Shown: in pieces, positions 1 to 64,000 of the stretch
Numbering within the stretch: the stretch's first letter is position 1
How the letters are laid out: each line of letters opens with the position of its first letter
Program-made: the position numbers and the translations under genes
Notes under the pieces: model-generated
What the model was told of the DNA's origin: nothing
Databases searched by the model: none
Seen by the model: the letters and a program-made list of their open reading frames with translations, nothing else
Assembly (NCBI GenBank): GCA_017999915.1
Contig: JAGNKX010000021.1
Span: 1 to 64,000, forward strand
Source of the DNA: Spirochaetota bacterium
GTDB taxonomy: Bacteria; Spirochaetota; UBA4802; UBA5550
DNA length: 64,000 nucleotides
Direction of reading: 5' to 3'

Positions 1-204
1 GCAGATAAATTTTAGTTTTTATAGGTTGGGCTATATTGATTTACACAAAAAGAGAGTTATTAGAACCTTGTTAAAAGTGTAACCTATGTGCCCAGTTTAA
101 AATGTAACCCATGTGGCCGTTCCAACAACCCCCAGCCCCCTCTCCTTGGTCAGGAGAGGGGGAAATGCTGGATTTATAAAAGTGTGCGCAGAGGGCGTGC
201 ATTT
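1..204. repeat. non-coding repeat debris
   Basis: No gene is supported here. Two similar direct copies, AAAAGTGTAACCTATGTG at 73-90 and AAAATGTAACCCATGTG at 99-115, look like the terminal repeats left by IS481/IS21-type insertion sequences, but no transposase is present. An 11-bp perfect hairpin follows (arms 136-146 and 152-162, CCCCCTCTCCT stem). It resembles the CCCTCTCC/GGAGAGGG hairpins found between genes further along the window. Confidence 0.5.
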
Positions 205-846
205 TCAATTGCCACGCATCGAAGGGCCGCGGGATTCCATGACAATGCGGTATTCAGCTGTATCTATCGGCGTTCCCCGGTGAAAGGCCCGGATGATGGC
301 GCAGGTATCTTCAATGTCGCCGCGGTCCGCTCCTGATAATCGCAGGATTTTTTCCGTTACCGGTAATGGCATATTTTCAGGGGATTCTGTCCGCCCATCG
401 GCAAGGCCGTCGCTTCGATGATCGCCGTCGGCCATGAGAAGAAGAACGGCGGGAATGACAATACGGGGATTTGCCGGTGATGATTCCAGGAGAGAATTTG
501 CCCGCCCGAGGGCTTCCATGGCTTCGAGGGCAACATCGCTGGAAGGGCCGAATTCTTTTAAAATCAATTCGACAAGAGAGTCGGCCATGGAGGATCCCGC
601 GGTGATGGCGTCGGTCAAATTTTCCGTGGGGTCATAGCCGAGGCACTCCTTTGCGTGACCGCACCACCGGGCGCATCCCATGGAGAGGCGGGGATTCTGC
701 ACGGTGGCGCCGCATTTATTGCAGCGTCGCCGCGCGTCGTCCTTGAAAAACTCAACGTCGTTCCCGCACGAAGAGCACCGGACATTGAAAATGTCACCGG
801 GACGCCAGTAGCGAGTGTCCTGGCCGGGGCACATGGTTTTGTTCAT
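205..846 (-). CDS. zinc-ribbon protein coupled to an Rrf2 regulator
   Basis: A 213-residue protein. I chose the ATG at 846 because it overlaps the stop of the upstream Rrf2 gene (ATGA), a translational coupling; the longer reading frame would run back into that gene. The N-terminal third has CxxC pairs (CSSC, CNKC) and a CARWCGHAKEC cluster typical of a metal-binding ribbon. The rest is helical and somewhat like a degenerate HD-type helical domain, though I cannot find a complete HD metal motif. Function is unknown. Coupling to Rrf2 suggests it senses or responds to the same redox or iron-sulfur signal. The family assignment is uncertain. Confidence 0.75.
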   Translation of the reverse strand: MNKTMCPGQDTRYWRPGDIFNVRCSSCGNDVEFFKDDARRRCNKCGATVQNPRLSMGCARWCGHAKECLGYDPTENLTDAITAGSSMADSLVELILKEFGPSSDVALEAMEALGRANSLLESSPANPRIVIPAVLLLMADGDHRSDGLADGRTESPENMPLPVTEKILRLSGADRGDIEDTCAIIRAFHRGTPIDTAEYRIVMESRGPSMRGN

Positions 847-1268
847 CTGGGGGCCTCCACTCTGTAGGCTTCGGAAATATCGGAAATATATGTGGATTTC
901 AGGTGCTTCCTGAAAATATCCCACATCGTTCCCATCGAATCGCCCAGTATGCAGCGCTTTTTGTTGCAGGTCTTTTTACGCATCAGGCAGGCCCTTTCTT
1001 TCAGAGGACCCTCAATGGCCTCGTACACGTCAAGAAGGGTGATGGCACCGCTCTTTTTTGCGAGAGTGAATCCTCCCCGGGGGCCGCGGGTCGACCTGAC
1101 AAGGCCGCACCGGGCCAGGCGCTGTAGCACCTTGGCCAGGTGGTGTTCCGATACGCCAAGGCGCCCGGCAACGTCCTTTGCGCTGGAGAGGCCGTCCCTG
1201 GAAGCCATGACGGCCATGGAGTGCATCGCCAGCGAGACCGCGTCAGAAATGAGAATGCCCTGTGACAT
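843..1268 (-). CDS. Rrf2-family transcriptional regulator
   Basis: A 141-residue winged-helix regulator. The recognition region (about residues 25-70) contains AKDVAGRLGVSEHHLAKVL followed by the Rrf2 signature GLVRSTRGPRGGF. Three cysteines later in the protein (C-x6-C-x4-C) match the position of the iron-sulfur ligands in IscR/NsrR-type members, so a cluster-sensing role is plausible but unproven. The ATG at 1268 has AAGGA eight bases upstream and gives the usual Rrf2 length; an in-frame extension to 1301 would cross the predicted promoter. It is first in a two-gene operon with the zinc-ribbon gene. Confidence 0.92.
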   Translation of the reverse strand: MSQGILISDAVSLAMHSMAVMASRDGLSSAKDVAGRLGVSEHHLAKVLQRLARCGLVRSTRGPRGGFTLAKKSGAITLLDVYEAIEGPLKERACLMRKKTCNKKRCILGDSMGTMWDIFRKHLKSTYISDISEAYRVEAPR

Positions 1269-1286
1269 GATCTGATTCCTTAAAAT

Positions 1287-1329
1287 GGTATTTCGGTACA
1301 ATAATACCTAATAAAAGCGGATATGTCAA
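1287..1329 (-). promoter_or_regulatory. promoter and candidate Rrf2 operator
   Basis: Read on the minus strand: TTGACA (1329-1324), a 17-base spacer and TATTAT (1306-1301). An inverted repeat GGTATT-N10-AATACC (1287-1308) overlaps the -10 and start region, which fits autoregulation by the Rrf2 protein encoded directly downstream. The promoter match is strong; the operator role is inference. Confidence 0.7.
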
Positions 1330-1509
1330 TCGAAAAATTAATGCGGAGATCAAGCCGGTGACTCATGTCGTCACCATGTCATTGCCGGAGGCAACGGGAG
1401 GTATGGCATGAAAAAATTCAAATTCGCGCTTGACATTGATTGAAGACGGTATTTTAAAAAAGAGAGCGTCAATGACCATTTTAATCGGAAGCAATCAGCC
1501 AGGTATGGT

Positions 1510-3261
1510 ATGCAGGAAAAAACAGACAAACAAGCTCTTTCCGGTTTCAGCCTCATACGCAAGGTCAGTGCTATCGATAACCCGATTCTCCGTCATTTTA
1601 TAAAAAAGCATAAACTGGACGATCGTGACTCGCTGCTCCTTGGGGTCCTCCTGGACCTGACCGACCAGATGAAGACACCCATCAAGACCACCTATCGCGC
1701 TATTGCGGACACGACTGAACTCACGACCATGCAGGTCTATCGCAGTATCGGATCCCTCCATCGGAACCGGATCATAGAGTATAAACCGAGCGGCGATTAT
1801 GTCCACATATCATTCAGGGATATCGATGAATCGATCGAGGAGATTACTCTCGCCTATGAGAACGCGAAAAAGATAAAAAAGATAGAGGAGTATCTCGCCT
1901 TTATCCGCGCGCAGAAATATGTTCCTTCGGCCGAACTATACGACCTCATGTATCCTCTTGTCGGAAGGCTTGTGATGGCCAAAGTGGCGGAAGCCTTTCG
2001 TTCGCTGGTCAATTATATCAATGCCCGCCTCGAATCTTCGTTCAGCATCGCCATGTGGAAATACCGGATCACGAGCTTTCGAACGGGCATACCGCTGGCG
2101 GAAATCGTATTGAGAGAGTCGCTCCCGTATTATATCGACGAGATATTCCTTCTTCAGAAAAGGTCGTCGATCCTGCTGGGGCACGTGTCGCGTGACGACG
2201 AAAGATCGGTCGACAAGGATCTCGTGGGCGGGATGCTGGGCGCCATCAATGATTTTATCAAAACATCTTTTAAAAAGTCGAAGTCAGGCGTCGGAGAGAT
2301 CCAATTCGATGAATACCGGATCATGATTTTCGAAAGCATGTATTTTTATGCGGCAGTGGTCCTGTACGGCTCGCCGGACATGGATTTCCTCCATAGGGTC
2401 GACGCCGTCCTGAACGGGATTCATCAAGCGTACTCGCGCCGCTTGAAAAATTTCGACGGCGACATGGCGAAGCTTCAAGGCATCGACGCCCAGCTGCGCG
2501 ACCTTGTCGACGCGACCAATACCTCCGGGGGTTCCGGGGAGAAGGCGTCGCTTGCCAGGGTGAAGGCCGCCGGTGCCCTGCTCGCGATGTTCGCCGTGGC
2601 CGGCGTCGTCTGGCTGGGCTACACGTCATATAGGGACCGGCGGCTCGAGGGGAGGATCTCACATCGAGTCAACCAGGCGCTGCCTCCCTACTCCCATGAT
2701 GTCGACATCGATGTCAGCGGCGATACCGCCTCGGTCACCGGCACGGTCAGTTCGCGGCAGGCGGGGGACGCTATTTCCAGGGAAATACGTGCTTTTAAGG
2801 AGATCAGCCAGGTGCGCAACAGGACAGTGACGGCCGATTTCCGTTCCGTGGAGGCGTATAAAAAGGACCTCGATGAAATGCGGTCACGCCTTGAGTCCTT
2901 CCAGCTGGTCGCGGCACGGCAGGAGCTTGAGAAGATAGTCGTTCAGTTTCCCGCAGGCGTGTCCGCCATGGACAATCCGCAAACGCTCCAGGTCAGGCGG
3001 GCCTATGAGATTTTAAAGCAATATCCGCGCGTCCATGCGGATATTGTCGCCTTCAATGATCCCGCAGGCGGGTACGATGTCAACAAGGCTCTTGCGGAGA
3101 AGCGGATGAGATCGGTGCGCGATTCCCTGGCGGCCATGGGTATCGCCGGGGAACGGCTTCACCTGGTTGATTTTGATCCGGACATCCTTACCTCCGATTC
3201 GCGTTATACCGAATTCAGCGATCGCAGGGGGATCATGATGTTCGCACGGTATCCTGATTGA
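1510..3261 (+). CDS. transmembrane wHTH / BON / OmpA-like protein
   Basis: A 583-residue protein with an unusual layout. Residues 18-105 look like a winged helix (TTYRAIADTTELTTMQVYRS). Residues about 110-345 form a long helical region. One membrane segment lies at 353-371. After it comes a BON-like domain (about 378-443), then a C-terminal region resembling OmpA/MotB (NKALAEKRMRSVRDSLAAMG, then DRRGIMMFA). The usual OmpA GHTD element is replaced by AFNDPAG, so peptidoglycan binding is uncertain. The topology implies a cytoplasmic DNA-binding-like part and an extracytoplasmic sensor. A Ras-like GTPase starts 29 bases later and an HD-GYP gene overlaps that one, so all three are probably one signalling unit. 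Confidence 0.8.
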   Translation: MQEKTDKQALSGFSLIRKVSAIDNPILRHFIKKHKLDDRDSLLLGVLLDLTDQMKTPIKTTYRAIADTTELTTMQVYRSIGSLHRNRIIEYKPSGDYVHISFRDIDESIEEITLAYENAKKIKKIEEYLAFIRAQKYVPSAELYDLMYPLVGRLVMAKVAEAFRSLVNYINARLESSFSIAMWKYRITSFRTGIPLAEIVLRESLPYYIDEIFLLQKRSSILLGHVSRDDERSVDKDLVGGMLGAINDFIKTSFKKSKSGVGEIQFDEYRIMIFESMYFYAAVVLYGSPDMDFLHRVDAVLNGIHQAYSRRLKNFDGDMAKLQGIDAQLRDLVDATNTSGGSGEKASLARVKAAGALLAMFAVAGVVWLGYTSYRDRRLEGRISHRVNQALPPYSHDVDIDVSGDTASVTGTVSSRQAGDAISREIRAFKEISQVRNRTVTADFRSVEAYKKDLDEMRSRLESFQLVAARQELEKIVVQFPAGVSAMDNPQTLQVRRAYEILKQYPRVHADIVAFNDPAGGYDVNKALAEKRMRSVRDSLAAMGIAGERLHLVDFDPDILTSDSRYTEFSDRRGIMMFARYPD

Positions 3262-3290
3262 TGAACGGTTATCTGGAGGGAGAGGGAAAA

Positions 3291-3830
3291 ATGAGCACGG
3301 TTGAATTCAAGTTTAAAATCGTCATGCTGGGGGACTTTGCCGTCGGGAAGACCAGCCTCGTCAAGCGGTTCGTTTATAATGTTTTCGACGATATGTACCT
3401 GACCACGATAGGAGTGCGGGTGATGAAAAAGGAGGTCGTCATCAACGACAGGGGCCAGATTCAAATTACCCTGCTTCTCTGGGATATCGGGGGTCATCAG
3501 GATTTTCAGGAGGTCACACCCCAGTATCTTCAGGGCGCAAGCGGCGCCATTATCGTCGCGGATCAAACGCGCATACAGACGATGGAAAAAATTGAAAGCC
3601 ACATCGGGCAGTTCAGGGCGGAAAATCCCGGCGGCGCCATTGCCATTGCCTTCAACAAGAACGACCTGCGCCTGGAGACGGATAATCCTGACGGGGCGGA
3701 GCGACAGATCGCATTGAACCGGGAACGCCATGGCGATGCGGTATTCAGGACCAGCGCCAGAGACGGTGAAAATGTCCAGGATCTCTTTATATACCTTGCC
3801 GGAACGGTCTTGGGCGGGTTGCGCCGATGA
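3291..3830 (+). CDS. Ras-like small GTPase
   Basis: A 179-residue GTPase. P-loop GDFAVGKT at 14-21, switch I threonine near 38-39 (YLTTIG), DIGG at 65-68, NKND at 122-125 and an SA motif (TSARDG) for base recognition. The residue after DxxG, Gln in Ras and Arf, is His69, so intrinsic hydrolysis may be weak or need a partner. The start at 3291 has a GGAGGGAGAGGG ribosome site; the longer frame from 3258 lacks one. It sits between the transmembrane BON/OmpA-like protein and an HD-GYP phosphodiesterase and probably relays a signal between them. Confidence 0.9.
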   Translation: MSTVEFKFKIVMLGDFAVGKTSLVKRFVYNVFDDMYLTTIGVRVMKKEVVINDRGQIQITLLLWDIGGHQDFQEVTPQYLQGASGAIIVADQTRIQTMEKIESHIGQFRAENPGGAIAIAFNKNDLRLETDNPDGAERQIALNRERHGDAVFRTSARDGENVQDLFIYLAGTVLGGLRR

Positions 3831-4960
3831 AGGATGAACGGCTCAGCTTTTTAGTCGTCCGCTTCGGTATCTATTACGGAACAGTGGATAAGAAGCTTCG
3901 GGTGCGTTTCAGTGACGACGGCGTATTCGCGTTTCTCGGGGAAGAACCGGTAAACATGTGGATGATTCTCTCCGATTTTCTCCCTGAAACGGTGGGAATG
4001 GAAAAGGAAATAATGCGCATTATCAGCGGGGAGAAGGATGAGTGCAGCATTCTGAGCGTGAACAGGCAAACCGGCAACGAAATATTCTTCAACATCTATT
4101 TTCTGCGCGATCACCGTGAACCTGACAATTGCATCGTTGTGATCAAGGACCTCACCAATGAGCTACTCTATCGACAGGCCATTCAGCAGAAAAAAAACGA
4201 GATCGAGCTCCTGCACCAGATTCTGATGAAAAAGAACGCTGACCTGGACATGGCAAACCAGGAGCTGATGAAAAGCCACGATGAGCAATTCCGTCTGAAC
4301 CAGAGCCTGGAGATAAAGGTTCACGAACGAACGCACCAGCTGGAGGAAAGCACCATGCTTGCCCGGAGGCTCTTCAGCCAGACCGTCAACGCGCTGATGC
4401 TTGCCCTAGAAAAGCGCGACACCTATACCGTGGGCCATCAGCAGCGGGTCTCGGAGCTTGCCTGCGCTATAGCCAGGGAAATGAGGCTGGATGAATTCAT
4501 CGTCGAGGGAATAATCGTGGCCGGAAATCTCCATGATATCGGCAAGATCTATGTTCCCAGCGAGTTCCTGACTAAGCCCGGCGATCTTTCCGAGGAGGAG
4601 TTCGGCGTGATGAAGGCCCATCCGAAAATCGGGTTCGATATCCTGAGCGGAATCGAGTTCCCCTGGCCCGTGGCGGCCATCATCCTGCAGCATCACGAGC
4701 GCCTTGACGGGAGCGGGTACCCTTACGGTCTGACGGAGAAGGATATCCTTCTCGAGGCCAAGATTTTAAGCGTCGCGGACGTGGTTGAGGCAATGGCGAC
4801 GATGAGACCCTACCGTATCGCCCCCGGCCTTGAGCTGGCCCTGGAGGAGGTCAAACGGTACAGCGGCATACGCTATGACAGCACGGTGGCGGAAACCTGC
4901 ATCGGCCTGTTTGCCTCCCAAAAATTTGCGTGGAGCCATCTCGCCGGTCACCTCCGGTAA
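3827..4960 (+). CDS. HD-GYP phosphodiesterase with PAS-like input domain
   Basis: A 377-residue protein whose ATG overlaps the GTPase stop (ATGA). Residues about 1-115 look PAS-like, about 115-180 a coiled coil, and about 185-370 an HD-GYP domain with HDIGK (H236, D237) and HHERLDGSGYP. This family hydrolyses cyclic di-GMP or related cyclic dinucleotides. No membrane segment or receiver domain is visible, so control is likely through the PAS-like region or the neighbouring GTPase. The GTPase link is inferred from overlap only. Confidence 0.92.
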   Translation: MKDERLSFLVVRFGIYYGTVDKKLRVRFSDDGVFAFLGEEPVNMWMILSDFLPETVGMEKEIMRIISGEKDECSILSVNRQTGNEIFFNIYFLRDHREPDNCIVVIKDLTNELLYRQAIQQKKNEIELLHQILMKKNADLDMANQELMKSHDEQFRLNQSLEIKVHERTHQLEESTMLARRLFSQTVNALMLALEKRDTYTVGHQQRVSELACAIAREMRLDEFIVEGIIVAGNLHDIGKIYVPSEFLTKPGDLSEEEFGVMKAHPKIGFDILSGIEFPWPVAAIILQHHERLDGSGYPYGLTEKDILLEAKILSVADVVEAMATMRPYRIAPGLELALEEVKRYSGIRYDSTVAETCIGLFASQKFAWSHLAGHLR

Positions 4961-5041
4961 AAAATTCAGTAATGGCGGCACCGGAAAATATGCCGTGAAT
5001 ATTTCAGCAATTTTCGACGGAAGGCCGCAATCGGGAAAAAT

Positions 5042-5635
5042 ATGAAAGTACTTGGCATATACGGAAGTCCCCGGAAGGAGGGGAACAGCGATATCATCCT
5101 TGACCGGGCCCTGGAAGGAGCGGCGGCGGCCGGCGCCGAGGTCGTACGGATCTATGTGAGGGATATGAAGTTTTCCGGGTGCATTGAATGCGGCGGCTGC
5201 GACGAAACGGGCCGCTGCGTCGTCATGGATGACATGCAGGGCGCCTATGAAATCCTCCTGGACGCCCGCGTCATTTTCCTGGCGTCGCCGGTATTTTTCT
5301 GCGGCCTGACCGCCCAGGCGAAGGCCTTCATCGACCGCTGCCAGGCCCTCTGGAACAGGCGGAGGATCGCCACCACACCGGAGGAGCGGAGGCGCCATGC
5401 CGGAGGGACCGGGTATCTCCTCATGGCAGGGGCCGCGTCGGGTCTTTACCTGTTCACCGGCGCCGAGTTTACCGCGAAATATTTTTTCGACGCCCTGGAC
5501 AAGTCCTACGGCGGCGGCGTGTTCATCAAGGCGGAGCACCGGGGCGATGCCGCGGGTAACGCCGCTGACTTGAAGCGGGCCTTTGCATGCGGAGCTGATG
5601 CAGTCAGCCTGGAAAGGGAGGGACGGGGAGAATGA
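5042..5635 (+). CDS. iron-sulfur flavoprotein / NADPH-dependent FMN reductase family
   Basis: A 197-residue flavodoxin-fold protein. It opens with the FMN phosphate loop GSPRKEGNSD and has a cysteine motif CIECGGCDETGRC at about 47-59, as in iron-sulfur flavoproteins of anaerobes. ASPVFFCG matches the second flavin loop. The likely role is cytoplasmic electron transfer or reduction of a small substrate; the partner is unknown. Its stop overlaps the start of panE, so the two are cotranscribed. Confidence 0.88.
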   Translation: MKVLGIYGSPRKEGNSDIILDRALEGAAAAGAEVVRIYVRDMKFSGCIECGGCDETGRCVVMDDMQGAYEILLDARVIFLASPVFFCGLTAQAKAFIDRCQALWNRRRIATTPEERRRHAGGTGYLLMAGAASGLYLFTGAEFTAKYFFDALDKSYGGGVFIKAEHRGDAAGNAADLKRAFACGADAVSLEREGRGE

Positions 5636-6546
5636 AAATCGCCATAGTCGGTCCCGGGGCCGTGGGGCTCCTCCTTGCCGGATATCTCCAGAAGAGCGGC
5701 GCCGCGGTGACCCTGGTGGATGAGCTGGCTGAACGGGCGGTCCTTCTGAACAGGGATGGGATCCGCTGGGAGGGAGCTGAATTGGATTTCAGATTTTCCG
5801 TGCCGGTGACCCTGGGCCTGAAGGACCCGCGGGGCACCGACCTGGTCATACTCTGCGTCAAGGCCTATCATACCGATGGCGCAGCCCGCCAGCTCCGTGA
5901 GTCTGGGTATCGCGGGCCGGTGATGACCCTGCAGAACGGTGTCGGCAATATCGAAATGATCATGGCCAATTGCCCCGGCAATGCCGTGATAGCCGGAGTC
6001 ACATCGGAAGGGGCGAACCTGGCGGCCGAGAATCACGTTCGCCATGCCGGCAAAGGTAAAACCCTTTTCGGGACGGTCATGGAGGGGCGGCCCGACGGCG
6101 GCTTCATGGAGGAATTGGTTGCGACCATGAGAAAGGGAGGTCTTGACGCGGAGCTGTCGGCGGATCCGCAGTCACTGGTGTGGGGAAAGGTGCTGGTGAA
6201 CGCCGGCATAAACGCCCTTACGGCGATCTTCCGGGTGAGGAACGGCCGGCTTCTCGAGATCGAGCCGGCCCGGGCCCTCATGAAGGACCTGGTTCTGGAA
6301 GGAAAAGAGGTCATCCTGCGAAAGGGGCTTAGGCTGATCGACGCGGACCCGGTGGCCCGGGTCGAGGAGGTGTGCCGTCGGACCGCCGAGAATTATTCAT
6401 CCATGTACATGGATATTAAGAATGGCCGGAGGACGGAGATTGATTTTATCAACGGCGCCATTGTCCGGGAAGGGGCGGCGCTGAATATGCCGTGCCCCTA
6501 TAACGATGCCGTTGTGAAGATAGTGAAAGGGCTGGAGAGCTCCTGA
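5632..6546 (+). CDS. panE: 2-dehydropantoate 2-reductase family protein
   Basis: A 304-residue protein with an N-terminal Rossmann fold (IAIVGPGAVGLLLAGYL) and the helical C-terminal domain of the PanE/ApbA family. In coenzyme A synthesis this enzyme reduces ketopantoate to pantoate with NADPH. KVLVNAGINALTAI matches the family's lysine/asparagine active-site region. It overlaps the flavoprotein by four bases. The family also includes reductases of other 2-keto acids, so the substrate is likely rather than certain. Confidence 0.88.
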   Translation: MKIAIVGPGAVGLLLAGYLQKSGAAVTLVDELAERAVLLNRDGIRWEGAELDFRFSVPVTLGLKDPRGTDLVILCVKAYHTDGAARQLRESGYRGPVMTLQNGVGNIEMIMANCPGNAVIAGVTSEGANLAAENHVRHAGKGKTLFGTVMEGRPDGGFMEELVATMRKGGLDAELSADPQSLVWGKVLVNAGINALTAIFRVRNGRLLEIEPARALMKDLVLEGKEVILRKGLRLIDADPVARVEEVCRRTAENYSSMYMDIKNGRRTEIDFINGAIVREGAALNMPCPYNDAVVKIVKGLESS

Positions 6547-6702
6547 TAAAAAAATTGATCACTCGTCAAAAAAAAGTTGCATTAAAGGGTAAGGGTGTGG
6601 ATATACACAATATAACACATTTACATGTTAATGCTCACAATCATTGGGCTCGCCAGTGATTACGGGATGATTAAAATTATTATTAATTTGTTGAGGGTTT
6701 AT

Positions 6703-7656
6703 ATGAAAAAAATATCTACAACGGTAGTTGTCTTCATCGCCGCCGCTCTGATGGTGACGGGCTGTGAAAAGAAGAAAGATGATGACAAGGGATTACTCCT
6801 GGGCATGGCATATCTTGCGGCTAACGCGTTGCCGCCTACTCAGTATTCAGGCAGCGAACAAAACGTTGCCAGCGCCAGCAGCGCGCTTTTTGCCACATCT
6901 GCGGCAATGTCTCAAGTCAGAATTGAGGCAAATCCGGGGACCGGCATGATGCAAAGCGTATTCGGTGATGTGGACCCGAGCGCAAAAGATGGCCTTAAAA
7001 AATCCATACTTGATGCAGTGAATGCAAATGCAATCGAAAAAATGAAATATGTCAATACATCGTGCAGTGGCACTAATCAGATAAAATTTGATTTAACCCC
7101 TGCTGATGCTATTATTGGCACCAATTATACGATAACACCTGAAGTGCATGTTTCCGGAAGTTTTACCTGTAATAGTGCTGCAACTTCAGGCTCTTACAAT
7201 GTGGCGATAACAATAATCGGAAAAGTTACGGCGACTTTTAACAATACTGTTCAAGTATTTGACATTGTAAATTATCAAAATACAACACCACACAAAATTA
7301 ATTTTAAAGAAGTCTCCGTTAATGGCACTGTAACTATTTCTGATGTTAATGTCACAACCAATGTGTCATTTAACTATTCAGCCCTTCCACTTCCCAGTTT
7401 AGCACTCGTGGTAAATAATCTCAGCGGGGTAGCCATAGCAAGTGATTTGCAAATCGATGGGGGTACAGCTGTAGCGCTTAACCTGAATGTGGCTGAAAAA
7501 TTTAATTTCAATTTATCTCTCCTTGGCATATCAGGATCAGCGTCGGCGATTGTTGATGGAACTGTTAATAGCGAAGAAGTTTACATGAGCTACGGTTTTA
7601 GCGGTGATAATATATTCCAATTTAATTTACCGGCCCAGATCGGATATGCGCGATGA
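6703..7656 (+). CDS. putative lipoprotein, beta-rich
   Basis: A 317-residue predicted lipoprotein. I chose the ATG at 6703 because it begins a clean signal peptide ending in a lipobox (VTGC) and follows TTGAGGG. After the Cys comes a charged EKKKDDDK stretch and then LLLGMAYLA, a start shared with the lipoprotein at 29869-30942. The mature part is rich in Thr, Asn, Val and Ser with alternating hydrophobic residues, suggesting beta structure. The gene is more AT-rich than its neighbours. No known domain recognised. Confidence 0.8.
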   Translation: MKKISTTVVVFIAAALMVTGCEKKKDDDKGLLLGMAYLAANALPPTQYSGSEQNVASASSALFATSAAMSQVRIEANPGTGMMQSVFGDVDPSAKDGLKKSILDAVNANAIEKMKYVNTSCSGTNQIKFDLTPADAIIGTNYTITPEVHVSGSFTCNSAATSGSYNVAITIIGKVTATFNNTVQVFDIVNYQNTTPHKINFKEVSVNGTVTISDVNVTTNVSFNYSALPLPSLALVVNNLSGVAIASDLQIDGGTAVALNLNVAEKFNFNLSLLGISGSASAIVDGTVNSEEVYMSYGFSGDNIFQFNLPAQIGYAR

Positions 7657-7760
7657 TGTAACCAAAGTTTTGTATGTCTGTTTAATTGCCCGGTGTTAAG
7701 GGATATCTGAATTATTTCATTAAAGAGAGGCTGTCCCATATTACGGGATGGCCCCTTTGC

Positions 7761-8204
7761 TTAGTCAAAAGTGATGAATTTGGTTATGTCCGGCGGGTAT
7801 CCCCAGATGAGTTTCCAGCAGACTATGTTGTCAATGACCATTTTAGCCAAAACGTAATTCTTAAATAGATAGTTATCGGTAATATTTTTATTCATTATTC
7901 TTTTCAGATATTTTTTAACTGCATAGGCTAGAATTAAAGAAACAGACATCTTCAGCAGCTTCCTCAGGTCCAGGAAATACTCATAGTCATCCTCCCGTAA
8001 GCTTACATGGAACGTGCGCCACTCGCAGGGCATGCTTTTTTCCTGATATTGCACCAGCTTCCCAAGGCGGGAAGGATTGGCGATATCATCCATTACCTTT
8101 TTTAATAAAGTAACAATCAAATCAGAGCGCGAGATTCCTCTGGCCTTAGCCGCAGAATTGATCAGCCTGAAAATATCGACATGAATATTGAGTGTGGTTT
8201 CCAT
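7761..8204 (-). CDS. tandem ribbon-helix-helix-like protein, copy 1
   Basis: A 147-residue basic protein. Residues 3-39 have a beta strand (TTLNIHV) and two helices like a ribbon-helix-helix DNA-binding unit. Residues 64-101 repeat the pattern (TFHVSLR, then helices ending MSVSLILAYAVKKYL). It ends CWKLIWGYPPDI. A paralogue with the same order and the matching ending CWKLIWGFPANM lies at 50816-51265. The ATG at 8204 begins the strand motif and matches the paralogue's start. The gene is AT-rich with a GATAGTTATCGG motif in its coding region (7868-7879). Function unknown; DNA binding is inferred. Confidence 0.78.
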   Translation of the reverse strand: METTLNIHVDIFRLINSAAKARGISRSDLIVTLLKKVMDDIANPSRLGKLVQYQEKSMPCEWRTFHVSLREDDYEYFLDLRKLLKMSVSLILAYAVKKYLKRIMNKNITDNYLFKNYVLAKMVIDNIVCWKLIWGYPPDITKFITFD

Positions 8205-8281
8205 GGATTTTCTCTTGTCAATAAAAGATAGTATCAATATATTGTACGAATAGTAGTGAAAATCGTTAAAAAAAAATCTGG

Positions 8282-9064
8282 ATGCTGAGAATGCTGCCTC
8301 CTACCGTAACAATAAAAACACATCGGTATTCACCGGCAGGGGTGGAGCCTGTTGATTTGCTGATAAGCTCGGAGTATCATATTACCTTGCTGCTGAACGG
8401 CAGGCCCTGCCTTTCCGTGGCGTGTTCCGGTTCTGACCTGGAAATGCTGGCAGTGGGACACATGATCACCGAGGGGATCATCCTCTCAAAGGATGAAATC
8501 AAAGCAATACAGGTTGATGAGGAACGGAAAACGGTTAATGTGCTCCTCGTGGATAATGCCGATGTGTTCGGGCGCCTGATAAAAATACGAACCCTTGTGT
8601 CGGGATGCGCCGGATCGGGATCTGAATCGTCTGAAGATGTTCCCGTAAGACGGGATCTTCCGCGGGTCAATCCTGCGGTCATTACCTCCGCGATGCATGA
8701 GTTTTTGGGGCTATCGGAAATTCACAGCAAGACCCATGGCGTTCACAGCGCGGCGCTCTATGCCGTTGACGGGACGCGTGTCGTGTTTTTTGATGAGATC
8801 GGGAGGCACAATGCCGTTGACAAGGTGATCGGATTCGCCATGACCCATGGAGTTTCCCTGGACCGCATGATGCTCTTCAGCACCGGGCGGATAGCGACCG
8901 AGATCGCGTTAAAGGCGGCCAGGGCCGGCATACCCGTCCTCGTGACGCGGGCGTCCCCTACCAGCATGGCGGTGGATTTTGTCCGAAAAAAAAATATCAT
9001 CCTCATTACCGGCGTGCGCAAGGATGCCTTCTATGTTCACAATGGCGCCGAATACGTGGGATGA
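8282..9064 (+). CDS. fdhD: formate dehydrogenase accessory sulfurtransferase FdhD
   Basis: A 260-residue cytoplasmic protein. FdhD transfers sulfur to the molybdenum or tungsten cofactor of formate dehydrogenase. Family features are GHMITEGII, KTHGVHSAALY, DEIGRHNAVDKVIG and STGRIATEIALKAARAGIP. The loop that often has two cysteines reads SGCAGSG here and keeps one Cys. The ribosome site is weak, so the start could be the ATG at 8291. It converges with fdhE and mobA and serves the fdhAB genes downstream. Confidence 0.95.
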   Translation: MLRMLPPTVTIKTHRYSPAGVEPVDLLISSEYHITLLLNGRPCLSVACSGSDLEMLAVGHMITEGIILSKDEIKAIQVDEERKTVNVLLVDNADVFGRLIKIRTLVSGCAGSGSESSEDVPVRRDLPRVNPAVITSAMHEFLGLSEIHSKTHGVHSAALYAVDGTRVVFFDEIGRHNAVDKVIGFAMTHGVSLDRMMLFSTGRIATEIALKAARAGIPVLVTRASPTSMAVDFVRKKNIILITGVRKDAFYVHNGAEYVG

Positions 9065-9080
9065 TCGCAGCGCGCGCAAA

Positions 9081-9101
9081 CCCTGGGGCTCCGCTCCGGG
9101 G
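9081..9101 (+). terminator. weak hairpin after fdhD
   Basis: CCCTGG (9081-9086) pairs with CCGGGG (9096-9101) using one wobble pair and is followed by TATTTTAT. It lies in the 46-base gap between convergent fdhD and fdhE. Modest support. Confidence 0.4.
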
Positions 9102-9110
9102 TATTTTATA

Positions 9111-9956
9111 TCAGGGCTTATGGTATCCTTCTTTGAGGGCGGCGCTGTCAAGGCTTGCGGTAAGGATATTTTCCACGGTTAGGTCGCATCCCTCGATATC
9201 CTCGAATTTTTCCAGGCAAACCGTTTTCATGAAGCCCTTGCAGGTGGCGCACAGGTCAAGACGATGGCGGGAATCGTTCTCGGCGGAAAGGTATTCGAGC
9301 ATGGCGGCATCCTCGGTGCCGCAGACGGCGCAGGCTATCCTCTTGTAGGCCCACCGGTTCTCGCACAGTGAGCAGTGAAGGAACCTCTTCCCCTCCGAGC
9401 CGGGGACTATTGCGGCCATGTCGGGCTGATTGCCGCAGAAAGGACAGTATGGCGAGTCAAGCGTATCGGGATTCAAAATATCACTCTTCTCTCTCAGGCT
9501 GATAAAAAACGGCTTCAGCCAGTTAATTAGCACGAATATCGTTCCGTCGGGACTGATCTTATGGGTGATGGCGAACTGGTTAAGCCGATCGGCATCCATA
9601 TCGAGGACCGCGTCAAGGATCCGGCTCAGTGTGCCGGGATCTGACGCAACAGCCTGATGAAGGGGCTCGAGATGGAGTCCCGGATTGCGGGTCTCTACGA
9701 TTTCGATGATCGGCGCCAGACCGGGTAGAAGAAGGTCGGCCAGTGCGGTTCCGTCCACTTTTGCTTTTCCATTTTTCGAAACGGGCAAATCCGTTTCAAT
9801 GATCTTAGGGAGGCGGGGGTCGTTTATGATGCGATCGAACTGCTTCCGATGGTATGAAAACAGGTCCTGGTAAAAGCTGATCATGTCGTCGGTCAATACG
9901 CCGCCGGCCTGGATCGTTTTATTCTTGTCATTTAAATAAGCGATGTGATCTTCCAT
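9111..9956 (-). CDS. fdhE: formate dehydrogenase accessory protein FdhE
   Basis: A 281-residue protein. The C-terminal half carries the rubredoxin-like CxxC pairs of FdhE: CPFC, CSLC, CAVC and CATC. FdhE homologues bind iron through these pairs and assist formate dehydrogenase assembly, often before Tat export. I chose the ATG at 9956, which has GGGAG seven bases upstream, over the ATG at 9977. It directly follows mobA on the same strand, so the two likely form a maturation operon for the FDH encoded just upstream. Confidence 0.9.
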   Translation of the reverse strand: MEDHIAYLNDKNKTIQAGGVLTDDMISFYQDLFSYHRKQFDRIINDPRLPKIIETDLPVSKNGKAKVDGTALADLLLPGLAPIIEIVETRNPGLHLEPLHQAVASDPGTLSRILDAVLDMDADRLNQFAITHKISPDGTIFVLINWLKPFFISLREKSDILNPDTLDSPYCPFCGNQPDMAAIVPGSEGKRFLHCSLCENRWAYKRIACAVCGTEDAAMLEYLSAENDSRHRLDLCATCKGFMKTVCLEKFEDIEGCDLTVENILTASLDSAALKEGYHKP

Positions 9957-9980
9957 GTCGAAACTCCCGATTTGCAATGG

Positions 9981-10562
9981 TCATTGCTCCGCGTCAATTC
10001 GATAATTGATATTTCTGAAGACTGCCTCAGGGTCTGCATATGCCCGAATTTCATCAGCCGTTACCTGCCTGACGGTTACTTGATCGAAAAATCTGAAAAT
10101 CTGGCGTTTGCCCTCCTGTATGAGTGTCTCCATCGGGGCAATGCATGACTTTGAATATATCGCGTGGAGCGGTTCGTAAAATCCGCCTATAAAAGGTATT
10201 ACTACATCAACGTTTTCGGAAAGTTCAATCATGTGCCGTATCAGTCCGGTGTTAAGGCCCGGCATGTCGCAGGCGAATATGAAAATCCGTCCGGTATCGG
10301 CTACCCGGAGCGCCGTATATAATCCACCGAGGGGACCGATGCCGGGTACAATGTCCCGATGGGAAGGGAGGCCGAGGTAATCGAATTTTTCCGCGTCGTC
10401 GCCGATGATGGCGATACGATTGAAAACCGGCCGTATTGCCTCAATCACGTGCTCGATGAGGGGTTTGCCGTGGTATAAGAAAACGGCCTTATCCTCGCCG
10501 AACCTGCTGCTTTTGCCGCCGGCAATGATGAAGGCTGATATGTCATTGGAATGCATTGGCAT
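9981..10562 (-). CDS. mobA: molybdenum cofactor guanylyltransferase
   Basis: A 193-residue nucleotidyltransferase. Signature AFIIAGGKSSRFGEDKA near the N-terminus, FACDMPG for metal binding and NINY near the end. MobA adds GMP to molybdopterin to make the bis-MGD cofactor needed by formate dehydrogenases. It lies between the fdhB terminator and fdhE, so it is likely dedicated to FdhA maturation. Confidence 0.93.
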   Translation of the reverse strand: MPMHSNDISAFIIAGGKSSRFGEDKAVFLYHGKPLIEHVIEAIRPVFNRIAIIGDDAEKFDYLGLPSHRDIVPGIGPLGGLYTALRVADTGRIFIFACDMPGLNTGLIRHMIELSENVDVVIPFIGGFYEPLHAIYSKSCIAPMETLIQEGKRQIFRFFDQVTVRQVTADEIRAYADPEAVFRNINYRIDAEQ

Positions 10563-10605
10563 GATACTTCTACGAAAAGATCGTGTTCACGCTGGAACAG
10601 AAAAT

Positions 10606-10641
10606 AAACCCCGCGGAAGGATGTTCCATTCCGCAGGGTTT
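10606..10641 (-). terminator. intrinsic terminator after fdhAB
   Basis: On the minus strand a 13-bp stem (arms 10641-10629 and 10618-10606) with one G-U pair and a 10-base loop is followed by TTTATTTT, directly after fdhB. It separates fdhAB from mobA-fdhE. Confidence 0.8.
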
Positions 10642-10663
10642 CCGTGTCAAATTAAATATAGGA

Positions 10664-11467
10664 TTATCCCACCATCTTTTTGGCCATCTTATAGGCCATG
10701 CGCTTCAGCGTGGGAACACCCATGGAGAAGAGCGCCAGGGCGCGGTAGGTGTCCTTGATCGCTTCCGCCTTGTGAATGTCGATTGCCTTCGGATGGAGCG
10801 GCAGTCCGTATTTGTCGGGGCTGTCCTTCAGGATCGTGATGACCCGCAGCCCGCCGAACTGCTCGTCGCCGTAAAGGCTTGCCCGGGGAAACTCGGTCGA
10901 AACCTGTTTCAGCCGTGTCCGCGCCTTGCGCATCAGGGCCGCCCGCTCCCCGAAGGTAAGGGCGCCGGTGGGGCAATGATACGCGCAGGCGGGCACGTCC
11001 CGCTTGTTCACCGTGCAGGCGTGGCACTTGTACGACTTGTCCCTGATGAGGGGCTGTTCCGACCCGTACTTGTGCATGTTTTCGTCAAGGACATGGGGAA
11101 CCTTGTAGATGCATTCGTTCACGCAGGCCCCGCAGCCGATGCATTTTGACTGGTCGATGACCGTCCACCCGTCGAGCTTGCTTATCGCGTGCTCTGGGCA
11201 AATGCGCAGGCAGTTGGCCTCCTCGCAGTGATAGCACTTCTTGTGCATGATCGTCCAGACCGGCTTTTCCGGGTTTGAACGATCGATGGGGAAGAACTTC
11301 ACGTGGTTGAAGGTTATCGCCGTAAGCTCGGCCGGGTTGGTGTATTCCGGCCCGGCGAAGAAGGTGGTCTTCTCGCCGGGAAGGTTGTTCCACTGCTTGC
11401 ACGCCACCTGGCATGACCGGCACCCGGAGCACTTGGTTGTATCCACTAAAAACGCTTTTCCTGACAT
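10664..11467 (-). CDS. fdhB: formate dehydrogenase iron-sulfur subunit
   Basis: A 267-residue four-cluster ferredoxin subunit. Cysteine motifs in order: CSGCRSCQVAC, CYHCEEANCLRIC, CIGCGACVNEC and CHACTVNKRDVPACAYHC, enough for four [4Fe-4S] clusters as in FdnH-type beta subunits. It carries electrons from the Mo/W-bis-MGD site of FdhA. There is no obvious C-terminal membrane anchor, only an amphipathic basic tail. It follows fdhA after a three-base gap. Confidence 0.94.
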   Translation of the reverse strand: MSGKAFLVDTTKCSGCRSCQVACKQWNNLPGEKTTFFAGPEYTNPAELTAITFNHVKFFPIDRSNPEKPVWTIMHKKCYHCEEANCLRICPEHAISKLDGWTVIDQSKCIGCGACVNECIYKVPHVLDENMHKYGSEQPLIRDKSYKCHACTVNKRDVPACAYHCPTGALTFGERAALMRKARTRLKQVSTEFPRASLYGDEQFGGLRVITILKDSPDKYGLPLHPKAIDIHKAEAIKDTYRALALFSMGVPTLKRMAYKMAKKMVG

Positions 11468-11470
11468 GGT

Positions 11471-14449
11471 TTATGCCTCCTTCCTGATGTCCACCAGGAA
11501 CGCCTTGAATTCAGGGATCATGGTGTTGGCGTCCCCGATCGAGGGGGTGAGCTGGTTGCAAGCGTCGCCGGTGGCGGCGCATCCCGGGCCGAAATGCCAG
11601 ATCATGCCTACCATCTCGACCATCCTTCCATTGACGTTAAGGGGCTGGACGCGTTCGGTCACCAGTGCGTAGGCGGTGATCCTGCCCCTGGCGTTGAAGA
11701 TGCTTACCTTGTCGCCGTGCTTGATCCCCTTGGCTGCCGCCAGGGTGGGGCTTATTTCGCAGAACATGTCGGGAACGAGCTCCGTGAGCCAGGGCAGGTT
11801 ACGCGTCATGGCGCCGGCCTGCCAGTGCTCGACCACCCGGTATGATGTTCCGATGTAGGGATACTGGCCGGGATTGCCGAATTGACCGGCGACCTCGCCT
11901 ATAATGACCGAGGCCGGATTGACCTTCTGGCTGTTCATCATGTTCGGTATCGGCGTCTCCATCGGCTCATAATGCTCGGTGAAGGGACCGTCGGTGAGAG
12001 CCTTGCCGGGAGAGAAGAGGCGTCCCATGCCCTCGTTGTTCATGATGAAGGGGTTCTTGGCTTCGGGGCCGAATTTCGGGCCGCCGTCCGGGATATCGCC
12101 CTTCCATTTGCTGCCGGTCCACTTTACGACCCAGCGGTTCGGGTCCCACGGCTCGCCCTTGCGGTTGACCGCCGCCCTGTTGTAAATGATGCGCCGGTTC
12201 AGGGGCCAGCACCAGGACCATTCAGGGAACATGCCTATCTTGTTGGAGGCGTCGCTCGTTCCGCGGCGCGCCATCAGGTTCTTGCTTGAGCCCGGGTAGC
12301 TGCCGCAGTAGATCCAGCATCCGCAGGCGGTGGATCCGTCGTCCTTGAGGTCCATGAAGGTTTTCATCTGGTCCTTGTCGGGCCAGGTGTAGCCGTTGAT
12401 CTCCTTCGCGACCAGGTGCGGCGATGCTTCGTGCTCGCCTTCCTCAACGTAATTCCAGTTCGATTTAAGTATCGGATCGGGAAACTTGCCCCCTTCTTTT
12501 TTGTAAAGGTTTCTGATTTCCTTGAACAAAAGGTCGACGATGTCCAGGTCGGATTTAGATTTGCCAACCGGGTGCACCGCCTTGTAGCGCCACTGGGCCC
12601 ACCGCCCGGAATTGGAAATGCTTCCTTCCTTTTCCACGGAGGATGCCGCCGGAAGGAGGAATACCTCTGTCTTGATCTGGGCCGGATTCACTCCCGGACG
12701 CTTCCAGAACACCGACGAATCCGTTTCCCACAGGTCTACCGCGACGAGCCAGTCGAGCTTGTCCATGGCCTGGGCGTTCCGGTTCGCGTTGGGACCGCCC
12801 ACGACCGGGTTGGTTCCCATGTAGAAGGCGCCCTTGATGATGCCTTTCAGCATGTCCTCGAAAAGGATTATGTAGGGGGACGGCTTGCCAAACTTCGGCA
12901 GCCAGTTATAGCAGAAGTCGTTTTTCTTCGTTGCCGCGTCGCCGTACCAGGCTTTCAGCATGCTCACCAGGTACTTGGGCCTGTTAGACCACCAGTTGAT
13001 GCTCATCGGGTCATTGCTCTGGGGCGTCGTCTTGTTGTACGCTTCCAGGGTGGGGTGGTCCTTGGCGCTGGGGCACGGCATGTAGCCCGGTATTATATGG
13101 AAAAGGAGGGCGTGATCCGTCGATCCCTGGACATTGGATTCGCCGCGGAGGGCGTTGATGCCGCCGCCGGCGAGACCCATGTTGCCCATGAGAAGCTGGA
13201 GGATTGCCAGCGCCCGCACGTTCTGGGTGCCCACCGTGTGCTGGGTGATGCCCATGGCATACATGAAGTTCGCCACCTTGTCCGGTTTGTGGGTTGACGT
13301 GAACAGCTCGGCGACCTTGAGGAATGTATCCTTCGGGCATCCGGTGATTGCCGCCACTTTCTCCGGCGTGTAGCGCTCGTAATGCTTCTTCATGAGCTGG
13401 TATACGCACTGGGGATTCTTGAGCGACTTGTCCCTTTTGGGTATCTTCTTGTCATCCGCCTGGTAGGTCCAGGTCTTGCGGTCGCCGTAATTGCGCTTGC
13501 CCGCGTCATATCCTGAAAAGAGGCCGTCGTTGAACTTGTAGTCGGGGTTCACCAGGTATGACGCGTTGGTGTATTCCACCACGTATTCCTTCTGAATCCT
13601 GTTTGTCTCAAGGGCGTAATTGATTATGCCGTTGAGAAAGGCCAGGTCCGTACCGGACCGAATGGGCGCGTACAGCGTCGCGAGGGAGGCCGATTTGGTG
13701 TAGCGGGGATCCACAACGATGAGCTTGGTCCCGCGCTCCTCCATCCCCTTTACGATCCAGCGGAATGAAATGGGATGGTTTTCGGCAGCGTTACTGCCTA
13801 TCATGAAAACAACGTCAGAGTTCTTAATATCAATCCAGTGATTCGTCATGGCACCCCGGCCGAATGATGCCGCCAGACCGGCGACAGTTGCGGAGTGTCA
13901 AATACGGGCCTGATGTTCTAGATAGGTGACGCCCATGGTCCTCATGAATTTCGAGAGGACGTAGCATTCCTCGTTGTCGAGGGCGGCGCCGCCGAGGCTC
14001 GCGATGCCCGGCGTACGGTTCACGATAACATCGCCGTCCTTTTCCTGGAACGTGGCGTCGCGCGTTTCCTTGACGCGGCGGGCAATTTTCTTGATGGCGT
14101 CTTCCCATGATATTTCTTCCCACTCGGTGCCGTAGGGCTTACGGTACTGCACCTTGGCGAGACGACGCTCGTTCACGCCCACCTGGAACAGGGCGCTTCC
14201 CTTGGAGCAGAGGCTTCCCTGGTTGATGGGATGATCTGGATCGCCTTCGATGTTCACGATCTTACCGCCCTTGGTCGAGACGATAAGGCCGCACCCAACG
14301 CCGCAGTACGGGCAAATGGTGGTCGATTCTTTCGTGCCGCTCAGTTTATCTGCTGATTTACAGCCGCTCAGGAACGCAGTGCCGCCGATAAAGGCGCCGG
14401 CAGCGGTCATTCCCGAGAGTTTAAGAAAATCCCTACGGGATAAAGGCAT
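11471..14449 (-). CDS. fdhA: selenocysteine formate dehydrogenase catalytic subunit
   Basis: One gene read through an in-frame TGA (13900-13898) as selenocysteine 184, giving 992 residues. The context ARI-U-HSATVAGL then FGRGAMTNHW matches the Sec site of FdnG/FdhF enzymes; a stop-to-start reading would split one continuous protein. N-terminus: twin-arginine signal SRRDFLKLSG and a lipobox-like FLSGC, so it is probably exported. Cluster ligands C46, C49, C53, C81 (CPYCGVGCG) bind [4Fe-4S]. The rest is the Mo/W-bis-MGD domain, including a C-terminal dinucleotide-binding part. AGGAGG precedes the ATG. It oxidises formate, or reduces CO2, with FdhB as electron carrier. Confidence 0.95.
13869..13900 (-). 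promoter_or_regulatory. bacterial SECIS element in fdhA
   Basis: After the UGA come 12 bases, then a six-pair stem GUCGCC/GGCGGC (13885-13880 with 13874-13869) closing a GGUCU loop. The loop and its distance from UGA equal those of the E. coli fdhF SECIS from memory of that element. It would recruit SelB for selenocysteine insertion. Confidence 0.85.
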
Positions 14450-14851
14450 AGGATACCTCCTTGGAATATGTGCGCAAAATTAATTGCATTGTTATGCGAC
14501 AATTATTCTTCATTATTATGAGTATTTTTTTCTGTGTGTTTTATTGCAACATGTTTTTATTAACATGTTGCGGGATGGATGTATAAATTTAAAAAAAATT
14601 TCTTTAAGGATGAAGTGGATTTTATTATGATAACAAAAAATAACAAAATCTTACTAAATATGATTATTGTAAAAAATTGATTTAGCTTAATGACAGATGA
14701 AAAAATATTCGCAGGTGCTTGACAACAACCGGCTGAGATGAGATATATCAGGCAACCATCCCGATAAATTTATGATTGATACCGGTGATGACGAATTATA
14801 ATCGCCCTGTCCATTGTGCCGATTATCGAATATAGTGAGAGGTGGCATCCC
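14450..14851. other. AT-rich intergenic region between fdhA and peroxiredoxin
   Basis: About 400 bases separating divergent genes. No gene supported. It should hold the fdhA promoter (minus) and the peroxiredoxin promoter (plus). A plus-strand TTGACA at 14719-14724 with a 17-base spacer and GATATA (14742-14747) is a candidate for the latter. No clear -10/-35 pair or -12/-24 site could be assigned to fdhA. Confidence 0.45.
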
Positions 14852-15499
14852 ATGAGCAAAACTTTCCCCGTAATGGTCCTCGCCGCGGCACTGATGCTCT
14901 CGTGCGCAAAGGAAGCTGAGCCGGGCCGGTCCCATCGGGAACGGGAGGAGCGCGGGCCGGTTTCACTCATAAACCGCCGCGCGCCCGTCTTTTCTCTCGA
15001 CGCGTTTCAGGGCGGTGTCATAAAAAAAATCAGCCTCGGGGATTTCCGTGGGAAATGGCTGGTCCTGTATTTTTATCCGGCCGACTTCACCTTCGTATGT
15101 CCCACTGAGCTGAAGGAGCTGGCTGACTTCTACCCTGAGTTTAAAAAGCTGGGTGCTGAGATAGCCGGCGTAAGCACCGACTCGGTCTATGTCCACAGGG
15201 CATGGCACGGTCAGAATGAGCTGGTGAAGGCTGTAACCTATCCGATGCTTTCCGACCGCAACGGCCGGCTGAGCAGGGCCTTCGGCGTCTACAATGAGGA
15301 CGCCGGCACGGCCTACCGGGCCAGCTTCGTCATCAATCCCGACGGCGTCATCGTGGCATGCGAGATCCATGACGACGCTATCGGCAGGAGCGCCGAGGAG
15401 CTGCTCCGCAAGGTGTCGGCCGCGGTTACGGTCGGGAAAGGCGGCGGTTATTGCCCGGCGGGATGGAAACAGGGCGAAGCGCTTATCAAGCCGCAATAA
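14852..15499 (+). CDS. lipoprotein 2-Cys peroxiredoxin
   Basis: A 215-residue AhpC/Prx-family protein. Start at 14852 follows GAGAGGTGG and begins a signal peptide with lipobox LMLSC, so the enzyme is probably lipid-anchored outside the inner membrane, unusual for typical Prx. Peroxidatic Cys in DFTFVCPTE; resolving Cys in the C-terminal GGYCPAGW motif. It reduces peroxides, probably with the exported thioredoxin-like protein encoded 21 bases downstream as electron donor; that pairing is inferred from position. Confidence 0.9.
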   Translation: MSKTFPVMVLAAALMLSCAKEAEPGRSHREREERGPVSLINRRAPVFSLDAFQGGVIKKISLGDFRGKWLVLYFYPADFTFVCPTELKELADFYPEFKKLGAEIAGVSTDSVYVHRAWHGQNELVKAVTYPMLSDRNGRLSRAFGVYNEDAGTAYRASFVINPDGVIVACEIHDDAIGRSAEELLRKVSAAVTVGKGGGYCPAGWKQGEALIKPQ

Positions 15500-15520
15500 T
15501 TCCGTACGGGGGTGTAGAGC

Positions 15521-16021
15521 ATGAAAAAAATGACCGGTTTCTCCTGTTTGATGATATTTTGTTCGTTCTTTGCCGCGGCGCTGCGGGCCGATGGAGCTGA
15601 AAACCGCCTTTATCTCCATTTCTTTAAGAGCCAGGTATGCCCTCACTGCAAGCAGGCCGAAAAGGAGCTTCCACCCGTCCTCAAGCGCTATCCCCGCATC
15701 ACCATGGTTGCCTATGACGTGCGTAACGCCATGAACCAGGTCGACGCCTCAAACAGGCAGAACCTGGGAAAACTGATCGCCATGCTGCAGCAGATTCAGG
15801 CCCGCAACGGCGGCAAGCCCTTTATTTATGAAGGCAATACGCCCCATGCCTTTGTCCTGGTCAACGGGGTCCCTTACTATATGAAAAAGCTGTCTGACGT
15901 GACGACGATCAAAAAAGAGGTGCCCATCCCGGTCTTTATCCTCGGCAACAGGGTCTATGTGGGATATCAGGCATCCGTGCTCAATCAGGCAATTGCGGGG
16001 TTCGCAAGCGGGAAAAACTGA
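15521..16021 (+). CDS. exported thioredoxin-like protein
   Basis: A 166-residue protein with a signal peptide (about residues 1-25, ending near RADGA). The mature part has a thioredoxin-fold active site FFKSQVCPHCKQAEKEL. CPHC is typical of DsbA/DsbG-like or glutaredoxin-like redox sites. PHAFVLVNGVPYY resembles the cis-proline region. Its place right after a lipoprotein peroxiredoxin suggests an extracytoplasmic peroxide-defence pair. Confidence 0.85.
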   Translation: MKKMTGFSCLMIFCSFFAAALRADGAENRLYLHFFKSQVCPHCKQAEKELPPVLKRYPRITMVAYDVRNAMNQVDASNRQNLGKLIAMLQQIQARNGGKPFIYEGNTPHAFVLVNGVPYYMKKLSDVTTIKKEVPIPVFILGNRVYVGYQASVLNQAIAGFASGKN

Positions 16022-16417
16022 AGGCTCCGGCGCGTTAATCCGCGTATTTACGGCGCATAGATACTCTCTCTATAATAGAAACTGAATCGACAATGGCGGA
16101 TTTTATACGCTGTATTGTTATTTCAGGGCCTGGCTATGCTCTTGCTTGCGCCGTTGCTTGCCTCATCGAAGCTAAAGGACACCTGGCCGGCGCCGGTGCC
16201 GCATCCGATGGCTGATGCCAGGAGCTGGCTGATAATTGATATTGCCCAAATCAGTGAAGCCGAATACTTCCAAAAATCAAGTATTGTAACCGTTTCTGTT
16301 ATGCTAATGCCACCGGTGTTGTGGGATTTTCTCACATAAAATCACTTCCACAAAGGATGGTTTAATGTATAAAAAGATAGTATTTTAAAGATGTAACGAT
16401 CAAGGAAGGAGGCGGCC
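16022..16417. other. intergenic region without supported gene
   Basis: About 400 bases. Short frames on both strands (16115-16339 plus, 16123-16335 minus) lack convincing ribosome sites and known motifs. The end carries the strong site AAGGAAGGAGG before the CoA-transferase gene. Possibly a decayed gene; nothing else recognised. Confidence 0.4.
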
Positions 16418-17518
16418 ATGGCGGTCTACGATTATAACCGGGATGCAATAGCCAATCTTAAAATTGAAGATGCTTCCATACTCGATCCGCTTATTAATTT
16501 CGCCTCCGCTCGCGAAGCGCACCTCAGGAAAGACCACTCGCGCCGTGATAAAAGGCTTTCCCTCAAGGAGGCCATCGGCGAATTCGTGAGGGACGGCGAC
16601 GTGCTGTCGGATACCGGTTTCAGCTATGTCCGGACCCCGATGCAGGCCTACTTCGAAATACTCCGCCAGAAAAAAAAGAACATCCAGATGATCGGCTCGC
16701 CGAACTCGAACCAGAGCTACATGATCGCCTTCGGCGCCGCGCGGTATTCCCACAATTCCTATTCAGGCGCGGAGATGCGCGGATACGACCGGGCCTATTC
16801 GCGGGCCGTCATAGAGGGTAAGACGAAGATACTGTCCGAGTGGAGCCACGGCACCATGGCCCAGGGCTTCAAGGCGGCCCAGCTCGGCGTCCCGGGCGTG
16901 TTCAGCAAGCAGCTCCTCGGCTCGGACATACTGAAGTACAACGCCTACGTGAAGGTGATGCAGAACCCGATGCGCTCCGACCCGGACCCGGTGGTCTTCG
17001 TGCCTGCCCTGTACCCGGACATCGCCATCATCCATGTCCAGGCGGCGGACCGCTTCGGCAACGCCCGGATGTACGGCCCGCCGATAAACGATATCGCCCT
17101 GGCGGCTGCGGCGCGGCGGATCATCGTCACCGCCGAGGAGATCGTGCCCCCGGGCGACATCAGGAGCAACAACAAGGGCGTGGTCATCCCCTTTACCTGC
17201 GTGGACGCCGTCGTCGAGCTGCCCTACGGCGCGGCGCCCGGGAGCATGCCAGGCTGCTACTACTGGTCGCGACAGTGGTGGGAAAAGCTGATGCGCTGGG
17301 CCTGCCAGTCCCAGAAGAACATCGATGAATACTTCGAATACTGGGTCTTCACCTCGAAAGACCAGTTTGACTTTATAGAAAAGCTGGGCGGGGCCAGATG
17401 GATCGCCAATTCGCGCCGCCTCACCAAGGCGGAGGAATATGACAATGAAGACCTTGGGTTTGATTTCTCATACGAGGAGTTCAAATCGATTGAAACCGAG
17501 TCCGGCATTTACTACTGA
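16418..17518 (+). CDS. CoA-transferase subunit A (glutaconate CoA-transferase-like)
   Basis: A 366-residue family I CoA-transferase alpha subunit. GctA-like features include DGDVLSDTGFSYVRTPM, ADRFGNARMYGP and IVTAEEIVPPGDIRSNN. Such enzymes move CoA between carboxylic acids such as glutaconate, acetate or other acyl groups. It is longer than simple oxoacid CoA-transferase subunits, with a C-terminal extension (about 300-366) rich in aromatic and acidic residues. The beta subunit follows after 40 bases. The true substrate cannot be read from the sequence. Confidence 0.88.
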   Translation: MAVYDYNRDAIANLKIEDASILDPLINFASAREAHLRKDHSRRDKRLSLKEAIGEFVRDGDVLSDTGFSYVRTPMQAYFEILRQKKKNIQMIGSPNSNQSYMIAFGAARYSHNSYSGAEMRGYDRAYSRAVIEGKTKILSEWSHGTMAQGFKAAQLGVPGVFSKQLLGSDILKYNAYVKVMQNPMRSDPDPVVFVPALYPDIAIIHVQAADRFGNARMYGPPINDIALAAAARRIIVTAEEIVPPGDIRSNNKGVVIPFTCVDAVVELPYGAAPGSMPGCYYWSRQWWEKLMRWACQSQKNIDEYFEYWVFTSKDQFDFIEKLGGARWIANSRRLTKAEEYDNEDLGFDFSYEEFKSIETESGIYY

Positions 17519-17558
17519 GGGGCGCGGCCTTCGTTATTTCGAAAGGAGGAAATGATCC

Positions 17559-18350
17559 ATGACAGAGATGAAACCAGCCAATCCCCTTGAAATGGTCGCC
17601 TACAATCTCTCGCTGCAGATCGAGGACCACCAGGTGGTCTACGTGGGCACCGGCCTCCCGATGGTGGCGGCCATCCTCGCCCGCAAGACCCACGCGCCGA
17701 GCATCACCCTGGTGTACGAATCCGGAGCGCAGGATCCCCTCGAGGGGGGCATGCCCTGGTCCGTGGGCGGTCCCTTCACCTGGCGCAAGTCGCCCATGAT
17801 CCTGGAAATGTCGTACTCCTTCGGCCAGGCCTACAACGGTTATGTCGACATCGGCTTCCTGGGTTTCGCGCAGATAGACATGTACGGGAACATCAACACC
17901 CACATGATCGGGAACGACCTCCTGAAGCCGAAGGTGCGCCTCACCGGCTCCGGGGGCAACAACGACCTTTCGTCCCTGAGCGAGAAGATGGTACTGGTGG
18001 GGCTGCAGTCGCCGGACAAGTTCGTCAAGAGGGTGGACTTCATCACCTCGGTGGGTTTCCTCGACGGGAGCGATTCGAGGAAAAAAGCCGGCCTCCTGGG
18101 ACAGGGCCCGGTGGCGGTGGTGACCAACGCGGGAATATATGATTTCGAGCCTGAGTCGAAGCGCATGCGGGTGAAATCGCTCCATCCGGGCGTGGCCTTC
18201 GGACTGGCACAGATGGCCACCGGTTTCGAGCTCCTGAAGCCTGACGGTGAAATTCCGGTAACGCCGACCCCGTCCGGGGAAATCCTTGGCATTCTGCGCA
18301 ATGACGTCGACCCCCTTGGTGTGTTCACGTCAATGCCCGGGTCTAAATAG
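17559..18350 (+). CDS. CoA-transferase subunit B (glutaconate CoA-transferase-like)
   Basis: A 263-residue beta subunit. Glu54 in VYESGAQD is at the position of the catalytic glutamate of Acidaminococcus GctB, which forms the glutamyl-CoA intermediate. Other family features: GLPMVAAILAR, IGFLGFAQIDMYGNINTHMIG and GSGGNNDLSS. AGGAGG lies upstream of the ATG. It pairs with the A subunit directly upstream. The role may be in anaerobic amino-acid or organic-acid fermentation; the substrate is not determined. Confidence 0.9.
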   Translation: MTEMKPANPLEMVAYNLSLQIEDHQVVYVGTGLPMVAAILARKTHAPSITLVYESGAQDPLEGGMPWSVGGPFTWRKSPMILEMSYSFGQAYNGYVDIGFLGFAQIDMYGNINTHMIGNDLLKPKVRLTGSGGNNDLSSLSEKMVLVGLQSPDKFVKRVDFITSVGFLDGSDSRKKAGLLGQGPVAVVTNAGIYDFEPESKRMRVKSLHPGVAFGLAQMATGFELLKPDGEIPVTPTPSGEILGILRNDVDPLGVFTSMPGSK

Positions 18351-18487
18351 GCGGGGACCGGCGGATGGTGGATTTCAGGATTGAAGGTTGTGATTCTTAT
18401 TGCAATGAATGATGGATGACAGGGAATGGGGAACCGCCCGTATTACAAAGGGTTTCCGGCAAAATATAAAAGCAAGGGAGGTGCCAC

Positions 18488-18766
18488 ATGCATAAGAAAT
18501 ACGAATCGGGAACGTTTTGCAGGAGCATCAATTGTCCGCAGCATGCGCCGCTGGAAGGATTGTCAGGAGATGCCTACCTGGAAAAGAAGGCCGTGCACTG
18601 CAAGGAGTGCTACGCGTGGAAATTCCTCAACTGGACCAAGGATAAGGGATGGCGCATCGTCATGACCATGCCGGAAATTTCTTCCAAGCAGCTGGCGGCC
18701 ATGATCAAGGGCATCGACATCGTGAGGGTGGAAGACCTCACCGAGGACGAGATCCTCTGCCTGTAG
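18488..18766 (+). CDS. small cysteine-rich hypothetical protein
   Basis: A 92-residue protein with CRSINC near the N-terminus and CKEC (about residues 38-41), which could form a zinc site. GGGAGGTG precedes the ATG. The C-terminal half (PEISSKQLAAMIKGIDIVRVEDLTEDE) is hydrophilic. It follows the CoA-transferase genes by 137 bases on the same strand. No family recognised. Confidence 0.7.
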   Translation: MHKKYESGTFCRSINCPQHAPLEGLSGDAYLEKKAVHCKECYAWKFLNWTKDKGWRIVMTMPEISSKQLAAMIKGIDIVRVEDLTEDEILCL

Positions 18767-18810
18767 CATTCTCCGCGCTTCGATGGCAGGCCGTTGTTGC
18801 GGTCGGTGGA

Positions 18811-19290
18811 TTATCGGTCGGAAAGGACAACCGATGTTTCCACCTGCCGCGGCGGTATCTTCCAGTATTTTTTCAGGAGCCTGTCTTTTTCTTCGGGCGT
18901 GACCAGACGAAATCCGTGTTTCCGGTAGAAGCTGATGGCCCATGACGCGTCGGCCCAGGTCCCGATGAGGAGGGGCCTGTCTGTTTTCGTGACAAGTTCC
19001 GAGAGGAGCTTTGCGCCGATGCCCTTCCTCCGCTCTTTCGTTGTAACATAGGCATGGCGAATCAATGTAACGTCGATCACATCCTGGATCCCCATTACTC
19101 CGATTAGAGTTCCGTTTTCATCATAACCCCAGAATTGCACGCCGTCCTCGATTTCGCGACGCAGCTCTTCCCGCGGCATGTAGGGATCGTGCCACCGGTC
19201 CCCGGGGATCACGCCCCGGTAGGCCTGGGCCGCGTCGTTGATGATGCCGAACATGGCCTCAAAGTCGGATTCAACGCATCTGCGTATCAT
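18811..19290 (-). CDS. GNAT-family N-acetyltransferase
   Basis: A 159-residue GNAT protein. RKGIGAKLL is the acetyl-CoA pyrophosphate loop, preceded by HAYVTTKER, and ISFYRKHGFRLV is motif B. Starts MIRRC and has the usual GNAT length. It converges with the upstream small gene and lies downstream of the kinase on the same strand, 78 bases away. The acceptor substrate is unknown. Confidence 0.88.
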   Translation of the reverse strand: MIRRCVESDFEAMFGIINDAAQAYRGVIPGDRWHDPYMPREELRREIEDGVQFWGYDENGTLIGVMGIQDVIDVTLIRHAYVTTKERRKGIGAKLLSELVTKTDRPLLIGTWADASWAISFYRKHGFRLVTPEEKDRLLKKYWKIPPRQVETSVVLSDR

Positions 19291-19368
19291 TGCCTGCGCA
19301 CCTTTTTCTATTCCAGTGTTAGAGAGCTGTTTTTCCGGATTTCCTGTTGATAGTTTTCCGGATATGAT

Positions 19369-21378
19369 CTACGGCGCAAGCAGATTTTTAAGATTGGATG
19401 AGAATTCGGCAGCAGTATAGGGCTTCTGCATGAAGCCGCCGTAGCCGCCGGAGGTTATCTTTTTTATCTCCTCGTCCTCGGCAAGGCCCGATGTGACCAG
19501 GACCCTGACCGAGGGGTTGATCTCGCGGAGACGTTTCAGCACTTCGTGGCCGGAGATCCCCGGCATGGAGAGGTCAAGAACGACGGCATCAAAGGGATCG
19601 GGCCCCTGCTCGTAAATCGCGATACCCTCTTTCCCATTGTCGGCCGTGACGACCTCGTAGCCGCACTGCTCGAGCATGCCCCGGGCGATGCGGAGGATGG
19701 CCGGTTCATCGTCAATGACGAGGATGCGCCCGGCGCCGCGGATTATGCCGTCGGGCTTTTCCTTGGAAACGCCATGGACGGCGCCTTCTTCAATGGCGGG
19801 AAGGTAGACCGTGAAGGTTGAGCCGCTGCCCTCTTCGGAATAAACGTCGATAAAACCGGTGTGCTGGTTGATGATGCTGTAGACCATGGCGAGTCCGAGG
19901 CCGGTGCCGCTCCCCTGGGCCTTGGTGGTGAAGAAAGGCTCAAAGATGCATTTGCGGACGTCCTCGTTCATGCCGATTCCGGTATCGCTTACGGATATGC
20001 GGATATAATCGATGCCGGTCTGCGCCTGGGGATGGAGTGCGGAGAATTCCGCGTCGCATTTTATCCTGGCGGCCTGCACTGTCAGCGATCCTCCCATCTT
20101 CGATCCTTCGGGTCGCATGATGGTCATGGCGTGGGAAGCGTTCACGCACAGGTTGAGGAGGATCTGCTCGACCTGGGTGAAATCGGCGTTGGCCATCAGG
20201 GGGAGGTCCTGAATGATGAAATCAAGGTTGATGGATTTCGGGAAGCTGTTCTTGCAGATTTTCTGCACGTTCCTCAGGGACTGGGTGATGTCAACAGGCG
20301 CAAAGCTGAGCTCCTGGCGCCGCGACAGGGTAAGGAGCTGCTTGGTGGTTTCCGCTGCCCTGCGCGACGATTCCATGGCCGTATCCAGGTATTTCCTGAG
20401 GGCCTCTTTCTGGACCAGGTTTTCCTTCTCCGTCAGCAGGTCTATCAGGTTGAGGCTCCCGATGATGCCGCCGAGCATGTTGTTGAAGTCGTGGGCGATG
20501 CCGCCCGCCAGGGTCCCGATGGCTTCCATCTTCTGCGCCTGGATGAGCTGGGCCTGTATCCGCTCCTTTTCCGCCTCGGCCCGCTTCCGGTCGCTGATGT
20601 CCCGCACGATGACCTGGAGGTGGATCCCCGAGCGCAGCTCGATCGTATTAAGGCTGATTTCGGCGTTGAAGGAGCTGCCGTCCTTGCGGGAGTGGAGCCA
20701 TTCAAAGTATTGGGGCATGCCGCCCAGGGCGGCATGTATCTTTTCGTCCCCCATCATCGCTGAATCTCCGCCGTCCGGCTGGCGGGGCGACGATAATTCA
20801 TCAAACCTGTGCCCGATGATATCATCCTGGCCGCAGCCGAAGATTTCCATGGTGCGCCTGTTGCAATCCACGAAAACGTTGTTTTTCATGATGAGGATGG
20901 CGTCCCCGGAGTTGTCGAAAAGCTTCTTGTAACGCTCCTTTCCCTCCTCCATGGTCACGTTGGCCGTCTCGAGCTCCTCTCTTTTCTTTTTCAGCTCGGT
21001 TTCCAGGTAGTGGCGGTGCAGGGCGGTGTCGATGGTGGAGTAGAGGTTCTGGCGGTTGATCGGCTTCACGATATAGCCGTACGGAGCGGTTTCGCGGGCC
21101 CTGTTGACGGTCATGATATCGGCGTTGCCCGTCATGTAAATGACCGGTATGTCATACCGCTCCTTTATGGTCATGGAAGCGGCTATACCGTCGATCTTGC
21201 CGGCCAGGATGATGTCCATGAGGATGATGTCGGGGCGGATCCGCTCGGCCTGCTCGATGGCCTCTTCGCCGGTGGAAACGATGCCGACGACGTTAAAGCC
21301 GAAGCCCAGGAGAAAGTTCTTCACATCGAGGGCGGTGATGGCTTCGTCTTCGACAATGAGTATTGAATAATTATCCAT
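19369..21378 (-). CDS. hybrid REC-PAS-histidine kinase-REC protein
   Basis: A 669-residue soluble hybrid kinase. N-terminal receiver (about 5-120, phosphoacceptor Asp55 in LMDII), PAS sensor (about 150-270), a HisKA-like region with the phosphoacceptor in [11 protein letters not shown] (about residue 300), ATP-binding GHKL domain with DTGIGM and GTGLGLA, and a second receiver (about 545-665) with VVLDLSMPG. No membrane segment. Such proteins sit inside phosphorelays and take input from another kinase. No partner histidine phosphotransfer or regulator gene is adjacent. Confidence 0.94.
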
Positions 21379-21585
21379 TAATCAGATCATGCCTTTGTAG
21401 TGTTCGCATCTAACATTGAGATGTGGCGAAACCAGCGTTTCGCTCCCGGCAAAGTCCCCTGGTAGGATGTAAACGGGAACCCGGCCTCCCGGCACCTGAG
21501 TCTGAATTACATACACCCATGTATAATATATATAGAATTATTTCAAGCAGCATTCATTTTAATAAAAAAATTAAATAATGCAGGA

Positions 21586-22374
21586 TCAGGCAAACCTGAG
21601 TTCGCTATTCAGGATAGAAAAAAACTCATCCCGGCCGTGTCGTTCTTTCCACGGGTAATGGCCGCAGCGTGTGAGGAGGATCGGCTTAAAAAGCCTGATG
21701 TTTCGCGAGAGGGGGTCAATGACTCCCCTGTAGGGATGGGGATCATGATCTCCGTGAATAGCAATAACAGGGCACGTGATGTTCTTCCCCATATCCAGGA
21801 GGGCCCCGCTTTTACGAAGCTCCAGGGCTTCCTTCATCACAGGCAGAAATATCCCGGGCCGAAGGTCCGTCGTTTCTTTGTCGATGCTGATCGGGTCATA
21901 GGAATCCGCCCTGGCGATCAGGTCGCCCAGCTTCTTCAATATCTCTTTCCTGTTTTTCGCGCCGGGCGACTCCAGGGCCAGGGTCAAAGTCTCGGCTTCA
22001 CGTCGTTCCCCGGCGGTGAGTCGTTTTCGTCTTGTTTCATTCATGACGGGAACGTAGCGCTCTTCGAAGGGTCCGGCGCCGACAAGGATGCATTTATTCA
22101 TCATTTCGGGATATCGCGAGGCGAAGATAAAGGCAAGCCAGGCGCCCCAGGAATGGCCTATCAGGGTTACCGGGAGCTCCGCTTTCAGGCGCAAAACGCC
22201 GAGCAGCTCCAGGACCTGGCTGTCTATGGTCGATTTGGTCTGCAGGGGCTCCAGGACCCCGTGGCCCCGGCATAGCTCTTCCGCCACGGGCGCCATGTCG
22301 CCTGCGGCCCCGGGGCCGCCATGGATGACCGCGATGGAGAAGGGCGGGCTGCCGTGTGTTCTCAGGTTGTCCAC
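21586..22374 (-). CDS. alpha/beta hydrolase
   Basis: A 262-residue alpha/beta-hydrolase fold protein. VIHGGPGAAGD forms the oxyanion region as in proline iminopeptidase-like enzymes, GHSWGAW the nucleophile elbow, GDHDPHP the acid and RCGHYPW the catalytic His. It is probably a cytoplasmic esterase or aminopeptidase-like hydrolase. It stands alone, so no pathway can be assigned. Confidence 0.88.
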   Translation of the reverse strand: MDNLRTHGSPPFSIAVIHGGPGAAGDMAPVAEELCRGHGVLEPLQTKSTIDSQVLELLGVLRLKAELPVTLIGHSWGAWLAFIFASRYPEMMNKCILVGAGPFEERYVPVMNETRRKRLTAGERREAETLTLALESPGAKNRKEILKKLGDLIARADSYDPISIDKETTDLRPGIFLPVMKEALELRKSGALLDMGKNITCPVIAIHGDHDPHPYRGVIDPLSRNIRLFKPILLTRCGHYPWKERHGRDEFFSILNSELRFA

Positions 22375-22554
22375 TGGTGTCTGATTCTGCCTGCTTGTTA
22401 TTATCTTAATCCGGAAGTACTAGTTAATGGTATAATTATGCAAAGTCAAGGAAATACGATGATGGCGATGTATAGAAAAGATTAATTCTGCTTGCATTAT
22501 TATGACTTATCCCTTAATAAAATATGATATATTGATGGTTAAGTGAGGAAAAAC

Positions 22555-23259
22555 ATGGCTGGCATCGGCATATACTGGATCGCACTTATTCCCGGCATTG
22601 TGACAACGATTCTTTTCATTGCGTTGAGAGTTAAAAAAGTGAGCGTGCCCGTACTTGTCACGAAGGCGGCCGCAAGCGTATTTTTCATATCAACGGCCTG
22701 TGCGGCGCTTGCCGTGAACTCAATGGCGCTTAGCTACGGCCTCCTTATTATTATCGGCCTTGTCTGCGGTCTTCTGGGAGACATCTGGCTGGACCTTAAA
22801 TATATTTATCTCCAGGACAGGGATGCGTATCTCTACGCCGGGTTCTATTCCTTCTTTGTGGGTCACCTCTTCTTTTTGGCGGCGATATTCTCGCATTATA
22901 ACTGGACACCAGTAACGCTTGTGCTGTCAATAGCGCCGGCGCTCATCGGCGCGGCAGCGACAGTGGCGTTGGAAAAACCCATGAAATTGATTTACGGTAA
23001 GTTCAAGCCCACCTGTTTCATATACGGCTTTATTTTGATGGCAATGGCCGCATCGTCTATTGTGGCGGCAGTTGTAACAGGCGAAACGGTCTGGATAGTC
23101 ATGTCAATCGGCGGGGTGTTATTTTTACTCTCCGACTTTATGCTTTCCGGAACGTATTTCGGCGAGGGAAAAAACACGCCGGTATATGTTGTTATGAATC
23201 ACGTCCTCTACTACGCGGCGCAGTTCGTGATCGCCTCATCTGTTCTCTTTGCGGATTAA
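22555..23259 (+). CDS. YhhN-family membrane protein (lysoplasmalogenase-like)
   Basis: A 234-residue multi-pass membrane protein with about eight hydrophobic segments. GLLGDIWLDL and the late GGVLFLLSDFMLS match the two acidic motifs of the YhhN/TMEM86 family, whose animal members hydrolyse lysoplasmalogen. I chose the ATG at 22555 over the GTG at 22543 because GTGAGGA then acts as its ribosome site. A tRNA gene and terminator lie just downstream on the other strand. Confidence 0.85.
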   Translation: MAGIGIYWIALIPGIVTTILFIALRVKKVSVPVLVTKAAASVFFISTACAALAVNSMALSYGLLIIIGLVCGLLGDIWLDLKYIYLQDRDAYLYAGFYSFFVGHLFFLAAIFSHYNWTPVTLVLSIAPALIGAAATVALEKPMKLIYGKFKPTCFIYGFILMAMAASSIVAAVVTGETVWIVMSIGGVLFLLSDFMLSGTYFGEGKNTPVYVVMNHVLYYAAQFVIASSVLFAD

Positions 23260-23260
23260 A

Positions 23261-23290
23261 TAAAAAAGCCCCCGCTTTTACGAGGGCTCT
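23261..23290 (-). terminator. intrinsic terminator after tRNA-Val
   Basis: Minus strand: AGCCCTCG, loop TAAAAG, CGGGGGCT (arms 23288-23281 and 23274-23267, one G-U pair) followed by TTTTTT. It ends the tRNA transcript and may also act on the convergent YhhN gene. Confidence 0.85.
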
Positions 23291-23296
23291 TTCCTG

Positions 23297-23370
23297 TGGG
23301 CAATAATGGACTCGAACCATCGACCTCCTGCATGTGAGGCAGGCGCTCTAACCGACTGAGCTAATTGCCC
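23297..23370 (-). tRNA. tRNA-Val (CAC anticodon)
   Basis: 74 bases forming a full cloverleaf on the minus strand: acceptor GGGCAAT/ATTGCCC, D arm GCTCAGT-CGGTTAGAGC, anticodon stem CCTGC/GCAGG with loop CTCACAT (anticodon CAC) and T arm with GGTTCGAGTCC. The 3' CCA is not encoded. Confidence 0.96.
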
Positions 23371-23381
23371 GATTGATGAAT

Positions 23382-23410
23382 CTTTTAATTGGATGCCGCC
23401 TGCCTGTCAA
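23382..23410 (-). promoter_or_regulatory. promoter of tRNA-Val
   Basis: Minus strand TTGACA (23410-23405), a 17-base spacer and TAAAAG (23387-23382), placed 11 bases before the tRNA 5' end. Confidence 0.55.
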
Positions 23411-23583
23411 TACAAAAAATTGGGGATATTTTTATAAAAAATCGGTTTTTTATTGGAATTGCATATCCCGTATCCAGGCCTATCTTTTTTAGGCTGATGG
23501 CTCTTTCTGGTTGACTTACCGGTAAAACCATTAGTAACTTAGTATCTACCGGATATCCTGCTCTACAATCGGAGGGGGCCGCC

Positions 23584-24882
23584 ATGATATACCAGCGTAA
23601 CATCGAGCGCATTGAAGAGCTTGTCAGGACGCAGAACCAGTGGCGCCTGAGCACCATCAACCTCATAGCCAGCGAGAACGTGATGAGCAAGCGCGCCCGG
23701 GGCGTAATGGGGTCCGATTTCTGCCACCGCTACGCAGAGGGGCACCCTGGGGAGCGCTATTACCAGGGCACGGAGATCATCGACGAGATCGAGGCGAGGG
23801 TGAAGCAGCACCTGAAGTCCCTCCTGGACTGCAAGCACCTGGACGTGCGTCCCGTGTCCGGCACCGTGGCCAATGACGCCGTTTTCAGCCGGTATATCAG
23901 GCCCGGCGATATCGTCATGGTGAACTCAACGTCGGGCGGCGGCCATATCAGCCATCACCGCCACGGGTCAGTGGGAAAGTACTCGTCGAACATCATCAAT
24001 TTTCCCCTCACGCCCGACGGATACCATATAGATGTGAAGGAGACTATCAATATATTGCAGAAGGTGCCGGTAAAGGTCATGATCATGGGGAAGAGCCTCT
24101 ATCTCTTTCCTGACCCGGTGAAGGAGCTGGCCCCCATCTGCCGCGACAACGGCATTATCCTCATATACGACGCGGCCCATGTGCTGGGCCTCATCGCGGG
24201 GAAGCGCTTCCACAATCCGCTCCGGGAGGGCGCCCACGTGGTGAACGCCAGCACGCACAAGACCTTCTTCGGCTCCCAGCGGGGCATCATCTTCAGCAAC
24301 ATGAAGGACTCTGACTGGTCGAAGATAGACAAGGGGGCATTCCCCGGCAGCTCCAGCAACCACCACCTTGACACCCTGGTGGCCCTGGCGGTGACGACCT
24401 TCGAATTCATGGTATTCGGCGAGGCCTATGCCGACCAGGTGATCAAGAACGCCAGGGCCCTGGCCGCGGCGCTGGATAACAGGGGGTTCTCCGTCGAGGC
24501 GAAGGAGTTCGGCTTTACCGAGAGCCACCAGGTGGCGGTCAACGTCAGGGAGCTCGGCGGCGGCGACGAGGTGAGCCGCGTCCTGAAGGACAACAGCATC
24601 ATCCTGAACATGAACCTTCTGCCCCATGATCCGCTGGGGAAGGTGAGCAATCCCAGCGGCGTCCGCATCGGCGTGCAGGAGATGACGCGCTTCGGCATGC
24701 AGGAGCGCGAGATGGAGATGATCGCGGATTTCATGAAGCACTGCCTCATCGACGGAAGGTTCGTCGGCGACGACGTGAAGGATTTCCGTAAGGATTACGG
24801 TATCGTGTGGTATTCCTTCGACGAGGATTTTCTTTCCCTTGAGAACAGCCAGCAGCTCAGAACAGCCCACGTGGAGGCGTAA
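23584..24882 (+). CDS. glyA: serine hydroxymethyltransferase, archaeal-like subfamily
   Basis: A 432-residue PLP enzyme. NLIASENVMS, HRYAEGHPGERYYQG and DAAHVLGLIAG are SHMT hallmarks; the PLP lysine lies in NASTHKTFFGSQRG. The THKTFFG form and the overall shape resemble archaeal-type SHMT more than E. coli GlyA. The reaction interconverts serine plus THF with glycine plus methylene-THF, joining the C1 pool used by the Wood-Ljungdahl genes in this window. GGAGGGGG precedes the ATG. It is followed five bases later by a QueD-like gene. Confidence 0.9.
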   Translation: MIYQRNIERIEELVRTQNQWRLSTINLIASENVMSKRARGVMGSDFCHRYAEGHPGERYYQGTEIIDEIEARVKQHLKSLLDCKHLDVRPVSGTVANDAVFSRYIRPGDIVMVNSTSGGGHISHHRHGSVGKYSSNIINFPLTPDGYHIDVKETINILQKVPVKVMIMGKSLYLFPDPVKELAPICRDNGIILIYDAAHVLGLIAGKRFHNPLREGAHVVNASTHKTFFGSQRGIIFSNMKDSDWSKIDKGAFPGSSSNHHLDTLVALAVTTFEFMVFGEAYADQVIKNARALAAALDNRGFSVEAKEFGFTESHQVAVNVRELGGGDEVSRVLKDNSIILNMNLLPHDPLGKVSNPSGVRIGVQEMTRFGMQEREMEMIADFMKHCLIDGRFVGDDVKDFRKDYGIVWYSFDEDFLSLENSQQLRTAHVEA

Positions 24883-24887
24883 GATCG

Positions 24888-25253
24888 ATGTTTCAGCTAA
24901 CAGTTCATGATTACTTTTCTTCGGCCCACCAGCTCAAGGGGTACAAGGGCAAGTGCGAGGCCGTCCATGGCCACAACTGGAGGGTGGAAGTGACGGTGCA
25001 GGGAGAGACCCTTAATGATATCGGGCTCCTCATGGATTTTTCAGATTTGAAGAAGCTCCTGAAAAAGACCATCGACCCGCTGGACCACGTGATGCTGAAC
25101 GATGTGGCCGGGCTCCGGGGAGAGAACCCGAGCTCCGAAATAATCGCGCGCCATATCTATCACCAGATGAAGGAGGGGCTTCCCGCGGGCATTGCCATGG
25201 TCTCCGTGATCGTGTGGGAGTCGGAGAACGCCCGGGCCCTCTACTTCGAGTAG
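24888..25253 (+). CDS. 6-pyruvoyl-tetrahydropterin synthase / QueD family protein
   Basis: A 121-residue protein. Zinc ligands His14, His27, His29 with catalytic Cys23 in CEAVHGHNW; DFSDLKKLLKKTIDPLDH and a late WESENA complete the family pattern. QueD makes carboxytetrahydropterin for queuosine; related PTPS enzymes replace FolB in folate synthesis. The tight link to SHMT makes a pterin/folate role worth considering, but the motif fits QueD at least as well. Confidence 0.85.
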   Translation: MFQLTVHDYFSSAHQLKGYKGKCEAVHGHNWRVEVTVQGETLNDIGLLMDFSDLKKLLKKTIDPLDHVMLNDVAGLRGENPSSEIIARHIYHQMKEGLPAGIAMVSVIVWESENARALYFE

Positions 25254-25272
25254 CGCGGGGGCCGCGGCCGCG

Positions 25273-26034
25273 TCATCGGTTGGCGGTGACTATCTGCTTC
25301 AATATATCACCTATGGCTTCGTCCATCTCCGGGGGCGCTTCGTGTCCCTCCATGTCAGCCTCTATCAATCTCTCGTCGAAAGGTATGAACCCCAGTATCC
25401 TCATGGCGGGAAGGCTTTCACGGATAAAGGCCCTGTCAGCGTCGCCGCGGACCTTGTTCCCCACCACTCCGATGCGCCCGATGCCGAGATCGGCGGCGAG
25501 CTTCCTGATCTTCTCCGCCGTTTCGACGCTGCGCCGCCCGGGCTCCACCACCACGATGACCATGTCCACGGCCGTGGCGGTGCCGCGGCCCAGGTGCTCG
25601 ATGCCGGCCTCCATGTCCATCACCACCACGTCGTCGCGGTAAAAGACCACGTGGGATATCAGGTTCTTCAAGAGGGTGCTCTCCGGGCACACGCACCCGC
25701 CGCCCCCTTTCTTGACCGTGCCCATGACCATGAGGCGTATCGATCCTTTTTCCAGCCAGAGCTTTTCCGGCAGGTCGTCCACCCTGGGGTTTATCGTGAA
25801 GAAGGACCCGGACTGTCCCGGCTTTGCGCCGGTTCGCTCCTCCACCAGGGCCTCCATGTCGGCTATGGGAACGATTGCGCCGGTATCCTTGAATCCGAGG
25901 GCGGAAGCGAGGTTCGCGTCAGGGTCCGCGTCGATGGCGATGACACGCTTCCCATGCCTGGCGAGGTGCCTGATTATCAGGGCGGCGGTCGTTGTTTTGC
26001 CGACGCCGCCCTTTCCGGTAACAGCGAGTTTCAC
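25273..26034 (-). CDS. CooC-like nickel-insertion ATPase, distant copy
   Basis: A 253-residue MinD/CooC-type ATPase. Start taken as GTG at 26034 with GGAG seven bases upstream and the P-loop right after it (KLAVTGKGGVGKTTTA); the frame extending to 26151 has no signal. Walker A is of the deviant kind (KGGVGKT). DADPDANLASALG and VVMDMEAGIEHLGRG match CooC. The cysteine region is CVCPES rather than the CYCAAN seen in the copy at 44709. CooC proteins dimerise with ATP and load nickel into CO dehydrogenase; this copy is far from cooS and may serve another enzyme. Confidence 0.85.
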   Translation of the reverse strand: MKLAVTGKGGVGKTTTAALIIRHLARHGKRVIAIDADPDANLASALGFKDTGAIVPIADMEALVEERTGAKPGQSGSFFTINPRVDDLPEKLWLEKGSIRLMVMGTVKKGGGGCVCPESTLLKNLISHVVFYRDDVVVMDMEAGIEHLGRGTATAVDMVIVVVEPGRRSVETAEKIRKLAADLGIGRIGVVGNKVRGDADRAFIRESLPAMRILGFIPFDERLIEADMEGHEAPPEMDEAIGDILKQIVTANR

Positions 26035-26211
26035 ATCTCTTCTCCGGGCGCGGTTTATCGCGGAGCGATGCGCCTTTTGATTGTAAGGATAGAAACGGAG
26101 AGTGCCCTGTCCAGAAGGAAATCCGGAAATCATGCAATTTTTAGTGGACATGGGGGATGAACAGGGATCTTTTATTTGTAGAGATGATAATTTTCCGTTT
26201 TAGAGGGGACC

Positions 26212-27003
26212 ATGAAAACAGTGATTTATTACTACACCGGAACCGGCAACTCTCTCTGGACCGCCCGCGCCGCGGCCGCCGAGATCGGCGATGCGCGGCT
26301 CATTCCCATGGCCTACGCGGATAATGACAATGAATCGGCCGGAGCCGACGCCGTGGGTCTGGTCTTTCCGGTGCACATGTGGGGCGTTCCCTCCCTCGCC
26401 ATGCGGTTCATAGAAAAAATGACCGCGGACCCGAAAAAATACTACTTCGCCTTTGCCGTGAACGCGGGCCAGGTGGCCCGCACCCTGGTGCAGCTTAAGA
26501 AGCTGCTGGCCTCCCGCGGCATGACCCTGTCGGCGGGCTTCGATATCATGCTCCCGAGCAACTACATCCCCTGGGGAGGGCCGGGACCTGCCGAAAAGCT
26601 CCGGGAGATGCACCGGGAGGCGGGGGAAAAGATAAAGCGGGCAGCCGCTATCATCAAGGGAAACGAATCAGGCCATATAGAAAAGGGCCCCCTGTGGCAA
26701 CGGATCATATTCACCGCCCTTTATAAAATGACCTATACCATGGTCCCGAAGATGGACAAGGATTTCTGGACCGATGACAAGTGCAACGGCTGCGCCCTTT
26801 GCGCGAAGCTATGTCCCGTGGACAATATCGCCATGAAGAATGACAGGCCTGATTGGCTCCATCATTGCGAGCAGTGCCTCGCCTGCATCCAGTGGTGTCC
26901 GCAGGAGGCGATACAGTTCGGAAAGAAAACGCCGGCCTATGAGCGCTACCATCATCCGGAGATAAAAATGAAGGACCTGATCGCCGGCTCCGGCAAAAAG
27001 TGA
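26212..27003 (+). CDS. EFR1-family flavodoxin-ferredoxin fusion protein
   Basis: A 263-residue protein. N-terminal flavodoxin-like domain (about 1-165) with the FMN loop YYTGTGNS and GLVFPVHMWGVP, then two [4Fe-4S] motifs, CNGCALCAKLCP and CEQCLACIQWCP (about 190-235). It is the EFR1 arrangement of anaerobes, probably moving single electrons between flavin and ferredoxin pools. GAGGGGACC precedes the ATG. No fixed partner in the neighbourhood. Confidence 0.9.
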   Translation: MKTVIYYYTGTGNSLWTARAAAAEIGDARLIPMAYADNDNESAGADAVGLVFPVHMWGVPSLAMRFIEKMTADPKKYYFAFAVNAGQVARTLVQLKKLLASRGMTLSAGFDIMLPSNYIPWGGPGPAEKLREMHREAGEKIKRAAAIIKGNESGHIEKGPLWQRIIFTALYKMTYTMVPKMDKDFWTDDKCNGCALCAKLCPVDNIAMKNDRPDWLHHCEQCLACIQWCPQEAIQFGKKTPAYERYHHPEIKMKDLIAGSGKK

Positions 27004-27014
27004 CAAGTATAAGA

Positions 27015-27686
27015 CTAGGGCAGGGGCGTTTTCAGTATCCTGACCGCGATCATGTTGCAGAGGACCGCCACGTCCTCGGTGGACAGATAACCCGATATGG
27101 ACGAATCGAAGACCACGCTCCCCGAAGGGGGAAATTCGTCATCGCCTTTCCAGAATAAAAAGGTTACATCAACCTTCGGGAAAGCCCTGAAGAGAAGGCC
27201 ATGGTCGCCAAGGGATGACCGGATGCCACCGGCCGCCAGTCCAGTCTCCATAAGCCTGTCCATATCGTTGCCGAAGGCCTCCAGGAGCGGAGTTATGCTT
27301 CGGCGCTCAAACGCCGGATAGTAGCCGAGCCCTCCCTCCAGCTGTTTGAAGGTTACCTGGTCGCACCGGGCCGGTGCGCCATTGGCGCGGACAAGGTAGT
27401 GGAGCGCCAGGATCTTTTCCCACATGGGGACTTCTTTATCCCCGTCCCTGTGGATGACTGTAATGTCAGGGTGGGTAACCAGGAGGCTCTCCCCGATAAA
27501 GGGCAGGACCAGGGCTTTGCCTGGGCCTGTTTCGGTGACCATGGCGCCGCTCCTGAGGGCGATATCACCGATAGTTATCGGTGACAGCTGGTCCGCCGCT
27601 TCCCTGTAGGCGGTCTCGTAGTTGTTCTGTTTTCCCGGCAGGGCGGCTTCGGTTTTATACAGGCTCTGATAGTTATCGGTAGACAT
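27015..27686 (-). CDS. DUF3786 protein
   Basis: A 223-residue protein recognised by LGYYPAFERR, FPKVDVTFLFWKGDDEFPPSGSVVFD and YLSTEDVAVLC, a pattern of DUF3786 proteins of anaerobes. No biochemical role is established to my knowledge. I chose the ATG at 27686 (GGAAAA upstream); the longer frame from 27746 runs through repeat sequence. Two GATAGTTATCGG motifs fall inside the coding region (27568-27581 encodes PITIG; 27668-27679 encodes DNY), so the motif has been tolerated or retained within coding sequence. Confidence 0.8.
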   Translation of the reverse strand: MSTDNYQSLYKTEAALPGKQNNYETAYREAADQLSPITIGDIALRSGAMVTETGPGKALVLPFIGESLLVTHPDITVIHRDGDKEVPMWEKILALHYLVRANGAPARCDQVTFKQLEGGLGYYPAFERRSITPLLEAFGNDMDRLMETGLAAGGIRSSLGDHGLLFRAFPKVDVTFLFWKGDDEFPPSGSVVFDSSISGYLSTEDVAVLCNMIAVRILKTPLP

Positions 27687-27786
27687 TGTATTTTCCGGAT
27701 GTTGGACGATAACAATCAATAAATAAGGATTGTTCTGTATGGTCAATATTTTTTTATTGTCCAGAAAATCGGGCCATGAATATGGC

Positions 27787-27920
27787 GGTGTCAGAGTAAA
27801 TCATAAAAAGACCGATTGTTATCGGTACTCTTTATTCATAATTAAGGTGTCAGAATAAAATTTATTATTTGCGCCGATAGTTATCGGTAAACAGCCGTTC
27901 AGAAATGGTGTCAGAGCTAC
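27787..27920. repeat. composite repeat array: GGTGTCAGAG alternating with CCGAT palindrome
   Basis: GGTGTCAG units at 27787, 27846 and 27907 alternate with palindromes CCGATTGTTATCGG (27812-27825) and CCGATAGTTATCGG (27874-27887). The repeat step is about 60 bases. A similar alternation occurs at 57281-57360 and, in reverse, at 61481-61536. Between DUF3786 and the FecR gene. Confidence 0.85.
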
Positions 27921-27944
27921 ACCCTCATCTGTAATATAGCTATC

Positions 27945-29108
27945 CTACCTCAATGCCCTTCTTTGCTGCCGTATAGCTTTCCGTGTTTCCCTGATAACCT
28001 TCTTCTGCTTATTTATCCGCCCCTGTTCTTTCAGGCCGGGTTTTGCGGGATTATCGATTGAATCCCTTCGGATCATGTTCCTTTGATTTTTGTTCTCTCC
28101 ATCCGGTGCTGTTAATGTCCCCTGATTGTTATCGCTCCGGGATTTTCCGGAATCCGCGGCGGGTCCTCCATGGAATTTTACCTCTCTATCAATTGGCTTT
28201 GAATTCAGGAGCCGCTGCTTGAAAGCCCCGGCCCGGAGCTGATCGATGTTCCCGAATATCTTCAAATCTTCAATTTCGGCTTTCCTGATCTCGGCTTTTT
28301 CCGCGACCATGCATTTATTGCCGGCAGTGACCGTCACTGTTTCAGCCGATTGGACCGGCTTCACTCGGACGCTTCCGCTTTTCATGACAACCAGGGTTTT
28401 TCCGCCGGCAGATTGCAGGAGGAATTCCGTGCCGACAGGCTCCACCCGGGCCCCCGGCGTGGTATAGGAGTAGGAGATGCCGCCCGTGCTGGAGGATATT
28501 AGCATCCCCTGATCGAGGGCGCATTCAATATCCATTCGATTTGAAGATGTCCCGGATGCGAAGCGTCTGATTGAAAAAGCGCCCGGACCGATAAGGGTTA
28601 TGGAAAAATTGCGGCCGTGGACCAGGCGCGCCATGGTTTTGTCCGGGAGGCTGACGGCGCTTCCTCCGTAGACCCGGGGCAGTTCACCGGGGGACTTGCC
28701 GTCAATGGTGACACCCCTGTCGAGCTGGACCGCGGAAAGATAAGGCCGTGGCGGCTCTGTCGGTGTTCGGATCAACAGGACAGATATAACTGCTACAGAC
28801 GCGGCCAGGGCCAGGGACGCGGCAATGACAGACCGCGGATGGAAGGCCAGGAAGGAGCGGAGGCGTGATGGGGCAGGGGATGATCCCTCCCGGGCAAGTT
28901 TTTCCCAGGAGCGAATGACCCTGATCCAGGCGGCGTCGCTTGCCCGCAGATCGCGGTAACGCGGCGCTATGGCTGCGAGGATCCTGTCATGGCGGGCCCT
29001 GCACTGGACGCACTCTTCCAGGTGCTTGCTCACACGGCTTCGTGACCGGTCACCGGCTGTCCCGGCAATGAGCGCCGCGAGGTCCCTATTTGATATGTGC
29101 CGTGTCAC
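27945..29108 (-). CDS. FecR-domain anti-sigma factor
   Basis: A 387-residue protein. N-terminal zinc anti-sigma motif with H29, C33, C36 (HLEECVQC), a membrane segment near 94-112, an extracytoplasmic FecR-like domain (about 125-275, with YTTPGARVEPVGTEFLL) and a basic C-terminal tail with many Lys, Arg and Asn. It would hold the sigma factor encoded 16 bases upstream and release it on an envelope signal. A GATTGTTATCG motif lies in the coding region at 28124-28134. Confidence 0.88.
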   Translation of the reverse strand: MTRHISNRDLAALIAGTAGDRSRSRVSKHLEECVQCRARHDRILAAIAPRYRDLRASDAAWIRVIRSWEKLAREGSSPAPSRLRSFLAFHPRSVIAASLALAASVAVISVLLIRTPTEPPRPYLSAVQLDRGVTIDGKSPGELPRVYGGSAVSLPDKTMARLVHGRNFSITLIGPGAFSIRRFASGTSSNRMDIECALDQGMLISSSTGGISYSYTTPGARVEPVGTEFLLQSAGGKTLVVMKSGSVRVKPVQSAETVTVTAGNKCMVAEKAEIRKAEIEDLKIFGNIDQLRAGAFKQRLLNSKPIDREVKFHGGPAADSGKSRSDNNQGTLTAPDGENKNQRNMIRRDSIDNPAKPGLKEQGRINKQKKVIRETRKAIRQQRRALR

Positions 29109-29123
29109 TGGTCATGCCCCTCA

Positions 29124-29684
29124 TCATTTATATATAACGATCAAAATCGCCAGTAGTGCCAGCATAAACAGGACTAATAGCTTGAATCCGGCCTTTTCCA
29201 GGGTATCGGCCAGGTATTCCACCATGGAGCGCATCTTCCTTTTGGCCGTCCGCACTGATATTCCCAGGGCGCCGGCTATTTCCTCGTAGGGCATCTCCAG
29301 TTCGGTCCTCATCAGGTACACTGACTTGGATTCAGCGTCCCGGGCGTCCACCAGTGAGTTGACCGTGCGGCGCAGCTCTTTCATTTCCATGGCTTCCTGC
29401 GGATCGGTGCCCGGGGACTCGGTATTATCCGCCAGGGCCGTCATCTCCACTTTTCTGTTCCTCCGGGCGTGGTCGATGCAGATATTCCGGGCGGTCCGGT
29501 ACAGGAAGGCCCGGATGTTGCTTTCATCGAGGGGATACTTCTCTGAATAGCGGATGAGACGCACGAAGGCGTCATGGAGGAAATCCTCCGCCAGCTCCGG
29601 CATTCGCGTGAACCCGCAGATATAGATGAAGAGCTCGTGGTGATGGCGGTCGTAGATGTCGCTTAAAAGCTTATTGTCGATCAT
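29124..29684 (-). CDS. ECF sigma factor with C-terminal membrane segment
   Basis: A 186-residue sigma-70 ECF protein. Region 2 (about 10-75): AEDFLHDAFVRLIRY and NIRAFLYRTARNICIDHARR. Region 4 (about 115-165): YEEIAGALGISVRTAKRKMRSMVEYL. The last 20 residues form a hydrophobic segment (LLVLFMLALLAILIVIY) predicted to cross or sit in the membrane. Start ATG at 29684; the TTG at 29696 is possible. It forms an operon with the FecR anti-sigma gene. Confidence 0.88.
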   Translation of the reverse strand: MIDNKLLSDIYDRHHHELFIYICGFTRMPELAEDFLHDAFVRLIRYSEKYPLDESNIRAFLYRTARNICIDHARRNRKVEMTALADNTESPGTDPQEAMEMKELRRTVNSLVDARDAESKSVYLMRTELEMPYEEIAGALGISVRTAKRKMRSMVEYLADTLEKAGFKLLVLFMLALLAILIVIYK

Positions 29685-29810
29685 TGAGGATAACAATTGC
29701 GCTCATGAAATGCGGCGGTATCCCGCCTGGTTCATTACAGCTCGTAGTTGAATGGATTGTCAATTTGATTTTAATGATTTACCGGAGAAGGCTTGTCAAC
29801 TTATGATAAA

Positions 29811-29843
29811 AGTTATTCCTCCCCCGACAGGGGAGGAATAACT
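29811..29843 (-). terminator. intrinsic terminator after lipoprotein gene
   Basis: A perfect 14-bp inverted repeat (arms 29811-29824 and 29830-29843) with loop CGACA; on the minus strand the stem is followed by TTTATC. It lies just after the lipoprotein gene ending at 29869. Confidence 0.8.
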
Positions 29844-29868
29844 TCGTAATGAGATCTCACCGGTGTTG

Positions 29869-30942
29869 TTATTGGCACCCTGACACGACAAAGGAGCCCT
29901 GGCCGGTGACCGTCCTTCCGCGTTCGTTGGAATATGAATAGGTGTAGTTGGCCAAACCGTTGCCTGTATAGGTAATGGTGCCGCTGCCGTCCCAGTACCC
30001 CGATATGGCCACTGTGGCGGTGCCCGAGGTCGGTGAGCATGTGCTCATCGGTATGACGAGACTGCTGAAGGTAGTGGTAACTATGGCCCCGGTCCTGACG
30101 TGCTCAACCTGGACGCTTCCTGACACGGTCCTGGTGCCCGCGGATGTATCAGCCGTGACATTGAGGGCTGTCGGTGTCGTCACGTGATGCTCGAACAGTA
30201 GGGTCCCCAGGCCGCTGTAGCCTTTCCGTGTAAGGTCCGTTGCTATGGTGAAGGTCCTCGATGAGCCGCTCACGGCGCTCCAGTTCACCGTGTGGGCCAC
30301 TTTGCCTGAGAGAGTGCCGTTGGTAATGACGCCGCCGTTCCCTTCAACGCTGATATATGCGCCGGTGGCGTTCCTGGTGAAGCGCTTGTTGACCTGCGCC
30401 TGCTCGACTTTGGAGCCGGCCTGGAGCTTGGCCGATCCGGTAGCGCTGGCCATGCCGGACCAGGAGAGGAGGCCGGAGCCGCTCACCTTGAAGAAGCCAA
30501 AGGGGCCGGTGCAGTCACTGAATGTCCTCGCGACATAGAATGCGGTATTGCTCGAATTCCATGTGGCCGCGGTGTCGGTCACCTCAACGGATCCGCCGCC
30601 GGGGCAGGTGGCTGTAGCGGCTTTCGCTGAAAAAGGCTCCATCATGTTCCCCTCCGCCATGAGGATACGCTCATCAATCGTGGGATTTGCCTGCCACGAT
30701 CCGGGGTACGTGACGTTGTATGACAGGCTCGTCTGTCCTGACGTGTTGATGTCCGCCAGGCTGTCATTGACCGTGTCCAGGGACGCCTGGGACATCTCCG
30801 CGATGGTGTCTCCCGATGACGATGCCATGACGGCCAGCAGGGCCAGTCCGGTATTGTTGTCATTCTTTTCGGATTTCTCGCACCCGGCCATAACAATGGC
30901 TGTCCCGGCCAGTAGCGATACTGCTATGATTCTTATCTTCAT
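29869..30942 (-). CDS. putative lipoprotein, beta-rich
   Basis: A 357-residue predicted lipoprotein with lipobox VMAGC after a short signal peptide. The next residues (EKSEKNDNNTGLALLAVMA) parallel the lipoprotein at 6703-7656, pointing to a shared exported family. The rest is rich in Thr, Ser and Gly with beta-strand alternation and a few Cys, including the C-terminal SGCQ. No catalytic motif. Located upstream of the sigma/anti-sigma pair on the same strand, so it may be a target of that sigma factor, though this is speculation. Confidence 0.82.
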   Translation of the reverse strand: MKIRIIAVSLLAGTAIVMAGCEKSEKNDNNTGLALLAVMASSSGDTIAEMSQASLDTVNDSLADINTSGQTSLSYNVTYPGSWQANPTIDERILMAEGNMMEPFSAKAATATCPGGGSVEVTDTAATWNSSNTAFYVARTFSDCTGPFGFFKVSGSGLLSWSGMASATGSAKLQAGSKVEQAQVNKRFTRNATGAYISVEGNGGVITNGTLSGKVAHTVNWSAVSGSSRTFTIATDLTRKGYSGLGTLLFEHHVTTPTALNVTADTSAGTRTVSGSVQVEHVRTGAIVTTTFSSLVIPMSTCSPTSGTATVAISGYWDGSGTITYTGNGLANYTYSYSNERGRTVTGQGSFVVSGCQ

Positions 30943-31065
30943 GTGTTCCTCCCATCAGAGAAAAAGTTGATATTCCGCAGGAATTAATCTCCTGCTGACC
31001 TATACAACGTTTTTCCCCTCAAAGAGTGCCACTGATCCTGTGTTTTTTTTAAATTTGTGAAATGT

Positions 31066-32232
31066 TTAAATTTTAATAGTCCAGAGACTTTTTCCGGTCT
31101 TGTAATCATACCCCATCAGCCCCACGCCCTTCAGCTGGAGCACCACCAGTCCGCCCAATCGCCTGACCTTGATGTTGTCCTTGGTGAAAAAGTGGCTCGA
31201 AAAGGAGTCATCCTCTTCATCGATCTTCATCTTGCTGAACATCCGGTCGGGAGTTACGGTCCACAGGCGGCTGCCGGTGGCCAGGTCGTAACAGTCCATG
31301 AGGCGGTTCGCCTTTTTCCCGATCTGGTCGAGGTACATGATGATGGCGCATTCTTTGTCCTGGTGGTAGATGATCCCTTCGAGGAAGATTTTTTCCGTGA
31401 GCTGTTTTCCCGTCGCGCCGGTGAAAAAACGAAGGCTGCTCTCGCTGGCCGCGTAGATTTCAAGGCTTGAAGCGTTATCCGCCAGCTTTCCCCGGGGACC
31501 GGAAACCAGGACCAATTTTTTCCGGGGCCCGCCGCTGTCGTCTCTGGCCATGACGGCCACCGAATCAGGGGTCCTGTCCTTGATGATCTCATCTCTCCAT
31601 TCCCCCTGGCCCCTGTACAGGACCCCTGTCTCAAGACAGTATTTCACTCCCTGCAGCCCGTCCCTGGTGTTGATGGAGAGAGTCTTTTCTTTATCGTTAT
31701 AGTAAATGTTTGCAAGCCTCCCTTTCAGGAGAGGATATCGGGAAGTAAATGTCCTTGTGTCCATGATCAATTGCGCAGTGGCCGCGTCGTAGGCTTCGAC
31801 GCGGGGCTCGTTTTTGCCATACCCGCCCGTGATGATCCAGACCTTTCCGCCGGCGTAGGTTGACTCCAGCATTAAGACAATATCATCCTGCTCCGTTTCA
31901 ATCTTATGAATGACCTTTTCCCGGGCCGGATCGTACACATAGGTCCAGGTCTTGCAGAAAAGGCATTTCGTTCCGATCGACGTGCGCCCCGGTGTTTTGG
32001 TCGATTGTACATATTTGAAGGAGCCGTCGGCCACGATCCAGAGGAGGGGAGGCCCTTCTTTCGACGGCGCCATGGTCACCGATAGGACGCTGCCGCGGAT
32101 TTTATCCGGTGTCAGGTATGGGTACAAAAAAAAGTAAAAGGCGAGGATGCCGATGATGAGCGAGGGAATCAGCCATATCAGTTTTATGGCGCCCCGCGGT
32201 TTAATGCTCTGGAAAGAACTCTTTTGTGCCAT
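31066..32232 (-). CDS. membrane-anchored beta-propeller (PQQ-like) protein
   Basis: A 388-residue protein with one N-terminal membrane segment (about 20-40) and repeated motifs of a PQQ/WD-like propeller (VEAYDAATAQLI, DCYDLATGSRLW, GYDYKTGKSLWTI). CLFCKTW gives a CxxC pair near residue 90. No PQQ ligand set is evident, so a structural or sensor role is likelier. I chose the ATG at 32232 with CAGGAG upstream. No linked operon. Confidence 0.75.
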   Translation of the reverse strand: MAQKSSFQSIKPRGAIKLIWLIPSLIIGILAFYFFLYPYLTPDKIRGSVLSVTMAPSKEGPPLLWIVADGSFKYVQSTKTPGRTSIGTKCLFCKTWTYVYDPAREKVIHKIETEQDDIVLMLESTYAGGKVWIITGGYGKNEPRVEAYDAATAQLIMDTRTFTSRYPLLKGRLANIYYNDKEKTLSINTRDGLQGVKYCLETGVLYRGQGEWRDEIIKDRTPDSVAVMARDDSGGPRKKLVLVSGPRGKLADNASSLEIYAASESSLRFFTGATGKQLTEKIFLEGIIYHQDKECAIIMYLDQIGKKANRLMDCYDLATGSRLWTVTPDRMFSKMKIDEEDDSFSSHFFTKDNIKVRRLGGLVVLQLKGVGLMGYDYKTGKSLWTIKI

Positions 32233-32444
32233 GGTGCGAAGCTCCTGGGTCTCGCTGTATGCCAGCATGATGTTCTCAAATTCGCCTTTGATTGAATCCG
32301 AAGGCTTCCATCGGGTGGGTGCAGAAAGGCATCGGCTTCCTTCACTTATCGAGGATAGGTAAAGGTAATAACTTCCGAGTAATGATCTGTCAATAGAAAT
32401 ACAGGGGAAACTCTGTCATGCCGGTCATTGCCGCCGGATTTATA

Positions 32445-33131
32445 TCAGGACTGATAGGGTTTGTCGAAGCGGCGCTCATAGGCGCCGTTCTGCTTCAGGG
32501 GCTTGATCCAACCGCTGTCAGCAAGGCCGGTGTGCAGCAGGAGCCTGATGAAGAATCTGCCGACAGGGGAGAATCTCTCCATCCCGGCGAGCTTTTTCAT
32601 TATTATTGGATGGAACTCCTTGGTGACGCCGAAATGGCGGCCCAGGCTGCGAAAGGCCATGAATAGCCTCTTATTGAGAAAATCCGGCTTTTCCTGTATG
32701 CCCTCGACGCCGCCCTTGATGATCGTTCCGATGTAGCGTCCGTTCAGCCGCCGGGCCAGCTTTTCCAGGTAGCGCTCCACGTAGCGCGAATGGATCGCTT
32801 CGGGAAAGCCGGACTGCACGATGAACCCTATGGGCGGGAATTCCTTTTGTTTCTTTGACGCGCGGCCTTTGGGCTGCTCAGACCCCAGGGTTTCGATGAA
32901 GTCCTTGACTATGGCCGGCATGGAATCGGCGTAAAGCGGAAAGGCGATGATGACCGCGCCGGCAGCGCGGGCTTTTTCCGCGATGGAGGCATACTCCTTG
33001 ACCCGCTGGAGATAGGCCACCTCGAAGGTATTCTCCGGGTAGGCCGCGAAGCCGTCGGTGAAATGCTTCAGCAGCAGGGCCGTGTTTCCCCCCTTGCCGC
33101 GGGGTGACCCGTTACAGATCAGCAATCGCAT
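32445..33131 (-). CDS. flavodoxin-like NAD(P)H oxidoreductase
   Basis: A 228-residue flavodoxin-fold protein starting LLICNGSPRGKGGNTALLL, the FMN phosphate loop. FPLYADSMPAIVKDFIE is the second loop. It overlaps the gene upstream (33112) by 20 bases on the same strand, so both flavoproteins are made from one message. Substrate unknown. Confidence 0.85.
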   Translation of the reverse strand: MRLLICNGSPRGKGGNTALLLKHFTDGFAAYPENTFEVAYLQRVKEYASIAEKARAAGAVIIAFPLYADSMPAIVKDFIETLGSEQPKGRASKKQKEFPPIGFIVQSGFPEAIHSRYVERYLEKLARRLNGRYIGTIIKGGVEGIQEKPDFLNKRLFMAFRSLGRHFGVTKEFHPIIMKKLAGMERFSPVGRFFIRLLLHTGLADSGWIKPLKQNGAYERRFDKPYQS

Positions 33132-33663
33132 GAGTCACCTCCGAAACGGGCCGGTCCGTCGTGAAGGCGCATCGGAAGGATGTCCTGAAGTTGATGGCCT
33201 CACGGCGGTATATATCGGTAATGATGGCAATGTCTTCGTCGTCGGTGTCGGTCCCCCTTTGCAGGAGAAGGCCGATGCCGGGATAGCGGTCGTATCGTCC
33301 CCTGTGGTGGCATTCCCCCTCGACCAGGGCGAGGTAAGGATGGATAAGGGGGATGAACCGTTCGTTGGCGCGCTTGAGCAGGGCGCTCACGAATCCCATG
33401 ATGACCGGCGACGCGAACAGGACCAGGTCCGCCGCCATGACGCTTTTATATATCACGGCCATGTCGTCCCTGTGCACGCAGAGCCCCGGCGTTGTGACCC
33501 AGCAGGTCCAGCACCCGATGCAGTAGCGGATGTCCAGCTCCCTGAGCAGGTAGGCCTGGAATGAATGGCCCCTGGCGGTAAGCCCTGACCCCAGCGACGC
33601 AATGTAGCGGTCAAGGTCCTTGCGCTTCGGGTCGGGGTTGCCGTTAAGGATAACTATATTCAT
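33112..33663 (-). CDS. flavodoxin-like oxidoreductase with Cys motif
   Basis: A 183-residue protein with the FMN loop ILNGNPDPKRKDLDRY and a cysteine cluster CIGCWTCWVTTPGLC, as in iron-sulfur flavoproteins. ASPVIMGFVSALLK is the second FMN loop. It is translated just before the 228-residue flavoprotein, with which it overlaps, suggesting two subunits or consecutive steps. Confidence 0.85.
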   Translation of the reverse strand: MNIVILNGNPDPKRKDLDRYIASLGSGLTARGHSFQAYLLRELDIRYCIGCWTCWVTTPGLCVHRDDMAVIYKSVMAADLVLFASPVIMGFVSALLKRANERFIPLIHPYLALVEGECHHRGRYDRYPGIGLLLQRGTDTDDEDIAIITDIYRREAINFRTSFRCAFTTDRPVSEVTHAIADL

Positions 33664-33763
33664 GGTGCGCGGTTGTCGCCGAATTATTCAGTCCGGTAAT
33701 AATCGCGGTGATACAGATTGACGTCAATGCATTTTTTATCCACGATCTCTATCTGTGGCGCGA

Positions 33764-33875
33764 CCTCACCCCCCCGACCCCCTCTCCATGATATGGAGAG
33801 GGAGTATCAGGAATGAATAATTACAACTGAAGCCCTCTCCTTATTAAGGAGAGGGCGCGCATAGCGCGGGTGAGG
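33764..33875. repeat. intergenic hairpin element, CCTCACCC ends
   Basis: A 112-base element with terminal inverted repeats CCTCACCC/GGGTGAGG and two inner hairpins (CCCTCTCC/GGAGAGGG). It has no coding content. The same ends and inner stems occur at 39777-39967, so it is a MITE-like interspersed repeat. Confidence 0.75.
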
Positions 33876-33937
33876 ATAAAAAAGGTAGCTGAAGGGCGTG
33901 AGGATTGATCTGCGTTTAAGGCTCAATGTTAGTCATT

Positions 33938-34303
33938 TCAATTGGACCTGCAGATGCTGATGGTCGAATCCTCCTGGTCGCCGTCATCGTAGCTGATATG
34001 GATCGATTCCCCCTGCATCCTGGTAATGGTCCCCTTGTAATACATGCCGCCCCTTTTCCAGTTGCACTGTACCCTGGTGCCGACCTTCCAGTCGATCTTT
34101 CTGATTTTTGACGCGGGAAGCACCGCCGTGTCGCCGTCGTCAAAGGAAACGTTGAAGTCCGCCCCTTCCATGCCGGTTATCCGCGCCGGATACCATTGGC
34201 CGTCACTCCACTGCCCGAGGATCCGGTCGCCTGTAGTCCATGCGAAGGCAGCAACGGTTACCAAAACCAGGATAAAAGCTGCTCCGTATTTCAATAGTCT
34301 CAT
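33938..34303 (-). CDS. exported protein with tandem Tudor/SH3-like repeats
   Basis: A 121-residue protein with a signal peptide (about 1-22). Two similar units follow: GQWYPARITGMEG and DFNVSFDDGD, then GMYYKGTITRMQG and SIHISYDDGD, each like an SH3/Tudor-type five-stranded fold. Found outside the cytoplasm here, so a nucleic-acid or histone role is not expected. Function unknown. The intergenic side at 33664-33937 holds the hairpin element. Confidence 0.7.
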   Translation of the reverse strand: MRLLKYGAAFILVLVTVAAFAWTTGDRILGQWSDGQWYPARITGMEGADFNVSFDDGDTAVLPASKIRKIDWKVGTRVQCNWKRGGMYYKGTITRMQGESIHISYDDGDQEDSTISICRSN

Positions 34304-34420
34304 TTCTACCTCCTTACCCGTTTGTTATGAGGAATTATGCATGTAATTGTAAAATAAATGATTTAATGGATTAGGCAAATGTTTTTTTAACGATGGAAGA
34401 TTATTATTGAAGAAAAAGCC

Positions 34421-34984
34421 TTAAAAAAGGAAGCACACATCAATGAAGGGCATCGGCAGGGCGATCCGCCGCCCCTTTTTCCTCATGCCATTGCGGGTGT
34501 CGATCTTGTAGTCGTAATTGATCCAGCAGTTGGCGCCGATACGACAGAAGGGCGAGACGATGAAGCCGAGGCCCGCGCCGCCGCCGAAGGTGACATCGTT
34601 GATTATTCCGTTTATCCTGAAATAGGGGGATTTCCACCGGTAATGGGAATATGACACGCCGAAAAAGACGACAGGGTCGAGGAAATCGACCGGCGTCTGG
34701 ATGTAGACAGCCGGAGCAAGCACAGCCGAAAAGAGATTCTCGCCTTTCTTCACTATGGGGCTGTTTTTCGTTCCCATTCCGTACACGTACACTCCCATGA
34801 ACCTGATGGCAAGGGGTTTGATGAAACGGTATTCCGCCTCAACCGCCGCAGCTATGCCGGCCGTGGCAGTGCCGACCATCCCCTTTTTCCATTTCCCCCC
34901 GGTCTCTTCACCGGCAAGGGCATGGGTTGAAATTGCAAGGATTACCGCCGCGAGAATGATAATGGTTTTCTTGCTCACTCCCAT
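34421..34984 (-). CDS. outer-membrane beta-barrel-like protein
   Basis: A 187-residue exported protein (signal peptide about 1-24, ALA-G cleavage). The mature part is made of short alternating strands (AAAVEAEYRFIKPLAIRFMG, GFIVSPFCRIGANCWINYDY) and ends in VCFLF, an aromatic C-terminus typical of outer-membrane barrels. It follows the DUF1207 gene with a 7-base gap, so they may work together. No specific function. Confidence 0.7.
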   Translation of the reverse strand: MGVSKKTIIILAAVILAISTHALAGEETGGKWKKGMVGTATAGIAAAVEAEYRFIKPLAIRFMGVYVYGMGTKNSPIVKKGENLFSAVLAPAVYIQTPVDFLDPVVFFGVSYSHYRWKSPYFRINGIINDVTFGGGAGLGFIVSPFCRIGANCWINYDYKIDTRNGMRKKGRRIALPMPFIDVCFLF

Positions 34985-34991
34985 GGGGCCC

Positions 34992-36062
34992 TCATATCAG
35001 CTGGAAGGTGAGGGTCAGGCTGTAATAGGTGGTCGAGAAATGATAGAACTGCCCCTCCTGTGAGGGCCCGTGGCTGAAGGTGAAAAAGAGCTGCATCTTC
35101 GGCGTGAAGCTCTCCCGGGTGGCTTCGAATTCTATCCCGATGGAATAATTCCCGTTTATGGCGAAGTGGTTGTTCTGCCAGTTTTTCAGATGGGCCGCTA
35201 TGAAGGGTTGGAAATTGACGTTCTTCGCGACGCCAACGGCGCCGAAGGGCCTGAACTCCGCGCCGTATTCCACGTAGAAGGGATCGAACTTCGCCCCACT
35301 GAAGGAGTGATAAACGCACCCGAGGCCGGCGAAAAGCCTCACCTGCCTGATGATCGCGTAGGACACGAACAGATCGATCCCCTCGTTGCTGACGTTCTTG
35401 CGCCAGATCTCCGGGTAAAGCTGCATGAATTCGTCCCCGAGGTGGGACGACAGGTGCCAGAAGCGGAGCTGCAGCGCCAGGCTGTTGTACGAGTAGGATG
35501 TGATGAATGCCATGGAGTAATCCGCGTTGAGCAGGGTCGAGCCCTCGCGGAGCCAGCCCCGCGGCTTCTTGAAGGCGAAGATCGCCCACACGCACCCTTC
35601 GATTTCGGCCTGGAGATAACCCTTCTTCACGTCCCACCGGTAGAGAGGGAGGCGCGCGCCCAGGGACACGGCGCCGAACATCCTGTCCGATCCGAGGACA
35701 TGGCTGTCGGAGCCATAGCGCGTGCGAAAGCGGTTGAAGGCGTCGTCATGGTAGCGGAGGCCGCCGGAGAAGGCCGCCCGGCGCGGATCGGCGATGGATG
35801 CGGGAAAGAGCCGCGATCCGGGGAAGAGCCCGGTGCCGCGTTTGGCCGCGTCTTCAGGCTTGCCGGGATCCGTTTCTTTGGGTGTGCCGCTTTCGGGCGT
35901 CTCGTTGTTCGCGCCGTCCCAGAGCTGACGGCCGCCGGGTTCCTTCTCGACCGCGGGACCGGGGGCGTCGTTCGCGGCGAATGCCAGGCATGGGAGAACC
36001 GGGAGACTGCAACAGATGAAGAAAATCAGGCAGGCTCGATGTATTCCATCCCGCGGTTTCAT
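34992..36062 (-). CDS. DUF1207 outer-membrane protein
   Basis: A 356-residue exported protein (signal peptide about 1-30). LFPASIADPRRAAFS, YRWDVKKGYLQAEIEG, LLNADYSMAFITSYSYNSLALQLRFWHLSSHLGDE match DUF1207 proteins, thought to be outer-membrane barrels. A low-complexity Pro/Glu linker (about 35-75) precedes the domain. The gene starts 19 bases after acsC, so it may be on the same transcript, though its role in that pathway is unknown. Confidence 0.82.
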   Translation of the reverse strand: MKPRDGIHRACLIFFICCSLPVLPCLAFAANDAPGPAVEKEPGGRQLWDGANNETPESGTPKETDPGKPEDAAKRGTGLFPGSRLFPASIADPRRAAFSGGLRYHDDAFNRFRTRYGSDSHVLGSDRMFGAVSLGARLPLYRWDVKKGYLQAEIEGCVWAIFAFKKPRGWLREGSTLLNADYSMAFITSYSYNSLALQLRFWHLSSHLGDEFMQLYPEIWRKNVSNEGIDLFVSYAIIRQVRLFAGLGCVYHSFSGAKFDPFYVEYGAEFRPFGAVGVAKNVNFQPFIAAHLKNWQNNHFAINGNYSIGIEFEATRESFTPKMQLFFTFSHGPSQEGQFYHFSTTYYSLTLTFQLI

Positions 36063-36081
36063 GGTGTCCGGAGCGCCGGCC

Positions 36082-37416
36082 TCAGGCCTGGTACTGTTTC
36101 AGGAAGGCCGGAATATGGGCCGCCTCGCGGGGACCGATGGTGATCTTCCAGTCTGCCAGCTCTTCTTCCAGCTCGCCGCTGATGGAGGCCGAATAACCCG
36201 GGATGACCAGGGAGCGGTGCTTCACCTTGTCGGCGATGCCGCTTTTCTTGACGTAGGAGCCGATGGCGTCCGCCACGAACTTGCCAGCGGCCCAGGCGGT
36301 GAGGACGCTCAGGCCCTCGCAGTCCATGACCAGGAGCCACGCCGGTACCCGGCTTCCCTCGATCTCGCCGGAGACGATAAAATAGGTGAGGGAGAAATTC
36401 GTGGTGATCATCACCGGGGAGTTCTCATCCGGGTTGTTGATCGGGTAGATGCCCTGCTCCGTGGCCATGGGGCGCTGGGGATCGGTGAAGATGTTCATCC
36501 GCTCCACCAGGAGGGGGAAGAGCCCCTCGCCGCGCAGCTCCGAGAGCACCACGATGCCCGCGTACTTGGCGATAAGGGCAGACGCGATCAGCGTCTCCTC
36601 GCGGTAGTCCTTCGCCATCTCGCAGGGGAAGGTAATGGTGGGATAACCCAGGGGCCGAAAGGCGCCCTTGACCGCGGCGCGCCGGATCACGACCTGGTCC
36701 TCGAAGGCTTTTTTCAAAGTGCGGGCCCCGGAATCGATGATGATTTCCTTCAGGCCCATGGCTGAGAGCTTCTGCGTGAGCTCGATGACCTCGTCGATGT
36801 TCGCGCCCTTGACCGCGACCGGGCACTTGTTGTCCAGGGCGAGCTTGCCCATCGCGTCGGCGTTGGCCTTCGTGGCGGCGTAGAGGAGGGGCTTTTTCGC
36901 GGCCACGTGCTTCAGGGCTGCGCCGAGGATGTCGGCGTTCTCGCTCATGAGGATGAGACCCGCGTCCACCGCGCCGGCAACCTTCTGCGCCAGCTTCTCG
37001 AAGGAGGCTGCGTCGCCCTTCTCGGATTTTATGGCAACCAGGTCGGCCGCGAGCTGGACCCCGACCCGCTCGTATCGGAGCTCGATATAGGATTTCAGGC
37101 GCCGGTCCACATCGGCGTCGGCCATGGTATCGCTGACCAGGACCGCGATGCCCGTGGGGCTCACGAAGGTCTTTTCATGGCGGAAGAGGACCGTCTCGCC
37201 CCCCGTCTTGAAGGGGCCGATGGCGGCGGTCATGACCGGCGGCGCCGACGCCGAATCGAGCTTCGCCTTCGAAGCCTCGGATACGTGGGGACACTTGGCC
37301 AGCTCCGCCTGTCCAGCCGCGAGCTTCATAGCGAAGGCGAGGCACGTCGGCACCCCGCAGTCCCCGCAGTTGGTCTGGGGCAGCAGTTTATAGATTTCAA
37401 TTCCGGTCATTCCCAT
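36082..37416 (-). CDS. acsC: corrinoid iron-sulfur protein large subunit
   Basis: A 444-residue CFeSP gamma subunit. [4Fe-4S] ligands C17, C20, C25 and C42 (NCGDCGVPTCLAF, then KCP) are at the usual N-terminal place. The TIM-barrel and C-terminal corrinoid-binding region follow, with FSLTYFIVSGEIEGS and the GYSAS loop. It accepts a methyl group from methyl-THF through its cobalt and passes it to AcsB. GAGGAG precedes the ATG. It is the last core gene of the cluster. Confidence 0.96.
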   Translation of the reverse strand: MGMTGIEIYKLLPQTNCGDCGVPTCLAFAMKLAAGQAELAKCPHVSEASKAKLDSASAPPVMTAAIGPFKTGGETVLFRHEKTFVSPTGIAVLVSDTMADADVDRRLKSYIELRYERVGVQLAADLVAIKSEKGDAASFEKLAQKVAGAVDAGLILMSENADILGAALKHVAAKKPLLYAATKANADAMGKLALDNKCPVAVKGANIDEVIELTQKLSAMGLKEIIIDSGARTLKKAFEDQVVIRRAAVKGAFRPLGYPTITFPCEMAKDYREETLIASALIAKYAGIVVLSELRGEGLFPLLVERMNIFTDPQRPMATEQGIYPINNPDENSPVMITTNFSLTYFIVSGEIEGSRVPAWLLVMDCEGLSVLTAWAAGKFVADAIGSYVKKSGIADKVKHRSLVIPGYSASISGELEEELADWKITIGPREAAHIPAFLKQYQA

Positions 37417-37440
37417 GATGTGATCTCCTCAATAAATGTT

Positions 37441-37525
37441 TCTCTCCCCTCCCTTGATGGGAGGGGCCGGGGGAGGGTGAAATCGTTTTATCACCCCCAC
37501 CTGTCCTCCCCCATCAAGGGGGAGG
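37441..37525. repeat. hairpin pair between acsB and acsC
   Basis: Two stems in the 119-base gap: CCCTCCCTTGATGGGAGGG-type near 37446-37466 and CCTCCCCCATCAAGGGGGAGG near 37506-37525. They resemble the CCCTCTCC repeats elsewhere and could affect mRNA stability or processing between the two genes. No coding content. Confidence 0.65.
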
Positions 37526-37535
37526 GATTTTATGT

Positions 37536-39740
37536 CTAAAACAGCGGCTCCATCGTCAGGGCCGGGTGCTGCTTCTCCGTGAGGAAGTTGATGATCGCCT
37601 CCTCGGTGGTTCCCACTGTCTCGTCCGCGATCCGGTCCAGCAGGTCCGGCATGCCGATCTCGGCCGCGCGCTCGTTGAAACGCTCCCTGATCTCTTCCTT
37701 CAATGATTTAGGCATCCACACCAGGCGCTTGATGCCGCCCTCGGCGTGGAGGAACTTTCTGCTCGTGATATAGTACTTGCTGTGACCCACGAAACCTGGC
37801 GTGATGTTGCCGCCCCCGACCATGCCGGCCAGGGTGGTGAACTTCATCCCGGACGGCGTCATTGATGACGTATCCCGGTCGACGGTCATGACGCCGTTGC
37901 AGATGGGGAGGATCGCAGCGATGCACTCGAAGCATCCGCAGGAGGTCATCGGGTTTCGCATGATGCTGTAGGCGTCCACGGTGGCGACCGTTCCCCGGGA
38001 GGCCTTGGCCACGAAGTCGTCCACGCCCTTCCACCGGCCGTAGCGCGCATCAAGGACGGCGCCCTTGTGCACCGGCTGGTTCGGGCCTGTGGGATTGATC
38101 TCGAAGGAGGCCTTGCAGTCGAGCCAGTTGTAGGCGCCGCAGAGCCCGGTCCGCTCCGGCGTCACCACGCACACGTGGTTCGGCGCGAAGGACTGGCAGA
38201 GGAGGCAGGAGTAGAAGGGGTCCGTGTCCTCGTCGGTCATGCCGGCGATCCGCTCGTCCCGCTGCTTGTACAGGGAGCGGGCCTTTTCCAGGATTCTCTT
38301 GACCTCGTTCTCGTCGGTATAAATGGTCACCTGCACCTTATCGAAGATCTTGCCGAAGTCCTGGTGCAGCTTCGCGTGGAGGATGCTCCCCAGGTGGGCC
38401 ATGCGGAATCCCTTGTCCACGGCCTGCTTGCTCACGCGGAGCCAGGCGATGTCGCGCTGGCCGATGTGCATGATGCCCTGGGCGTAGTTGATCAGGTGGT
38501 GGATCTGCCGCTCCAGAATCGGCTCGAAATCGGGCTGCATCTGGCGGCCCGCCACTTCCACGTAGATGGCCATGGGAAGCTGGCTTCCCGGCTTTACATC
38601 GGTGATCTCCGGTCCCACGACCTCGATCTTGTTGTCGGTGACGGCGTTCATGTCAGCCGAGACCACGAGCTCCACGGCCGGGGTACGGCCGCCTCCCGCC
38701 TCAAGGTAGATATCATCGCCGCGTACCCGCTCACCCTCGAAGGCGGGACCGTAGGCCACGGGGACCGGAACCTTGCTCACGGTGACCTTGAGTCCCCGCA
38801 CCTCGATGGCGCGGGCCACGATGGCGTCGTGGGGGATGTTGGAGACCACGTGCTCGTAGGTGCACACCCCCGTGGGGAGGATCTGCGGCGTCGGCGTATC
38901 GGTGATGATGGGAAAGCCGTAGTTGATGCAGCCGGCTCCGTTGGCGTACCACTCGTCGTTCACGAAGCCGAAAGTGATGCCGAAGGCGAAGACGCGGTCC
39001 TTGTTGTATATGAGTATCTTCCGGTAGTCGCCGGGATCGATGCCGCCGAAGGACATGGCCGCCCTGGTGGCAAAGCCGATGGAGAAGACCGTGGCGGTCA
39101 CGTCCGATCCGAAGGGCACGAGCCTGGTGGGCCAGCCGATCTGCACGCCCTGGTCGATGAGCTGCTGCGACATGGTCTTTCCCTCTGTGTTGGCGCTCAT
39201 GAACACGTACAGGTTCTTCTGCTGGAGCTCCAGGGCGATCTGCGCGGCAGCGGCCGCGTTCTCCGGCGCTCCCAGCATGGCAGCGAAGCCCGGGGCCGTT
39301 CCGTCGACGAACTCCACGCCGCGCTTCCGCATGATGACGTCGTCGGCGGCGCCGAGCCAGATATTGTCGTCCCGGGGGTCCTCGCCGGGCACGTACACCG
39401 ACGGGTTGTCGATGTACTTGATCGCCTCGATGAGCTCCTCCGCGAAAAAAGTCGCCATGCCCGCGTCAAGGGCCGGTCCCAGGTAGGGAAGGTGATGGTT
39501 CTCCTTCACCGGAGGCGGGAGCAGGTTCCTGCTCACCTTGATCACGTGCTCCATGTCCGAAAGCTTCTGTACCTTGTATCCCATGATGCCGTATATGACG
39601 GGCAGATAGTACCCCGTGTTGGGGAAGGCGACTTCCCTGTTGGGGCCGTAGGCGTCGATGGCGCGCTTCACTTCTTTCTCGGCGCGGTCAATTATGGAAT
39701 AGGCGCCCCGTATCGCCGCTGATGCTATTATCTTGGACAC
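37536..39740 (-). CDS. acsB: acetyl-CoA synthase catalytic subunit
   Basis: A 734-residue CODH/ACS beta-type subunit, start GTG at 39740 with AGGAG upstream. A-cluster ligands are clear: C512, C515, C524, C534 bind the [4Fe-4S] cubane and C601-G-C603 the distal nickel. Their spacing equals that of the Moorella enzyme (506, 509, 518, 528 and 595/597). It joins CO, a methyl group and CoA into acetyl-CoA. It lacks the archaeal short form and has the full N-terminal CO-tunnel domain. Confidence 0.97.
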   Translation of the reverse strand: MSKIIASAAIRGAYSIIDRAEKEVKRAIDAYGPNREVAFPNTGYYLPVIYGIMGYKVQKLSDMEHVIKVSRNLLPPPVKENHHLPYLGPALDAGMATFFAEELIEAIKYIDNPSVYVPGEDPRDDNIWLGAADDVIMRKRGVEFVDGTAPGFAAMLGAPENAAAAAQIALELQQKNLYVFMSANTEGKTMSQQLIDQGVQIGWPTRLVPFGSDVTATVFSIGFATRAAMSFGGIDPGDYRKILIYNKDRVFAFGITFGFVNDEWYANGAGCINYGFPIITDTPTPQILPTGVCTYEHVVSNIPHDAIVARAIEVRGLKVTVSKVPVPVAYGPAFEGERVRGDDIYLEAGGGRTPAVELVVSADMNAVTDNKIEVVGPEITDVKPGSQLPMAIYVEVAGRQMQPDFEPILERQIHHLINYAQGIMHIGQRDIAWLRVSKQAVDKGFRMAHLGSILHAKLHQDFGKIFDKVQVTIYTDENEVKRILEKARSLYKQRDERIAGMTDEDTDPFYSCLLCQSFAPNHVCVVTPERTGLCGAYNWLDCKASFEINPTGPNQPVHKGAVLDARYGRWKGVDDFVAKASRGTVATVDAYSIMRNPMTSCGCFECIAAILPICNGVMTVDRDTSSMTPSGMKFTTLAGMVGGGNITPGFVGHSKYYITSRKFLHAEGGIKRLVWMPKSLKEEIRERFNERAAEIGMPDLLDRIADETVGTTEEAIINFLTEKQHPALTMEPLF

Positions 39741-39776
39741 GATCGTTCTCCTATATCAATCTTCTATATCTTTACC

Positions 39777-39967
39777 CCCCCTCACCCGCACTTACGGGGC
39801 TCGCCGAGCGCTTTTTGGCCGTCCTGGCCGCGCTCGGCACTGCGACATCCTGTCGGGAGCCTCTCCCATTAAGCTTAGAAAAAAGGAGAGGGTTTCCGTA
39901 GAATTTACTTCCTATTCCCCCTCTCCTTTTTTTAATTTTTCATGGGAGAGGGGGCAGGGGGTGAGGG
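39777..39967. repeat. interspersed hairpin element between cooS and acsB
   Basis: About 190 bases bounded by CCCCTCACCC and GGGGTGAGGGC inverted ends. Inside are CCTCTCCC/GGAGAGGG stems and a GCTCGCC/CGCGCTCGGC GC-rich tract. Same type as 33764-33875. It splits two genes that must be expressed together. Confidence 0.7.
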
Positions 39968-39978
39968 CACTTTTTCTT

Positions 39979-41925
39979 CTACGCCAGATCCCTTCTATCG
40001 GCCATGTCAAACAACACGCGCTCCCGCGCCTTGTCGATGCCGAGGTCTTTCCGCTTTTTATCGATATGCTCGATCATCTTCCGGGCCATCTCCTTCGGGT
40101 CGGCGGCGAAATCCCACTTGCCGCCGTAGATCTTTTCCATGTCCCCGAAGAGGTGCTTCGTGAGCTCTTTGCTCCCGGAGGTCGGCCAGGTGACGCCGAA
40201 GACCGTGTACACGCCGGAAGCGACGAAGTACTGGCCGATGGAAATGGCCTTTTCGCTCATCCACTCCGGCGCCGCCCCTGCCGCGGGCAGGTCGCTGATG
40301 TCGTTCCCGAGGCCCCCGTCCTTCACCACGGCCGTGGCAGCGATGAGGATCCGGCTGTTGTCAACGCAGGAGCCCATGTGGAGGACCGGCGGGATGCCGA
40401 CTGTTTCGCACACCTCGGCGAGGCCTGGGCCGGCGAATTCACGGGCGGCCTCGGGCGTGAGCAGTCCCTCCTTGCCGAGGCCGATGGCGGTGCAGCCGGT
40501 GGTGAGGACCAGCACGTCGTTCTTGATGAGCTCCTTGACCAGGGTAAGGGTGTTGCCGTCGAGCTCGGTGCGGGCGTTGTTGCATCCCACCACTCCGGCA
40601 AGGCCCCGGATCCTGCCATTTATGATGTTGTCATTTAAAGGCCGGTATGACGCGCGAAAGGTGCCGCCCAGCATGTAGTTCACTGTCTCGTGGCTGAAGC
40701 CAGCGATCATGGGCGATTTTGCTTTCGGGATAAGGACGTCGCTTTTCCGGTTCCGGAAATTCTCAACGGCGGCGGTCACGATGGCCCTGGCCGAGTTGAG
40801 GGCGTCGTGCTCGTTGAATTCCATGCGCACCGACCCGGTGATATCGGCCTTCGGGTTGGTGGTGATGAGCTTTGTGTGGTAGCATGACGCCACGCTCTGG
40901 AGCGACTGCATCACGCACTGCACGTCCACGACCATCGCCTCCACTGCGCCGGTGGTGATGGCCAGCTCCTGCTGCAAGAAGTTCCCGGCGATAGGAATGC
41001 CGTGGCGCATAAGGATCTCGTTGGCGGTGCAGCAGATGCCGGCGATGTTGATGCCGTTGGCGCCATGGGACCGGGCAAGCTCGATCATCTGCGGGTCCCG
41101 GGAGGCGATAACAATCATCTCCGAAAGGAGCGGCTCGTGGCCGTGGACGATGATGTTGACTTCTTCTTTTTTGAGCACGCCCAGGTTTACCTCGGCGTAG
41201 ACCGGCACCGGCGTCCCGAAAAGGATGTCCTGGAGATCGGTGGCTAACATCGATCCGCCCCATCCGTCTGCCAGGGCCGCCCTGGTCCCCTGTTTTATGA
41301 GACTCTTATAATCCTGGTCGACGCCCATGTGGGTGCGGTGCATGATCTCGACCACTTCGCGGTCGATGCCCCGGGGAACGACGCCCTCCTTCCGCCATAT
41401 CTCCTGGCGCCGCTGCGGCGCCTTCTTTACATAGGCAAGCTCGCCGCTCTGCTGGCCGAACATGGCCAGGGCCTTCTCACCCACCTCGACTGCGATGGCC
41501 TTCGTCTCTTTTCCCTCGACGGTAATGCCGAGGTCCATGGCCACGGCCAGGAGCTTCTGCTCGTCCTTGATGCCGTAGCCGGGGATCTCTCCCTTCGCGG
41601 CGGCCAGGAAGATTTCAGCCACGCCGCGGCCATGGTCCGAATGGGCCGCGGAACCCGCGGCGATCATGCGGAGAAAGTTACGCGCCGATATGGTCTCGGC
41701 CGTGGCGCCGCAGAGGCCGACCTTGCGCACGGCCCCGGCGGTCTTCGGCTCCGGCACCCGGCAGGGGCCCATCCCGCAGTGCTTGCAACAGTCCCCGGCA
41801 GACCCGATGGGGCAGGGCTTGAGCTCGGCAGCCTTCTCGAACACCGTGCTGACCGAGTCTTGTTTCGCTTTTTCGTATATCTCCTGCGATGCCTTGTCGG
41901 CAAAGAGTTTCTTTTCTTCTGACAT
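39979..41925 (-). CDS. cooS: anaerobic CO dehydrogenase catalytic subunit
   Basis: A 648-residue Ni-Fe-S CO dehydrogenase. N-terminal cluster ligands C38, C46, C47, C50, C55 and C72 (CPIGSAGDCCKHCGMGPC, then LCGAT) bind the D and B clusters. AAHSDHGRG, ICCTANEILMRHG, GCNNARTELDG, TTGCTAIGLGKEG and LHMGSCVDNSR surround the NiFe4S4 C-cluster. It reduces CO2 to CO for AcsB or oxidises CO. AAGGAGCG precedes the ATG. Usual family length, no sign of damage. Confidence 0.97.
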   Translation of the reverse strand: MSEEKKLFADKASQEIYEKAKQDSVSTVFEKAAELKPCPIGSAGDCCKHCGMGPCRVPEPKTAGAVRKVGLCGATAETISARNFLRMIAAGSAAHSDHGRGVAEIFLAAAKGEIPGYGIKDEQKLLAVAMDLGITVEGKETKAIAVEVGEKALAMFGQQSGELAYVKKAPQRRQEIWRKEGVVPRGIDREVVEIMHRTHMGVDQDYKSLIKQGTRAALADGWGGSMLATDLQDILFGTPVPVYAEVNLGVLKKEEVNIIVHGHEPLLSEMIVIASRDPQMIELARSHGANGINIAGICCTANEILMRHGIPIAGNFLQQELAITTGAVEAMVVDVQCVMQSLQSVASCYHTKLITTNPKADITGSVRMEFNEHDALNSARAIVTAAVENFRNRKSDVLIPKAKSPMIAGFSHETVNYMLGGTFRASYRPLNDNIINGRIRGLAGVVGCNNARTELDGNTLTLVKELIKNDVLVLTTGCTAIGLGKEGLLTPEAAREFAGPGLAEVCETVGIPPVLHMGSCVDNSRILIAATAVVKDGGLGNDISDLPAAGAAPEWMSEKAISIGQYFVASGVYTVFGVTWPTSGSKELTKHLFGDMEKIYGGKWDFAADPKEMARKMIEHIDKKRKDLGIDKARERVLFDMADRRDLA

Positions 41926-41947
41926 GTGGCGCTCCTTGTAGTATCTT

Positions 41948-42892
41948 CTATCCCATCAAACTCTGAATCATCTTCTTCATCTGCTTCACCGATTCCGGGT
42001 GGCGCAGGATGAGGATGTCCGCGCCTGCCAGGAGAAGGCTCGTGGCGGTGACGCATTCCATCAGGATGCCACGCTCTTTCGCGTTTCCCAGCTTCGGGTC
42101 ATCCGCCTCGGCCGTCTTCGCCTCTTTCGTTTTCCATACCTCGATGCCGACGTTGCAGACGAGGGGGTACTGCAGCTTTTCGTCCTCCTGGGTGAGGGCG
42201 GCCATGCGGTCCCTCTCCATGACCGAGTATGTGTACTCCAGGCCGTAGCCCAGGGCGCCGGTGGTGGGGTCCACAAGGATCTTGTCCGCCGGAACGCCCA
42301 GGTTGCCGAGGAGGATGTTCAGTTGCTTGGCCAGGTTCACGTCGATGGGGGAGGAGGCCACGGCCACATGCTTGTAGGCCAGGGCGCCGGCGCCGATCTG
42401 CTTGTAGTCTCCCTCCTCGACGGGTCCCATGGAGAGGTTCTTTCCGTCGCATTCCTCGGCCAGGATGCGCAGCACTTCAGTGTCCTTTTCATGGTTGCTC
42501 ACTCCCCAGAGGATGACCGGCACCTCCACGGCGGCGATGACTTTCTTGGCGATATCCGCCGCTTCGCGGGCCGCCCGGTTCATGCCGTTTGGATCGATGC
42601 TGGTCAGTTGGAGCGCGATCATGTCAGCGCCGTATTCAGCCACGTTCTTCTTGGCCCAGGCCGCCGGATCGTCCAGGACATCGGCAAAGGGCTCTACCGC
42701 GGCTTCTGGCCATTCTTCGGGCCTGTGGTCAAAGACATCCATGGCGATCCTTGGCGGATGGGGCATGGTCCCCTCGAAGAGGTGGAAGGGATAGGACGTC
42801 GCCCCGCCCACGGTGACCGACTTCACGCCGGTGCCGAGGGTTATCTCCCTGATCTTTCCCGAGTAGTTTATTTTGGGTATATCGAATGCCAT
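41948..42892 (-). CDS. acsD: corrinoid iron-sulfur protein small subunit
   Basis: A 314-residue CFeSP delta subunit. I chose ATG 42892, which has AGGAGG at good spacing and gives the family length; the upstream frame is spurious. A TIM-barrel with IREITLGTG, GGATSYPFHLFEG, IALQLTSIDPNG, ILVDPTTGALGYGLEYTYSVMER and ILILRHPES. It pairs with AcsC to carry methyl-cobalamin. Directly upstream of cooS (22-base gap). Confidence 0.95.
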   Translation of the reverse strand: MAFDIPKINYSGKIREITLGTGVKSVTVGGATSYPFHLFEGTMPHPPRIAMDVFDHRPEEWPEAAVEPFADVLDDPAAWAKKNVAEYGADMIALQLTSIDPNGMNRAAREAADIAKKVIAAVEVPVILWGVSNHEKDTEVLRILAEECDGKNLSMGPVEEGDYKQIGAGALAYKHVAVASSPIDVNLAKQLNILLGNLGVPADKILVDPTTGALGYGLEYTYSVMERDRMAALTQEDEKLQYPLVCNVGIEVWKTKEAKTAEADDPKLGNAKERGILMECVTATSLLLAGADILILRHPESVKQMKKMIQSLMG

Positions 42893-42910
42893 GATGTTCC
42901 TCCTGTTTTG

Positions 42911-42930
42911 CCCCTGGTTTAAACCAGGGG
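42911..42930. repeat. 20-bp perfect palindrome CCCCTGGTTTAAACCAGGGG
   Basis: Uninterrupted palindrome between the 72-residue ORF stop and the acsD ribosome site. As RNA it would form a 20-base hairpin with a tight AAA loop. Confidence 0.9.
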
Positions 42931-43149
42931 TTATCTCTTCTTCTCGCTGCCGTACCATTCGCCGGAGTACCAGTAGCGCTCGCCGTTTTTCAGGTACCGC
43001 AGCATCTCGTTCCTGTCCATGAGATGACCGCGCCATCCCCGGTCCTCGCCGACGCCCCTGCTCTCGGGATTTCCCGGCGCGTAGGTCTCGCCAAGGACCT
43101 TGACTTTAGTTCCGGCGTGATCTTCTTTTTCGATTGTTTTGTATTCCAT
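42931..43149 (-). CDS. small hypothetical protein in acs cluster
   Basis: A 72-residue hydrophilic protein between folD and acsD on the same strand, with GAGG before the ATG. Features: ETYAPGNPESRG, GEDRGWRGHLMDRNEML and the aromatic tail RYWYSGEWYGSEKKR. No membrane segment, cysteines or known domain. The position and codon usage match the neighbouring genes. Could be a structural or regulatory partner of the CODH/ACS system; this is only inferred from position. Confidence 0.6.
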   Translation of the reverse strand: MEYKTIEKEDHAGTKVKVLGETYAPGNPESRGVGEDRGWRGHLMDRNEMLRYLKNGERYWYSGEWYGSEKKR

Positions 43150-43171
43150 AATGAGCCTCTAATTCTTTTAC

Positions 43172-43244
43172 TCCCCCCTGTCCCCACAAGGGGCATCAGG
43201 GATGAACCTGAATCGTGTGCCCCCTCAGGGGGCTAGGGGGGTCT
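43172..43244. repeat. G/C-run inverted repeat before folD end
   Basis: Outer CTCCCCCCT/AGGGGGG and inner CCCC/GGGG runs in the 95-base gap between folD and the small ORF. Another member of the gap-filling hairpins of the acs cluster. Confidence 0.55.
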
Positions 43245-44138
43245 TTACTCCAACGGCATCCCCGCCGCCAGCTTCGCTGCCCGTACCGTGTTGAGCATCA
43301 GCATGGTTATGGTCATGGGGCCGACGCCGCCCGGCACCGGCGTGATGATGCTGGCCTTCTCCTTCACGGCGTCGAAATCGACGTCGCCCCGGAGGATCGC
43401 CTTGCCTTCCGGTGTGTAGCCGATGCGGTTCACGCCCACGTCGATGACCACCGCGCCTGGTTTCACCATGTCAGCGGTCACGGCGTTCTGCACGCCTGCG
43501 GCGACGATGAGAATGTCTGCGCGAAGGGTATGGGACTTCAGGTCCTTCGTCCTGGTGTGGCACACGGTCACGGTGGCGTTGGCGTTCTTCTGCTTCTGCA
43601 CGAGCATCATGGCGATCGGCTTGCCTACGAGATTGCTTCTCCCAACCACGACCACATCCGCTCCCTCGATGGGCACGCCGGAACGGACCAGCATCTGCTG
43701 CACGCCATAGGGCGTGCAGGGATAGAACCGCGCGTCGCCGATCATGATCCGCCCCACGTTTGCCGGGTGGAAACCGTCCACGTCTTTGTCCGGATTGATG
43801 GCGTACAGTATGTTGTTTTCGTTGATGTGCTTCGGCAGGGGGAGCTGCACCAGGATGCCGTGGATATCCTTGTCTTTATTATACTTATCCACGAGCTTCA
43901 GTAGCTTTTCTTCTGTTATATCAGCCGGCTGGGTGTCCTGGATGGAATGAAATCCCAGCTCGTGGGCGGCCTTCTGCTTGCCCGTCACGTAGCTCATGGA
44001 CGCCGGGTCTTCGCCTACCAGGATGGTCACCAGGCCAGGGGTGATGTTGTTTGTTGATTTAAGGAGAGCCACCTCTTTTTTGAGCTCTTCCCGTATCTGC
44101 GCGGCGATTTCCTTGCCGCTGATGATCCTTGCAGTCAT
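43245..44138 (-). CDS. folD: methylene-THF dehydrogenase/cyclohydrolase
   Basis: A 297-residue bifunctional FolD. SYVTGKQKAAHELG contains the catalytic Lys, HGILVQLPLPKH the substrate loop, KDVDGFHPANVG, VVVVGRSNLVGKP the NAD(P) fold and TPVPGGVGPMT the C-terminal signature. It interconverts methylene-, methenyl- and formyl-THF in the methyl branch. GGGAGGAG precedes the ATG. It lies downstream of fosX with a 134-base gap that includes a large palindrome. Confidence 0.96.
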   Translation of the reverse strand: MTARIISGKEIAAQIREELKKEVALLKSTNNITPGLVTILVGEDPASMSYVTGKQKAAHELGFHSIQDTQPADITEEKLLKLVDKYNKDKDIHGILVQLPLPKHINENNILYAINPDKDVDGFHPANVGRIMIGDARFYPCTPYGVQQMLVRSGVPIEGADVVVVGRSNLVGKPIAMMLVQKQKNANATVTVCHTRTKDLKSHTLRADILIVAAGVQNAVTADMVKPGAVVIDVGVNRIGYTPEGKAILRGDVDFDAVKEKASIITPVPGGVGPMTITMLMLNTVRAAKLAAGMPLE

Positions 44139-44228
44139 GCGCTCCTCCCGATATATGGGCAGGTATAGTAAAATTGATTCTGTATCAAATAAAATTTATT
44201 AATTTATTAAAAAAATATCATTGAATGC

Positions 44229-44274
44229 GAGGTCCCCGTAGGCGGGGTCACGTGACCCCGCCTACGGGGACCTC
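44229..44274. repeat. 46-bp perfect palindrome after fosX
   Basis: Arms 44229-44251 and 44252-44274 are exact reverse complements with no spacer; the fosX stop codon overlaps its end. The T-run lies 13 bases past the palindrome, so it is a poor intrinsic terminator. Confidence 0.95.
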
Positions 44275-44668
44275 AATAATTCCTTAACCTTTCGTCCAGG
44301 GAGCCTGTGTGCAGTTCAAAGAGATGATTGTCATAATCATAGAAATAAATTGATCTGCCTTCTCCCTCAATCCGGTTTCTGTCATGTATTGTTTCAAGGC
44401 CCAATGCGGCTATCATATCAGTATACCTATCAAAATCATCATCAGAAATGGAAAAAGCTATGTGATTATAGGATTTTTCCTGCAATGAATCACCTTCCAT
44501 GATGGCGAACCAGGCGTCATTGATCAAAAAGAATTTCTCCTTTGATCTCGAATGATAGTTATCGCCGCTTGAATAGACCTCCCTGGCGTTGAATATCTTC
44601 CTGAAAAGATCCGCTGACCGGTCAAGATCTTTTACTATTAGTGTAATATGGCTGATACCGTGTATCAT
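44273..44668 (-). CDS. fosX: FosX-family fosfomycin resistance hydrolase
   Basis: A 131-residue VOC-fold protein. Metal ligands H7, H69 (YNHIAF) and E118 (LFELH) match FosX/FosA, and Glu44 (SKEKFFLI) is the general base of FosX, which adds water to fosfomycin instead of glutathione. EGEGRSIYFYDYDNHLFELHTG is nearly identical in pattern to known FosX. The gene is more AT-rich than its acs neighbours and holds a GATAGTTATCG motif (44554-44564). It sits between folD and cooC with long palindromes at both ends, suggesting insertion into the operon. Confidence 0.9.
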   Translation of the reverse strand: MIHGISHITLIVKDLDRSADLFRKIFNAREVYSSGDNYHSRSKEKFFLINDAWFAIMEGDSLQEKSYNHIAFSISDDDFDRYTDMIAALGLETIHDRNRIEGEGRSIYFYDYDNHLFELHTGSLDERLRNY

Positions 44669-44678
44669 GATAATTCAT

Positions 44679-44714
44679 CCGTGAAGGCTCGGTTGCGCAA
44701 CCGCGCCTTCACGG
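44679..44714. repeat. 36-bp near-perfect palindrome before fosX
   Basis: Outer arms CCGTGAAGGC/GCCTTCACGG and inner CGGTTGCGCAACCG with one mismatched pair; it overlaps the cooC stop. Together with 44229-44274 it brackets fosX. Confidence 0.9.
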
Positions 44715-45464
44715 GAGTATCCTCCCCAGCATCTCTTCAAATCGTCCCACGGTCTTCGAGCTGTCCGGCAGGTCGAGGAGGGGCACTCCCTTGATCTCCG
44801 ACTCCTCTATTTCCGTATCCATCGGGGTATATCCCAGCAACGGGATGCCGGTCTCCTCTATGCCGTTGAGAAATTCCTGTTCCAGCGTCTCCGGCGTCCG
44901 GTTCACCAGGAGATAGCGTTCACCCACATCGATCTTGAGCTCCTTCACCAGCCCGGCTATGGTCCTTACGGTCTTGAGTCCCTTCAGGGAGTAATTCGAG
45001 CAGAAGATCAGCGTATCGATGCGAGCCGCGGTCTTCCGGCTGAAGTGCTCCATCCCGGCCTCGTTGTCCACCACTACGTATTTATAATTGCCGGAAAGGT
45101 GATCGAAATAATCTTTTAAAATGGAATTGGCGGCGCAGTAGCACCCGGGTCCGTCGGGACAACCCATCACCAGCATGTCCATGTCCTTACCTTCTTTTAA
45201 TATCTGGTGGAACTTCATGTCAAGGTACGATTGCTTTGTCATCCCCGCGGGGACCTGGGCGCGGTCGCGCATGAAATCGGAGAGGACCGTGCCGATGGTG
45301 TCATTCACCTTCACCCCCAGGGATTCGGCCAGGTTCGCATTGGGATCGGCGTCCATGGCAAGGAGGGGCGTCTTCCCTGCTTTTAGTAGATGGCGGATGA
45401 TCAGCGCCGACGTCGTGGTTTTTCCCGTCCCGCCCTTGCCAGCCACAGCAACAATCCTGCTCAT
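44709..45464 (-). CDS. cooC: CO dehydrogenase nickel-insertion ATPase CooC
   Basis: A 251-residue MinD-like ATPase. Walker A AVAGKGGTGKTTT, DADPNANLAESLGV, and GCYCAANS, the CxC metal-binding motif of CooC, then VVDNEAGMEHFSR. It loads nickel into CooS and perhaps AcsB using ATP. The start at 45464 overlaps the acsV stop (an ATG at 45467 is possible), so it is translationally coupled to acsV. A divergent homologue is at 25273-26034. Confidence 0.95.
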   Translation of the reverse strand: MSRIVAVAGKGGTGKTTTSALIIRHLLKAGKTPLLAMDADPNANLAESLGVKVNDTIGTVLSDFMRDRAQVPAGMTKQSYLDMKFHQILKEGKDMDMLVMGCPDGPGCYCAANSILKDYFDHLSGNYKYVVVDNEAGMEHFSRKTAARIDTLIFCSNYSLKGLKTVRTIAGLVKELKIDVGERYLLVNRTPETLEQEFLNGIEETGIPLLGYTPMDTEIEESEIKGVPLLDLPDSSKTVGRFEEMLGRILP

Positions 45465-47440
45465 CATGATTCCCCCTGTGCCGTGCCGCATGTCCCGCCG
45501 ATATTCCTGAACTTCTCCATGACCGTGGGAAAATTCCTGATCTCGGTGTGGGGGAAGAAGAGGGACGCAACGTAATGATCCATGAAGGACTTGTTCTCGC
45601 TCAGCTCGAAGTTGGTCATCTTGGCCGCGATCATTTCTGCTTCGGCGAGCAGCTCCCGCGACAGGGTGGCCAGACGGGCCCCCTGGAGGGAGCTGTTGCC
45701 AATGAAGGAGAAGCGCTCCACCGGGAGATCGGGGAAGAGTCCCGTGACGATGGATTTCTCGATGTCGACGTAGCTCCCGAAGGCGCCGGCGATGATCACC
45801 TCGTCGAGGTCGTTGTGTGTGAGGCCGACACTCTCCAGGAGGGTCTGGTACCCGGCGTACATGGCGCCCTTGGCCCGCATGAAGTTGTCGATGTCTACCT
45901 CGGTAATGACAATGTCGCCGTCAATGCCGCTCCGATCGGCGGTGACCAGCACGTATTCCATGCCGTCGCTGCCGCGGCGCAGGCGGGTTGAGCTTAAATC
46001 TGTCCTGAATTTTCCATTCGGTTCAAGGAGCCCTGTTTCAAGGAATTCCGCCACTATATTGATAATGCCGGATCCGCAAATCCCCTTCGGCTTTTCCTCG
46101 CCGATGGTAAAGACCACCGGCTCGCAGGTGGCAGGGTCGATGCGGACTTCCTCGATGGCGCCGAAGGTGGCCCGCATGCCGTGGCGTATGCCGCCCCCCT
46201 CGAAAGCCGGACCGGCGGAGCAGGAGGCGGTGACGAGCCATTCCCTGTTGCCCACCACGATCTCGCCGTTGGTGCCGATATCGATAAAGAGCGTATTCTT
46301 ATCGTGTCGATAAAGGCCGGAGGCGAGAACTCCGGCCACGATGTCGCCTCCGACATAGCTGGAGATCATCGGCATGGCATAGAGGTACGCGTGGCCGGGG
46401 AGGTCGATGCCGAGGTCGGACACTTTGACCGGCGGCATCTGGTTCACCACGGGTGTGTAGGGAGCGGAGCGGATGTAGCGCGTGTCAAGGCCAAGAAGGA
46501 TATGGGTCATGGCGGTATTGGCCGCTATGGTCATATGGGACACGTCTTCCCGGCGGACGCCGCTCTTCCTGAGCAGGTTTTCGATAACACCGTTTATGGT
46601 GGCAACAACGGTTTTTTGGAGCATGGAAAGCCCCTCTCCCTTCTGAGCGAAGACCATTCTGCTGATAACATCTTCACCATATCGGATTTGCCCGTTATAA
46701 TCGGATGCCTCGGCTTTGGTCTCACCGCGAGCCAGGTCAATGAGCTCGCCGCAGACCGTCGTGGTGCCCACGTCGATAACAATACTGTAGTGGCATGATG
46801 CCGTATCGCCCGCTTCGATGTTGATGATGCGGGGATGGCTGCTTCCCGGTTTTGTCCCAAAGCATGTGTGCAGTATTGTTATCGTGGCCTTCCAATCGCA
46901 TTCCCTGAGGGCGCCGGGGAGCCTGCGGATTGCCGGGTAATCTATGGTCAAATCATTAATATTGTGTTGTTTTTTTAAGGCCCGTACTATACGCGACAGG
47001 TCGCTCGCATTGTCATCAGTATCAGGCGGATCGACAATAATGGTTTTTTTCTCGATAACGGCTTGATGGGTGCCTGACGTTTTCTCTACATCGCGTCGGA
47101 TTGCCAGCCTTCCTGTGGCCTTAGTGATCTTAGGTGCGTCAAGTATCCCCCGGTGTAAGCGTGACTCCGGCGGAATCTCAACTTTCAGCGGCGTTTCAAC
47201 ATAGCTTAGGCAGGCGAGACGATATCCCTTCTTATAATCCTCGTCGGATATCTTTTCTGTTTTACCGCCCGTAACACTACCTGTGGTGACCATTACCCTG
47301 CATTTACCACAGGTTCCCTGACCACCGCAGGATGAGTTTATATGAACACCGGCCGCATGGGCGGCGCGCAGGAGGTTCTCGCCCTGGGGCACTGCTACTG
47401 TCACGTCATCGGGCAGCAATATTATATCGATTCCCTGCAT
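45464..47440 (-). CDS. acsV: corrinoid-protein reductive activator (AcsV/RACo-like)
   Basis: A 658-residue ASKHA-type protein. An N-terminal [2Fe-2S] domain has C38, C44, C47 and C77 (CGGQGTCGKC), followed by a linker and an actin-like ATPase domain with VIDVGTTTVCGELIDL, DIGTNGEIVVGN and IIAGAFGSYVDI. It re-reduces inactive Co(II) CFeSP to Co(I) with ATP. It is the first gene of the acs cluster transcript. The ATG at 47440 lies inside a 56-bp inverted repeat and no ribosome site is visible. Confidence 0.95.
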   Translation of the reverse strand: MQGIDIILLPDDVTVAVPQGENLLRAAHAAGVHINSSCGGQGTCGKCRVMVTTGSVTGGKTEKISDEDYKKGYRLACLSYVETPLKVEIPPESRLHRGILDAPKITKATGRLAIRRDVEKTSGTHQAVIEKKTIIVDPPDTDDNASDLSRIVRALKKQHNINDLTIDYPAIRRLPGALRECDWKATITILHTCFGTKPGSSHPRIINIEAGDTASCHYSIVIDVGTTTVCGELIDLARGETKAEASDYNGQIRYGEDVISRMVFAQKGEGLSMLQKTVVATINGVIENLLRKSGVRREDVSHMTIAANTAMTHILLGLDTRYIRSAPYTPVVNQMPPVKVSDLGIDLPGHAYLYAMPMISSYVGGDIVAGVLASGLYRHDKNTLFIDIGTNGEIVVGNREWLVTASCSAGPAFEGGGIRHGMRATFGAIEEVRIDPATCEPVVFTIGEEKPKGICGSGIINIVAEFLETGLLEPNGKFRTDLSSTRLRRGSDGMEYVLVTADRSGIDGDIVITEVDIDNFMRAKGAMYAGYQTLLESVGLTHNDLDEVIIAGAFGSYVDIEKSIVTGLFPDLPVERFSFIGNSSLQGARLATLSRELLAEAEMIAAKMTNFELSENKSFMDHYVASLFFPHTEIRNFPTVMEKFRNIGGTCGTAQGES

Positions 47441-47492
47441 AATATTATATTACTATATCAAGATATATCAATATAGTAATATAATATTATGC
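47437..47492. repeat. 56-bp inverted repeat over the acsV start
   Basis: Arms 47437-47458 and 47471-47492 are exact 22-bp reverse complements, AT-rich, with a 12-base spacer. On the minus strand it contains TTGATA, 16 bases and TATAAT, then ATTATG. It could be an operator, or a promoter of a nearly leaderless message. Confidence 0.9.
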
Positions 47493-47785
47493 TCCTGTCA
47501 AGATTAATTTTTTAAAAAATATACTGAAGAACAAAGACATTCAACTATTAATTGTGAATTGGGAATTACATATTAAATTAATGGAAGGTAAGTTTGCATC
47601 AACGATAATATGTCCGACTGATCGGTAGGAATACTTACACCGTGTTTTATTGCGGAATTAAATATCTAGCTGGAGAGTTGATCTAAACATAATGGTGTTT
47701 CTGATTATAAATAATAATTGAGGGACTTAGATTTATCATCACATAGTTAATTATGAAAAAATGGTTGACACGAAAACCCTATTAT
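47493..47785. other. AT-rich intergenic region between acsV and DUF2279 gene
   Basis: About 290 bases, divergent promoters expected. A plus-strand TTGACA at 47765-47770 could be a -35 for the DUF2279 gene. No coding frame or RNA recognised. Confidence 0.4.
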
Positions 47786-47823
47786 TTAACCATTTGGTTA
47801 AATAATGTTAACCAAATGGTTAA
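47786..47823 (+). promoter_or_regulatory. twin 16-bp operators
   Basis: TTAACCATTTGGTTAA (47786-47801) and TTAACCAAATGGTTAA (47808-47823): both TTAACCA-N2-TGGTTAA, centres 22 bp apart (two helical turns), in opposite orientation, so the whole 47784-47825 block is itself an inverted repeat. It lies just upstream of the DUF2279 gene. Confidence 0.8.
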
Positions 47824-47852
47824 ATGATTATGGGCATGCGGAGGTTTATCTT

Positions 47853-48908
47853 ATGACAGACTTGCCAATAAAAATAGGCCGAGTTGCTGTCAACATAATC
47901 AAAGAAAGAATGATTTCATTAATCATGATATGCACGATAACAATCTTCGCAGGTCCGGTATACACGGCTTGTTTTGTGTCGAAAAACCTCGGTGGAATTG
48001 CTTTTGCGGCGGAAAAAACCGAAAAAAATAAATCAGAAATTAAGAATGATGAGATTGATTTAGATAAGAATGATGAAGTTAAACGCGATGCACTGCGCTA
48101 TATCTATTCAGTCGGTTTTCCGGGCCTGACCTTCGCCTACGCTTTTTCCTCCTGGGGATGGGGTAAAAGAGATTATTGGAAGTGGTCCCATGAGGGATTT
48201 TTCGAACATAATACCCATTATGGAGGGTTTGACAAGATCGGCCATCTGTTTACACATTACAGCGCCATGCGTCTCAGTTGCTCTGTGTTTAATTATACGG
48301 AGCGCGGTTCGAATATGCGATTTCTCTACGGGGCACTGCTGACGTTCCTCATGGGCCTTTCAATAGAAATCGGGGATGCCTATTCCGGATACGGCTTTGC
48401 ATATCATGATATCATTTTTGATTCCGCAGGCATATTGATCGGCGGACTTCTCGAAGTTTTTCCCAAGGTGGATGCCTTCATCAGCCTGAGCATCGAATAC
48501 TGGCCAAGTGCCTTTTTCAGGAAACATCCGCAAAAGTTATTGCTGTTATTCGACGATTTCGGCGGCATGATTGTGATGGCCAACATCAAGCTTGCCGGTT
48601 TTAAGGAAGTGGGGATCAACATCCCGAATTTTATGCGCTATATAATGATTGACGTCGGTTATGGCGTGAAGGGCTATACTTCCTATGACCGCCGTGTTGC
48701 CTGGGATAACTATCACCTACCAATGAAATCGCAAAACTTTTATATCGGAATATCTATTAATTTTGTGGAAATAGTGAAAGACTTTTTCAAAGACCAGCAG
48801 AGCCTTGCATGTAGGGGCACCCAGCAGGTTTTTAAATATTATCATATTCCGGCGGGATACAAGCATCGCTTTAATTTAAATGGAAGCATGAATACGCCAC
48901 GAGATTGA
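47853..48908 (+). CDS. DUF2279/YfiM-like exported or membrane protein
   Basis: A 351-residue protein. A hydrophobic N-terminal segment (about 20-45) suggests export. DKIGHLFTHYSAMRLSC, EIGDAYSGYGFAYHDIIFDSAG are DUF2279/YfiM-like. The middle and C-terminal parts look partly membrane-associated. The start at 47853 has GGAGG seven bases upstream and lies after twin operators that would control it. Function unknown. The gene is more AT-rich than the acs cluster. Confidence 0.75.
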   Translation: MTDLPIKIGRVAVNIIKERMISLIMICTITIFAGPVYTACFVSKNLGGIAFAAEKTEKNKSEIKNDEIDLDKNDEVKRDALRYIYSVGFPGLTFAYAFSSWGWGKRDYWKWSHEGFFEHNTHYGGFDKIGHLFTHYSAMRLSCSVFNYTERGSNMRFLYGALLTFLMGLSIEIGDAYSGYGFAYHDIIFDSAGILIGGLLEVFPKVDAFISLSIEYWPSAFFRKHPQKLLLLFDDFGGMIVMANIKLAGFKEVGINIPNFMRYIMIDVGYGVKGYTSYDRRVAWDNYHLPMKSQNFYIGISINFVEIVKDFFKDQQSLACRGTQQVFKYYHIPAGYKHRFNLNGSMNTPRD

Positions 48909-48925
48909 CTTTTTTGTATTCAACA

Positions 48926-48954
48926 GATTGTTATCGGTTAGAACACTCCGATAA
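48926..48954. repeat. inverted TTATCGG/CCGATAA pair at fhs end
   Basis: GATTGTTATCGG at 48926-48937 and CCGATAA at 48948-48954 form a 7-bp inverted repeat with a 10-base loop across the fhs stop codon. Confidence 0.7.
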
Positions 48955-50707
48955 CCTTTCTTCTTTCGATATCAACATCGATACGCCGGAATGCAGGATC
49001 TGAAGCAGTACCCGGCATAAGGCTGATGGCGCCAGCCACCGGAACAACAAAGCCCGCTCCCTGGTAGGTTAAGATATCCCGTACTGGCAAAACCCAGCCG
49101 GTTGGAACGCCTTTCAGGTTGGGATCGTGTGAAAGAGACAGGTGGGTCTTTACCATGCAGGTGCCGAGCTTTGATAGCTCAGGATCGGCATCCATTTTTT
49201 TCAGTTTATCCTCTGCATCGGGAAGGTATTTTACGCCATCGGCACCATATACTTCTTTGGCGATAGTTTCGATGCGTTTTGATAACGGCATGGAAAGATC
49301 GTAAAGAAAATTGAAATTGTTTTCATCCTCACAGGCGTCGATGACCGCATCTGTGAGTTCCAGAGCTCCATCGCCGCCCTTCAGCCAGTGTCTCGAAACG
49401 GCCACTCGAGCCCCCGCGGATTCTGCCTGGCGTTTGATCTCAGTGATCTCTGCGTCTGTATCTGTTGAAAAGGGATTGATGCACACAACGGGGCTTATGC
49501 CCGCCTTTTTCACAGTCTGGATATGGCGAATAAGGTTCTCGCATCCCTTTTCCACCAATCCGACATTCTCCTCTGTATAAACGGGGTCAAGGGGATGGCC
49601 CGGAGGCACCGGTGGACCGCCGCCATGGCTCTTCAGAGCACGGACCGTGGCAACGATGACCGCGCAATGTGGGCGGAGGCCGCTCATGCGGCACTTCAGG
49701 TTCCAGAATTTCTCGAAACCGATATCGGCGCCGAAGCCGCTTTCCGTTACATGGTAATCGGACAGCTTGAGCGCAAGCTTGTCAGCAGCTATGGAGGATT
49801 GTCCTATAGCTATGTTCGCAAAGGGTCCGGCATGAACGAAAAGCGGTTGTCCTTCCAGCGTCTGGAGGAGGTTTGGCTTCAGGGTGTTGAACATCCAGGC
49901 CGTCATGGCGCCATCAACCTCGAGGTCAGCTGTGGTGATGGGATCGCCAGACTGGCTGCGGGCCATTACAATTTTACCGATACGTTCCCGCATATCCGCC
50001 ATGCTTGTTGATACAGCCAGGATAGCCATGAGCTCGGAGCTTGCCGCAATTTGGAACTTGGACTCCATGAGAAATCCATCCGTGGTGCCGCCAAGGCCGA
50101 TAAGAATCTTCCTCAGGGACTGTGCGCAAAAATCGATGACCCATCCCATCTCAACGCTTCTCGGGTCTATGCTGAGCCTCCGGAGGTTTTTTGATGCGAG
50201 CATGGCATTGTCATAATTGAATTCATGTTGCATCCTGGCGCTTAAGGCAACCATGGCCAGGTTGTGGGCGTTCATAATATCGTTGATATCGCCGGTAAGT
50301 CCGAAGGAAAAGGGTATCAGTGGAATACATTGTGAGAGACCACCGCCGGCGGCGCTCCCCTTGATATTCATGGTGGGACCTCCGGACGGCTGGCGGATGG
50401 CACCGGTTGCTTTTTTACCCCTTCGGCCAAGGCCCTGTAACAATCCTATCGTGGACGTGCTCTTCCCCTCTCCGAGCGGTGTCGGGGTTATTGCCGTTAC
50501 ATCGATATACTTGCCGTCTGGTTTTTTCTTGAGTCGCTCCAGGACCAGTTCAAAATCGACTTTGCCATAATAGTGGCTGTTTGGTAATAGTTCTTCATTG
50601 CGGATGCCCAATTCTTCGGCAAGCCTGTAAACAGTTTTCATTTCTTTTTCGTATTCTTCTGCTATTTGCCAGTCTGCCAATTTTGTAGGATCCGGTTTTA
50701 ACAACAC
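48938..50707 (-). CDS. fhs: formate--tetrahydrofolate ligase
   Basis: A 589-residue formyl-THF synthetase. P-loop [34 protein letters not shown] and [10 protein letters not shown] match the family. It activates formate with ATP onto THF in the methyl branch. Start GTG at 50707 follows AGGAGG by three bases; the TTG at 50704 is equally possible with better spacing. It has its own transcript, on the minus strand, about 1.5 kb beyond acsV. Confidence 0.97.
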
Positions 50708-50815
50708 ATTCCTCCTGATGAATCTTCAAATGAACCTTGTATTCGAACATCCGAAAACATGGTATATTAATCAAGAAATTTTGTGTTTTATATAGTGAAA
50801 TTGCACTATAAGGGG

Positions 50816-51265
50816 TTAATAGTCATGGAAAAGAATTCCCATATTTGCGGGGAATCCCCATATTAGTTTCCAGCAAAGTATTCCATTAATTGTTTCTTTT
50901 ATTAGAATGTAGTTTGTAAAATGATACTTATCTTTGATTGTTGTTTTCATCAATTCATCAAGGTATTTGTCAACAGCCATAGCAAGAATGTGCGAGACAG
51001 ACATCTTGAGGAGTTTTCTTAAATCCAAAAGACACTCATAATCATTCGGTCTCAATCGTATATGGAGGGTATTCCATATCCCATGATTGTTCCTGCTTTG
51101 ATATTTTATTCTTTTACCATGACAGACATGATGAGGGGTGTCATCCATAACCTTCTTGAATAGAAGGATTATCAATTCAATTCGGGACAGGCCTTTCCTG
51201 TGAGCCGCGTTATTAATTTTTTTTAGAAGGTGATTCTGAATATTAAGAGTGGTTTCAATGATCAT
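50816..51265 (-). CDS. tandem ribbon-helix-helix-like protein, copy 2
   Basis: A 149-residue paralogue of 7761-8204. Strand TTLNIQN plus two helices, then LHIRLRPNDYECLLDLRKLLKMSVSHIL, and CWKLIWGFPANM at the C-terminus. RKLLKMSVS is identical in both copies. Two RHH-like units in one chain could bind two DNA half-sites without dimerising, or pair with an unlinked partner. The gene is AT-rich and belongs to a stretch of small genes with no neighbours of known function. Confidence 0.78.
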   Translation of the reverse strand: MIIETTLNIQNHLLKKINNAAHRKGLSRIELIILLFKKVMDDTPHHVCHGKRIKYQSRNNHGIWNTLHIRLRPNDYECLLDLRKLLKMSVSHILAMAVDKYLDELMKTTIKDKYHFTNYILIKETINGILCWKLIWGFPANMGILFHDY

Positions 51266-51332
51266 CTGGTTTTTCCTGTTATAACTCGTGTATATTATAT
51301 AAACGAATAAGAAAGGAAAAAATAAACGATAT

Positions 51333-51515
51333 TTACTGACCTATTGTTATCGGTTTTCCATGTTTTTGAAATTTATTGATAATACAAGATGATCTGAATT
51401 TGCAAAAACTTTTAGGATCTTTACAGGAAATACACTCTTCGCAATAATAAGCTGTATACTTTGCGCAGAAATAAATCCCTTCTTTGTTATTATGCTTAAG
51501 ACATTTTTGTAACAT
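51333..51515 (-). CDS. small zinc-binding protein (CFRSSC-type)
   Basis: A 60-residue protein with CLKHNNKEGIYFC, YYCEECISC and CKFRSSCII, a cysteine/histidine arrangement found in small proteins of many anaerobes and resembling a B-box zinc site. The last codons (KPITIG) include the dispersed motif (51343-51353). No role is established. Strong AT-rich context. Confidence 0.75.
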   Translation of the reverse strand: MLQKCLKHNNKEGIYFCAKYTAYYCEECISCKDPKSFCKFRSSCIINKFQKHGKPITIGQ

Positions 51516-51955
51516 GGTGATTTATTAGATAATTAATATATTTTAAAATACTTAAAAAATATTGTTTTGACAACAATGAATTAGATTTTATGCCAAATAT
51601 TAAAAAATGGAAGTAGTAAATTCATTGTTATAGAGAATGGTTTTAATACTTTTAAAAATTTACTCGAACAGACCCATCTGGAATTTGATTATCTAGATTG
51701 TTATCGCCACAACGTGTATCAAAATAAAAAAAAATTGAAAACCATAGATTTCCAGTATGTCGCACATTAAAAACCTATTGGTTAACATATGATCATTTTA
51801 AATTTCTGTCGGATTTATTAGTTAAATGCTAATTTATGTTGCTTATAATGTTGATTTTATATATTAATATTAATATGTTTATCATAAAAAGCAGTGTCAT
51901 GGACCATTTCTTTATAGATCAATAGAACGTAAATACAGGTTCAGGAGGGAGTGCG
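51516..51955. other. AT-rich intergenic region
   Basis: About 440 bases of very low GC between the zinc protein and DUF2934 gene. A GATTGTTATCG motif lies at 51696-51706. No gene, RNA or repeat array recognised. Good promoter material but no confident -10/-35 pair assigned. Confidence 0.4.
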
Positions 51956-52186
51956 ATGCTATCTAAAAAAAACACGACCGAACAGGCGGTCTCGAAAATC
52001 GGCATCCTGCGAAATAAAAAAAAGAAAAGTGAAGCAACCATTGAATTTTCCGGATTTCAGGATGAGATAAGAATACTGGCATATTACAATTACATCAAGA
52101 GGATGAACGATAATACGCCGGGTAATGAAATAACGGACTGGCTGGATGCGGAAAAGAGTGTTCGGTCTAAAAAGAGCACCCATTGA
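51956..52186 (+). CDS. DUF2934 protein
   Basis: A 76-residue protein. The C-terminal half, IRILAYYNYIKRMN and NEITDWLDAEK, matches the DUF2934 helix pattern (a Tyr-rich helix then DWLxAE). The N-terminus is a basic Lys-rich tail. AGGAGGG lies seven bases before the ATG. Function unknown. Confidence 0.82.
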   Translation: MLSKKNTTEQAVSKIGILRNKKKKSEATIEFSGFQDEIRILAYYNYIKRMNDNTPGNEITDWLDAEKSVRSKKSTH

Positions 52187-52211
52187 TTAATCCGATCGGA
52201 TCCTCCGAAAA

Positions 52212-53519
52212 TTATAATTTCATAACCCATCCTTTGCCCTGAAGGGCAACGCCTTTTTTCATCACGTCGAGAAAGCGGGAACGCATTTGTTCGCTCATGA
52301 GATTTCGTTTAACTATCGGAATGCGGAGAAATCCTCCCACCAGGCCCCGCATAAATTTCTGCGTCACACTCTCCGGATTGTCGAAGATCTGGTTTTGAAG
52401 TGTGCCAAGCTCCAGGTTTCTCAGAATTACCTTTTCAAATACGTTTTCCGGGTGCAACACGCGGCTTTTCCGGTGGGTCAGCTTCATTGCGTTTTTTGGG
52501 CATTTGACCGCGCAGACGCCGCAGCCCAGGCAGTAGGCGGTATCGATGACCGGTTCCATCCTTCTTTTTGATCCGGGCCTTTGCACGGGCCGCATCTCAA
52601 TTGCATCTATCGGACAGGCTTTTGCGCAAATGCCGCAGCCGGTGCATTTCTCATCGTGGCAGAGGGCAATGTAGTTCGATGTCGCAACCGCATTGGCGTA
52701 TCCGTACTTGCTGATGCCGGAGAGAGCTACGCAGCAGCACTTGCAGCAGTGGCAGATGAAGGTTACATTGTTCTTCACGTTGTCGCCGCAGAAGGCAAGC
52801 CCCAGTTCCCTGGAGCGGGCGATGTTTTCAAGCATCTCCGTGCGGGACACTTTTTTCGCCAGCTTGTTCCTGATCCAGTAGTCGGCCGCGTAACCGAAGG
52901 TGGAACAGGTATTGAGAGGCATGGCGCAGCCCTTGATGCCGGCGTGCTTCTTCTTGTGCCGGCAGGAGCAGGTGCCGATGGAGAATGTCTCGTGATCCCG
53001 GATGATGGCTTCGGCTTTTTCGTAATCCAGTATTTCCGTGTATTCAGATTCTTCGATCGAACCCTCATGGGGGATTGAACGCATAATGGATATAACCTGG
53101 TTGTCATCATGGTTGACGTCGAAAAAACCGCCGGTCAGGTATTCGTTGAAAAGGCCGGCCCATTTTTTGTAATTGAGCTCTCCCCGGGTGCGCATCATGG
53201 TGAATTCGAAGACGCCGATGACCATGGGAGAAGGCATGTAGTGGTATTCGTCCTGGGCCCACAGGTCGATGACAAGGCCCTTGTGCGCCAGTCCCTCCAG
53301 GATATTTTGGAGCTTCGCAGGCTCAAAGCCGGTGATGTCCGATATCCGGTCGAGGGTGGCAAGTCCGTAGGGCATTGTGGCAACCACTTCGGCCTCTTCA
53401 GGGGTGTATAGCTCTTTCAGGATTTTGTTCAGTGTTTCATTTCTTGGTATCCTGGTGCCGAGGCCGTCTATTTTTTCGCCCAGTTGCAGATATAGTTCTT
53501 TTGGTCCGAGATGTCCCAT
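52212..53519 (-). CDS. 4Fe-4S protein with winged-helix-like N-terminus
   Basis: A 435-residue protein. N-terminal helical part (about 20-100) with SDITGFEPAKLQNILEGLAHKGLV reads like a winged helix. A mid region has CSCRHKKKHAG, CHCCKCCC and further Cys. Two ferredoxin clusters follow: CTGCGICAKACP and CLGCGVCAVKCP. It is probably a cytoplasmic electron carrier or redox-responsive protein. The family is common in anaerobes but not characterised to my knowledge. Downstream gene is DUF2934, convergent. Confidence 0.85.
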   Translation of the reverse strand: MGHLGPKELYLQLGEKIDGLGTRIPRNETLNKILKELYTPEEAEVVATMPYGLATLDRISDITGFEPAKLQNILEGLAHKGLVIDLWAQDEYHYMPSPMVIGVFEFTMMRTRGELNYKKWAGLFNEYLTGGFFDVNHDDNQVISIMRSIPHEGSIEESEYTEILDYEKAEAIIRDHETFSIGTCSCRHKKKHAGIKGCAMPLNTCSTFGYAADYWIRNKLAKKVSRTEMLENIARSRELGLAFCGDNVKNNVTFICHCCKCCCVALSGISKYGYANAVATSNYIALCHDEKCTGCGICAKACPIDAIEMRPVQRPGSKRRMEPVIDTAYCLGCGVCAVKCPKNAMKLTHRKSRVLHPENVFEKVILRNLELGTLQNQIFDNPESVTQKFMRGLVGGFLRIPIVKRNLMSEQMRSRFLDVMKKGVALQGKGWVMKL

Positions 53520-53678
53520 TCGTTTCCCCTGAAATTGTTTTCGGTATGATGGAGTGAATAATGGTCATGTCAAGTCAATATTAAAAAGAGTACAATTGGA
53601 TTAGTATTGACATTTATCTTTCCTTATTATCATTCAAAAAGTAGTGATGATACCGGAGGCTTTTAATGGAGGTGTGCC

Positions 53679-54695
53679 ATGGGGCTCTTTTCGCCGAATA
53701 TTGAGAGGATGAGAAAAAAGAATGATCTTGCCGGGCTGGTCAAGTGTCTTGATCACAGGAGCTCATCTGTCCGCTACCATGCCTTTCTGGCCCTGGCCGG
53801 GGAAAAGCAGATCAGCGATGAGATAATCGGCAGGCTGAAAAAGATGCTCAATGATACTGACGAGCGCGCGAGGACCGCGGCGACGCTGAAGTTCGCGGCT
53901 CTGGGCGCGCCGCTCCTTTCGAAGAACCTTGTCGAATTGATATCGAACGGCACCAGAAGGGAAAAGATAAGCCTGCTGAAGATCATTGTCGGCCGCGGCC
54001 GCGACGTGGACGGTCCCATCCTGGAGGCGGTGGTCCTGGCCCTGGAGGACCGGAACGGCATCGTCAAGCTTCACGCCATTGAGGCCGCGGGCTCGACGGG
54101 AAGCGGCCACCTGGTGTCAAAAATCGCTGAATTTCTGAACGACCGGCACACCGATATGAGGACCAAGGTCGCCCAGGCCCTGTGCGGCATAGGCAATGAT
54201 GCAAGCATCGACCATTTGATCGGACTCCTTGCTGACCCGGACGCCGGCGTACGAAGCGCTGCCCGAGCCTGCCTTGAGAATATCGATTCCCCCCGGATAA
54301 GCATGGCGCTCAATGACACGCGTTACATACAGCTTATCCGCGGCATGGGGGGCCTGGTCCCTGATCGTATCGAGACGGCCAGGAAGATCGGCATCGAAGG
54401 AACCAGAGAAGGCCTTCCGCTCCTTCACCGGGCCTGCCGGGACAAGTATAAGGGGGTGCGCCTTGAGGCGGCGCGGTCCATTGCCGTCTTCGGCGATCCG
54501 TCCTCAGTGGAGGCGCTGTCAAAGCTGCTCAATGATAAGTTTTATGATGTGCGCCTTGAAGCGGTCAGGGCCCTGGGAAGGATCGCCGGTAAAGCGTCGA
54601 TCGATGCGCTCGCGCCGGCCCTTGAGGACCGGAACAAGCGGGTGCGCGGTGAGGCGCGCCACGCCATCAATGAAATCAAGTCAATGGTTGAGTGA
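53679..54695 (+). CDS. HEAT-repeat protein
   Basis: A 338-residue protein made of HEAT/PBS-lyase-type repeats of about 30 residues (SSSVRYHAFLALAG, DERARTAATLKFAALG, HTDMRTKVAQALCGIG, YKGVRLEAARSIAVFG, FYDVRLEAVRALGRIAG, NKRVRGEARHAINEI). It is a scaffold or protein-interaction module with no catalytic motif. Upstream GGAGG suits the ATG. No operon partner. Confidence 0.88.
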   Translation: MGLFSPNIERMRKKNDLAGLVKCLDHRSSSVRYHAFLALAGEKQISDEIIGRLKKMLNDTDERARTAATLKFAALGAPLLSKNLVELISNGTRREKISLLKIIVGRGRDVDGPILEAVVLALEDRNGIVKLHAIEAAGSTGSGHLVSKIAEFLNDRHTDMRTKVAQALCGIGNDASIDHLIGLLADPDAGVRSAARACLENIDSPRISMALNDTRYIQLIRGMGGLVPDRIETARKIGIEGTREGLPLLHRACRDKYKGVRLEAARSIAVFGDPSSVEALSKLLNDKFYDVRLEAVRALGRIAGKASIDALAPALEDRNKRVRGEARHAINEIKSMVE

Positions 54696-54739
54696 CGGAT
54701 TGTATCTTTATGCATTGCCCCAATGCAGCTCTCGTCTGA

Positions 54740-56140
54740 TTATTCTGCTTCAGCCTTCACTCGTCCGGCAGCATAATCATGGGAATCCGTTGCGGTGTCA
54801 TGGACGCTTCCATCCCACAGGTACTTCCTGGTTTCCGCTACGATGATTCCGCTCAGGAGAATCAGGGCGATCAGGTTCGGGATAGCCATGAGCATGTTCA
54901 TCATGTCCGCCATATCCCATACCAGGGGGAGCGATACCACGGAGCCCACCATGACAGCCAGCACCCATAGGACCCGGTAGGGGACTATCGACCTCTTGCC
55001 GAAGAGGTATTCCACGGAGCGCTCGCCGTAGTAGGACCAGCCCAGTATCGTCGAATAAACGAAGGTGAGAAGTCCCACGGTGAGGATTATCGGACCCACC
55101 ACGGGTATCTCCGCGAAGGCCCGCTTGGTCATGACCGCGCCGTTGATCGATCCGAAGTCGTTTGGAAATCGTATGATGGTGCTCACCAGCACGAGGCCCG
55201 TAATGGCGCAGACCACCACCGTGTCCCAGAAGGTGCCGGTGGCCGAGACCAGCGCCTGCTTGACCGGATTGTTCGTTTTCGCCGCCGCAGCCACGATGGG
55301 CGCTGATCCCAGGCCCGCCTCGTTTGAGAAAAGACCCCGGGCGATGCCGAAGCGGGCGGCCATCATGACCGATGAGCCGATAAATCCGCCGCCGGCGGCC
55401 TGGGGTGTGAAGGCCGACTGGCCGATGAGGATGATTGTCTGCAGCATCACCTCGCGGTTGATGAAAAGGATGATGAGGCACCCGATGATGTAGAAGACAG
55501 CCATGAAGGGGACCAGAAGGGTGCATACACGCGCTATTGATTTAACTCCGCCTAGAATAACCACTCCGGTGATTATGGTGACGAATAATCCCGTTACCCA
55601 GAGGGGAGCGCCCAGGGTTTCCTTGGCCAGGGTCGATATGGAGTTGGCCTGGACCATGTTGCCGATGCCAAAGGCGGCGATGGACGTGAAAACGCAGAAA
55701 AGAACCGCCAGCCATCTTTTCCCCAAACCCCGTTCGAGGGCGTACATGGGCCCTCCCAGCATGGTGCCGTCCGATGTTTTCACCCGGTACTTGACCGATA
55801 GCACCGCCTCGCCGTACTTGGTTGCGAATCCAAATACGCCGGTGAGCCAGCACCAGAGCACTGCGCCTGGCCCTCCCAGTGCCACGGCCGTGGCCACGCC
55901 CACGATATTGCCGGTACCGATAGTGGCGGCCAGGGCGGTGGTGAGAGCGCCGAAGTGATGCACATCGCCATGACCGTCTGTATCCCTTGAAAAGGAGAGT
56001 TTTATGGCAAGGCCGATATAGCGCTGGATGAACTTCAGCCTGAAGGTGAGGAACAGGTGCGTGCCAAAGAGGATGACCAGCATCGGCGGCCCCCAGAGGT
56101 AGCCGTTGATCCATTTGATGATTTCATGAATAAATTCCAT
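54740..56140 (-). CDS. sodium:alanine symporter (AGCS family)
   Basis: A 466-residue multi-pass membrane protein with about ten helices. GTGNIVGVATAVALGGPGAVLW, GLGSAPIVAAAAKTNNPVKQALVSATGTFWDTVVVC and ILGWSYYGERSVEYLFG mark the AGCS family (AgcS/AlsT), which imports alanine or glycine with sodium. No regulatory site noted. It fits a lifestyle using amino acids, like CstA and the peptidase downstream. Confidence 0.94.
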   Translation of the reverse strand: MEFIHEIIKWINGYLWGPPMLVILFGTHLFLTFRLKFIQRYIGLAIKLSFSRDTDGHGDVHHFGALTTALAATIGTGNIVGVATAVALGGPGAVLWCWLTGVFGFATKYGEAVLSVKYRVKTSDGTMLGGPMYALERGLGKRWLAVLFCVFTSIAAFGIGNMVQANSISTLAKETLGAPLWVTGLFVTIITGVVILGGVKSIARVCTLLVPFMAVFYIIGCLIILFINREVMLQTIILIGQSAFTPQAAGGGFIGSSVMMAARFGIARGLFSNEAGLGSAPIVAAAAKTNNPVKQALVSATGTFWDTVVVCAITGLVLVSTIIRFPNDFGSINGAVMTKRAFAEIPVVGPIILTVGLLTFVYSTILGWSYYGERSVEYLFGKRSIVPYRVLWVLAVMVGSVVSLPLVWDMADMMNMLMAIPNLIALILLSGIIVAETRKYLWDGSVHDTATDSHDYAAGRVKAEAE

Positions 56141-56245
56141 CGGGGCCTCGCGCAGGTGTTATTAAAAAGAAAAATTCATTGTTAGAAATATATAAATGAG
56201 AGCCATGTCAAACCATTTTTGCAAGCAGGGGCCAGAGTAAGTAAA

Positions 56246-57073
56246 TCACTTTCCGTCGCGAAACTCCTCTATCGTCTTTCCCCTGATGCACTCCGCCAGC
56301 TCCCAGACATAGTCATAGATATGAAGCCCCTTGGAGCAGGCAATGATCTCGCCGTCCTCGACGCCGATCTCGGAGGCCATGTATTCCTTCATCATCTGCA
56401 TGGCGGCCAGGTTTGCGGGGAAGCCGCCCCAGAGGTCCCAGGATCTGAAATAGATGATGAAATTGAGCCTGCCATCCTGGATGCGGGTGTCGATGAGGCG
56501 CAGGCAGGGCGGGTCCAGGAGGACCATGTCCGCCGGGTGAGCCACCTGGAGCACCATCTGGTTGTTGCGGTGACCCTTGTTCCTGTAGGTCCAGATGCAG
56601 AGTTCCATCTGGTTGATATAGAACCTTCCGTCTTCCTCGTTGATTATTTTTCGATCTTCCCAGATTTCCCGATCCTGAATAAGGATATGCTCATATCCGT
56701 GGGTATCGTACTTTTCCGCGTAGCCTGTCGGTATAGGATACTTGCAGATGCGCTGGCCGTAAGTGTAGGATTCTCCCGGTTTTGCTTCCCCCGTCATCAG
56801 GTAAGGCAGGTAGTCCGTCAGGTAATCGTCAGCCACCGGATTGGGCAGTTTGTACTGGCCCGGTATCTGGGGAAGCAGAGGGTGTTCTCCCGGCCTTTTG
56901 ATATGCACGGTGATAAAGTCGAACTCGAGTCGTTTCTCGCCGGCGTATGATCCGCGGTCGATAACGAAGTCCCTGCCTACTTCAAGGCATTTATACACGG
57001 TCTGGAACCATGCGTCCGGCAGGGTGGTTGCTTCTATTTGGATAGGGCGCAATCCCTTTACTGATGTATTCAT
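56246..57073 (-). CDS. thymidylate synthase, archaeal-type
   Basis: A 275-residue protein related to archaeal ThyA. YTYGQRI resembles the YGxxWR element; Cys190 in DPPCLRLID is at the catalytic position; FRSWDLWGGFPANLAAM matches the RSxD-N signature for dUMP binding. It would methylate dUMP with methylene-THF to dTMP. It is less similar to E. coli ThyA than to the archaeal subgroup, so a related pyrimidine hydroxymethylase activity cannot be excluded. Confidence 0.82.
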   Translation of the reverse strand: MNTSVKGLRPIQIEATTLPDAWFQTVYKCLEVGRDFVIDRGSYAGEKRLEFDFITVHIKRPGEHPLLPQIPGQYKLPNPVADDYLTDYLPYLMTGEAKPGESYTYGQRICKYPIPTGYAEKYDTHGYEHILIQDREIWEDRKIINEEDGRFYINQMELCIWTYRNKGHRNNQMVLQVAHPADMVLLDPPCLRLIDTRIQDGRLNFIIYFRSWDLWGGFPANLAAMQMMKEYMASEIGVEDGEIIACSKGLHIYDYVWELAECIRGKTIEEFRDGK

Positions 57074-57395
57074 ATTCGCTTCCTGATCTGGGTGATTATG
57101 CTGATCTGATTTTTATGTCATATTTATTATCTGTCAAGAACTAACATGAATCCTCCACAATCTGAATTCAAAGTTATGAAGTTTTTAAGAGCTAAACAAA
57201 TGCTAATTCCTTTCATTATTGATCCCTGGTGTTTTGTGATTAAAATGCCTATAGTCTCAATAAAATACTTGCCCTGTGAAGGTGTCAGAGCAAGGGTATG
57301 AGTATAGAGTGAATATGCCGATAGTTATCGGTAATCCATCAAAAAAAATGGGTGCCAGAGTAAAACTCTAAAAATCATCCCCGGTGACCTGAAAC
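57074..57395. repeat. intergenic region with composite motif repeat
   Basis: 322 bases. GGTGTCAGAG (57281-57290), palindrome CCGATAGTTATCGG (57318-57331) and GGTGCCAGAG (57351-57360) repeat the arrangement of 27787-27920. No gene. Confidence 0.8.
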
Positions 57396-58643
57396 ATGAG
57401 CCACTTTAATAAAGAAACAGCCGATATCATGCACTCCTTCCTCGGAAAAGGCATGCCCCGCTATATGGATATTCTCAAGGGCATGATCGGGATTAACTCC
57501 TTTACCCATAATCCGGCCGGTGTAAACCGTCTGGCTGACTACACGGCTGAGGTGTTTTGCGACCTTGGTTTTACCGATGAGCGGGTGCAATCGGTAAATC
57601 CTTCCTATGGGAAGCACCTGGTCCTTTCCAGAAACGGGAAATCCCCGATTGTTATCGGCTGCGCATCCCACCTGGACACGGTTTTCAGCCCGGAGGAGGA
57701 GGAGCGGAACAATTTCCGCTGGCGCCTCGAGGGGGACCGCATCTACGGGCCCGGCACAGAGGACATCAAGGGAGGCACCGTCGTGATGCTCATGACTCTG
57801 GAGGCCCTGAAGCACGCGGCGCCGGATGCCCTCGACGCCGTGTCCTGGTCGCTGCTTCTCGACGCCTCGGAGGAAACCGAATCTGTCGATTTCGGAGATC
57901 TCTGCCGCATTCGCGTCGGCGCCGGCGGCCTCGGCTGCCTGATATTCGAGGCCGGCAGGATACGTGACACTGCCTTCAGCGTGGTTACATCCCGGAAGGG
58001 AAGGGCGGAGATCCGCATCACCGCCGAGGGGAAGGGCGCCCATTCCGGCGTGTCCCATAAGAACGGCGCCAGCGCCATAATGCAGCTGGCCGATGTCATA
58101 GGGAAGATCGAGGGCATCACCGATTATAGCAAAGAGCTGACGGTCAATGTCGGCAGGATAGCCGGCGGCTCCCAGATAAACCGGGTTCCTCACTTTGCCG
58201 AGGCCTATGCCGAGATGAGGGCCTTCTCCCCGGCAGTGTTCGACAGGGCCCTTGTTGATATCCTCGAGCTGGACGGCTATTCCAGCGTGAAGAGCGCCGA
58301 CGGCGGCTTCTCCTGCCGCACCACCGTCGAGATGGTTCGCAAAGTCCCTGCCTGGCCGGATAACCCCGCCTCGAAGCGGCTCCATTCCTTCTGGGAATCG
58401 GCGGGGAGGCTCCTCGATCTTACGGTCAACCTCGAAAGGCGCGGCGGCCTCTCCGATGGCAACTACTTCTGGGATTTCATGCCCACCATAGACGGATTGG
58501 GGCCCGCCGGCGGCAACCCCCACTGCTCTGAGCACTCGCCGGACGGATCAAAGGAGCAGGAATACGCGGTCAGATCCTCCTTCGTACCCAAGGCGGTTCT
58601 GAACGCCATGGCCATTATCAATATAATCGAATCGCAGCCATAG
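57396..58643 (+). CDS. M20-family metallopeptidase
   Basis: A 415-residue M20 enzyme. Metal ligands: His in SHLDTV, Asp in GTEDIKGG, Glu pair in DASEETES, and a late His in GGNPHCSEHSPDG; GKGAHSG belongs to the dimerisation lid. It resembles carboxypeptidase G2/peptidase T-like hydrolases acting on dipeptides or N-acyl amino acids. A CCGATTGTTATCGG motif is inside the coding region (57645-57658) and encodes PIVIG. Followed by cstA on the same strand, which fits peptide use. Confidence 0.88.
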   Translation: MSHFNKETADIMHSFLGKGMPRYMDILKGMIGINSFTHNPAGVNRLADYTAEVFCDLGFTDERVQSVNPSYGKHLVLSRNGKSPIVIGCASHLDTVFSPEEEERNNFRWRLEGDRIYGPGTEDIKGGTVVMLMTLEALKHAAPDALDAVSWSLLLDASEETESVDFGDLCRIRVGAGGLGCLIFEAGRIRDTAFSVVTSRKGRAEIRITAEGKGAHSGVSHKNGASAIMQLADVIGKIEGITDYSKELTVNVGRIAGGSQINRVPHFAEAYAEMRAFSPAVFDRALVDILELDGYSSVKSADGGFSCRTTVEMVRKVPAWPDNPASKRLHSFWESAGRLLDLTVNLERRGGLSDGNYFWDFMPTIDGLGPAGGNPHCSEHSPDGSKEQEYAVRSSFVPKAVLNAMAIINIIESQP

Positions 58644-58738
58644 GGCGGACATCACATTTTTTATGTCTTTTTTTATTGACGTGCCTGATATTTATCACAA
58701 CAATATCCACTATCTAATCCTCTTCCGGAGGCCTGCCA

Positions 58739-60475
58739 ATGAACCTGCTTCTTATCCTGGGTATTTCCATTATCGCGCTTCTTATCGGCTACTTTTTCTA
58801 CGGGAAATTCATCGAAAAGAATTTCGATGTTGACGGCACCCATACAACCCCTGCGGTCGAGTTCGAAGACGGCGTTGATTACGTTCCCACCCACAAGATT
58901 GTCATCTTCGGCCACCACTTCGCGTCCATTGCCGGCGGCGGTCCCATCATCGGTCCCTGTGTCGGCCTCATCTTCGGCTTCGCGCCGGTATGGCTCTGGA
59001 TAATCGTGGGAACCATCTTTATCGGAGCTGTCCATGATTATTCGGTGCTCCTGGCGTCCATGCGGGAAAAGGGACGGTCCATCGCGGAGATAGCGGAAAA
59101 GACCCTGGGCCGTACTGGTTTCCTCCTCTTCATCGGATTTACCATCATCATGTTGCTCATGGTGACTTCGGTTTTCCTGACCCTTACCACAACGGCGCTT
59201 TCATCTAAATACCCGGTTGAGTTTTTCGGCACCGGCGATCTGGGTATCCGCACCGTGGTGGAGAACGGCGTCACCTACGCCGTCATCGGCGGTATAGCCT
59301 CAACCTCTGTCATTGTCATAACCTGTTGCGCACCCATCCTCGGTTATTTTCTCTACAAGCGGAAAGCCAACGCGTGGATCATGTCCATCGTGGCCATCGC
59401 AGTTTGCGCAATTTCCATAGAGATCGGCCTGATGTTTCCGATAAAAATAGATTCATTCATCTGGATGGTCATCCTTTCCATTTACACTGTATTCGCCGCC
59501 GGCGTCCCGGTATGGCTGGTGCTTCAGCCCCGGGACTTCACCAACTCCTTCCTGCTGTACGGAGGGGTCCTTGGTATGCTCGTAGGCAGCCTGGTTCTTG
59601 GCTTCCAGGGCGCCGCGGTCGAGGCCCCGATGTTCAACCTGGATGTGGGGGCGCAGCACCTCGGGTACGTGTGGCCCATCCTATTCATCACAGTGGCCTG
59701 CGGTGCCATCAGCGGATTCCATGCCCTGGTTGCCGGGGGTACCACGGCCAAGCAGGTGAATTATGAAAGGCCCGATTCCAGGATGGTGGCCTACGGCGGC
59801 ATGTCGCTGGAGGCGCTTTTGGCTTTGATGGTCATCATCACCATCGGCTGTGGCCTGAGCTACGACAAGCTCTGCGGCATAGTTTTTCCCGTGGATCCGG
59901 CTGTCAAGGCAAACCCGGTGCTGGCCTTTGCCCTGGGCGTCGGGGGCCTGTTGAACAAATCGGTGGGCCTTCCGGTGGTGTACGGAGCTGTTTTCGGCAT
60001 CCTCATGGTGGAGGGATTTGTCGTCACCACCCTTGACACCGCGGTACGCCTTAACCGCTATCTTTTTGAAGAGCTCTGGCGCATGATATTCAAAAAAGTG
60101 CCGAAGATACTTAACACCTATATTTTCAATTCCCTGCTTTGCGTCGTGCTGATGTTCATCCTTGCCTATTTCAACGCCTTCAAGCAACTCTGGAACCTTT
60201 TCGGCTCCGCCAACCAGCTCCTGGCGGCCCTCTCGCTGATCACCGTCAGTATCTGGCTCATGAAGAGGGGCAAGAAGTATCTTTTTGTCATGATACCGGG
60301 ATTTTTCATGCTGGTGACCACCATTGTCGCCCTTGTGGTGATACTGGTAAACGAGTATATACCTAAAGGGAACTGGATGCTGTCGGCCGGAGACATACTC
60401 CTTCTCTGCCTGTCGATGGGGGTGATCGTGCTGAGTATCAAGCAGTTCATGCAGACCAGAAAAGCGGCGGCATAA
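58739..60475 (+). CDS. cstA: carbon starvation protein CstA
   Basis: A 578-residue multi-pass membrane protein (about 14-16 helices). GPIIGPCVGLIFGFAPVWLWIIVGTIFIGAVHDYSVLLASMREKGRSIAE matches CstA; TLDTAVRLNRYLFEELW is another conserved segment. The family transports peptides or pyruvate. Downstream a strong hairpin ends the transcript. Beside an M20 peptidase it may feed amino acids to metabolism. Confidence 0.94.
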   Translation: MNLLLILGISIIALLIGYFFYGKFIEKNFDVDGTHTTPAVEFEDGVDYVPTHKIVIFGHHFASIAGGGPIIGPCVGLIFGFAPVWLWIIVGTIFIGAVHDYSVLLASMREKGRSIAEIAEKTLGRTGFLLFIGFTIIMLLMVTSVFLTLTTTALSSKYPVEFFGTGDLGIRTVVENGVTYAVIGGIASTSVIVITCCAPILGYFLYKRKANAWIMSIVAIAVCAISIEIGLMFPIKIDSFIWMVILSIYTVFAAGVPVWLVLQPRDFTNSFLLYGGVLGMLVGSLVLGFQGAAVEAPMFNLDVGAQHLGYVWPILFITVACGAISGFHALVAGGTTAKQVNYERPDSRMVAYGGMSLEALLALMVIITIGCGLSYDKLCGIVFPVDPAVKANPVLAFALGVGGLLNKSVGLPVVYGAVFGILMVEGFVVTTLDTAVRLNRYLFEELWRMIFKKVPKILNTYIFNSLLCVVLMFILAYFNAFKQLWNLFGSANQLLAALSLITVSIWLMKRGKKYLFVMIPGFFMLVTTIVALVVILVNEYIPKGNWMLSAGDILLLCLSMGVIVLSIKQFMQTRKAAA

Positions 60476-60496
60476 AGGACCCAAAATGAAATCCTG

Positions 60497-60524
60497 CCCC
60501 GGCCGGAACTGCCACCGGCCGGGG
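60497..60524 (+). terminator. hairpin after cstA
   Basis: Perfect 10-bp stem CCCCGGCCGG/CCGGCCGGGG (arms 60497-60506, 60515-60524) with an 8-base loop; the tail TTGCATTATAAT is short on T, so it may be an attenuating rather than full terminator. Confidence 0.7.
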
Positions 60525-60569
60525 TTGCATTATAATCCGCAAGATATATACTCTAACACCAGGAATCCA

Positions 60570-61475
60570 ATGAAACAATTAGCTAGCGGCGCAATACACG
60601 AACACATTCACGTGGCGGCCAACGCGGCATATCCCGGCTACGTGATCAGGGGCGACAAGAAAAACCTCATGGTGGAGTGCGGCATGAATCTCATGGCACC
60701 GCTGTACCTGAAATCCATCAGGGACATACTGGGCGACGCGAACAGGCTCAATTATCTCTTCATTACCCATTCTCATTACGATCACCTGGGCGCGGCGAGC
60801 TACCTGAAGCGTAACATTCCCGGTCTTGCCATAGGCGCCCATGAAAGGGTGGCGCCGCTGTTGCAGAAGGAATCGGTCCTTGCCATGATGAACCGCCTAT
60901 CGGAGATCCAGCGCGGTCTGTTCAAGGATATTGCCGGTGACGAAGACCTGACCATCAGGCCCATGAATTTTGATCTTTCCCTTAAAGAAGGGGACGAGTT
61001 CGATCTGGGCGGTCTGACCTGCCGAGTCTATGAAGTGCCGGGCCACACCAGGGATTCCCTGGCTTTTTATATCCCTGAATTGAAGGCCCTGTTCCCGGGT
61101 GAGGCGGCCGGAGTACCCCTCGGAAAGGAAGGGGAGGAGCCGCAGGTCGAGTTTCTCTCTTCATATGACGACTATCTGGCATCTCTGGATAAGATGATCG
61201 CGCTGGAGCCGGCGCTGATAGGCATCGGCCACGGCTGGGTTCTTACGGACGATGATGCCTCCGATTTTTTAAGAAGATCCCGCGCTGCCACCTTTGAATA
61301 CCGCGCCCTTATCGAGCAGTACATCAACGATGCCGGCGGCGACCTGGAGCGAGCCATCGAGACCATGGCGCGGAAGGAGTATGACGAGAAGGGGACTATT
61401 TTACAGGAGCGCAATGCCTATCTCACGAACCTGACGGCCCAGGTGAAGCATATCGCCGGCCTGATGCGCAATTAA
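60570..61475 (+). CDS. MBL-fold metallo-hydrolase
   Basis: A 301-residue metallo-beta-lactamase-fold protein. THSHYDHLGA is the HxHxDH zinc motif; VPGHTRDSLAFYI supplies the next His; GEAAG and GIGHGWVL the later ligands. I chose ATG 60570, which has AGGAA upstream and directly precedes the fold. Possibly a hydrolase of a thioester or lactone; substrate unknown. Confidence 0.88.
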   Translation: MKQLASGAIHEHIHVAANAAYPGYVIRGDKKNLMVECGMNLMAPLYLKSIRDILGDANRLNYLFITHSHYDHLGAASYLKRNIPGLAIGAHERVAPLLQKESVLAMMNRLSEIQRGLFKDIAGDEDLTIRPMNFDLSLKEGDEFDLGGLTCRVYEVPGHTRDSLAFYIPELKALFPGEAAGVPLGKEGEEPQVEFLSSYDDYLASLDKMIALEPALIGIGHGWVLTDDDASDFLRRSRAATFEYRALIEQYINDAGGDLERAIETMARKEYDEKGTILQERNAYLTNLTAQVKHIAGLMRN

Positions 61476-61480
61476 TAAGG

Positions 61481-61536
61481 CCGATAACAATCGGTCTGAA
61501 CAATGCTCTGACCCCGGTTATTACCGATAACAATCG
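61481..61536. repeat. composite motif repeat, reversed orientation
   Basis: CCGATAACAATCGG (61481-61494), CTCTGACCCC (61506-61515, the complement of GGGGTCAGAG) and CCGATAACAATCG (61524-61536). Same parts as 27787-27920 but reversed. Confidence 0.8.
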
Positions 61537-61651
61537 AAACAATAATAGAAAAACCTGTACAAAAAATAAGTATTGGACAAACCCGGCGGATATTCTCTAA
61601 ACTTCCCTCTTAATCCATCACAATTCCCATTTATCCAATGGCAGGTGCCCG

Positions 61652-62866
61652 ATGAAAAAGATTGTTCTGCTTATTGCTATGACCGTATTTTTTTCCATGA
61701 CCTTCTGCGTGACGACCCAGGATGCCACAAAGAGGATTGAGGATTCGAAACCCGCGGCCGAGGCCCTCAGGGCTGGAAAATTCGCCGATGCCCTGAATTT
61801 GTCGAATACAGCCATCGGCCGGGATGGCGGAAACTGCTACGCCCTGCTGGTGCGGGGCATTGCCCGCTATGGTATGGCGGTACGGGCGCTGTCCGCCGAC
61901 GCCATGGACGTGTGGTCCCGGGGGTCGCGCCACAAGGGCTATGACCTCTATTTTTTGCGCGCCGCGGTTCAGAAGGCCAATGGTGAGTTTGCCCTTGTCG
62001 ATTCCGATCTCGAAAAGGCGTCGCGCTGCAAGGATGTTTTTCTCGACCTTGCGCCGGCCCGGTGGGAATTCGACTGGAACGGCGACGGCAGAATCGAAAG
62101 CCGCGACAGGGCCCTCCTTGAGATAGAGCTCGACGCGGAGGGGAAGAAATTGCCCGAGAACGATCCCCGCCGCAGGCCCCTGTATCGCTATGACGTGGGC
62201 GATGCGCACTGGGCGCGCGCTTTCATTAATTTCCAGATGGCTGCGTTGAATATAGCCCTGGCATATGACTGGTCGATCATTAACACCTTCGCGATCGGCG
62301 GGTTTAAAAACATCATTGAGATCAGGATAAAGATGCTGGATCGTTCGCTGATAGCGAAGGCGCGGAAAGAGATCCTAGCGGGCCTCGACTGCGCGGAAGA
62401 GGCGCGCCGCGCCTATCTGGCCGAAACCGATGACGAGCGCGAATGGGTCCCCAATCCCCGGCAGAAGGATCATCCCATGCCCCTTCCCGTTGACGAGGAG
62501 CTCTACAAGACATGGGAGGGAGTTATATCTGATGTGCGGAAGCTGGTGAAGGGCGATGAGGGCCTGCGCCTTGCAGATGTGGCCGAATTACTTCAGATGA
62601 AGATAGAGCAGATGCCGAAGGGGTACCTGGATATCGGGAGGATGTTCGATCATCCCAAGGATGTAGCGATAAATCTTAACGATCTGATCATGCTGGAACG
62701 CACCCGTGACCTTGAAGGGATGCTCCACGCGGTCTTCGGCGAGTATTACCGCTATGATAAAAAGATGTCTCTCCTCACGTCGCGCCTGAAGCGGATGAAG
62801 CGTGAGATTGACGCGGGCTTGGAGCCTATCGGAATGAAACTCCGGTACCTGCTCTGGCTCAATTGA
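61652..62866 (+). CDS. lipoprotein with Ca-binding-like loop and helical repeats
   Basis: A 404-residue predicted lipoprotein (signal peptide, lipobox SMTFC). Helical, TPR-like segments (ALRAGKFADALNLSNTAI) and DWNGDGRIESRDR, which looks like a calcium-binding EF-hand/dockerin loop. No enzyme motif. It overlaps the tail of the convergent gene at 62859 by eight bases. Function unknown. Confidence 0.75.
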   Translation: MKKIVLLIAMTVFFSMTFCVTTQDATKRIEDSKPAAEALRAGKFADALNLSNTAIGRDGGNCYALLVRGIARYGMAVRALSADAMDVWSRGSRHKGYDLYFLRAAVQKANGEFALVDSDLEKASRCKDVFLDLAPARWEFDWNGDGRIESRDRALLEIELDAEGKKLPENDPRRRPLYRYDVGDAHWARAFINFQMAALNIALAYDWSIINTFAIGGFKNIIEIRIKMLDRSLIAKARKEILAGLDCAEEARRAYLAETDDEREWVPNPRQKDHPMPLPVDEELYKTWEGVISDVRKLVKGDEGLRLADVAELLQMKIEQMPKGYLDIGRMFDHPKDVAINLNDLIMLERTRDLEGMLHAVFGEYYRYDKKMSLLTSRLKRMKREIDAGLEPIGMKLRYLLWLN

Positions 62867-63245
62867 AGGGGGATTTTTTTATCTCGCGGCTGAAGCGGCA
62901 GACGACTTTTCTCTCCGGTACGGTGAGGATCACCTCGAGGGTGTTCTTGCCGTCCATCAGCGAGTAGGTGTACCCGTACAGGTTGTCTCCTTTTCTATTG
63001 CGGAAATCGAGGGTGTCGCCGTCGATTTTTCCCGAAAGCTCAACGACCGACCGCTCGCCGGTGATCAGCTCCCAGGAGATGCGGAATTTGTTGAAGCGGA
63101 TTTTCTGTATTTCGATCGATTTGCCGCACCAGGGGTCCATGTAGGTCGGCATTTTCTTGTAGGTGCCGTTGAAGTCCGACACCAGGGCGTATCCCGCCGT
63201 CGAACAGACAAGGGCGATGATTATCGTTGTCGTCCATAGCTTCAT
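62859..63245 (-). CDS. small exported hypothetical protein
   Basis: A 128-residue protein with a signal peptide (about 1-20, YALVS). The mature part is beta-rich (FNGTYKKMPTYMDPWCGKSIEIQ, GTLEVILTVPERKVVCRF) and could be a lipocalin-like or barrel fold. Two cysteines may form a disulfide. It follows the M50 protease gene on the same strand with a 54-base gap. Confidence 0.7.
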   Translation of the reverse strand: MKLWTTTIIIALVCSTAGYALVSDFNGTYKKMPTYMDPWCGKSIEIQKIRFNKFRISWELITGERSVVELSGKIDGDTLDFRNRKGDNLYGYTYSLMDGKNTLEVILTVPERKVVCRFSREIKKSPFN

Positions 63246-63299
63246 AGTGTCACCTTGCGAAGCGACGTGCCCATCGTGGCTGCGCGCAGGGCCTCATCC

Positions 63300-64000
63300 T
63301 CAGGCGTAGCTGACGAGAAGCCTGCCCACGTCCATGACCGTCGCGTATATCATCAGTCCGATGATCAGCAGCCATCCGATGACCATGATCGGCACGAAGA
63401 GCGGCCTGAGGCGGACGCTGATCTTTTCCAGGATGCAAAAGAGTATTTTCCCGCCGTCGAGGACCGGCAGCGGCAGCAGGTTGAAGATCGCGAGGTTTGC
63501 GCTGATGATGACCGTCAGCCGTATTGCGTTGACACCGTCGCCGCCGATGAACTTGCCCCCGTCATGGAGTATGCCGACGATGCCCGAGACATTGCCGGGC
63601 TTGGCGAAGAGGTTTCCGAAGGCGATGAAAATCCTGTGTATCAAGTCAGCTGTCTGGCGGAACGGCTCGATGGCGATGCCGGCAAATGAAAAGCCCGCCT
63701 GCAAGATGTTCAGGGCGCCGAAGAGGATCAGGATCGGCAGCAGGTTGGCCGCCGGTCCGCCCAGGGAAAAGATAATACGCTTGTAGATGGGAATGCGGAA
63801 ATAGTCCTGTTCGTCTTTCACGGCGGGTAGTACGTATCCACCCAGCGGCACCAGGGAGAGACGGTATTCGGTGCCGCCGATGGTTTTTTTCCACAGGGCC
63901 GGCCCGAAACCGACGGAGAACACCTCGATCGGCACTCCCACTGCCCTGGCGGCAATGAAGTGGCCCAGCTCATGGATTAAGATAAGCAGGCCGATTATTA
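63300..64000 (-). CDS. site-2 zinc metalloprotease (M50), 5' end cut by window
   Basis: Partial: reading continues past base 64000. The visible part begins IIGLLILIHELGHFIAARA, the HExxH zinc motif. The second metal motif is NLLPLPVLDGGKI. At least four hydrophobic segments. No PDZ domain is visible between the two motifs, unlike RseP; the region has helical loops instead. It probably cleaves membrane proteins; target unknown. First in a pair with the exported protein at 62859. Confidence 0.9.
   Translation of the reverse strand, partial: IIGLLILIHELGHFIAARAVGVPIEVFSVGFGPALWKKTIGGTEYRLSLVPLGGYVLPAVKDEQDYFRIPIYKRIIFSLGGPAANLLPILILFGALNILQAGFSFAGIAIEPFRQTADLIHRIFIAFGNLFAKPGNVSGIVGILHDGGKFIGGDGVNAIRLTVIISANLAIFNLLPLPVLDGGKILFCILEKISVRLRPLFVPIMVIGWLLIIGLMIYATVMDVGRLLVSYA

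Follow-up and report, generated by a model that had tools for sequence, protein, structure and literature searches.

Three adjacent genes of an uncultured spirochaete raise the question of whether a membrane protein, a Ras-like GTPase and a PAS/HD-GYP protein work as one signalling system, and whether such a system has already been described. The genes form a compact operon at 1510-4960 of the window (the whole stretch of 64,000 nucleotides that was analysed), and an earlier note on this DNA had proposed that they connect envelope sensing with GTP state and cyclic dinucleotide breakdown. All three lie where that note placed them, with intergenic gaps of 29 bases between ORF1 and the GTPase gene and of -4 bases between the GTPase gene and ORF3 (Table 1). 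As for the gene starts, the GTPase likely begins at the ATG at 3291, behind GGAGGGAGAGG, and the longer frame opening with TTG at 3258 is disfavoured; ORF3 starts inside the ATGA that it shares with the GTPase stop, and this 4-base overlap agrees with the translational coupling read there earlier. Promoter and terminator scans gave no match on the coding strand. At the locus L054, ORF1 and the GTPase share one reading frame.

Table 1. Features of the operon, with positions in the window and the basis of each assignment
Feature	Position	Strand	Basis
ORF1, 583 aa: winged helix, longin-like cytoplasmic domain, single TM segment, BON, OmpA-like	1510..3261	+	
Winged-helix-like domain, ORF1 N-terminus (limits approximate)	1549..1830	+	weak HTH matches, 12 members
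Conserved cytoplasmic domain, ORF1 residues 128-350	1891..2559	+	AlphaFold2 model, PDB fold matches
Predicted longin-like core, ORF1 residues about 207-339	2128-2526	+	
Single TM segment, ORF1 residues about 351-369	2560..2616	+	hydropathy maximum
BON domain, ORF1 residues 376-439	2635..2826	+	Pfam BON E=1.8e-4, under gathering score
OmpA-like domain, ORF1 residues 480-553	2947..3168	+	Pfam OmpA E=1.4e-3, under gathering score
Small Ras/Rab-like GTPase, 179 aa	3291..3830	+	Pfam Ras 2.1e-26, Roc 1.1e-25; alignment of 21 relatives
GTPase His69 codon, G3 position (Gln in most Ras-superfamily proteins)	3495..3497	+	
ORF3, output protein, 377 aa: PAS, helix, coiled coil, HD-GYP	3827..4960	+	
PAS domain, ORF3 residues 1-109, common to the output proteins at these loci	3827..4153	+	AlphaFold2, PDB matches
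Gln120-Gln121, PAS exit helix (ORF3 residues 110-134)	4184..4189	+	alignment, AlphaFold2
HD-GYP domain, ORF3 residues 192-354	4400..4888	+	Pfam HD_5 2.6e-34; motifs intact

Regarding ORF1, Pfam, hydropathy and HTH matches back the earlier reading of a winged helix, a TM segment and BON and OmpA-like domains, a reading that overlooked the most telling part of the protein, the cytoplasmic domain at about residues 128-350, whose model has a Longin/Roadblock fold. At the N-terminus, the weak HTH matches among 12 members of the family were to HTH_36 (in four), HTH_Crp_2 (in four) and HTH_IclR (in three), the best at 5.8e-5; several unrelated HTH families thus match different homologues, which supports a predicted winged helix. 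This domain was seen in this spirochaete order alone, and is missing in the relatives compared from other families and phyla. As for a possible operator, the window and L051 have no inverted repeat upstream of ORF1, and those found at L050 and L052 are not shared. On the other side of the TM segment, the OmpA domain falls under the Pfam gathering score in the window, but that of a distant relative clears it (29.7 vs 27.2 bits). Asp517 and Arg532 are invariant in the 11 homologues aligned, and they sit at what we take to be the Asp and Arg positions with which OmpA domains bind peptidoglycan.

The cytoplasmic middle domain of ORF1 is the part common to shorter proteins in other spirochaete families (G349, G354, G070, G046 and G105), in which it is followed by a TM segment and is not preceded by a winged helix; an OmpA domain is detectable after the TM segment in G349 and G070, in the latter under the gathering score. 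In Mesorhizobium, Rhizobium and Nostoc, the domain aligns with proteins encoded next to Rab-like GTPase genes. Its AlphaFold2 model, built on 11 sequences, has a pLDDT of 71 and a pTM of 0.56, with the element order bb-a-bbb-a, and 50 of 50 PDB fold matches, among the matches listed, belong to the Longin/Roadblock class or to complexes containing it: Ykt6 (TMt 0.68), Sec22b (TMt 0.69), TRAPP, Mon1-Ccz1 (5ldd), Ragulator, Rag C-terminal domains, AP sigma, COP zeta, a Lokiarchaeal longin and MglC (7ct3). The model therefore points, with moderate confidence, to a Longin/Roadblock fold. At the level of sequence, 18 members drawn from three phyla have just 6 invariant residues in common, and a single weak Pfam match to a longin was obtained among these members (Intu_longin_1, E=0.0035); a profile of the domain found no longin or roadblock among the PDB sequences, where it gave weak coiled-coil-type matches only (BRE1, syntaxin). 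Because sequence profiles fail to recognise a longin, the domain is named longin-like here, rather than a member of the longin family.

This predicted fold bears on how the GTPase could be regulated. Roadblock (Robl_LC7, PF03259) had no match in the genome of the window or in 296 spirochaetes, with the control matching in three named genomes; therefore, the longin-like domain of ORF1 is the best candidate for a regulator of the GTPase, to which it may offer a natural binding platform. Work on Asgard archaea described Longin/Roadblock proteins as mainly exchange factors and now and then GAPs (PMC10933270), and for this reason exchange or recruitment is favoured as the putative role of the domain.

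As for the GTPase, it is a single-domain small GTPase (<240 aa) in which G1-G5 are present, with the motifs GDFAVGKT, WDIGG, NKND and TSA. The replacement of the usual G3 Gln by His69, claimed before, was confirmed in the stretch DIGGH; across 21 aligned GTPases this position is occupied by H, L, S, N, D, E, K or Q, and just 2 of the 21 (L123 and L124) have Gln. Gene context and the absence of MglB suggest that the protein lies outside the MglA group.

The output proteins at these loci have about 135 N-terminal residues in common, followed by different domains. In the AlphaFold2 model of this shared part (pLDDT 86.6, pTM 0.75), a PAS domain is followed by a long exit helix, and the PDB matches of the model, among those listed, were nearly all PAS domains, so that the PAS fold is predicted with good confidence and the earlier PAS-like reading of ORF3 is upheld; the PDB sequence-profile search of this N-terminus found no PAS domain, which was recognised through the structure model. 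In the exit helix, Gln121 is identical in 26 of 26 aligned output proteins from Spirochaetota, Alphaproteobacteria and Cyanobacteria, and Gln120 is nearly so. The HD-GYP domain of ORF3 has all its motifs intact (EKRDTYTVGH at 195, HDIGK at 236, HP at 265, HHE at 289, GSGYP at 295 and VAD at 316), and the protein is a predicted c-di-GMP phosphodiesterase. HD-GYP outputs occur in the window and at L051, L054, L055, L056, L061 and L065, and SpoIIE phosphatases, with or without extra PAS domains, at L050, L053, L055, L056, L062 and L065; L063 has a histidine kinase, and the protein adjoining the GTPase of L064, with a weak cyclase match (E=0.034), is probably a class III cyclase. Two output proteins occur together at several loci; the genomes G035 (at L050) and G039 have two GTPases. 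Since HD-GYP is one among several interchangeable outputs, c-di-GMP breakdown is not a defining feature; the link proposed in the earlier note between envelope, GTP state and c-di-GMP is supported as likely.

Regarding distribution, ORF1 homologues, full or split, occur in 14 of the 46 genomes examined in the order, in the families f1, f4, f5 and f6. A lack of conserved adjacency had been set beforehand as a refuting result, and the outcome does not refute the earlier reading: the GTPase and the PAS partner adjoin ORF1 in all 14 genomes; these relatives are non-independent samples, and the linkage is given without a p value. The genome of the window has exactly one copy of each gene, and all three are absent from the five genomes of the same genus. 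No true GTPase homologue was found in the 32 ORF1-negative genomes of the order, where G028 has a weak match in an 843-aa frame; two of the 32 (G027 and G036) keep the PAS/HD-GYP protein alone, and therefore this protein can exist without the GTPase switch. Pairwise distances of ORF1 and of the GTPase correlate (Pearson 0.93, Spearman 0.74). In two genomes of one genus (G022 and G035), the ORF1 and GTPase copies are non-sister, which suggests transfer or differential loss, and the genes flanking the trio mostly differ between genomes. In other spirochaete families, an ORF1-type homologue adjoins the GTPase in G349 and G354; in G046, G105 and G070 the two are on different contigs. Homologous operons, each including a coiled-coil gene, are present on Mesorhizobium pWSM1497, Rhizobium pCC1099_1 and Nostoc pn1, and that of Mesorhizobium is annotated as an OmpA family protein, a Rab family GTPase and a cyclase.

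These features lead to a published system. The Group 1 Rup GTPases lack the G3 Gln (Wuichet & Søgaard-Andersen 2014, PMC4316618); their genes lie beside those of a coiled-coil protein and of a second protein that combines a conserved but unknown domain with a TM segment and OmpA, and their output protein, typically GGDEF/EAL or a histidine kinase, has an N-terminus with an invariant Gln, possibly supplied in trans (PMC4316618). The paper makes no mention of spirochaetes (PMC4316618). In the window, likewise, the small Ras/Rab-like GTPase lacks the G3 Gln, has no MglB/Roadblock partner and is encoded next to a protein with a conserved domain, a TM segment and OmpA, and the N-terminal domain of the output protein has an invariant Gln (Gln121). 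Three of the four components of the published neighbourhood are thus matched, and this description rules out the earlier view of the trio as undescribed (PMC4316618). The window differs in the extra winged helix of ORF1, and the spirochaete loci in their outputs, which are HD-GYP, SpoIIE, histidine kinase and a probable cyclase; the coiled-coil gene is absent beside the window operon, and a weak profile of three sequences found none in the 46 genomes of the order. Because the operon agrees with the Rup description except for the coiled-coil gene, it is filed as a Rup variant: by gene context and absence of MglB, it would be a spirochaete variant of Group 1 Rup, and the whole explanation, in which such a variant signals from the envelope through a GTPase to c-di-GMP, is probable, though well short of secure.

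As far as the literature search shows, the Rup system has been published without functional characterisation, and the search, carried out mostly without subscription papers and preprints, found no report of a longin in Rup loci. What is new here is the spirochaete variant with its winged helix and its interchangeable HD-GYP, SpoIIE and histidine-kinase outputs, together with two assignments predicted from structure models: the unknown domain of Rup as longin-like, and the output N-terminus as PAS, with Gln121 in its exit helix.

Other systems with a Ras-like GTPase are less close. In the actinobacterial conservons (CvnA-D), to which a published hypothesis likens the Rup systems, the GTPase also shares its operon with a membrane protein, but the window operon has neither Roadblock (CvnB) nor the CvnA kinase. 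In the MglA/MglB polarity switch of Myxococcus and Thermus, too, the partner of the Ras-like GTPase belongs to the Longin/Roadblock fold class, to which the fold match of the ORF1 domain to MglC (7ct3) also points, whereas in the window the predicted partner domain sits within a membrane-OmpA protein, the G3 Gln is absent and the genome has no Robl_LC7 homologue. The absence of Roadblock/LC7 (MglB/CvnB) from this genome and from the 296 spirochaetes rules out identity with either system. Eukaryotic Rab GTPases whose exchange factors contain longin domains (Mon1-Ccz1, TRAPP, Inturned) also combine a Rab-like GTPase with a longin fold; the likeness is one of predicted fold, exchange activity in the window is putative, and the window system is bacterial and presumably peptidoglycan-anchored, with no TRAPP or DENN modules seen.

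The genes present, their conserved linkage, their kinship with the Rup loci, the absence of the G3 Gln and the invariance of Gln121 are observed, and from this arrangement we infer a direction of regulation, nucleotide exchange, a Gln in trans, DNA binding and a c-di-GMP output. ORF1 would cross the inner membrane, with its periplasmic BON-OmpA part probably holding peptidoglycan and its cytoplasmic side bearing the longin-like platform and the winged helix. The state of the envelope, seen by BON-OmpA, would pass via the TM segment to the longin-like domain, which would bind the GTPase and set its nucleotide state, by exchange or recruitment more likely than by hydrolysis. The GTP-bound GTPase may then bind ORF3 at its PAS domain and exit helix and alter its c-di-GMP phosphodiesterase activity; Gln121 could stand in for the absent G3 Gln and end the signal, and the effector would thus also be a GAP. 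Finally, the winged helix may add a second, transcriptional output, or serve as a protein contact. A bolder form of this proposal takes the peptidoglycan-anchored longin protein as an exchange factor dedicated to the Rab-like GTPase, with the PAS-helix effector giving the Gln in trans, as the counterpart and possible relative of the eukaryotic Rab/longin-GEF pairs; it is tentative, and we would sooner expect it to fail than to hold.

How far ORF1 acts on the GTPase is the point on which the nearest alternative turns. ORF1 could just tether the complex to the envelope, with the GTPase set elsewhere and the longin-like domain a scaffold free of exchange or GAP activity; many of the Longin/Roadblock fold matches are indeed scaffolds rather than exchange factors (Ragulator, AP sigma, COP zeta), and the scarcity of invariant residues in the middle domain points the same way. 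However, the genome holds no other Roadblock-type candidate regulator, and every ORF1 in the order has the GTPase linked to it; such a purely tethering role appears unlikely.

Less likely again is that ORF1 serves chiefly as a one-component transcription factor of the ToxR/CadC kind, bound to the membrane and sensing the envelope, with the GTPase and HD-GYP protein as a separate, co-transcribed c-di-GMP module. The union of a winged-helix N-terminus, a TM segment and a periplasmic domain suits such a role, but the homologues in other spirochaete families, Nostoc and Mesorhizobium keep the middle domain without the winged helix, and in G349, G354, Nostoc and Mesorhizobium it is this shorter homologue that adjoins the GTPase; moreover, no common inverted repeat lies upstream of ORF1. 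That the neighbourhood reflects chance or phylogenetic inertia, with no functional link, would fit the common ancestry of the relatives and the fragmentary metagenome bins from which the assemblies come; yet the trio is patchy in the order (0 of 5 same-genus genomes) while gained or kept as a unit, its flanking genes are mostly different, the G022 and G035 copies are non-sister and the same trio occurs in three phyla, all of which makes this explanation very improbable.

In conclusion, a Rup variant that would link envelope, GTPase and output protein gives specific domains and residues that can be tested, namely a predicted longin-type domain in an obligate membrane partner and an invariant effector Gln. 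The exchange of HD-GYP, SpoIIE and kinase behind one PAS domain would make it a natural modular, GTP-controlled bacterial switch.

At L054, a locus of genome G033, the genes for ORF1 (the longin-like/OmpA membrane protein), the small GTPase and the HD-GYP protein have a common reading frame and are separated from one another by just 36 and 3 bases; this arrangement is a natural near-fusion. At L050 (G035), a single PAS-PAS-SpoIIE output gene lies between two Rab-like GTPase genes, the second of which encodes the G3 motif WDIAGSD, as against WDIGGL.

The system is split in the spirochaete family of G046, G070 and G105 (loci L063, L064, L122, L125 and L132): in these three genomes the longin-like/OmpA protein gene is at one site, and the GTPase gene is on a different contig. 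In G046, a PAS-histidine kinase accompanies the longin-like/OmpA protein, and the GTPase gene is followed by that of a cyclase-like protein. Orphan proteins in G027 and G036 have the PAS front of the output proteins, with the conserved QQ and the helix after it; neither an ORF1 nor a GTPase homologue was found in these genomes.

As for the OmpA protein of the Mesorhizobium plasmid pWSM1497, about four near-identical periplasmic repeats, each of ∼130 aa, sit between TM and OmpA; a related Rhizobium copy (L136) also contains these repeats.

Upstream of ORF1, the window has a divergent Rrf2-type regulator gene and a gene for a zinc-ribbon protein, accompanied by a good sigma-70-like site (TTGACA-17-TATTAT). 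Finally, an uncharacterised protein of ∼280 aa adjoins Rup loci in two spirochaete families; a Pfam scan of the L124 copy gave no match, and the protein is a possible extra component.

Coordinates of the features described
Locus	Feature	Position	Strand
L054	ORF1, GTPase, HD-GYP genes	6793-10221	-
L050	GTPase, output, GTPase genes	8707-11690	
L143 (G027)	Orphan PAS-front protein	5467-6603	
L144 (G036)	Orphan PAS-front protein	5306-6415	
L135	Mesorhizobium OmpA protein	7794-10859	
Window	Rrf2-type regulator, zinc-ribbon protein	205-1301	-
Window	Sigma-70-like site	1329-1301	-
L124	∼280-aa protein	5606-6448	
L123	∼280-aa protein	371-1222
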